Source of the DNA: a bacterium
GTDB lineage: Bacteria; Patescibacteriota; Saccharimonadia; Saccharimonadales; UBA4665
DNA length: 34,470 nt
NCBI GenBank assembly: GCA_021846095.1
Contig: JAJZCO010000002.1
Location: 1 to 34,470 of the forward strand
Reading direction: 5' to 3'
The notes beneath the pieces were generated by a model. The model was not told the origin of the DNA and did no database searches. It worked only from the letters and a program-made list of their open reading frames with translations. The position numbers and the translations under genes are program-made. Below, in pieces: positions 1 through 34,470 of the stretch (its first letter is position 1; each line of letters opens with the position of its first letter).

Positions 1-1
1 T

Positions 2-550
2 AGTCAAGGAGTAAAAATGACTGGTAATCGGGCTGGCATTGTTCATCGTCTCGACCGAGCTACAAGTGGTGTAATGGTTTTAGCCAAGGATATTGAATCA
101 CAGAAATATTTACAAAAACAATTCTCTTTACGTAAGGTAAAAAAAGTATACTATGCAGTAGTTAATGGTATTCCAAATCAACCGGAGGCTATAATCGAAA
201 TCCCTATTAAACGCAACCGTTCTAATCCAAAAAGTTTTATTCCATCAAATGATGGCAAGCCAGCTTGCACTCAATATAAGGTTGTTAATATTAATCATAA
301 TTTGAATTTAACATTATTAAAATTAATGCCAACTACTGGTCGAACTCATCAACTAAGAGTCCACTTGAATTATTTAGATCTGCCAATTGTTGGAGATAGT
401 CTATATAATGAAAAAAATACCATTAAAAGTACTAGGATGTATTTACACGCTGCAAGTTTAGAAATAACTCTTCCCGTTAGCAGGGTTCGTAAAGTTTTTG
501 AGACAAATTTACCCGAAGAGTTTAACCAAATTATGAGTGATACAAAATGA
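2..550 (+). CDS. RluA/RluD-family 23S rRNA pseudouridine synthase, 5' truncated by window edge
   Basis: Motif HRLDRATSGVMVLAKD and GRTHQLRVHL; the frame is open upstream of the listed ATG (…SQGVKMTGNRAGIVHRLD), so the gene starts before the window. Confidence 0.93.
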   Translation, partial: SQGVKMTGNRAGIVHRLDRATSGVMVLAKDIESQKYLQKQFSLRKVKKVYYAVVNGIPNQPEAIIEIPIKRNRSNPKSFIPSNDGKPACTQYKVVNINHNLNLTLLKLMPTTGRTHQLRVHLNYLDLPIVGDSLYNEKNTIKSTRMYLHAASLEITLPVSRVRKVFETNLPEEFNQIMSDTK

Positions 551-1398
551 CACAGCTTCAATTAAACCATCAAACATCTGACCAGATAGATAATTTTATA
601 CTTAACCCCTCGTATTCTTTGTTATTAACGGGACCAGCTGGGATTGGTAAAGTATTTTTAGCTCATTATATTGCCAGTAAAATTTTATCTATTGATTTAA
701 CAACAATATCGACTGCTGGTAGTTTATATTACCCTAAAAGTGAAGACTTTACTTCTGGCATGGATCAAATCCAATCTATTAGATCATTTTTTAAGACTAA
801 ATTAAATTACAATCAGAAAATCAACAGAGTGGTAATTATATCTGACGTTGATGATCTATCTCAAGAAGCTGCCAATTCATTATTAAAGACATTAGAGGAG
901 CCACCACTCGGGAGTTTGATTATATTAACCGCCAAGAATCCACTTAATTTAATTCCAACGATAGTCTCTCGGGTTAAAACTATTCGAGTCATAAAACCGA
1001 GTAGAGAAGATCTATTAAATTATTTTATTAATAATAAATACGATATCGCAGATGTAGAAAAAGCTTATTTAGTTAGCGATGGTTTACCGGGATTAATGAC
1101 AAACTTATTGATAGACAAAAATCATATATTAAATCGCGCCACTGAGTTTGCTCGAGAGTTTTTAATCGCCAGTAACTATCAAAGGGTTATATTAATTAAT
1201 AAAATATATAAAGATAGTAATTTAAGTTATTATTTTTTACGAATCATCCAACAAATGTCGAGGCTTAATTTAAGTAAAGGTAAATTGGGTAATGATTGGA
1301 TAAAATTATTTAAACAATCATATATCTCCATTGAACGAATTAGCGCAAATTCTCAGACTAGACTTGTTCTGCTTGAGTTTGTAGCCCAAATTGTCTAA
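547..1398 (+). CDS. holB: DNA polymerase III delta'-like clamp-loader subunit
   Basis: AAA+ fold: LLLTGPAGIGKVFLAHYIA, VVIISDVDDLSQEAANSLLKTLEEPP, LNLIPTIVSRVKTIRV. Walker A ends GKV, as expected for a non-catalytic delta'. Overlaps the upstream CDS by 4 nt. Confidence 0.82.
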   Translation: MTQLQLNHQTSDQIDNFILNPSYSLLLTGPAGIGKVFLAHYIASKILSIDLTTISTAGSLYYPKSEDFTSGMDQIQSIRSFFKTKLNYNQKINRVVIISDVDDLSQEAANSLLKTLEEPPLGSLIILTAKNPLNLIPTIVSRVKTIRVIKPSREDLLNYFINNKYDIADVEKAYLVSDGLPGLMTNLLIDKNHILNRATEFAREFLIASNYQRVILINKIYKDSNLSYYFLRIIQQMSRLNLSKGKLGNDWIKLFKQSYISIERISANSQTRLVLLEFVAQIV

Positions 1399-1418
1399 AT
1401 TAAGGTATAATATAATAA

Positions 1419-2072
1419 ATGTACGGTATAATTTTTATTTTTATTTTTGCTGTAATGGCCTATTATCATAGTGTAATTAGAGATGATGAATATGTGGAAA
1501 TATCAAAAAAAGTAAGCGATCGACTTAATAAACTTTGGGAGATTGCTCATTTGAGTATGAGAGACAATAGGTTTTTAAGAGCAGAAAAAGCTTTACTAAC
1601 AATTTTAAAGATAGATGAAAAGAATGCTCCAGCTTATAACCGATTAGGGATTTTGTATGCTAAACAAAAAGAATACAAAGATGCTATCGATTGTTTTGAA
1701 ATTGCTTCTAGTATTGAATCAACTCCATCAAGTCTACACAATCTAGGTTTAATTTATTTAGAAACTGAAAATTATGATAAGGCCGCTGTGGCTTTCGAGC
1801 AAGCCATTAAATTAGAATCGAACCTAGCGGCAAGACATGTTGCCTATGCTAAAGTTCAAGAAAAAATAGGTAATATTAAATTAATGATTGATGAATTGAA
1901 TATTGCGGCTGAATTAGAGCCAAACAAACAAACTCTTGGATTATTGCACAAAGCATACAAGGATAATGGCTATATAAAAGAGGCTGACGAAACAGCCCAT
2001 CGAATTAAAATGATTAAAAAATCACCAATTAAACTTAAACCATTAAAACGATCAAAGCGTGTTGTTGTTTAA
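1419..2072 (+). CDS. TPR-repeat protein with N-terminal hydrophobic segment
   Basis: N-terminal IIFIFIFAVMAYY then repeated TPR-like helices (APAYNRLGILYAKQKEYKDAIDCFEIA; PSSLHNLGLIYLETENYDKAAVAFEQAIKLE). Confidence 0.8.
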   Translation: MYGIIFIFIFAVMAYYHSVIRDDEYVEISKKVSDRLNKLWEIAHLSMRDNRFLRAEKALLTILKIDEKNAPAYNRLGILYAKQKEYKDAIDCFEIASSIESTPSSLHNLGLIYLETENYDKAAVAFEQAIKLESNLAARHVAYAKVQEKIGNIKLMIDELNIAAELEPNKQTLGLLHKAYKDNGYIKEADETAHRIKMIKKSPIKLKPLKRSKRVVV

Positions 2073-2108
2073 AAATTTATCTGATAAACTACCATATATT
2101 GATATTTT

Positions 2109-2183
2109 GCCGACATAGCTCAGTGGTAGAGCAGCTGTTTTGTAAACAGCAGGTCGTGGGTTCAAGTCCCTCTGTCGGCTCCA
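2109..2183 (+). tRNA. tRNA-Thr (TGT), CCA encoded
   Basis: Acceptor GCCGACA/TGTCGGC, anticodon loop TTTGTAA in stem GCTGT/ACAGC, T-loop GGTTCAAGTCC, 3' CCA. Confidence 0.95.
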
Positions 2184-2283
2184 TATTAGTACCTAGCAGG
2201 GATAGTGAAGTGGTTAAACACGGTAGACTGTAAATCTATTGGCTATGCCTTCGGGGGTTCGAATCCCTCTCCCTGCACCAATT
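2183..2283 (+). repeat. 101-bp perfect direct repeat, unit 1 (contains tRNA-Tyr copy 1)
   Basis: ATATTAGTACCTAG-tRNA-Tyr-ATT recurs exactly at 2316..2416 (offset 133). Confidence 0.93.
2196..2280 (+). tRNA. tRNA-Tyr (GTA), class II with long variable arm, CCA encoded, copy 1
   Basis: Acceptor GCAGGGA/TCCCTGC, anticodon loop CTGTAAA, variable arm TTGGCTATGCCTTCGG, T-loop GGTTCGAATCC, CCA. Confidence 0.95.
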
Positions 2284-2315
2284 TTAAAAATTAAAGCTTA
2301 GCCATAGTCTAGTTT

Positions 2316-2416
2316 ATATTAGTACCTAGCAGGGATAGTGAAGTGGTTAAACACGGTAGACTGTAAATCTATTGGCTATGCCTTCGGGGGTTCGAATCCC
2401 TCTCCCTGCACCAATT
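2316..2416 (+). repeat. 101-bp perfect direct repeat, unit 2 (contains tRNA-Tyr copy 2)
   Basis: Exact copy of 2183..2283. Confidence 0.93.
2329..2413 (+). tRNA. tRNA-Tyr (GTA), copy 2, identical to copy 1
   Basis: Base-for-base identical to 2196..2280. Confidence 0.95.
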
Positions 2417-2491
<75 letters not shown>

Positions 2492-2501
2492 AACGGGTAT
2501 C

Positions 2502-2510
2502 TGTGGATAA
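2502..2510 (-). promoter_or_regulatory. Perfect DnaA-box match (TGTGGATAA = TTATCCACA on minus)
   Basis: Exact 9-mer consensus match in the intergenic region after the tRNA cluster. Confidence 0.5.
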
Positions 2511-2558
2511 GAAGCATGTTTTTAATAGTCAACAGGGGTGGTTATAAACATAAGAGCC

Positions 2559-2587
2559 TTGACAATTAATTTGTCTTAAAATAGAAT
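2559..2587 (+). promoter_or_regulatory. Sigma70-type promoter TTGACA-N17-TAGAAT
   Basis: -35 TTGACA (2559-2564), 17-bp spacer, -10 TAGAAT (2582-2587). Confidence 0.7.
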
Positions 2588-2593
2588 CAGAGT

Positions 2594-2676
2594 ATAAGTG
2601 TGAAATAAAAATAAGCACTTAAGGATAATTCTTGCAAGAGATAAAAATTACCAGTATGATCAGCTGGTATTTTTTA
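2594..2676 (+). ncRNA. Candidate short RNA or leader between a consensus promoter and an intrinsic terminator
   Basis: Predicted TSS about 7 nt after TAGAAT; internal hairpin AAGTG/CACTT; ends at the TACCAG/CTGGTA hairpin plus T6. No convincing ORF inside. Confidence 0.4.
2649..2675 (+). terminator. Rho-independent terminator
   Basis: TACCAG-TATGATCAG-CTGGTA followed by TTTTTT. Confidence 0.7.
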
Positions 2677-2752
2677 TTTAACTTAAAAGTTTTACTTTTT
2701 TCTTTAATCTGTTAATATAGAGTAGATATTGATTTAAAATAAGAGTGTAAAT

Positions 2753-2956
2753 ATGGCAAAAAAAGGTGATAAACGAAAAATTGTTGGTCTAGTAAGTGAT
2801 GAAAGTGGTGAGCGAATATACTATACATCTAAAAACAGTACTAACACTCAGACTAAGTTAAGTTTAAAAAAATATAGTCCAAAGCTTCGAAAGCATGTAG
2901 TATTTACAGAAACTAAAAAATCTTTAGGTAGAAACGAAGTTAAACCAAAAAAATAA
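2753..2956 (+). CDS. rpmG: 50S ribosomal protein L33
   Basis: [34 protein letters not shown] matches L33; short lysine-rich protein. Confidence 0.92.
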
Positions 2957-2963
2957 TTACTTA

Positions 2964-4889
2964 TTATTTGACATTATTTAAATCTAGTAAGGTATTAACA
3001 AGTTCAACCTGACTCCATACTAAAGGGTCCACACCAATTGCCAGGTTTTTTACTGGATCATATTGTTCGCTTAAACAACCGGTTGAACCTTGTTTAGAAA
3101 TGACCCATTGGATTAGACTATCTGCTTCAGATAAGTTATTTGAAATTATATAATATTGGGCTAGCCATAAAGTAGCTATTACCCATGGATTTCCTGGGTA
3201 TGAATTATCTTTTAAAAAATATGAATCATGGTTATACCTAAGCACTCCACCACTTGGTGTTACGTTTTTAATATTGTCTTCAATCATATTCAGCGTTGTC
3301 AATATATGCTTATCATCGGATCGTAATCCGGAAAACATATATGCCCCATAGAAACTCGAAATATCGATAGTATTATCGTTGATTATCGAACCATCAGATT
3401 GCAATATAAACCCTTTAATAAAAAATTTATCGGTTCGATTATAAAATTTATGGAAATTGTTTTTCATTAAATCTAATGTTTCTTGCCATGAGGCGACAAA
3501 CTCGTTCCTGTCGATTTTATTAGCCAGGTTAATAGCAGCAGATAAGGCAGCCATAACGATCGATGTTGTGTAGGTTGTAGTTAGAAATTTTTCTTCCCAT
3601 AGATCATAGCTAGCATGAGGTAAACCCGTTTGAACGTCAATATACGAGGACATAAAATTAGCTGCTGGGGCAATTAAACTGTCGTAACAATTTTTAATAA
3701 AATCTAAATCTTTCGAAGCTTCGTAATATTGATTAAGCATAAATATAACAATTGCGGTTTCATCTTCTTGTATAGCCAGTTCAGCTCGATTATTAATCAA
3801 AGACGGCAACCAAGTGCTACCAATTGATTGATCTGGTTGATATTTTTGCATTATATAACCACCAGGTTGGATGACACTTTTACAGAATTCGAAAAAGTTT
3901 TTCGATTCTTCCAGATGACCCATTCTAATCAATGGCCATAACGCAAAAGATGCATCTCGAGGCCAACAATATGCATAGTAGTCTTTACCATAATTAAATA
4001 TACTTGAATCACCGCTGGCAATTATAGAACCACGCTTATCAATATGGGCTTTTATAATTAATAAACTTTTGGTAATATCTGTTTTATAATTGAGGTCAGG
4101 GTAATTATCAGCGTTTGTCCATTCTTGCCAGTAATGTCTGGTATAATCAAGTCTTTCATCGATTAATCCAGACATATATTGGTCATTTAAATCACTAGCT
4201 GAGGATTGACTGTTGGTAATTATTACCCAATAGTCTAATTCGACAAATTGATTAGCATTGATTACTTTGCTAAATCGAATAGTACTGTCGACCGAAGAAT
4301 GTTCAATTGGATTATTGGACAGTTCACCATCTTCAGCATCTTTGTAAGTTCCTATTTTACCTTCGACATGATAATTGCCAGTAGAATACTGATCAAAACT
4401 TGTTCCATCTGTAAACCTACCATTAATAACTAATGAAGTGTGACCATTATAATCGTAAATATAATTTTTATTTGGAACATACAAGACCGTATCGGCTCGT
4501 CCAACTGGTGAAATAATGAAAACTTGATGCATAAAAAGTCGTATTTCACGATCTCTGTCCAAGCTATTTAATATTTTGATGTGTCTTACATAAGTGTTAA
4601 ATTCTGGATCGATATAATCATTAAATTCTAACGACACATTTAAAAAATGATGGCTCATGGTAATATGACTGATAAGTGTGTTTTCTTCATAATTTAGTAC
4701 AATATCCCAGTTACCATCATTAACCCAGCTAAATGTCCCATCTACGTAAATACCAATTTTATGGTGACAGTTACGAGCGGTAGTTAAATTTTCTTGACCA
4801 ACAAAAGGGAAATAAAAATCGTTAACTAAACCATATTTATCTAAACCAACAAAAATTTGGTTATTACTTAAAACTACTGGTCTAGACAT
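2964..4889 (-). CDS. Glycoside hydrolase family 15 (glucoamylase-like)
   Basis: GLDKYGLVNDFYFPFVG N-terminus; YAYCWPRDASFALWPL; acidic motif LAIQEDETAIVIF; C-terminal SEQYDPVKN. Confidence 0.88.
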   Translation of the reverse strand: MSRPVVLSNNQIFVGLDKYGLVNDFYFPFVGQENLTTARNCHHKIGIYVDGTFSWVNDGNWDIVLNYEENTLISHITMSHHFLNVSLEFNDYIDPEFNTYVRHIKILNSLDRDREIRLFMHQVFIISPVGRADTVLYVPNKNYIYDYNGHTSLVINGRFTDGTSFDQYSTGNYHVEGKIGTYKDAEDGELSNNPIEHSSVDSTIRFSKVINANQFVELDYWVIITNSQSSASDLNDQYMSGLIDERLDYTRHYWQEWTNADNYPDLNYKTDITKSLLIIKAHIDKRGSIIASGDSSIFNYGKDYYAYCWPRDASFALWPLIRMGHLEESKNFFEFCKSVIQPGGYIMQKYQPDQSIGSTWLPSLINNRAELAIQEDETAIVIFMLNQYYEASKDLDFIKNCYDSLIAPAANFMSSYIDVQTGLPHASYDLWEEKFLTTTYTTSIVMAALSAAINLANKIDRNEFVASWQETLDLMKNNFHKFYNRTDKFFIKGFILQSDGSIINDNTIDISSFYGAYMFSGLRSDDKHILTTLNMIEDNIKNVTPSGGVLRYNHDSYFLKDNSYPGNPWVIATLWLAQYYIISNNLSEADSLIQWVISKQGSTGCLSEQYDPVKNLAIGVDPLVWSQVELVNTLLDLNNVK

Positions 4890-4890
4890 A

Positions 4891-6102
4891 TTAGACAGTA
4901 ATCCCGTGGTTTAATAATCGATATTTTAAATCATGAAAAGCATTCATAAAGTTGATGTATGCTTCATAGGGAGAATCATAGGGACTAAAATAGGCGTGAA
5001 TATCTCCGTCATTAAACCATTTTGTACACATGTAGTAAAAATGATCAGAGGTTTGTAATTTACGCCAATCATTTATTAATTCATAGTCATTACTGGAAAG
5101 AATAGACGACTCCAGGCTATATAAGGCATCTATCGAATTGGTTTGCATACTGTTGCCTAACCAAGCCGATAAATCTCTTTCAGTATCGGCCCAAGTAACA
5201 GTGTAGGGCATATCAATTTGATCGACTGGATCATTTTTCTCAATAAGTTCCGAAATAGTTACAAAATCATGGCCAGGTGTCTTAAGCCATTCCTTTAGTA
5301 AATGCCGTAGAAAATCAAAGATTCCAGATTCATCCCATTGATGTTCTCCGAATGTCTCATAATCCATAAATAAATTAAAATTAGTAGCATTTTGATCTTC
5401 TGATAACCAATGCGAAAACTTATCAGCAGTTAGTGGCCACTCTGACCAATCATGATCACCGAACCTAAATGCAATGTCGTCCGATAATTTATAATTTTTC
5501 ATTAGAAGTTTAATTTTTGAAGTATTAATTGGTTGATAAACGAAATTAGGACTTCGCCAGCCTAATATAGGATCCCATCCTTCCGATAATATTCCTTTAT
5601 AGCCAGCTTCTTCGGCCCACTTAGCTAACTCATTGTTATAAGCGAGCTCAGTGTTACGTAATATCTTTGGGGTCTGACCGAACAATTCTTCAATCTTATC
5701 TCGATGCATTTTAATTTGAGTTTCAAATTCATTCCTAGAATAAAAAAAAGCTAAGCTATGATAATAAGTTTCAGCTAATATTTCGACTTGACCTGTTTTG
5801 ACTAACTCTTGAAACGATGTTAAAACCTCTGGCGACCACATTTGAAATTGTTCCAAAATCGTGCCACTAATAGATAGGTTTAATTTAAAATTTGGATTGT
5901 TCTTAAGAAGTTCTAATAGAATTTGATTGGTAGGTAAATAGGACTTGTTAGCAATCTTATGAATTATTTTTTCATTATTAGTATCATTATCTTGTCTTGA
6001 GTTGAAATAATTGTGATCAACCCCAGTGTCATAAACAGTATAATGTTTAATTCTATAGGGTTGATGTAGGTGTAAATATAAAACAATTGATTTAGATTTC
6101 AT
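4891..6102 (-). CDS. Glycoside hydrolase family 57 (alpha-amylase-like)
   Basis: LHLHQPYR (HQP motif), GQVEILAETYYHSLA, RNTELAYNNELAKWAEEAGYKGILSEGWD, MDYETFGEHQW (GH57 conserved regions). Confidence 0.9.
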   Translation of the reverse strand: MKSKSIVLYLHLHQPYRIKHYTVYDTGVDHNYFNSRQDNDTNNEKIIHKIANKSYLPTNQILLELLKNNPNFKLNLSISGTILEQFQMWSPEVLTSFQELVKTGQVEILAETYYHSLAFFYSRNEFETQIKMHRDKIEELFGQTPKILRNTELAYNNELAKWAEEAGYKGILSEGWDPILGWRSPNFVYQPINTSKIKLLMKNYKLSDDIAFRFGDHDWSEWPLTADKFSHWLSEDQNATNFNLFMDYETFGEHQWDESGIFDFLRHLLKEWLKTPGHDFVTISELIEKNDPVDQIDMPYTVTWADTERDLSAWLGNSMQTNSIDALYSLESSILSSNDYELINDWRKLQTSDHFYYMCTKWFNDGDIHAYFSPYDSPYEAYINFMNAFHDLKYRLLNHGITV

Positions 6103-7304
6103 GTTTTAATTTCCATTAATTTCGTTTGATACACATTGGTTACTTTATCGGCAGAGTGATCCCACGATAAATTGAATAATTCATTTTTGGAGTTATTTAG
6201 TAACTCGGTCTTTAAGGAATGATTATTTATGACACTGTGAATTTGATTAACCATCTCTTTGATGTCCCAAAAATCAACCTTTAAACAGTGATGTAGAATT
6301 TCGCTGACTCCGGACTGTTTTGAAATAAGGACGGGTGTGCCATAACCGATTGATTCTAAAGCTGTTAAACCAAATGGTTCCGATATTGAAGGCATAACAA
6401 ATAAATCGCCGATTGCAAAGGAGTCTCTTAGTCTTTTACCACGTTGAAAATCGTTAAATAAAACATTAGCTCCAATACCTAAATCTGTCGATAAATTGAT
6501 AAGCTCATGATATTGCTCACCATTTCCCTGAATTAGCAGCATTGTTTTGGGATTAAGGCGAACTATTTCCTTAAAAACATGTAATAAATTTGGTAAGCCT
6601 TTTTGAATTGTGATTCGGCCGATGCTGGTAATAACATGATAGCCATTTTGTTTTAGAGTAGCTAAATATTTATAGTCAGTCTCATCGGATAAGGGCTCGA
6701 TGTCATCAAAATTGAAACTATTATGAACAACTTCGATTTTATCTGCTGGAATATTATAATCTTCGATAATTTTATTTTTTGTTAAATCTGATACGGCGAT
6801 AATTTTATCGGCCAAACTTAAAGCCAGATATTCTATCTCCTTTACTAATGGGTTACCATTTTGACTACCAGCTCGATCTGATTCAATCGAATGAACGTGT
6901 AATATTATTGGAACGTTTTTAAACCTTTTAACACCTAAGGCGGCTCTAAAAGTTAACCAATCGTGAGCATGCAGAATATCAAAATCCATTTTTTCGACTA
7001 ATTTAAGAACGTATTTTTCGTATATCGCTTGTTGATCGAATATGTTTAACCATTCCTCGCTACCATCATTTTGAATATACTGGTAACTGTCATAGGCGAT
7101 GGCAGTTCGATTTATGGTCTTCGTAAAAGTTGGCTGAGCAGATGTAATCTTCATGAACTTGATGTTGTGAGGAGCACTATAAGGTAAAATAAATTCAATG
7201 TCGATATTTTTTTTAGCAAGTGATTTACATAGGTTATAAGATGCTACTCCCAGCCCACCACTATTATGTGGAGGTAATTCCCACCCAAGCATTAATACTT
7301 TCAT
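6099..7304 (-). CDS. Glycosyltransferase, GT4/GT5 glycogen-synthase-like
   Basis: MKVLMLGWELPPHNSGGLGVASYNL, HAHDWLTFRAAL, GRITIQKGLPNLL, MPSISEPFGLTALESIGYGTPV. Confidence 0.87.
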   Translation of the reverse strand: MKVLMLGWELPPHNSGGLGVASYNLCKSLAKKNIDIEFILPYSAPHNIKFMKITSAQPTFTKTINRTAIAYDSYQYIQNDGSEEWLNIFDQQAIYEKYVLKLVEKMDFDILHAHDWLTFRAALGVKRFKNVPIILHVHSIESDRAGSQNGNPLVKEIEYLALSLADKIIAVSDLTKNKIIEDYNIPADKIEVVHNSFNFDDIEPLSDETDYKYLATLKQNGYHVITSIGRITIQKGLPNLLHVFKEIVRLNPKTMLLIQGNGEQYHELINLSTDLGIGANVLFNDFQRGKRLRDSFAIGDLFVMPSISEPFGLTALESIGYGTPVLISKQSGVSEILHHCLKVDFWDIKEMVNQIHSVINNHSLKTELLNNSKNELFNLSWDHSADKVTNVYQTKLMEIKT

Positions 7305-7375
7305 TCCTAATATTCTATCTCTTTTACATTTATTTATCTCTATTGTAGAACTGAATAGTATTTAGCACAAGCGTA

Positions 7376-8071
7376 TTAATGATAATTCATATTTGAATTA
7401 TCCGTAAACACACCATCAACCCCAATTTTAGCTAACCGACTAATAGATTGCGTCTTATTGACGGTGTAAACTAGTGTTTTAAGATCATACCGATGTGATA
7501 AAGTAATGTGGCGTTTTCGTAAATAGTGTCTATTAACGACAATCATTTTAAAGTTATTTTTAGCAATGTAAATATCCTTTGTAACGAATAATCCCGATAT
7601 TAAGGCAGTTGATATTGGTAGATTAAGTTTATTAAAATCATAGAGTTCAGTCACGATTTTAGAACTAACTATTAAATTATTAGGTATCCATTGACCTACA
7701 TCAATCAAGTTTGCCAACATGTCACCAACAATATGGGCTGAACCAATATCCTTCAGCTCTATATTCAGAATTGTAGTGTTGTTTATTAAGGTTAATACAT
7801 CAGATAATTTTGGTATTTTGTATTTCTCGTATATTGGTATTTTGATGAGTTCTGAGTAGGTTAAAGAAGAAATTAAGATATTTAATCCAGCAATTCTTTT
7901 TAAACTCTTATCATGAGCTAACACGGGTACCTTGTCTTTGGTCAGTCTAATATCTATCTCAATCCCATCAATCGGCAGTAACATTACTGAATTTATTGTC
8001 TCAATAGTGTTTTCATAAAAACCTTTGTTATTTCCTCGATGTGAAAATATTAATAATTTATTATTTTTCAT
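7376..8071 (-). CDS. Glycerophosphodiester phosphodiesterase family protein
   Basis: HRGNNKGFYENTIETINS, EIDIRLTKDKVPVLAHD, LNIELKD, GVDGVFTDN. Confidence 0.9.
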   Translation of the reverse strand: MKNNKLLIFSHRGNNKGFYENTIETINSVMLLPIDGIEIDIRLTKDKVPVLAHDKSLKRIAGLNILISSLTYSELIKIPIYEKYKIPKLSDVLTLINNTTILNIELKDIGSAHIVGDMLANLIDVGQWIPNNLIVSSKIVTELYDFNKLNLPISTALISGLFVTKDIYIAKNNFKMIVVNRHYLRKRHITLSHRYDLKTLVYTVNKTQSISRLAKIGVDGVFTDNSNMNYH

Positions 8072-8074
8072 AAC

Positions 8075-8653
8075 TTATGGTTCATATTTAAAGCAATTAA
8101 CGACATGGTCTTGATAGATTCCAGTGGCTTGAAGAAATGAATAAATTGAAACTGGTCCAACTAGTTTAAAGCCAATCTTTTTCATGTCTGATGCTATTTG
8201 TCTAGATAGGCTGTCTTGAGTTGGAATGTCATGAACTGATTCGAAACGATGTTTAACAGGTTTATAATTAACATATTGCCATAAATAGTTATTAAAACTC
8301 TGAAATTTTTTTTGGAGCGACTTGACCATGTTAGCATTATTAATGACTGCATTAATTTTAGAATAATTTTTAATGATGGTAGTATTTTTAATCATATTAT
8401 TTATATCATCAACATCATATTTAGCAACCAGATTGATATTAAAATCTTTAAATGCTAAATCATAATCTTTTGTTTTGTTTAAAATTGTTAAATAACTAAG
8501 TCCTGCTTGATTGATCTCTAGTGACAAGACTCGAAATAGTTGTTGATCATTATAAATTGGTACACCCCATATCTTATCATGATAGTTTATATAGCTAGCT
8601 GATCTTAAGCACCAATCACACCTTGTCGTTAATGATTGAGATTTTATTGTCAT
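8075..8653 (-). CDS. tag: DNA-3-methyladenine glycosylase I
   Basis: RCDWC…YHDKIWGVP, LSLEINQAGLSYLTILNK, FLQATGIYQDHVVNCF with Tag-type zinc Cys/His positions retained. Confidence 0.92.
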   Translation of the reverse strand: MTIKSQSLTTRCDWCLRSASYINYHDKIWGVPIYNDQQLFRVLSLEINQAGLSYLTILNKTKDYDLAFKDFNINLVAKYDVDDINNMIKNTTIIKNYSKINAVINNANMVKSLQKKFQSFNNYLWQYVNYKPVKHRFESVHDIPTQDSLSRQIASDMKKIGFKLVGPVSIYSFLQATGIYQDHVVNCFKYEP

Positions 8654-9354
8654 ATATTTGGTTTAAATAATATTTCATGTTTTAGATTGTTTTTTCTAGA
8701 TAAAGCTCCGAGTGATATTAAATTTAGCATGTTGTATTGAGAGCGATAAGCTTTCATTGAAATCAATTTTAATTTTTGTTGATTTCGATTTAACCGGACT
8801 GGTATAATCGTGCCCCTTAACCGTAAGTCCGATTCAATTCTTTTAGTTAATTTTTTTAGGTATTTTTTGTTTGTTTGTCCAACTCTCATGTATGGTTGAT
8901 CAGCATAAAAAATAACTTCATTACGACGTTCTAAAAGTGCTAAACCTAGATTTCTAGTAACAACATGGTCTAGGTGTCGAAAAATAGACCCAACAGCTAG
9001 TGGTACTAAAAAAGTAGAGTCAGACGGACTAAGCTTCAAAATATTGTTCATAATATGATCATAATTTATATTATTACTCCTATACTGATGGTCTAAATAG
9101 TCAAGATCGATTGATGTAATGCCAAGTGATTTCATCAGCTGATTGTTTTCGGACTTTCTATGTTCCATCATCTTCGATGAATTTAATTGACCACAGACTA
9201 AATCCCAAATCGTTCTAGTTGATTTATCGGGAGTGCCGGCAAAAATATTTATGATAGTGACATTATTAGTTTGGATTTGACTAAAACAACTAATAATAGC
9301 GTCATCTAAATGTGGAGATAAAATTACAATATTTCCCATATCAAGACTTATCAT
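8650..9354 (-). CDS. PIG-L/LmbE-family deacetylase (start may be the internal ATG at MGNIVILS)
   Basis: VILSPHLDDAIISC and HLDHVVTRN metal-binding motifs. Confidence 0.87.
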   Translation of the reverse strand: MISLDMGNIVILSPHLDDAIISCFSQIQTNNVTIINIFAGTPDKSTRTIWDLVCGQLNSSKMMEHRKSENNQLMKSLGITSIDLDYLDHQYRSNNINYDHIMNNILKLSPSDSTFLVPLAVGSIFRHLDHVVTRNLGLALLERRNEVIFYADQPYMRVGQTNKKYLKKLTKRIESDLRLRGTIIPVRLNRNQQKLKLISMKAYRSQYNMLNLISLGALSRKNNLKHEILFKPNI

Positions 9355-9493
9355 ATCTAATTTTAAAATAAATTGACAGTACTAGCTATCAGTTAAGCAT
9401 ATGATCAAAATATTTTAAAAAAATTGTTTTATTAAAGTTAGTTTTATTACTTAGTATATTTAATCTGATTCAATTTTTTTATATGTTAAGAAT

Positions 9494-9934
9494 TTAAGCT
9501 GTCATATCGACCGATAATTCGACAATTTTTGTGGCTAAATCGTAATATGGTTTATCTAGTAAAAATATTTTTTGTTTTTTTTGAGCCTGATTTTCTCGTA
9601 CAACATATAAGGCATTAAAACTATCTGTGATGTCAAATTTTTTAATCCTTATCAGACGATGCTGTAAAGAATTAGAATTCGAATTATGGATTGGTATTAT
9701 AGGATCAGTTGAATCGATAAAATCTAATAATTTCTGGTTCAAGTCATTAGAGGCGTCCTGCATTATTTTTTCCATAAAGCCTACTTTTTTAAACGATTTT
9801 GCACTAAATCTATATTCGATAATATTTTCAGTGGCAAGTCTCAGGTCATGTAAAAACTCATTTAATCCATGCTGATTTAATTCAGAATCAATATATTCAA
9901 TTTTATCATTCAATGATACAAATGGCTTCTCCAT
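9494..9934 (-). CDS. Hypothetical protein (146 aa)
   Basis: Complete ORF, same strand and 28 nt downstream of the DUF2779-like gene; no recognisable domain. Confidence 0.65.
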   Translation of the reverse strand: MEKPFVSLNDKIEYIDSELNQHGLNEFLHDLRLATENIIEYRFSAKSFKKVGFMEKIMQDASNDLNQKLLDFIDSTDPIIPIHNSNSNSLQHRLIRIKKFDITDSFNALYVVRENQAQKKQKIFLLDKPYYDLATKIVELSVDMTA

Positions 9935-9962
9935 ATAAACCTCACATTATTTAGTGACTAGA

Positions 9963-11441
9963 TCACTTTAAATTACTTAAAAAATTATATATCTCGACCA
10001 TTGCTAAAGTATCTAGTTTACAATAAATTAGCAAATTGTCAAGGATTTGTTGTTTTTGATCGGGTCGTTTATCATCCAGTACAGCTTCCATCCATAGCCT
10101 TTGAGCACTACCACCTTCAGCAATCTCTAAATCTTTATAAGATAGCTCGGGAACAATTACCGGTAGAACATTTTTTAATGAAGCACTACCCTTAAAAGCT
10201 GAATCAATATAATAACCCTCGGAAAATGGAATCATCAAATCTTGTATTCTGGAGTTAATATCGTTGATGAAAGGCTTTGAGTCGGCACTATATGTAGCCA
10301 ATAGTAGGTTACAGTTTTTTTCAAATGACATATTCCAGGTTAAAATTGAGCCCTTGTCTTGAATTTGGTTCTTAAGATTATCGACGACGTATTTAGCTGG
10401 ATTATCATTTGATGTGTGAAGATATTCAAAATGTTTCAATTTGCCGTTTGGTTTATCAAGAATATGAAGAGAATACTGAAAAGGCAGTTGTTGATAAGGC
10501 CTCAAACCATCGAAGGACGGAATAACACTTGCCAATGTTTCGTAATCTAAAAAATAGAGTGGGAAACTTAAACTATCTAAAAACTTTTTAATTTTTGCTA
10601 AATTAATAATTGGTTGATTGAGCTTAAAAGAATTTAATTGACGAAGTTGTTTTTCTGCTAAAGGAAAGTCGTCTGGGATTTGGCTTAATTTTTCAATGTG
10701 GCTAGAGTTAAATTTTGCAATTAGGGGAACATTTAATAGGTATAGGTCGTAGATAGAATTTTGATCAACCGGAGATAATTTTTTGTAAATATCGAGCCAT
10801 TCTGAAAGCGAACCTAATCTACAATGAACTGGAGATATGTCAGGGCATTTTAAGGAAGACATGACATCAAGGGCTTTCTTAATGTGGTGATTAGTCGTCA
10901 TTGTTAGTTTTCTGACTTCTTCCGTAACATCAACAGTAATTGCGATATCAGTAGGATTAATCGGGCCATTTTTAACAAATTTGTTGTTAACATGAATAAC
11001 TGAAATGTTGCGAACCTTGTAACCAAGTGACTCTAAAACAATCATTTGAAAACAGAGATCATAGTAATGTTCGATTTTTACCCTAGTAGATGATTTGATT
11101 TCATATAAATCGATGGTTGTTTGATCGATTATTTCGATAGCATCACATATACAAGTTAAGCTATCTTTTTCGAATCTTCCCTGTAATATAATATTATGAT
11201 TTTCAGCAATTGCTGAGATAGTTTTATCCGGCAAAGCCAGATAGTCATCATAATTATCGAACCCTAATTTTATTGAATTTTCAAATAATTGTTCTGCAAT
11301 AGTTTCAAATAAATGTCCCGCATCAAACATTGCTTGAGTGTTAGGATCAATTGGAGGTAATTTGTATTTGTCATGTTTTTTTAACCACAGCCAAGCAGGG
11401 TGTTTCAGGAATAACATATAATCAGATTTAGATAATTGCAT
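9963..11441 (-). CDS. DUF2779-like protein: Cas4/RecB-type PD-(D/E)XK N-terminal domain plus DEDD/RNase-H-like C-terminal domain
   Basis: N-term CICDAIEI…DLYEIKSST…DLCFQMIVLESLGY (D…ExK…Q); C-term LYFLDYETLASVIPSFDGLRPYQQLPFQYSLHIL…WNMSFEKNCN…CKLDTLAMVEIY. Confidence 0.82.
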   Translation of the reverse strand: MQLSKSDYMLFLKHPAWLWLKKHDKYKLPPIDPNTQAMFDAGHLFETIAEQLFENSIKLGFDNYDDYLALPDKTISAIAENHNIILQGRFEKDSLTCICDAIEIIDQTTIDLYEIKSSTRVKIEHYYDLCFQMIVLESLGYKVRNISVIHVNNKFVKNGPINPTDIAITVDVTEEVRKLTMTTNHHIKKALDVMSSLKCPDISPVHCRLGSLSEWLDIYKKLSPVDQNSIYDLYLLNVPLIAKFNSSHIEKLSQIPDDFPLAEKQLRQLNSFKLNQPIINLAKIKKFLDSLSFPLYFLDYETLASVIPSFDGLRPYQQLPFQYSLHILDKPNGKLKHFEYLHTSNDNPAKYVVDNLKNQIQDKGSILTWNMSFEKNCNLLLATYSADSKPFINDINSRIQDLMIPFSEGYYIDSAFKGSASLKNVLPVIVPELSYKDLEIAEGGSAQRLWMEAVLDDKRPDQKQQILDNLLIYCKLDTLAMVEIYNFLSNLK

Positions 11442-11474
11442 CAGTAATTAATTATAGCAATTATTTAATGCAAA

Positions 11475-13796
11475 TTAGATATTAATTTTATGTTTAACAA
11501 TATCGGCTAAAATAAGGCTGGCTAAAGAAATAAGTACAATAAAAATAATACCAATTAGTGGAATGGCTGTAATGAATACTCCAAAAATTGCTAAAAGAAT
11601 TAATACAATACCAACCATTAACGTGCTAATAAGCATAGTTTTACTTGGTTTAATACTCCAAAAATTTGGCCATGATCTCAAAGCGTATAGACTAGCCTGA
11701 CCTTGAAATACTAATAGTAATAAAGCAGCCGATCTGATTTGAAGTAAATTAAAATGAAATACAAATGAAAACAATAAAAGGCTAGAGACTAATAGTATAA
11801 ACAAAGCAGATGCAAGCAATGAGGCACTGATAATTAAGTTCTTAACCTTCCATTTACTGGGGGTAGTATCAATGACGGTATTGTCACTGGCAATCGATAT
11901 TGTCACAAAATCATTAGCGAAGAAAACAAATATTATCAATAAAGGGGTTATGATAATAGTTTTGTTATAGAATAAATAAAAAACTATTAAGAGGGTAATC
12001 TGTAAACTTTTAATTAATTTATTAATGGCCCAAGTTTTTATTCGTCTGTCAACAGTCCGACTAATTAAAATAGTTTCGATAACATCTCGTAAACCGACAT
12101 CAGATAAGACTAAACTGGCTGAGTTCTTGGCTATATCGGTCGCATTATTGACTGCTATTCCAACTTCAGCTTGTGATAAAGCCGGAGCATCATTCACACC
12201 GTCACCGGTCATGCCAACCACGTGAGAAGTATGTTGTAAGGCTTCTATAATTGTTAATTTATCTTCAGGAAATGCTTCAGCAAATGTTTGATTACTAAAT
12301 ATTAAACTTGGATCATTGACCGCGCTCGCCATTTTAATACAGCCACCATCTAACCCTAATTGATGAGCTATATTCGTAGCGGTTTGAAGATTATCTCCCG
12401 TAATGATTTTAATCTTAATAGACAATTTCATTAAGTCCTGTAGTAAACTTTTAGCATCGCTTCGTAGAGGATCGGCTAAAGCCACTAGTCCTATTATTGA
12501 TTTATCGACAGAAGATGTCGTTCCGATTGCAATTACCCGATATCCAAATGTAGCTAAATTTTTTAAATCTTGTTCCAAATTATCCGGGTAATTAAAACCT
12601 TGTTTTATTATTGATTCCGGTAATCCCTTGGTGATTATAATTTTTGTATTGTCAAATTTTATTGTGGCACTAGTTGACTTAATTTTTATATCAAAAGGGC
12701 TAAAATCTACCTGATCATATAGTGATATATGTTTATTTTTGGCGTACTGAATTAAAGCTATATCGATTGGATCATTATCAGCTAAATTACTTCCAGAGGC
12801 GGCTAAAGCTATTAGATTATCTTCGGTGTATTTATTATAAGTAATTAATTTACTAACAACTGGACGATTTATTGTTAACGTGCCTGTTTTATCGAGACAC
12901 AGTACAGTCATGGCGGCGGCATCTTGAACGGCTGTGAGTCTTCGAACTAAAACCCCATGGTGATGATTTAATTTAGACATCTCCATAGCACCAAATGCTT
13001 GGGCAATAATAAACATTGTCGGAAAGGCCGTTGGTATGGAGGCAAATAATAAAACAATAGTAATTGTAATAAAAGCTTTTAAATCAAGCTGTATATAAAA
13101 ATTAAAAAATAAAATTATAATTATTAAAAAGCCGTTAATGATGAGCTGATATTTAATAATTTTATAAACAATTTTTTCTAGATTAGTCGGTGGATGAGAA
13201 TTTTCGATCATGGTTGTTAACTGACCATATTCAGTAGAAGAACCGGTGCTTTCTACGATAGCTGTTGCCTCACCACGTTTGACTATACTCCCTGAGTATA
13301 CTTTGCTACTTGCTGTTTTTTGGCTAGTTTGTGATTCACCGGTGATTAAGGATTGATCAACGTCTACCAAACCTTCTGTGATAGTTAAATCGGCGCTAAT
13401 TATATCGCCAGTTCTAACTCTTATTAAGTCTCCCGGTACCAATAGTTCAGAAGAGATCTCTTGCCATTTGTTGTCGCGATTAACTCGTACCATAATCGAT
13501 AATTTAGCACTTAATTCTTCCAGACTTCGATTAGTCTTAAGGCGTTGAATAAAAGCAATAACGCTATTGGTTATTAACAATATAAAAATTAATAGTGTTT
13601 CAATATGATCGCCAGAAAGGTAACTAATAATAGCAGTAATTTCTAAAGCGAGAGGTAATGCTCCATAAAAGTTTTTTAGATAAACTAATATAATATTGTC
13701 AGATTTTTTTTTGATTTCGTTTTTGCCATATTTTATCAGCAGTTCGTTCGCTTTTGCTGAACTTAAGGGTTCATAGTTATTTTTTAACATAATCAT
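11475..13796 (-). CDS. P-type ATPase, P3A (plasma-membrane H+-ATPase-like)
   Basis: CLDKTGTLTINRP phosphorylation motif, DQSLITGES, MTGDGVNDAPAL, and SIPTAFPTMFIIAQAFGAMEMSKL…GVLVRRLTAVQDAAAM resembling PMA-type pumps. Confidence 0.87.
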   Translation of the reverse strand: MIMLKNNYEPLSSAKANELLIKYGKNEIKKKSDNIILVYLKNFYGALPLALEITAIISYLSGDHIETLLIFILLITNSVIAFIQRLKTNRSLEELSAKLSIMVRVNRDNKWQEISSELLVPGDLIRVRTGDIISADLTITEGLVDVDQSLITGESQTSQKTASSKVYSGSIVKRGEATAIVESTGSSTEYGQLTTMIENSHPPTNLEKIVYKIIKYQLIINGFLIIIILFFNFYIQLDLKAFITITIVLLFASIPTAFPTMFIIAQAFGAMEMSKLNHHHGVLVRRLTAVQDAAAMTVLCLDKTGTLTINRPVVSKLITYNKYTEDNLIALAASGSNLADNDPIDIALIQYAKNKHISLYDQVDFSPFDIKIKSTSATIKFDNTKIIITKGLPESIIKQGFNYPDNLEQDLKNLATFGYRVIAIGTTSSVDKSIIGLVALADPLRSDAKSLLQDLMKLSIKIKIITGDNLQTATNIAHQLGLDGGCIKMASAVNDPSLIFSNQTFAEAFPEDKLTIIEALQHTSHVVGMTGDGVNDAPALSQAEVGIAVNNATDIAKNSASLVLSDVGLRDVIETILISRTVDRRIKTWAINKLIKSLQITLLIVFYLFYNKTIIITPLLIIFVFFANDFVTISIASDNTVIDTTPSKWKVKNLIISASLLASALFILLVSSLLLFSFVFHFNLLQIRSAALLLLVFQGQASLYALRSWPNFWSIKPSKTMLISTLMVGIVLILLAIFGVFITAIPLIGIIFIVLISLASLILADIVKHKINI

Positions 13797-13848
13797 ATTA
13801 TTATAGACTTATTTATAATAGATGTTAAAATTACAGGTGAATTAAATT

Positions 13849-15996
13849 ATGAAGTTTAAAAAAGACCGAAAACTTAAATCAATAGCGACCATAATATTAT
13901 TGGTAAGTTTTTCCATTTTTATTTTTAATATAATTTATAGTAATAATGTTGTTAATCGATTGTCGTCAGATCAGACTAATTATATCAGTGGAACTCAATC
14001 CGACGCAGTAAACCATATAACTAGCACTAAATTTCCTAATAATAATTTTTCAGCACAATTACTTTTTAGTGTCAAAAATCATAATCAAAATATATACAGT
14101 AGTAATTTCAGAAATTCAGTCATTAATTCTCTTCGGCATTTAAGTGGTCTTGTTAATTATGCTAGCTATTACACAACTAACAACAACCAATTAAATTCAA
14201 TTAATGCTCGCCAGACTATAGTCAATGTTAACTTAAGTGGCAGTCCATCTACTCAGTATAAAAATTTATTAAATTTTAAAAATCAAATATCTAGCCCCTA
14301 TTACACAGTTAATATTGGAGGGTTGATGGTTATTCAGCAAGAAGCAACTATTCAGGTTAAAAATGATTTGAAATTAGCCGAAATGTTGTCGCTCCCGATC
14401 TTAGCTCTAGTATTAGCTATTGTTTTTAGAAGCGTTTTAGCCGCCATTATACCAATATTATTAGGTGTATTTTCTATTTTTGGTGGTTTAAGCATATTGC
14501 GGGTTTTAGCTTCTTATACCAATATAGATCAATATTCAATTGATGTTATTACGTTATTGGGTCTAGGGTTATCGGTAGACTACTCACTTTTAATTATTAG
14601 TAGGTTTAGAGAAGAAATTAATAATAACAACTCTATCTCTTCAGCTGTAAAAACTACAATTTTAACTGCCGGTAAAACAATCGTATTTAGTGGATCAATT
14701 GTAATTGTTTGTCTATTATCATTATCTTTTTTTCCAATTACATTAATTCGTAGTATAGCTTTTGGAGGGGCATCTGCCGTTTTAATTGCTATATTAGGGG
14801 CACTTTTAATTGTTCCGTCGATACTGGCCCTGTTAGGACCTAACATTAATAAATTTTCTATTAGAAAATACACCAAAACCAATCAACAAGAAATAGACCA
14901 TAATTTATTTTATAAAATTTGCAGCATTGTAATTAAAAAACCATACCAAATAATGTTTTTATCTTTTGTTTTGATTATCTTTTTAGCTGGGCCATTAAAA
15001 AGTATTCGATTTATTGCTCAAGATTACCATACTTTGGCATCAAATAGTCAAGGTAGGATAGTTGCCGCTGCTATTAATAATAATTTTCCTAAAAAATATA
15101 ATAATCCAATAATTATTGATTACAGTGTTAATAATTTAACTTCACCATCTCAAATTAAAAATTTTGAAAACTATTTAAATAGGCTTAATAAATTAGCTAA
15201 TGTTAGCTATGTTCAAACTTTTAATCCGTTACTTTTAACAACGAAAAAGGTGCCAACCATTAATGACCGTAAATCACTGTCGCTTTTTCTAAACAATAAT
15301 ACCGCTCAAATTATTGTTGGATATAATACTGGAAATCCAATTAGCAGCATGGCACAAAATCTTGTAGCAAATATCCGCTCTATTTCAGTTAAAAACGCAT
15401 CAATAATGGTTGGTGGTTTACCAGCTATTCAATACGATTTAATGGCTACAATTATGCATTACTTACCCTATGTTGTAATCGCAGTAGTCTTAACAATATT
15501 TATTTTGCTAGGATATTTTCTTAAGAGTTTAATAATTCCACTTCAAGCTATCTTGATCAATAGTTTAGCTCTAATTCCCACCTTAGGAATATTGGTCTTT
15601 ATATTTCAACAAGGTCATCTTAATGTTTTATCCAAAACTAATGGTCTGGATATCACGACAATAATTATAATATTTGGTATTTCTTTTGGACTTAGCATGG
15701 ATTATGCGGTTTTTCTGTATAGTCGTATTAGTGAATCGTTTAAGCTAAATCACAACAATGAATTATCAATTCGAGAGGGATTAACTATAACTGGTCCAGT
15801 TATCACCGAAGCAGCCACACTTTTTTTCATTGTTGTAATAGCATTTACTACATCAAAAATCGCTATCTTACAACAAATCGGACTAGGAATGGGGCTGGCG
15901 GTTATCATTGATGCATTTTTCATTCGAATATTTATTGTTCCCGCTACAATGAAAATTTTCGGTCGATTGAACTGGATATTTCCAAAAAAACACTAA
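13849..15996 (+). CDS. MMPL/RND-superfamily transporter
   Basis: GLGLSVDYSLLIISRFREE and ISFGLSMDYAVFLYSRISE (the two MMPL TM motifs); multi-TM protein. Confidence 0.9.
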   Translation: MKFKKDRKLKSIATIILLVSFSIFIFNIIYSNNVVNRLSSDQTNYISGTQSDAVNHITSTKFPNNNFSAQLLFSVKNHNQNIYSSNFRNSVINSLRHLSGLVNYASYYTTNNNQLNSINARQTIVNVNLSGSPSTQYKNLLNFKNQISSPYYTVNIGGLMVIQQEATIQVKNDLKLAEMLSLPILALVLAIVFRSVLAAIIPILLGVFSIFGGLSILRVLASYTNIDQYSIDVITLLGLGLSVDYSLLIISRFREEINNNNSISSAVKTTILTAGKTIVFSGSIVIVCLLSLSFFPITLIRSIAFGGASAVLIAILGALLIVPSILALLGPNINKFSIRKYTKTNQQEIDHNLFYKICSIVIKKPYQIMFLSFVLIIFLAGPLKSIRFIAQDYHTLASNSQGRIVAAAINNNFPKKYNNPIIIDYSVNNLTSPSQIKNFENYLNRLNKLANVSYVQTFNPLLLTTKKVPTINDRKSLSLFLNNNTAQIIVGYNTGNPISSMAQNLVANIRSISVKNASIMVGGLPAIQYDLMATIMHYLPYVVIAVVLTIFILLGYFLKSLIIPLQAILINSLALIPTLGILVFIFQQGHLNVLSKTNGLDITTIIIIFGISFGLSMDYAVFLYSRISESFKLNHNNELSIREGLTITGPVITEAATLFFIVVIAFTTSKIAILQQIGLGMGLAVIIDAFFIRIFIVPATMKIFGRLNWIFPKKH

Positions 15997-16216
15997 TCAT
16001 TAAACCCTGGTATGTTTCTATCATTAATGACAGATGATTTTTATAATTTTAAAATATTTTTATTTAAAAAAATGATTATTATTAATTTATCTAGTTACGA
16101 CGGATATTCAAATATTTTTAATGTTATAAATGTCCCTGAGTAAAATACTAGTTATATAAAAAAGGTTTTATTGAAATTAATCAATTGTTTGAGATACAAG
16201 TTTGGCTAGTTATATT

Positions 16217-16292
16217 TGGCAGGGGTGACAGGACTTGAACCTGCGACTTTCGGTTTTGGAGACCGACGCTCTACCAACTGAGCTACGCCCCT
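16217..16292 (-). tRNA. tRNA-Trp (CCA anticodon), 3' CCA encoded
   Basis: Minus strand AGGGGCGTAGCTCAGTTGGTAGAGC…TCGGTCTCCAAAACCGA…GGTTCAAGTCC…CACCCCTGCCA; one C-A mismatch in the acceptor stem. Confidence 0.94.
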
Positions 16293-16388
16293 AAAATTAC
16301 ATTACTTCATTTTACTATTTAATTTATTGATAAACAAATAACTAAACCCTTTTAAAATATTAATTATGTAATATAATAACTACAAGTT

Positions 16389-17051
16389 ATGAGCAAAATA
16401 ATACCCCAAAAGCCAATATTGATTACGTTGTATGGTTATCCAGGATCTGGTAAAACTTATCTATCCCGTCAGTTAAGTGAAGCTTTTACGATTGCACATT
16501 TGCAGGCAGATCGTATCAGAGCCGAATTGTTTGAAAATCCCCAATATGATCAAAAAGAAAATAAGATAATAAACCAACTAATGAACTATATGACGGAAGA
16601 GTTTTTAAACGCTGGTGTCAGCGTAATTTATGATATAAATGCCCTCAGATCGGCTCAACGTTCTGCTCTGAAGGATTTAGCCAAACAATGTCGGGTAGAT
16701 AATCTTTTGATATGGTTTCAAATGGATATTGAAACAGCTTATTTACGTAATAAAAAACGGGATCGTAGAAGAGCTGACGATAAATATTCGGCTGGTTGGG
16801 ATAGACAAGCTTTTAAAAATCAAATCAGTGGAATGCAAAATCCAACAACTTCAGAAAACTATTTGGTTCTTAGTGGTAAACATTCGTTTCAAACACAAAA
16901 GAACGCTATATTTAACAGACTTCGAGAGATGAGCATAATCCAGCCATCTGATACGACTAGCCACTTAACTATGCCAGGTATGGTCAATTTGGTGCCTCAA
17001 GCTAACCTTGGACGAGTAGATTTATCGCGACGAAATATCGTAATTAAATAA
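16389..17051 (+). CDS. P-loop kinase-like ATPase (AAA_33 type)
   Basis: ILITLYGYPGSGKTYLSRQL Walker A; VIYDINALRSAQRSALKDLA; RNKKRDRRRADD. Confidence 0.8.
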   Translation: MSKIIPQKPILITLYGYPGSGKTYLSRQLSEAFTIAHLQADRIRAELFENPQYDQKENKIINQLMNYMTEEFLNAGVSVIYDINALRSAQRSALKDLAKQCRVDNLLIWFQMDIETAYLRNKKRDRRRADDKYSAGWDRQAFKNQISGMQNPTTSENYLVLSGKHSFQTQKNAIFNRLREMSIIQPSDTTSHLTMPGMVNLVPQANLGRVDLSRRNIVIK

Positions 17052-17058
17052 ACACTTA

Positions 17059-17757
17059 ATGTCAACGAAAACATTGCGTCTAGCCGATAAATATGACGTA
17101 ACAATTTATAAGCGGAAGGGGTTAAAATCAGTACGCTTATCGGTGTCACCACTTACTGGTGTCCGTTTGTCTATGCCATATTGGGTTAGTTATAAATATG
17201 GTGAAAATTTTTTGTATCGACAATTAGATTTCATCAAAATACATTATCCTAATCGTAGATATATAGTTGATCATCAACAAATCGGAAAATTTCACAAAAT
17301 TAGATTTATTCAAAGTGATCATTTATCTACCGTAAAATCAAAAATAATTAATAATGAAATCATTATTAATTTACCCCTAGATTGCGATTTAACTGAAGAC
17401 AAAGTACAGTCTATTGCTAAAAAATATTCTATTCGAGCCTTAAGAGATGAAGCAGAAATTTATTTACCAAAAAAATTGAATAATCTGTCTCAAACTTTAA
17501 ATTTACCATATAAAACCGTCACTATAAGACAACTTAAAACAAGATGGGGCAGTTGTGATAGTAATAAGAACATCTCGTTAAACTTATTTTTGATGACATT
17601 ACCGGATAATTTGATTGATTATGTATTAATACACGAATTAAGCCATACAAAAATACTTAAACACAATAGTTCTTTTTGGTCATTTGTCGAACAGATTTTG
17701 CCAGATTATAAACATTTAAAAAAAGAAATTAAAAACTTCCAACCCGTATTGGACTAA
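17059..17757 (+). CDS. YgjP/DUF45-like M48-family metallopeptidase
   Basis: KTRWGSCDSNKNISLNLFLMTLPDNLIDYVLIHELSHTKILKHNSSFW (HExxH plus downstream H). Confidence 0.9.
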   Translation: MSTKTLRLADKYDVTIYKRKGLKSVRLSVSPLTGVRLSMPYWVSYKYGENFLYRQLDFIKIHYPNRRYIVDHQQIGKFHKIRFIQSDHLSTVKSKIINNEIIINLPLDCDLTEDKVQSIAKKYSIRALRDEAEIYLPKKLNNLSQTLNLPYKTVTIRQLKTRWGSCDSNKNISLNLFLMTLPDNLIDYVLIHELSHTKILKHNSSFWSFVEQILPDYKHLKKEIKNFQPVLD

Positions 17758-17792
17758 TGAAATAATGTCATATACAATTAAAATAATAAACT

Positions 17793-18881
17793 ATGGATAA
17801 TAAAAATAAAGTACTTATAGATCAACAACGAATTAGTAGCCTTATTAACTCAATGACGGATGCAGTCATAGCTGTAGATGAAAATTTATTAGTTCAATTA
17901 TATAATTCCTCAGCACTTAATCTATTAGATCTTAATGATATTAAACTGTCGACTAAACTAAGTGATGTTTTTCATCCTATGGATAGCACAAAACAATCAT
18001 TGAATTTAACTGATTTAGTTTTAAAATCATCGACTATAGCCGTCTATAAGGATTTTTTTTTAAGCTACAACGACGGTAGTACGATTAATTTATATATGTC
18101 AGTTGCACCAGTTCGAGAAAACTTCGGTCACGATGAGCTAAAAGGTTACGTTATAATTTTAAAAGATATTACTAGAGAAAAATCACTAGATGAAGAGAAA
18201 GATGAATTTATATCAGTCGTATCTCATGAATTACGAACCCCAATAGCTATTGCTGAAGGCAATATTTCAAATGCCATGGTTATTGTTGATAAAACTAATG
18301 ATGTCACTATTATCAAGCAAGCTTTAAATCAGGCCCATCAACAGATCTTGTTTTTATCCGATTTGATCAATGATTTATCTACATTATCTCGAGCAGAACG
18401 AGGAATAATTGAAATCAAAGCTGAAAAAATTATAATTGAAGATTTATTATTTGAATTATCTCAAAGTTATTCATCAGAAGTAAGAAACAAAGGATTAGAA
18501 ATCGTCATAGATCAAGATGATAAAACTAAGGTTCTATACTCAACTACCTTATATGTTAAAGAGATTTTACAAAATTTTATTACTAATGCTATAAAATATA
18601 GTCGGACTGGCAAAATTGTAATTTCAGCCAAATCGACATCCGACGGAGTTAATTTCTCGGTTAAGGATAGTGGTATTGGAATTTCTAAATTAGATCAAGA
18701 GAAGGTATTTAATAAGTTTTTTAGGTCAGAAGATTACCGGACTCGTGAAGCTAGTGGCACGGGTTTAGGACTATATGTAAGTGCTAAACTTGCTAAATTA
18801 TTAAACGCTACCATAACATTAGACAGTAGATTAAATTTTGGGTCAACATTTACGCTGCATGTTCCAAATTTAAATAAATAA
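17793..18881 (+). CDS. PAS-domain sensor histidine kinase
   Basis: PAS-like N-terminus, FISVVSHELRTPIAIAEG H-box, NFITNAIKYS N-box, FSVKDSGIGIS, SGTGLGLYVSAKLA. Confidence 0.92.
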   Translation: MDNKNKVLIDQQRISSLINSMTDAVIAVDENLLVQLYNSSALNLLDLNDIKLSTKLSDVFHPMDSTKQSLNLTDLVLKSSTIAVYKDFFLSYNDGSTINLYMSVAPVRENFGHDELKGYVIILKDITREKSLDEEKDEFISVVSHELRTPIAIAEGNISNAMVIVDKTNDVTIIKQALNQAHQQILFLSDLINDLSTLSRAERGIIEIKAEKIIIEDLLFELSQSYSSEVRNKGLEIVIDQDDKTKVLYSTTLYVKEILQNFITNAIKYSRTGKIVISAKSTSDGVNFSVKDSGIGISKLDQEKVFNKFFRSEDYRTREASGTGLGLYVSAKLAKLLNATITLDSRLNFGSTFTLHVPNLNK

Positions 18882-20450
18882 TTATATTTTATCAAATTTT
18901 GGTAGAGATCTGTCGATTTGCATAATGGGCAAACAAATATTTCTCTCTTTCCAGTATATAGTACCAAATTCATACTTAATCATTGAGATGTTGTAAATTG
19001 ATATATCGAAAATAGCCGCTATAAAAATCATAAATGTACCTTTAAGCCATTTCTGATTGTATGTCAAATTAATAATCTGGCTATAATATAACAGTAGTAA
19101 TAGTACGCTAGTTATGTTACATATATACAAAAAAAGATCCAATCTACCTAAACTAATCATAAGACCAACAAGAGGTCCGATAAATATAATAAACTCTCCC
19201 AAACCTACTAAACTCACTAGTTCTATTTTACGGTGTAATTTAGGGTAATAGGTCCGAATTGCTGTTTGATATTGTTCGTAATAAGGTTTAGAACTCGAGA
19301 TATCAATAACCTCATCAGCTTTTACTAGATTGTATCTATTATTGTTTAATAAGGTTAATCGGCTAAAATAACTCTCTGGTGTAACTCTTTTTTTAATAGC
19401 CTTAAACTGACCATATTTAGATAAATCTTGAGACTTAATTAACCAGCAAGTACTAAGTACTGGAGGTCTTTTAAGGAAATACCGAGGAATCGATAACTCG
19501 AAAGCATATCTGGCCGGTTGATATAACCACGCTTTATACGACTGATTTTTATATATATTTTTGGGAATAAAACTAATCATGCTGATTTTTTTGGCCAACA
19601 TTAATTCTATAGCAGATCGCAAACTATGCTCCGAAAACCTGACATCAACACCACAAAATAATAATATATCTCCACTTGCTTGTTCAGATAATTGTTGGTA
19701 AGCATAGTTTTTTGCTAACCAATCTTCTGGTGGGACATTTCCTTCTATAAATCTAACTCCAGCATGAGCAAAGCTGCGAATAATATCCGATGTTTTTCTG
19801 TTCTGGGAACAGTCATCTAGTACTAAAATCTCTAATTTTGGATAGTCACATTTAACTAAGGACACTAAACATTCTTCTAAATCATCCGTTTCATTCCGAG
19901 CTGGAATTAAAACACTGACAGTCGGTAAATCACGGTCAAAATAATGAACGTTGAATAATGGTCTTCGAGTAGACTTAACGTTTTTATAAGTTATTAAATT
20001 CAAGTAGACGATTATAATCAGAACGATAATTGATATAGATGAAATAATTTGACTAGAAGTAAGCATCATACCTGCTGATTTTAATGAGTAACTAAAATAA
20101 ATTCCAATAAAATATATCACCAATTGAATTATGATTAATCTAGTGCTAGAGGAAAAAATGGATGTAGACAAATAATTATTAGAAGAGCTATCTATTACTT
20201 TTCGGTACAAGTTAATAATGCGGTAAATTGTAAAATATGAGATTATTATTAAAAAACCATATTTAACCCCAGTAAAATATAACCCTAAATTGCTAAGTAT
20301 AATGGCGCCCATTAATGGATAAATTAAAAATTTTAAACGTTTAAACTTTAGTTTTAAGACTAAAAATTCAGCACAATAAACTAACGAAAATAACAAGAAT
20401 AACAAAAAATAATGGTTTATAATAGGCATAAGCGTAAACGACATGTTCAT
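18882..20450 (-). CDS. Membrane glycosyltransferase family 2
   Basis: PTVSVLIPARNETDDLEECLVSLVKCDYPKLEILVLDDCSQNRKT; TM segments at N- and C-termini. Confidence 0.87.
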   Translation of the reverse strand: MNMSFTLMPIINHYFLLFLLFSLVYCAEFLVLKLKFKRLKFLIYPLMGAIILSNLGLYFTGVKYGFLIIISYFTIYRIINLYRKVIDSSSNNYLSTSIFSSSTRLIIIQLVIYFIGIYFSYSLKSAGMMLTSSQIISSISIIVLIIIVYLNLITYKNVKSTRRPLFNVHYFDRDLPTVSVLIPARNETDDLEECLVSLVKCDYPKLEILVLDDCSQNRKTSDIIRSFAHAGVRFIEGNVPPEDWLAKNYAYQQLSEQASGDILLFCGVDVRFSEHSLRSAIELMLAKKISMISFIPKNIYKNQSYKAWLYQPARYAFELSIPRYFLKRPPVLSTCWLIKSQDLSKYGQFKAIKKRVTPESYFSRLTLLNNNRYNLVKADEVIDISSSKPYYEQYQTAIRTYYPKLHRKIELVSLVGLGEFIIFIGPLVGLMISLGRLDLFLYICNITSVLLLLLYYSQIINLTYNQKWLKGTFMIFIAAIFDISIYNISMIKYEFGTIYWKERNICLPIMQIDRSLPKFDKI

Positions 20451-20659
20451 CTATTAATATATGGTCTATAAGCTTTTTAATCAATACAATTTTAGTCTAA
20501 ATGAAAATATAAATTAACATCAAAGAGAAAACGATCAAAGTATTAGATTAGTAATTTATTTATTGCTTCAACTTTAATATGAGGATTAATAACCCTAAAG
20601 ATACCTGATATACATTATTTTTCCTTATTTATTATAATGTTTTAGTAATAGTATGTTTA

Positions 20660-20880
20660 TTAGATGGGGGGGTGAGACAGCCATTTAACTTAAGGATCAT
20701 TAACCAAGCGTCTTCTATTGAAAGTAATTCTTCATGAGCATAGCTTTCAAACATTTGTATCACTGATTTAGGACTACTTCATAAAACATTTTTAAGCGAT
20801 TCTAGCTCAGCGTTACGAACGCCGATGACTTGATGTAATTTGTCAACATGGGCACTACTCGTTTACAGTTACAGTCATTT
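20660..20880 (-). pseudogene. Possible decayed coding sequence of unknown ancestry
   Basis: Minus strand reads SSAHVDKLHQVIGVRNAELESLKNVL*SSPKSVIQMFESYAHEELLSIEDAWLMILKLNGC with an in-frame TGA; a nearby ATG (MTVTVNE*) lies in another frame. Protein-like but interrupted. Confidence 0.3.
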
Positions 20881-21064
20881 GTTCACACCCATTAATCAAG
20901 GTTATAATGCTGGGTTTTGTCGCCATTTAAAGTGCTAAGCATAATCCGATCTTACTTTTTAGCAATAAATTGTTTTAGTATGATAAAGACCCTCTTCTTT
21001 GGATATTATTACTCGAAATTATATCGGAAAAAAGTCTTGTATGGTTATGTATTTTGCTCGATCA

Positions 21065-21613
21065 TTATAATTTAAGGTCTATTATTAAAAGATTTAGAGC
21101 TCTTATTAAACCTTTTGTTAGATCATGAGATTTATATTTTGGGTTTAGTTTATCTGTTGTAAGAATTTTTTTTAGTTCATAGATTTTAACCCACTCTACT
21201 TGTTCAAGTTCTTCTGGCTGAATTATAATTTTTAGTTTTTTTGGTTTAGTATTGTAGATAAAATCTAAGGTTTGTCTGCGTAAATAACCGTCCGTTAGCT
21301 TATCATCTGTATTATATTTACCTAACAACTTCAGCTCATTTTGAATTAATGAAATGCCAAGCTCTTCTTTGGTTTCACGGATTACTGCTGAGATACTATC
21401 TTCATGAGCATCAACATGGCCTCCTGCAGATTTGTCCCACATTCCTGGGCATGAATTTTTTTTCTCATTGCGTCTTTGTAGGAGAACCGTATGATCTGTG
21501 TCTGAGTATATAAGAACACTAGCAATTTGGTGCCTAAGACCATATTTAACTGCTAAGTCTCGTCTTAGACAACCAACATCTATTCCATTTTCATCTATTA
21601 TTTTAATATTCAT
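21065..21613 (-). CDS. Nudix hydrolase
   Basis: Nudix box GGHVDAHEDSISAVIRETKEELGI; VLLQRRNEKKNSCPGMWDKSAGG. Confidence 0.92.
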   Translation of the reverse strand: MNIKIIDENGIDVGCLRRDLAVKYGLRHQIASVLIYSDTDHTVLLQRRNEKKNSCPGMWDKSAGGHVDAHEDSISAVIRETKEELGISLIQNELKLLGKYNTDDKLTDGYLRRQTLDFIYNTKPKKLKIIIQPEELEQVEWVKIYELKKILTTDKLNPKYKSHDLTKGLIRALNLLIIDLKL

Positions 21614-21637
21614 TATGTTTACTTATATTATGCTTAT

Positions 21638-22021
21638 TTAAAGGATGAATCCAGCGATATTCAATAGTTCTCGAAGCTCAAGAAGGCTATTATCAGGAGA
21701 GTGTATAAGGTTTTTAAAATAGTAAGAATATTCTTCAGGCGTGAATCTATGGGTTGGATCAGACCGTCGTCTAAAAAGCGTGGGTAAGATAGCTGTATAT
21801 TTATCAATATCTCCAGGGAAGGGTATTAAATCACGGATAGAGCCATCAACAATTCTTTCTTCTAGAAGTCTTCTGTCTGTCCTGTCTGCAACTCTAGGTC
21901 CCTTAATTTTCCTTAACTTTAAAATCATATCTTTCTCTGAAAGTTTTCCTTCTAAAACTAGCATTAATGATTCCCCGAAAGAAAGATATCTAATGGTATC
22001 TTGTAGATGTCTTGACTCCAC
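21638..22021 (-). CDS. Divergent, N-terminally short NDK-like protein (GTG start)
   Basis: SLMLVLEGKLSEKDMILKLRKIKGP…GSIRDL…NLIHSPDNSLLELREL resembles NDK VLEG/GP/GTIR/N-x-x-HGSDS-x-x-x-A-x-x-E. The frame is open upstream only to about 22087; no KPD segment. Confidence 0.5.
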   Translation of the reverse strand: MESRHLQDTIRYLSFGESLMLVLEGKLSEKDMILKLRKIKGPRVADRTDRRLLEERIVDGSIRDLIPFPGDIDKYTAILPTLFRRRSDPTHRFTPEEYSYYFKNLIHSPDNSLLELRELLNIAGFIL

Positions 22022-22105
22022 TCCACTATTGATTTTGTGTTCCAGGGTTTCTATAGAGAAAGGTACTCCACTTTTAAATTTGGGCTAACAGTAATATGAG
22101 AATCA

Positions 22106-22134
22106 TTGACTATTAATTGATATGTTGATACTAT
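22106..22134 (+). promoter_or_regulatory. Sigma70-type promoter for secE-nusG (TTGACT-N17-TACTAT)
   Basis: -35 at 22106-22111, 17-bp spacer, -10 at 22129-22134. Confidence 0.65.
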
Positions 22135-22144
22135 TGACAATATC

Positions 22145-22169
22145 ACCTACAAATAATGTAGGTTTTTTT
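22145..22169 (+). terminator. Terminator-like hairpin at the 5' end of the secE transcript
   Basis: ACCTACA-AATAA-TGTAGGT followed by T6. Confidence 0.6.
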
Positions 22170-22187
22170 ATTGTCTGGAGATATATA

Positions 22188-22592
22188 ATGGCTACGAATA
22201 AGAACAAGACTAAACGTCGAACTGAACTCAAAGAAACACTTCGTGAACGCATTAATAAGGCTGACATTAAACAAAAAACTGATATTAAAACGAATAAAAG
22301 ACATGCTTTGTCGAAAGCAGTAAATAATAATGTTAGTAAAATTTTTACAAAATTAAACAAAAATATAGTATTCAAGGTTATATTTAAATTTTGTCGAATA
22401 CTCAGTTTAGTTATAGTACCTAGATATTTAAGGAACAGTTGGGCCGAATTAAAATTAGTAGCTTGGCCAAATTTTAAATTAAGCCGTCAGTTGACTTTTG
22501 CGGTGATTATTTTTGCTATTTTCATAGGTATTTCGGTCGCAAGTCTAGACAGTGGTTTATCAAGAATATTTAAAGTAGTATTACTGAAATAA
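22188..22592 (+). CDS. secE: Preprotein translocase subunit SecE with basic N-terminal extension
   Basis: VPRYLRNSWAELKLVAWPNFKLSRQLTFAVIIFAIFIGI matches the SecE core; directly upstream of nusG. Start reassigned to the ATG at 22188 (MATNKNK), just after GGAG. Confidence 0.88.
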   Translation: MATNKNKTKRRTELKETLRERINKADIKQKTDIKTNKRHALSKAVNNNVSKIFTKLNKNIVFKVIFKFCRILSLVIVPRYLRNSWAELKLVAWPNFKLSRQLTFAVIIFAIFIGISVASLDSGLSRIFKVVLLK

Positions 22593-22606
22593 TAAGGAGT
22601 ATAGGT

Positions 22607-23161
22607 ATGACAACAAATGTTAAAAGATATGAAGATACTACTAGACAGTGGTATGCAATTCATACTTATTCTGGTTACGAAGAAAAGGTTGCAGAAAGTA
22701 TTAAACAGCGGACTGAATCGTTAGATATGGCGGATAAAATATTTGACGTACTAGTTCCAAAAGAAAAAATGATCGAAATTAAAAATGGTAAGAGACGTAT
22801 TGTCGAGAAAAAGATTTTTCAAGGGTATGTTTTAGTAAGCATGAAACTAAGCGAAGACGCTTGGTATACTATTCGTAATACACCTGGGGTTACCGGATTT
22901 GTTGGAAGTGGCACAGATCCAACACCAGTTGAACCAAACGAAATTGAAAAGATTAAAAAAAGAATGGGATTAGAACAACCAAAACATAAAATAGATTTCA
23001 AAATCGGAGATGTAGTTAATATTATTGACGGACCTTTCAAAAGTTTTGATGGTAGCATATCAGAAATAGATTCTCAAAAAGGTAAACTAAAAGTCTTAGT
23101 CAACATGTTTGGGCGAGAAACTCCGGTTGAGCTCGATAGTTTACAGGTAAAAAAGGTCTAA
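22607..23161 (+). CDS. nusG: Transcription termination/antitermination protein NusG
   Basis: RQWYAIHTYSGYEEKVAESI, VLVSMKLSEDAWYTIRNTPGVTGFVG, KOW region GDVVNIIDGPFKSFDGSI. Confidence 0.97.
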   Translation: MTTNVKRYEDTTRQWYAIHTYSGYEEKVAESIKQRTESLDMADKIFDVLVPKEKMIEIKNGKRRIVEKKIFQGYVLVSMKLSEDAWYTIRNTPGVTGFVGSGTDPTPVEPNEIEKIKKRMGLEQPKHKIDFKIGDVVNIIDGPFKSFDGSISEIDSQKGKLKVLVNMFGRETPVELDSLQVKKV

Positions 23162-23168
23162 CGAGACC

Positions 23169-23197
23169 TGGACAAATATATATTAAAATAATATAAT
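23169..23197 (+). promoter_or_regulatory. Candidate rplKA promoter TGGACA-N17-TATAAT
   Basis: Consensus -10 TATAAT at 23192-23197 with 17-bp spacing to TGGACA. Confidence 0.55.
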
Positions 23198-23266
23198 ACA
23201 GACGAGTATTATTAAGAACAAACTTAATTAATAAATCTTTCAGAAAGTCAGGAGTTAAGTAATATA

Positions 23267-23698
23267 ATGGCCAATAAAGTTATAAAGGCAAATTTAAAAA
23301 TGAAAATTAAAGCTGGGCAAGCTTCGGCTGCACCTCCAGTTGGATCAACGCTTGGTCAATATGGTGTTAATATGATGGATTTTATAAATCCATTTAATGA
23401 ACAAACTAAAGAGCTACAAGGTGCCTTGTTAACGGTCCATATTACAATTTTTGAAGATCGTTCAATGCAATTCAGAGTTGTTGGTTCGCCAACAGATGAT
23501 TTAATCAGAGCAAAATTAGGTATTGAAAAAGGATCCGGAAAACCAAATAGTGAAAAGATTTCAAAAAAACTTTCGACCAGCGACTTGGAAGATATCGCTA
23601 AAACAAAAGCTAAAGACATGAATACTGACGACATAGAAGCAATTAAAAAAATGGTAGCCGGTACCGCTAGATCTATGGGTATATTGATCGATCAATAA
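23267..23698 (+). CDS. rplK: 50S ribosomal protein L11
   Basis: KIKAGQASAAPPVGSTLGQYGVNMMDF…GTARSMGI. Confidence 0.97.
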   Translation: MANKVIKANLKMKIKAGQASAAPPVGSTLGQYGVNMMDFINPFNEQTKELQGALLTVHITIFEDRSMQFRVVGSPTDDLIRAKLGIEKGSGKPNSEKISKKLSTSDLEDIAKTKAKDMNTDDIEAIKKMVAGTARSMGILIDQ

Positions 23699-23742
23699 TA
23701 TATAAATAAAACGTGGCAGACTAAATTTTGATTTAAGTCGTT

Positions 23743-24651
23743 ATGACCACTATAAGGAGTACTAATATGACCACGACAACAGAAAATGACGCTCAAATTA
23801 AAAGTAATTCAAAAGTAAGCGGTGTTACTGCTAAGGCCGGTAAAAGAAGCTCAAAGGCCATACAGGAAAAAGAAGTTAAAATCAGTAAGCAACTCCGAAA
23901 GTTAGAGAATGTATCTAAAGAAGCTGCTACATCTAAACCTGTAACTCCAATTACTCGTTCAGTTTTAGATAGAAAAGGTAAAAAATATAAAGATTCTTAT
24001 AAACTGATCGATCACAAAAAAACGTATCAACTAGAGGAAGCTATTAATCTTGCTAAAAAAACTTCTAAAACAAAATTTGATGCTACTATTGAACTTCACA
24101 TCGGCTTAAACGTCGATCCTAAACATGCTGATCAGAATATTCGAGATAACGTCGTATTGCCATTCGGGACTGGTCAAAAAATACGAGTAGCTGTTTTTAC
24201 TGATGATGAACAATCGGCCAAAACGGCTGGAGCTGACATAATCGGCAACGACAAACTATTAGCTGACATAGAAAAAGGTAAATTAGATTTCGATGTTTTA
24301 ATTACTAGCCCAGCTTTAATGCCTAGACTGTCTAAATATGCTCGTATTTTGGGTCCGAGAGGCTTAATGCCTAATCCTAAAAGTGGTAGTGTAGCAACTG
24401 ATATAGCTAAGGCTATTGCTGAGACTAAGTCTGGAAAAATTGAATATCGAGTAGATAGTTACGGCATAATTCATACCCGAATAGGCAAGGTTAGTTTTAA
24501 AGATCAAGATTTAATCAATAATTTTACAACTCTCATTACAAGTATAAAAAATAATAAACCTCAATCCGTTAAATCAAATTATTTGAAGTCCATTTACATT
24601 ACAAGTTCCATGGGCCCATCTATTAAACTAGATCTTCAATCGATAAATTAA
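23743..24651 (+). CDS. rplA: 50S ribosomal protein L1 with N-terminal extension (start may be ATG at 23767)
   Basis: RKGKKYKDSYKLIDHKKTYQLEEAINLAKK; VLPFGTGQKIRVAVF; RILGPRGLMPNPKSGSVATDI. AAGGAG precedes the ATG at 23767. Confidence 0.95.
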   Translation: MTTIRSTNMTTTTENDAQIKSNSKVSGVTAKAGKRSSKAIQEKEVKISKQLRKLENVSKEAATSKPVTPITRSVLDRKGKKYKDSYKLIDHKKTYQLEEAINLAKKTSKTKFDATIELHIGLNVDPKHADQNIRDNVVLPFGTGQKIRVAVFTDDEQSAKTAGADIIGNDKLLADIEKGKLDFDVLITSPALMPRLSKYARILGPRGLMPNPKSGSVATDIAKAIAETKSGKIEYRVDSYGIIHTRIGKVSFKDQDLINNFTTLITSIKNNKPQSVKSNYLKSIYITSSMGPSIKLDLQSIN

Positions 24652-24659
24652 ATCTTTTT

Positions 24660-26321
24660 TTATTTTACCTTCATTGATCGGACCAGCGCGTTCATAACTT
24701 TTACGAACCCAGTAATATTTCCATGGTAAGCTACATACCTATCTCTCCAGAGTGGGTCGTATTTAGCCTTGAACCGATATAAGCCAGAGAATGAATAAAA
24801 TCTATTTCCATTTGAATATGCAAAATTTAGTATATTATTTATTACGCTCTGATCATCATCATTTTTAAGACCAACTAAAGGACATAACCCTAGATTTAAG
24901 CTAGTGTAATTATTTGTCTTTAAATGGTCTATTAACTTAATCAATAAATAATCGTTAATATTGCTAATGTTGTCCTTACTATTCCTTAATAAATCGTAGG
25001 TAGCTTCATTTTTATCGAATTCAGCAGGAACAATATTCGAAAACGCTTGGATGGTATTAGCAGCATCTCGTATCACAAAAATTTGACACATATTTAAATA
25101 GTCTGTATCAAAGTATCCCATAGCGAATCCTCGTTCGCTACGGCCTGGTAGTTTTAGCCAATCGTCAGATATTTCTTTTAGTCTTTTAATAATAGCTGGA
25201 TGATGAGGTGGAATGAGAATTTCACTAATAAATCCTTGTTTTTCGAATTTAGTAATTATATTTCGAAAATATTTGTTTGATTTTACATTTAATACAAAAT
25301 TATCGATATCAACTACGGCTTCTTGACCTATTTTTTGTAATTTAAAATCTAAATTTTGATAAATCTTTTTATGATCATTTTTAATGTGAATGAAGGCTAC
25401 CGACCAATCATTAATAAAACAGATATTTTCAAAATCATGAATTAATTTATTAAATGTAGTACTTTTACCAATTGGATCTCCTAAACAAAGAGCTATTCCG
25501 CTAGTAACTTTATAGGCTAGAATGGAATTTTTAGCATCATTAATAAAATAGTGCTTGTCATTAGGCCATAATTTAAAATAATCTTCGCTATGGCAAGGGT
25601 AATTTTCCATCAAACTCATTAATTCCTGTTTCCGATGATTTTGATCAGATAATCTAGATTTCAAAGGTTGAAATAAGGCTAAAATTACGTAAACGATTGC
25701 TCCAATGCTTATTGTAGTAAGTGAATCCAAAAAGATCTTAGCCCGATTGGAATATGCTATCAAGGGATGGGTAGTTGTTAAATTAAATTGATCCAAAGTG
25801 TAGTGAAGTGATGTGAAAAATGATAATTCTTGATGAAAATCAGAGTTATCCATCAATAAGAAACCGGTTGTACCATAAATAATGGCAATAATAAGAACAG
25901 TTGATGCGATCACAATGCTAACTTTAAATCCCGATATATCACTCTTAACTTTATAGTATTGACGCCATGTTAAAAGCAAAATTATTATCAAAAGAGGTAT
26001 AAAAAAAGATTTTATTAATAACATAGGCAAAAGATTATGATTTATTGGTTTAGAGAAAATAATTCGAATCGATGAAGTCAGATAGATAACATACAATATA
26101 ATACTAGCGATTAAAGCAGTTTTTTTAACTCTCATTAATTGAATGCTCAAATAAACTAAACTAATTCCGATTAATACTGGTAAGGTTAGATAAAGTTTTG
26201 AAAAACTAAGTCCAGTATGAATATGAAAGTTAATCCTCAATGAATCACCCAAGAGTATTAATCCATTTAATGCCACCAATGAAGCAAGAAATTTAATTTT
26301 AAAATTATCAGATAATGTCAT
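24660..26321 (-). CDS. MprF-like membrane protein with DUF2156 (aminoacyl-PG transferase-like) domain
   Basis: Hydrophobic N-terminus; C-term DKHYFINDAKNSILAYKVTSGIALCLGDPIGK, AVVDIDNF, LPGRSERGFAMGYFD, LNLGLCPLVGL. Confidence 0.82.
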   Translation of the reverse strand: MTLSDNFKIKFLASLVALNGLILLGDSLRINFHIHTGLSFSKLYLTLPVLIGISLVYLSIQLMRVKKTALIASIILYVIYLTSSIRIIFSKPINHNLLPMLLIKSFFIPLLIIILLLTWRQYYKVKSDISGFKVSIVIASTVLIIAIIYGTTGFLLMDNSDFHQELSFFTSLHYTLDQFNLTTTHPLIAYSNRAKIFLDSLTTISIGAIVYVILALFQPLKSRLSDQNHRKQELMSLMENYPCHSEDYFKLWPNDKHYFINDAKNSILAYKVTSGIALCLGDPIGKSTTFNKLIHDFENICFINDWSVAFIHIKNDHKKIYQNLDFKLQKIGQEAVVDIDNFVLNVKSNKYFRNIITKFEKQGFISEILIPPHHPAIIKRLKEISDDWLKLPGRSERGFAMGYFDTDYLNMCQIFVIRDAANTIQAFSNIVPAEFDKNEATYDLLRNSKDNISNINDYLLIKLIDHLKTNNYTSLNLGLCPLVGLKNDDDQSVINNILNFAYSNGNRFYSFSGLYRFKAKYDPLWRDRYVAYHGNITGFVKVMNALVRSMKVK

Positions 26322-26468
26322 TTGTATTTAAAGTTATGGTTAACATTATATACTAACCTAAAAAATACTACAGTTCATAAAGCATAATAATTTTGCTTTT
26401 CAGGCATTTAAATTATTTACTTGCAAAAAATACCCGAGCTATATTAGACTTTATAAAAGGGAATAAGT

Positions 26469-27182
26469 ATGGGAGTTTACTCGAATTTACAAATAAATGA
26501 GGCTATTACAAGTGGGCATATAATTTGTCGGCCATACATAAACAAGCATGTTTCACATGCTAGTTTAGATGTTACTTTAGGTTATTATTACTATAGAATC
26601 GAAAAATTAAATGAAAGAACTATCTATAATCCGTTCGACAAAGAAGATGTAGAACGATATTTTGATGGACCATATAAGGCATTACCTCATTTAGAATGGT
26701 CCAACTTAAATGGATTTAAACCCTCAACCAATATTCCATTGGATCACCCAGTGATTAGTCTCAAGCCAAAAGAGCGAATCTTGGCTCATACTCATGAATT
26801 TTTTGGTATATTACCACCAGGAGCTTGTGAAGTTAAATCTCGGTCTAGTTGGGGTAGAAATGGAATTGCCGTTTGTTTTGATGCTGGTTGGGTAGATCCT
26901 GGGTATATCAACAGAATGACTTTAGAAATATATAACCTAAACGAATCAGAAACTGTGCTTTTACCTGTAGGTGAAAGAATAGCACAAATTGTTTTTCATG
27001 AGACTGGCGAAGTTAATGGTAGTTATGGATTAGGTCGTGACAATGGATTTAGTGGTAAATATCAACAAGGCGATAATTTAGATTTATTAATAAAAACTTG
27101 GTCTCCAGATAAAATGCTTCCTATGGCCTATAAAGACAGTCGAGCCTTACCGATACCTATCGATGGGTTATCCTATGACTGA
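26469..27182 (+). CDS. dcd: dCTP deaminase family (dCTP deaminase/dUTPase)
   Basis: HASLDVTLG, ACEVKSRSSWGRNGIAVCFDAGWVDPGYINRMTLEIYN, LLPVGERIAQIVF. Confidence 0.87.
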   Translation: MGVYSNLQINEAITSGHIICRPYINKHVSHASLDVTLGYYYYRIEKLNERTIYNPFDKEDVERYFDGPYKALPHLEWSNLNGFKPSTNIPLDHPVISLKPKERILAHTHEFFGILPPGACEVKSRSSWGRNGIAVCFDAGWVDPGYINRMTLEIYNLNESETVLLPVGERIAQIVFHETGEVNGSYGLGRDNGFSGKYQQGDNLDLLIKTWSPDKMLPMAYKDSRALPIPIDGLSYD

Positions 27183-29496
27183 TCATATTAATTCAAGAGG
27201 GAAATACATCGTTTTAGAAGGTCCTGAAGGAGTAGGTAAAACTACTCAAATACAAGTATTACATCAGCGATTATTGACAGAAGGTATTGCTGTAAAAACT
27301 TTTCGTGAACCTGATAGTCAAAGCGATTTAACTGCTCGAAGTATCAGACGGATGACTCAAGATCCTAACTACGAAATGAATACTAAAACTGAAGTTCTAC
27401 TTTATAACGCTGCTCGGGCACAATCGCTAGAAGTTATCAAAAAGAATATAGATCAAGGTATTAATTGTTTAGTTGATAGAAATTTTTTAACTACTCTAGC
27501 AATTCAATATTATGGACGTTCTGATATAACCGATTACGAATCAATCAATCAGATAATAAATTTTGCTATTAAAGGGATCGAGCCCGATTTATGTATTGTC
27601 CTAGATGCACCGGTCAATATACTTAAAGATCATCTTAAGAATCGTCATAACGGGGAGAGATTTGATAATTTAGATGAATCATTCTTAGAAAGAGTTCGAG
27701 CTGGTTATTTGTGGGAGGCTAATAAGCGCAATTTGCCAATTATTTTTGCGATCGGAGATATAGATAATATATCTCAACAAATTTGGCAAATGGTTGAACC
27801 AATACTGAATAACGCTAACAATCAAAAAACTAACAATAAATTTAGTTCATTAGCAATATCCGATACTTCTATCAAGTCAACTTTAAGTGAAGAAATAATA
27901 GAAAAAACACCGACATATATTAATAAAACAAAGACCGGACATAAAATTGTAACTGAAGACGGACTGACTTATTTAAAAAACTTAGTGACAAATACCACCG
28001 AAAACGTATACGCGTTTAAAGATAATGTTAGTTCGACTACAGTAGCAGCTTCTATGGCCCGATTAAGCCGCCGAGGCGATGATTTGAGAATGATTTTATT
28101 AGATGAATTCAGTGATGCTAACAATAAAGATGAGCTACTCCTAAAGAGAGTAATCAGCGCCTATGGAGATGATTCAGTTCAACAATTAGCTAATCTTCAT
28201 TTTGTAGTCGAAAATTCATCTAATTTGTTAAGTAAGAAATTAGAATGGGGGCGATTAGGAGCATACTTAGAACAATCTACTAGATATATATACTTTGATA
28301 AAAAAAACGCTAATGGAAAATACAAATATTTTGTTCCAAAAAACTTCAAGGCACCCATTAAAAAACAATACGTTGCAATAATGGACGAAATGTTTGAAAA
28401 TTATAGTTATGTTGTCGCAAAATTAGAAGAATATTTGATTCAAACCAGTAATGAACCAGAATCTAAAAGAGATAGAGCTTGGCAAAATGCCTTAAAGGCT
28501 CAAGCTTGCGACAGTGCTAGATCAATGTTACCAGTATCAACTCAATCGACTGTTGGAATATTTATGTCATCTCAAGCCGTCGAAAGTTTAATTATTCATC
28601 TATTAAGTGATCCTTTAGCCGAAGCAAAATATGTTGGCCAACAAATATTGACCGAAGCTAGAAAAGTTATGCCAGTCTTTTTAGAAAGAGTCGATTTACC
28701 CGATCGAGGTGGTGCAATAACAGCCTATCGAGCTACTACCGCTCAAAATATTAAGCAACTCACTAATCAGTTAATTGGTAATAAGTTTCAAGATACAGAT
28801 TTTCAGGATGTTAATTTGGTTGATTATTATCCCAAAAATGAATTAGATATTATCCCGGATATATTATATGAAAATTCTTCTTTGAGCTTAAAGGAATTGA
28901 AACAAATTACATCTACCTGGGATTATGACAAAAAAATCAATGTAATGAAAACTTATTTTGGCGATCGATTAAACAGGCGACAAAAACCAGGTCGAGCTTT
29001 AGAAAAAATAATCTATAATTGGGATCTCATGTGTGATTACGGTATATTTAGAGATTTACAAAGACATAGGATTGTTAATGATTTAGAATGGCAATCACTG
29101 TCACCACGATATGGCTTCGACACTCCAGATTTAATTGATCGAGCTAATTTAACTGATAAATATGAACGAAATTTTGCTATTAGTTTAAAATTACACAGTC
29201 TATTAATTAAAAACGGCTACGAATTAGAATCTCAATATTCAACACTACTGGGCCATAAAATGAGATTTAAAGTGACATATAATGCTCGGGAAGCCTTTCA
29301 TTTACATGAACTAAGAACTAATCCTCAAGGACATTCTAATTACAGAAAATTAGTTTTATCAATGCATGATAAAGTTAATTCTGTCCATCCAATCATTGCT
29401 AGTGGTATGAAATTTATTAATAAAAACGAAGATCCAGCCTTGAGTCGATTAGCTGCTGAGAGATATGCCCAATTTAAATTAGCCAATTTATCCTAA
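27163..29496 (+). CDS. Fusion: thymidylate kinase plus tandem ThyX-like (FAD-dependent thymidylate synthase) domains; start may be ATG at 27175
   Basis: N-term YIVLEGPEGVGKTTQIQVLHQRLL…FREPDS…CLVDRNFLTTLAIQYYG (Tmk); then YGDDSVQQLANLHFVVENSS…WGRLGAYLEQSTRY and a second unit DLQRHRIVNDLEWQSLSPRY. Confidence 0.87.
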   Translation: MGYPMTDHINSRGKYIVLEGPEGVGKTTQIQVLHQRLLTEGIAVKTFREPDSQSDLTARSIRRMTQDPNYEMNTKTEVLLYNAARAQSLEVIKKNIDQGINCLVDRNFLTTLAIQYYGRSDITDYESINQIINFAIKGIEPDLCIVLDAPVNILKDHLKNRHNGERFDNLDESFLERVRAGYLWEANKRNLPIIFAIGDIDNISQQIWQMVEPILNNANNQKTNNKFSSLAISDTSIKSTLSEEIIEKTPTYINKTKTGHKIVTEDGLTYLKNLVTNTTENVYAFKDNVSSTTVAASMARLSRRGDDLRMILLDEFSDANNKDELLLKRVISAYGDDSVQQLANLHFVVENSSNLLSKKLEWGRLGAYLEQSTRYIYFDKKNANGKYKYFVPKNFKAPIKKQYVAIMDEMFENYSYVVAKLEEYLIQTSNEPESKRDRAWQNALKAQACDSARSMLPVSTQSTVGIFMSSQAVESLIIHLLSDPLAEAKYVGQQILTEARKVMPVFLERVDLPDRGGAITAYRATTAQNIKQLTNQLIGNKFQDTDFQDVNLVDYYPKNELDIIPDILYENSSLSLKELKQITSTWDYDKKINVMKTYFGDRLNRRQKPGRALEKIIYNWDLMCDYGIFRDLQRHRIVNDLEWQSLSPRYGFDTPDLIDRANLTDKYERNFAISLKLHSLLIKNGYELESQYSTLLGHKMRFKVTYNAREAFHLHELRTNPQGHSNYRKLVLSMHDKVNSVHPIIASGMKFINKNEDPALSRLAAERYAQFKLANLS

Positions 29497-29515
29497 AAAT
29501 ACTATCTATAGTCAT

Positions 29516-29544
29516 TTGACATATAATAATAAAACGGATAAAAT
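29516..29544 (+). promoter_or_regulatory. Sigma70-type promoter for rplJL (TTGACA-N17-TAAAAT)
   Basis: Perfect -35, 17-bp spacer, TAAAAT. Confidence 0.72.
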
Positions 29545-29551
29545 AAATGAT

Positions 29552-29668
29552 AAGTTGCCAAAGACAGCGACGGTTTTGTAACTTAATAATGTCGCCAAGG
29601 TAAAACTCTTATTATCTATTCTATAGATTAAGCGGCAACCTAATAATAGGTTTTAGGTCGATCCTATT
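29552..29668 (+). promoter_or_regulatory. Ribosomal protein L10 leader-type autoregulatory element
   Basis: GTTGCCAAAGACAGCGACGG…CTTAATAATGTCGCCAAGGT…AGCGGCAACC: closing stem GTTGCC/GGCAAC, inner GCGAC/GTCGC; then AATAGG/CCTATT-TTT as a possible attenuator. Confidence 0.8.
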
Positions 29669-29694
29669 TTAAAAATACTAAACGGAAGATCATT

Positions 29695-30231
29695 ATGGCT
29701 TTAACTAAAGAAAAAAAAATCGCAATAGTTCAAGAAGTTACTGATTTAATTAGTCAGTCTAAAATGAGTGTTGTAGTTAATTATCAAGGAACATCCGTTA
29801 AACAATTACAAAATATTAGACAGCGTTGTAAGGCTGACGGTACTTCAATCAAAATAATTAAAAATCGACTGTTTATTCAATCACTTAAAAGCTTAAAGAC
29901 TTTTGAGAATAGTGATACATCGAATCTTAATAAAATGTTGCTATACGTATTTAATGATTCCGATGAGATTTTACCAGCTAAAGTTATCGCCGAGGCTGCT
30001 AAACAAATCGAAACATTAAAATTTGTTGGAGCATATTTACCAAATGGACAATTTATTGACGCTAATGAAGTTAGTACAATTGCAGTGTTACCGTCTAAAG
30101 AACAACTACGAGGAATACTGGTTGGAACAATATCGGCTCCGCTCACTAAATTTGTCAATGTTTTAAATGGTAGTTTACTTGGAGTTATAAACGTTTTGAA
30201 TGCTAGAGCAAGTAAGTTAGAAATTAAATAA
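29695..30231 (+). CDS. rplJ: 50S ribosomal protein L10
   Basis: MALTKEKKIAIVQEVTDLISQSKMSVVVNYQGTSVKQLQNIRQRCKADGTSIKIIKNRLF; precedes rplL. Confidence 0.96.
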   Translation: MALTKEKKIAIVQEVTDLISQSKMSVVVNYQGTSVKQLQNIRQRCKADGTSIKIIKNRLFIQSLKSLKTFENSDTSNLNKMLLYVFNDSDEILPAKVIAEAAKQIETLKFVGAYLPNGQFIDANEVSTIAVLPSKEQLRGILVGTISAPLTKFVNVLNGSLLGVINVLNARASKLEIK

Positions 30232-30247
30232 TTTTAAAGGAGTAATT

Positions 30248-30652
30248 ATGTCAGAAAAAAATAATATCGAAATACCTAAAGAATTCGCAAATATCGTCAA
30301 AGAATTAGATAAAATGTCCGCATTAGAAATTAGTAAATTTGTTCATTTCTTAGAAGAATATTGGGATGTTACTGCTGCTGCACCAGTAATGGCCGTTGCA
30401 GGTCCAGTATCTGGAGAAGCTGCTGAAGAAAAAGCTGAAAAAAGTGAATATGATGTCGTATTAAAAGACGCAGGTAGTCAAAAAGTTGCAGCCATAAAAG
30501 CTGTTAAAGAAATTACTGGATTAGGTCTAGGAGAAGCTAAAGCATTAGTAGATGGTGCACCTAAAACTATTCTTGAAAAGGCTAAAAAAGAAGACGCAGA
30601 AAAAGCAAAGAAATTATTGGATGACGCTGGTGCTACATCAGAATTAGTCTAA
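30248..30652 (+). CDS. rplL: 50S ribosomal protein L7/L12
   Basis: EKSEYDVVLKDAGSQKVAAIKAVKEITGLGLGEAKALVDGAPKTILEKAKKEDAEKAKKLLDDAGA. Confidence 0.98.
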   Translation: MSEKNNIEIPKEFANIVKELDKMSALEISKFVHFLEEYWDVTAAAPVMAVAGPVSGEAAEEKAEKSEYDVVLKDAGSQKVAAIKAVKEITGLGLGEAKALVDGAPKTILEKAKKEDAEKAKKLLDDAGATSELV

Positions 30653-30661
30653 CATTAATAA

Positions 30662-30670
30662 TTATCCACA
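30662..30670 (+). promoter_or_regulatory. Perfect DnaA-box match (TTATCCACA)
   Basis: Exact 9-mer in the rplL/30759 intergenic region. Confidence 0.5.
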
Positions 30671-30686
30671 GTTTTAGCACTAGTTT

Positions 30687-30715
30687 TTGACTTAATACCG
30701 AATTAATGGTAGTTT
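30687..30715 (+). promoter_or_regulatory. Candidate promoter TTGACT-N17-TAGTTT
   Basis: -35 at 30687-30692, 17-bp spacer, -10 at 30710-30715, upstream of the 30759 gene. Confidence 0.45.
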
Positions 30716-30758
30716 ATCTTAAAGAGGAGTCAATAATAGAAACCAAAAAGAGAGATTT

Positions 30759-31271
30759 ATGTCAGATATACCAGACAAACAACTAAAAAGAATTTTAAAC
30801 CTAATATCAGAAGCAGAAACAAACCTTGCCGCTGCTCACGAGCTTATTTTTAGTATCGTCGGAACTAATCCTCTAGATGTCAAATCGGCATCCACCGAAG
30901 ACAGTACGGGCAAAATTATTGAAGGCGTGTTCGATGGACAGAATATGGTTGGATCTGATGGAAAAACATATCCAGTACCGGCTAACTACGCTTCTAAATC
31001 TAAGTTGGTTCAAGGTGATATTTTAAAACTAACTATCGCAGAAGACGGAGCTTTTCTATATAAACAAATTGGACCTATCGCTCGAAAACAAATTGTTGGA
31101 ACGTTGAAATTAGAAAATGGTCATTATTTCGTATCTGTCAATGGAAAAGACTTAAGAGTTTTGTTAGCTAGTGTGACATATTTTAAGGCTAAACCTGGTG
31201 ATCAAGTTAGTATTAATGTACCTGAAGATGATTCTAACTGCGAATGGGCTGCTCTCGAGGCCGCTTTATAA
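30759..31271 (+). CDS. Conserved CPR-type hypothetical protein (170 aa)
   Basis: Complete ORF; IIEGVFDGQNMVGSDGKTYPVPANYASKSKLVQGDILKLTI resembles a hypothetical I recall from CPR genomes; no named function. Confidence 0.8.
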   Translation: MSDIPDKQLKRILNLISEAETNLAAAHELIFSIVGTNPLDVKSASTEDSTGKIIEGVFDGQNMVGSDGKTYPVPANYASKSKLVQGDILKLTIAEDGAFLYKQIGPIARKQIVGTLKLENGHYFVSVNGKDLRVLLASVTYFKAKPGDQVSINVPEDDSNCEWAALEAAL

Positions 31272-31343
31272 ACATTCTATTCAGATATTTTATTTTAGAT
31301 TAAATTAGTTTTAGTTCGTTAGTTATACTAAAATATATATAAA

Positions 31344-32783
31344 ATGAGGAAAGCATTATACCGCAAGTATCGTTCTATTTCGTTAGATGATATTGTCGGA
31401 CAAGAACCAATAGTAACTGCTTTAAGAAACGCTCTTAAAACAGATCGGATTTCTCATGCTTATTTATTCACTGGGCCCAGAGGCGTTGGTAAAACTTCAA
31501 TCGCTCGTATTTTAGCCCATGAAATTAATCAAATACCCTATACGAACGAAGACCATAACGTTGATATCATTGAAATTGATGGCGCTAGTAATCGCGGGGT
31601 AGATGAGATTAGGGATTTAAGAGAAAAAGTAAGTATAGCTCCTTCGATATCTAAATACAAAATATATATTATCGATGAAGTACATATGTTGACTACCTAT
31701 GCATTCAACGCTTTACTAAAAACTTTGGAAGAACCACCGTCACATGTAATTTTTATTCTTGCTACAACTAATTTAGAAAAGCTGCCGCTGACTATTATTA
31801 GCAGAACTCAACGATACAATTTTCAATCACTTCCTTATGATAAAGTCGAACAACATCTCAGAAAAATTACCCAGCAAGAAAAAATAGATATTACCGATGA
31901 TGCTCTTACTATGATAGCTAAATACGGTGGAGGTAGCCTCAGGGATAGTATTTCAGCCTTAGATCAAGTATCTAATCAGGGTGATAAAATTAACGCCCAG
32001 ATAGTGGCAAAGACAATTGGATGGCCTCCTTTAGATATAATAAGAGAACTATTAGACAAAATATTAAACCAAACTATTAGTATTTCTGAAATTTTTAACA
32101 ATTTGGATGATTTATATAATCAAGGTTATCAATCAAGTGCTATTGCTAATCAAATGATTGATCTACTCAAAGAAAGATTAATTGATAACAAAACTAATAA
32201 ATTGTCATCTAAACAAATGTTAAAATTACTGAAAAATTTAATCCAAGTTGAGGCTGTTTATAACCCAGAGAGATACTTAGAGATTATTTTAATCGATTTA
32301 GTCCAAGATCAAATTATTTTAACTAATCCAGGAGTGCAACAATCGGACATTGCTGAAAAGATACCTGCTAATAATTTTAAAGAAGTAAAAACAAACTCAA
32401 CAGATACAGTTGTAAATATTATCAAAAACAATGACATTAATGAAATTTGGACCGAACTATTAAATCAATTAAGAATTTCTCACAATACACTTTACGGCAT
32501 TATTAGAATGTCTCAACCAACTCTTAAATCTGATAATAGTATCGAATTGATATTTAAGTTTTCGTTTCATCAAAAAAGATTAAAAGAAGCTAAAAATAAT
32601 AAGATAATAACAGATATTTTATACGCAATTACTGGTCAGATATATAACGTAATTTACATAATAGATAACGATCAATCTAGTAAAACTCGTACCATGAAAA
32701 AGGATGATATAATAGAGAATTCTAAGGATGATAATATTTCCACTATTACTGAGATTTTTAAGGGTGCTAAAATAATAGATTAA
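31344..32783 (+). CDS. dnaX: DNA polymerase III subunit gamma/tau
   Basis: ALYRKYRSISLDDIVGQEPI, HAYLFTGPRGVGKTSIARILA, IEIDGASNRGVDEIRDLREKV, YIIDEVHMLTTYAFNALLKTLEEPP. Confidence 0.95.
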   Translation: MRKALYRKYRSISLDDIVGQEPIVTALRNALKTDRISHAYLFTGPRGVGKTSIARILAHEINQIPYTNEDHNVDIIEIDGASNRGVDEIRDLREKVSIAPSISKYKIYIIDEVHMLTTYAFNALLKTLEEPPSHVIFILATTNLEKLPLTIISRTQRYNFQSLPYDKVEQHLRKITQQEKIDITDDALTMIAKYGGGSLRDSISALDQVSNQGDKINAQIVAKTIGWPPLDIIRELLDKILNQTISISEIFNNLDDLYNQGYQSSAIANQMIDLLKERLIDNKTNKLSSKQMLKLLKNLIQVEAVYNPERYLEIILIDLVQDQIILTNPGVQQSDIAEKIPANNFKEVKTNSTDTVVNIIKNNDINEIWTELLNQLRISHNTLYGIIRMSQPTLKSDNSIELIFKFSFHQKRLKEAKNNKIITDILYAITGQIYNVIYIIDNDQSSKTRTMKKDDIIENSKDDNISTITEIFKGAKIID

Positions 32784-32805
32784 TTAAGCTTAAGATCGGA
32801 TTAAA

Positions 32806-34155
32806 ATGCCTAAAAAAAATGCGCCACAAAACCTAGAAGCAGAAGCCAGTTTACTAGGAGCTATTTTAATCGACCCTGAAGCAATTGTTAAAATTGCTGA
32901 TTTAATTAATCCAGAAGATTTTTTTGAACCAAAACATCAAAAAATTTATCAGGCGATTACAAAATTGTATGATAAACATGAAGCAATTGATGTATTAACT
33001 GTGTCTAATGAATTAAAGAATGATAATTCACTGGATATTGTCGGTGGTCCATCTTATTTAACCGAATTGACTAACTACGTTCCGACCGCCACACATGTTG
33101 AAGAATATGGTAATATAGTTGCTCAAAAATCGTTTAGACGTAGACTGATTAGAGCCTCGCAAGAAATTTCAGAACTAAGCAACGATGAATCAAAAGAATT
33201 TAAAGAACTTATTGAAGAAGCAGAAACAAAAATTTTTGATGTTTCACAGAAACAAATTAAACAAAATGTGATCTCATTAGAAACAATCTTAGCCGAAAGT
33301 TTTGATCGTTTGGACGATTTGCATAAAGATAAAAAAAAGATTAGGGGTATTCCAACTAATTTCAAAGACTTAGACGATAAATTGGCTGGTTTTCAAAGGT
33401 CTGATTTAATCATTTTAGCGGCAAGACCATCGATGGGTAAAACAGCTTTGGCTTTAAATTTTGCCCATAATATCGCCATTAAGTCTCACCAACCTGTTTT
33501 AATATTTAGCTTGGAAATGTCCAAGGAACAATTAGTGGACAGATTGTTATCAATGGAATCAGGAGTTGATGCTTGGGCCTTAAGAACTGGCAATTTAACA
33601 GATTCAGACTTTGAAAAAATCGGAACAGCTATGGGAACATTATCTGAAGCTCCGATTTTTATCGATGATTCTCCCGGTATAACGGTTGGTGACTTACGAA
33701 CAAAAGCTCGCCGAGAAGCTCACAAAAGGTCCTTAGGACTGATAATAGTTGACTACCTACAATTAATGAGTGGTTCCAGGAAATTTGGGTCCGATGGTAA
33801 TCGAGTTCAAGAGATTAGCGAAATATCAAGATCCCTAAAAATAATAGCTAGGGAATTAAATGTTCCTGTTCTAGCACTATCTCAATTAAGTAGATCCGTT
33901 GAAAGTCGATCACCCCAGATTCCACAATTAGCTGATTTGCGTGAATCAGGCTCAATTGAACAAGACGCTGACGTCGTGGCATTTATATACCGAGAAGAAT
34001 ATTATAACAGCGAAACAGATCGAAAAAAAATAACAGATATTTTAATTAAAAAACATCGTAACGGCCCAACTGGAAGTGTTGAATTATACTTTGATGATGA
34101 AAAACAACGTTTTAGATCAATCGATAAAAAACATTCTGACCCTTTTAATAAATAA
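32806..34155 (+). CDS. dnaB: Replicative DNA helicase DnaB
   Basis: PQNLEAEASLLGAILIDPEAI, LIILAARPSMGKTALALNFAHN, LSQLSRSVESR, RESGSIEQDADVVAFIYRE. Confidence 0.97.
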   Translation: MPKKNAPQNLEAEASLLGAILIDPEAIVKIADLINPEDFFEPKHQKIYQAITKLYDKHEAIDVLTVSNELKNDNSLDIVGGPSYLTELTNYVPTATHVEEYGNIVAQKSFRRRLIRASQEISELSNDESKEFKELIEEAETKIFDVSQKQIKQNVISLETILAESFDRLDDLHKDKKKIRGIPTNFKDLDDKLAGFQRSDLIILAARPSMGKTALALNFAHNIAIKSHQPVLIFSLEMSKEQLVDRLLSMESGVDAWALRTGNLTDSDFEKIGTAMGTLSEAPIFIDDSPGITVGDLRTKARREAHKRSLGLIIVDYLQLMSGSRKFGSDGNRVQEISEISRSLKIIARELNVPVLALSQLSRSVESRSPQIPQLADLRESGSIEQDADVVAFIYREEYYNSETDRKKITDILIKKHRNGPTGSVELYFDDEKQRFRSIDKKHSDPFNK

Positions 34156-34157
34156 TC

Positions 34158-34470
34158 ATGCGATTTAAAAAGATACATAAATATTTATCTCAATTATTTA
34201 TAAATAACTTTCTGATGTTACTTATTATCTTTTTGGCTGTAATCAGCTATATTTATTATCTCGGTACAATACCTAACATAAATCTTACTTTTATGAATTA
34301 TTCAGGTACTTTACATGGTTTAATTAATGATCCAATCAATTTACCTTACAAATTTTTACAAATTGCTGTCTCTGGATTACATTTGGGAGGCAACATATTT
34401 TCTACTCGGCTGCCATCAGCAATAATAGCCATAATTACGGTCATAATAGTTTATATTGTTTTACAAAATT
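34158..34470 (+). CDS. Membrane glycosyltransferase-like protein (GT39/ArnT-like N-terminus), 3' truncated by window edge
   Basis: Open frame MRFKKIHKYLSQLFINNFLMLLIIFLAVISYIYYLG…LHLGGNIFSTRLPSAIIAIITVIIVYIVLQN; absent from the ORF track because it has no stop in the window. Confidence 0.6.
   Translation, partial: MRFKKIHKYLSQLFINNFLMLLIIFLAVISYIYYLGTIPNINLTFMNYSGTLHGLINDPINLPYKFLQIAVSGLHLGGNIFSTRLPSAIIAIITVIIVYIVLQN

Follow-up and report, generated by a model that had tools for sequence, protein, structure and literature searches.

A thymidylate kinase joined to a double ThyX with apparently divided catalytic residues, encoded beside dcd in a Saccharimonadales bacterium

A probable dTTP-precursor operon with a fused synthase and kinase

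The window (the whole stretch of DNA that was analysed, 34,470 nucleotides of a bacterium of the order Saccharimonadales) contains a dCTP deaminase gene, dcd, overlapping a single ORF that encodes a thymidylate kinase (Tmk) followed by two dissimilar ThyX folds (together the double ThyX, or dThyX). The explanation that best accounts for the evidence as a whole, and that is considered probable, is that the fusion and dcd together make up a short operon for dTTP precursors, that one chain carries two consecutive activities, and that its double ThyX is equivalent to half of a ThyX tetramer. Dcd would supply either dUTP or, without that intermediate, dUMP; the double ThyX at the C-terminus would methylate dUMP to dTMP with FAD and methylene-tetrahydrofolate; and the kinase at the N-terminus of that chain would convert dTMP to dTDP. 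Catalysis, dimeric assembly, the number of active sites, bifunctionality of Dcd and substrate channelling are all predicted properties of this system.

The dcd gene (26469..27182, plus strand) encodes 237 amino acids with an AGWVDPGY motif and a catalytic-type glutamate in the sequence TLE, and the fusion ORF (27163..29496, plus strand), identified by ORF calling, Pfam and NCBIfam, encodes 777 amino acids; a sequence-only reading had noticed the overlapping pair at 26469-29496, and its domain order of Dcd, Tmk, ThyX and ThyX-like was borne out by curated profiles and fold matches. With a start at 27163, the two ORFs overlap by 20 bp. The true start of the fusion is likely to be the second ATG, at 27175, which gives a protein of 773 amino acids, because the corresponding in-frame start, with an overlap of 8 bp from the start of the fusion to the stop of dcd (ATGACTGA, 27175..27182, plus strand), is present in 35 of 43 relatives with the same type of kinase (TmkA, described below). 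The two genes and an MprF-like gene (24660-26321, minus strand) separate rplK-rplA from rplJ-rplL (window 23267-30652), and immediately 3' of the fusion there is an Rfam L10 leader (29540-29675). Elsewhere in the window, two tRNA genes in a cluster of four (2196-2277 and 2329-2410) have equal covariance scores of 63.6 bits and are possibly a recent tandem duplication.

Dcd matches DCD (PF22769) with 109.3 bits (cut-off 27) and TIGR02274 with 89.6 bits, just under the cut-off of 92.8, and its best solved relative is 4xjc (E 2.4e-14). Its AGWVDPGY motif is as in the bifunctional enzymes 4xjc, 2qxx and 1ogh, and no match to the dUTPase family besides Dcd was found in the window's genome (646 kb, 87% complete); direct conversion of dCTP to dUMP by Dcd fits this motif and this gene content. 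The only Thy1 and Tmk matches in the same 87% complete genome are in the fusion ORF, and neither ThyA nor thymidine kinase was found there, so the fusion is probably the sole source of dTMP and dTDP, in a genome of which about an eighth is missing. Thymidine kinase matches in sister genomes were marginal frames of about 360 amino acids and were taken as P-loop noise.

Kinase domain and linker

The dTMP kinase domain (residues 12-215; 27196..27807, plus strand) matches Thymidylate_kin (PF02223) over residues 18-207 with 89.6 bits (cut-off 27) and the dTMP kinase equivalog TIGR00041 with 99.6 bits (cut-off 83.25). Its match in the PDB by phmmer is 2pbr (E 1.4e-22), its best solved-structure match by Foldseek is likewise a Tmk (3hjn, target TM 0.86), and kinases were the sole matches when the whole fusion protein was compared with the PDB by phmmer. 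The complete-looking Tmk domain with Walker A motif GPEGVGKTT noticed by the sequence-only reading is confirmed by these two profiles: the motif occupies residues G20-T28 (27220..27246, plus strand), with Lys26 kept in 30 of the 31 fused rows of alignment A7, and the DR motif (D105-R106) and LID arginines (R161, R166) are also present. The kinase is followed by a polar, probably disordered linker (residues 216-255; 27808..27927, plus strand), predicted earlier at about 27810-27930 and seen in the AlphaFold model as pLDDT below 50 over residues 220-247 (27820-27903). The model, which had been suggested as a check, comprises the kinase domain, this segment, which is modelled with very low confidence, and two folds of mixed alpha/beta type. 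The pTM of the whole chain is 0.67, against 0.85 for the double ThyX alone, which means that the prediction does not fix the position of the kinase.

The relatives have two types of kinase in the fused position: most have the Aquifex-like type of the window (TmkA), and others have a type like that of Mycobacterium tuberculosis (TmkB), for which the best PDB matches are 4unp and 1g3u. The two types are about 25% identical, and both are N-terminal to the same double ThyX. In a tree of the double ThyX the Tmk types are interleaved, with 11 changes for three labels; an AU test did not reject a single clade for TmkB (p 0.33), for which reason repeated swapping of the kinase is not claimed, and the tree data are compatible with few swaps or with one. 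Dcd, too, falls into two deeply separated types, and each of the four possible pairings of Dcd and Tmk types exists. In one single-contig genome (G125; L169:1334-4935), dcd, a separate tmk and a TmkA-dThyX fusion stand in a row, placing two kinases in one operon.

These results bear on whether the fusion does anything besides coupling the expression of two ordinary enzymes, with neither channelling nor shared assembly, a reading for which the case is evenly balanced. It would account for the disordered linker, for the lower pTM of the whole chain, and for outgroups in which tmk and the double ThyX are operon neighbours; the occurrence of two unrelated kinase types in the same fused position is a weak hint, to the contrary, that the joining itself matters.

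Two ThyX halves with complementary residues

Thy1 (PF02511) matches the fusion with 104 bits (cut-off 24.8) in two stretches, one (28036-28677, 61.4 bits) within the N-half of the double ThyX (residues 262-525; 27946..28737, plus strand) and one (28954-29391, 43.2 bits) within the C-half (residues 549-777; 28807..29493, plus strand). The match to the thyX equivalog TIGR02170 is 55.4 bits, below the cut-off of 87.9, which indicates a member of the superfamily that is not a standard equivalog. Among ThyX proteins, that of M. tuberculosis (Mtb) is the best match of the N-half profile (A3), and ThyX entries are among the matches of the C-half profile (A4). The model of the double ThyX (mean pLDDT 89.6) has ThyX entries as its best Foldseek matches (target TM about 0.6-0.74, E about 1e-6 to 1e-5). 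Direct profile comparison of the N-half with the C-half gave no match, so the halves are very divergent, and their kinship rests on the Thy1 and fold matches. Both C-terminal parts being ThyX folds, the prospect that the C-terminal region might not be ThyX was not borne out; the earlier description of a ThyX with a ThyX-like extension was right about the two folds, but the residues described below point to complementary halves instead of an enzyme plus an appendage.

Residue conservation was counted over 45 homologues, including stand-alone double ThyX proteins of about 540 amino acids from Actinomycetota and Chloroflexota. The N-half contains the dUMP and lid residues E370-Q-S372-T-R374-Y375 (28270..28287, plus strand; E, Q, S, R and Y each in 45/45), of which S372, R374 and Y375 align with S105-x-R107-Y108 of Mtb ThyX, and D450-x-x-R453 (28510..28521, plus strand; 45/45), equivalent by profile alignment to E144 and R147 of Thermotoga maritima ThyX. 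The C-half contains the flavin-binding R634-H635-R636 (29062..29070, plus strand; 45/45, 45/45 and 44/45), aligned with R78-H79-R80 of T. maritima, and N707-A-R709 to R718 (29281..29316, plus strand; both arginines in 45/45), equivalent to N163, R165 and R174. Among the 45 homologues, RHR (with R636 in 44), R709 and R718 are invariant in the C-half only, and SxRY and DxxR in the N-half only. W362-G363 of the N-half replace the first two residues of RHR, and Q471 and L480 replace the two arginines. In the C-half there is an insertion, RHR is followed by a [T/S]PRY whose conservation is loose (R649 in 38/45, Y650 in 26/45), and Gln691 occupies its T. maritima R147 position in 35/45. The contiguous ThyX motif RHRx(7)SxR is absent from either fold, the [T/S]PRY of the C-half being three residues further on.

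ThyX is a homotetramer in which each active site is built from three subunits: in Mtb ThyX, RHR(95-97) and Arg199 come from subunit A, Ser71 and Arg190 from B, and Arg87, Ser105, Arg107 and Tyr108 from C (PMC6514825). Profile alignments to solved ThyX map Mtb RHR, Arg190 and Arg199 to R634-H635-R636, R709 and R718, so that the C-half receives all of the subunit A residues and Arg190 of B, and the N-half receives three of the four subunit C residues, a pattern expected if C-halves act as A and B and N-halves as C and D. The exceptions are Ser71 of B, which is S338 in the N-half and an invariant arginine (R611) in the C-half; Arg87, which is Asn354 in the N-half; and R364 of the N-half, which retains the third arginine of RHR. 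On the evidence of these alignments, the two halves appear to be complementary and to share one catalytic site. Two chains would pair to form the equivalent of a ThyX tetramer, with the two C-halves holding FAD via RHR, R709 and R718 and the N-halves giving the residues that bind dUMP and form the lid (S372, R374, Y375 and R453). From this we infer two composite active sites per dimer, compared to four per ThyX tetramer, both halves being needed for each.

Alternatively, the C-half alone could be a working ThyX, its TPRY replacing SxRY, and the N-half a structural remnant with no catalytic part, a situation common among duplicated enzymes. The C-half does retain RHR, NxR, R718 and, loosely, [T/S]PRY. 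This arrangement is nevertheless unlikely because a relic would not keep exactly the catalytic residues that are missing from its partner: E370, Q371, S372, R374, Y375, D450 and R453 of the N-half are invariant across phyla, whereas their C-half equivalents vary, as at Gln691.

Distribution of the fusion and of double ThyX

The search covered the window's genome and those of 59 relatives; 56 of these 60 genomes gave a match, in a few cases cut by a contig end, and 41 encode kinase and double ThyX in one frame beside dcd. In a scan of named genomes, the carriers of the fusion were Saccharibacteria/Saccharimonadia, represented by many assemblies made independently of one another; almost every complete saccharibacterial locus had it, and dcd lay upstream at almost every locus whose contig extends to that point. 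The earlier reading had allowed that homologues might always be separate ORFs and the fusion an assembly join, and tmk and double ThyX are indeed separate neighbours at some loci (L045, L094, L099, L170-L172). Nonetheless, a join in assembly or annotation of separate tmk and thyX genes is effectively ruled out by the recurrence of the uninterrupted ORF in those 41 genomes and the named assemblies, by the similar linker and conserved dcd overlap among relatives, and by the fusion in the single-contig genome G125.

Across the phylum at large, most double ThyX proteins are encoded by an ORF of their own, of about 550 amino acids and often adjoining tmk, and the fused form was seen only in the window's order. 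Stand-alone double ThyX proteins of about 540 amino acids occur in Actinomycetota (mostly Acidimicrobiia), one Dehalococcoidia MAG and Rokuibacteriota MAGs, and one genome scan contained at least 554 related stretches. More distant double ThyX proteins, mostly of about 430-550 amino acids and 20-38% identical to that of the window, are encoded by 22 viral contigs of up to 529 kb (L147-L168), one of which (L168) also has a dCTP deaminase-like ORF. In genome G059, a ThyX-C-half-like protein of 333 amino acids lacking the catalytic residues (L046:2615-3616, minus strand) adjoins an intact stand-alone double ThyX. Fused ORFs of 700-1850 amino acids in Actinomycetota (L103, L105, L126, L127) were set aside because they look like over-extended high-GC frames; none of the four matched the kinase profile, and a Pfam scan of three of the N-terminal parts of such ORFs found no domain. 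A literature search, with most subscription journals outside its coverage, found no description of a Tmk-ThyX fusion or a double ThyX; as far as the searched papers show, this architecture of a kinase plus a double ThyX with divided catalytic residues seems undescribed, its component families being known.

Degenerate copies in sister genomes

In the window's genus, the ORFs of G001, G003 and G005 and a C-terminal piece in G004 have lost the P-loop, RHR, SxRY and the substrate arginines. The degenerate ORF adjoins an intact dcd in G001, G003 and G005, the G004 piece not spanning dcd, and in G003-G005 it is 658-660 amino acids long with no internal stop. In G006 the kinase P-loop is kept and the ThyX residues are gone, and an intact double ThyX is encoded as an ORF of its own (L038); comparable losses occur in G010, G034, G037 and G052. 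In all, degenerate full-length ORFs at nine loci (L033-L037, L039-L041, L135), from at least three lineages, lie beside dcd where the contig spans it. N559-E560 and Q644 are retained in the dead copies, as is G697-H698 apart from one or two exceptions. Comparing G003 with G005 over 658 codons (dS 1.03, dN 0.178), omega is 0.17, so the degenerate ORF is under purifying selection and not in decay; omega is 0.041 for dcd in the same pair, and 0.044 for the C-terminal part in G003 compared with G004.

Another synthase is present in most genomes with a degenerate copy: ThyA in G010, G034 and G037, a ThyX of 310 amino acids in G001 and G052, and the stand-alone double ThyX in G006. No thymidylate synthase of any kind was detected in G003-G005. 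This different, single ThyX of about 310 amino acids has the motif NTHRVFSRNSASSRA and adjoins tmk or dcd in G001, G002, G052 and G039 (loci include L134:1005-1946, minus strand; L135:2913-3836, plus strand; L136:1893-2828, minus strand).

Retention of catalytically dead versions, three of them in genomes with no detectable thymidylate synthase, is what would be seen if the double ThyX methylated a substrate other than dUMP or were a regulator, dTMP coming from a host; this is very unlikely, since the window protein retains every catalytic residue and since in six genomes (G001, G006, G010, G034, G037, G052) the degeneration of ThyX goes together with the presence of a second synthase, which would be predicted were the intact form the synthase. 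If Tmk-dThyX is a synthase and kinase, a tentative extension, favoured less than not, is that it has a second, non-catalytic task tied to Dcd, as scaffold or regulator, and that in lineages gaining another source of thymidylate it became a pseudoenzyme that is nonetheless retained. In G010 and G034 the kinase appears to be active still, which by itself could explain retention there, and any role of the degenerate copies with Dcd is a guess.

Comparison with known systems

If the proposed assembly is true, a homotetrameric thymidylate synthase with four sites has been reduced to a pair of complementary halves and offers a clear example from nature of subunits that became specialised once duplicated; the design is common yet apparently unrecognised in the literature searched. 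The joining of an essential synthase to the next kinase in host-dependent bacteria with tiny genomes makes shared assembly and channelling directly testable, and the dead yet selected copies pose a testable question as to the role of such a protein without catalysis.

The Dcd of the window shares its family, the AG[WF]xDxG[FY] motif and the catalytic-type glutamate with dCTP deaminase and bifunctional dCTP deaminase-dUTPase (4xjc; Methanocaldococcus jannaschii 1ogh; M. tuberculosis 2qxx), and differs by an insert of about 45 residues between residues 50 and 95. The kinase shares a complete domain with Walker A and DR motifs with bacterial dTMP kinase (Aquifex aeolicus aq_969, TIGR00041; elsewhere TMPK of the M. 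tuberculosis type), but is joined N-terminally to a thymidylate synthase, a position in which two unrelated Tmk types are found. Compared to ThyX (T. maritima TM0449, M. tuberculosis; PF02511/TIGR02170), both halves are homologous and have the same fold, and the flavin-side and dUMP-side catalytic residues are the same when both halves are taken together; but ThyX is one chain of about 220-250 amino acids, four identical copies of which form four sites, whereas the window's protein links two unlike halves in one chain, each with only part of the catalytic residues. Thermus thermophilus Thy1 (PDB 6j61) is also a ThyX with extra C-terminal sequence and is among the Foldseek matches, but neither the N-half nor the C-half sequence profile matched it at E<=1. 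The DHFR-TS fusion of protists and plants, like Tmk-dThyX, unites a pair of successive steps of thymidylate metabolism in a single chain; its synthase, however, is the unrelated ThyA and its partner, DHFR, is the upstream cofactor step, whereas the partner in Tmk-dThyX is the kinase of the next step.
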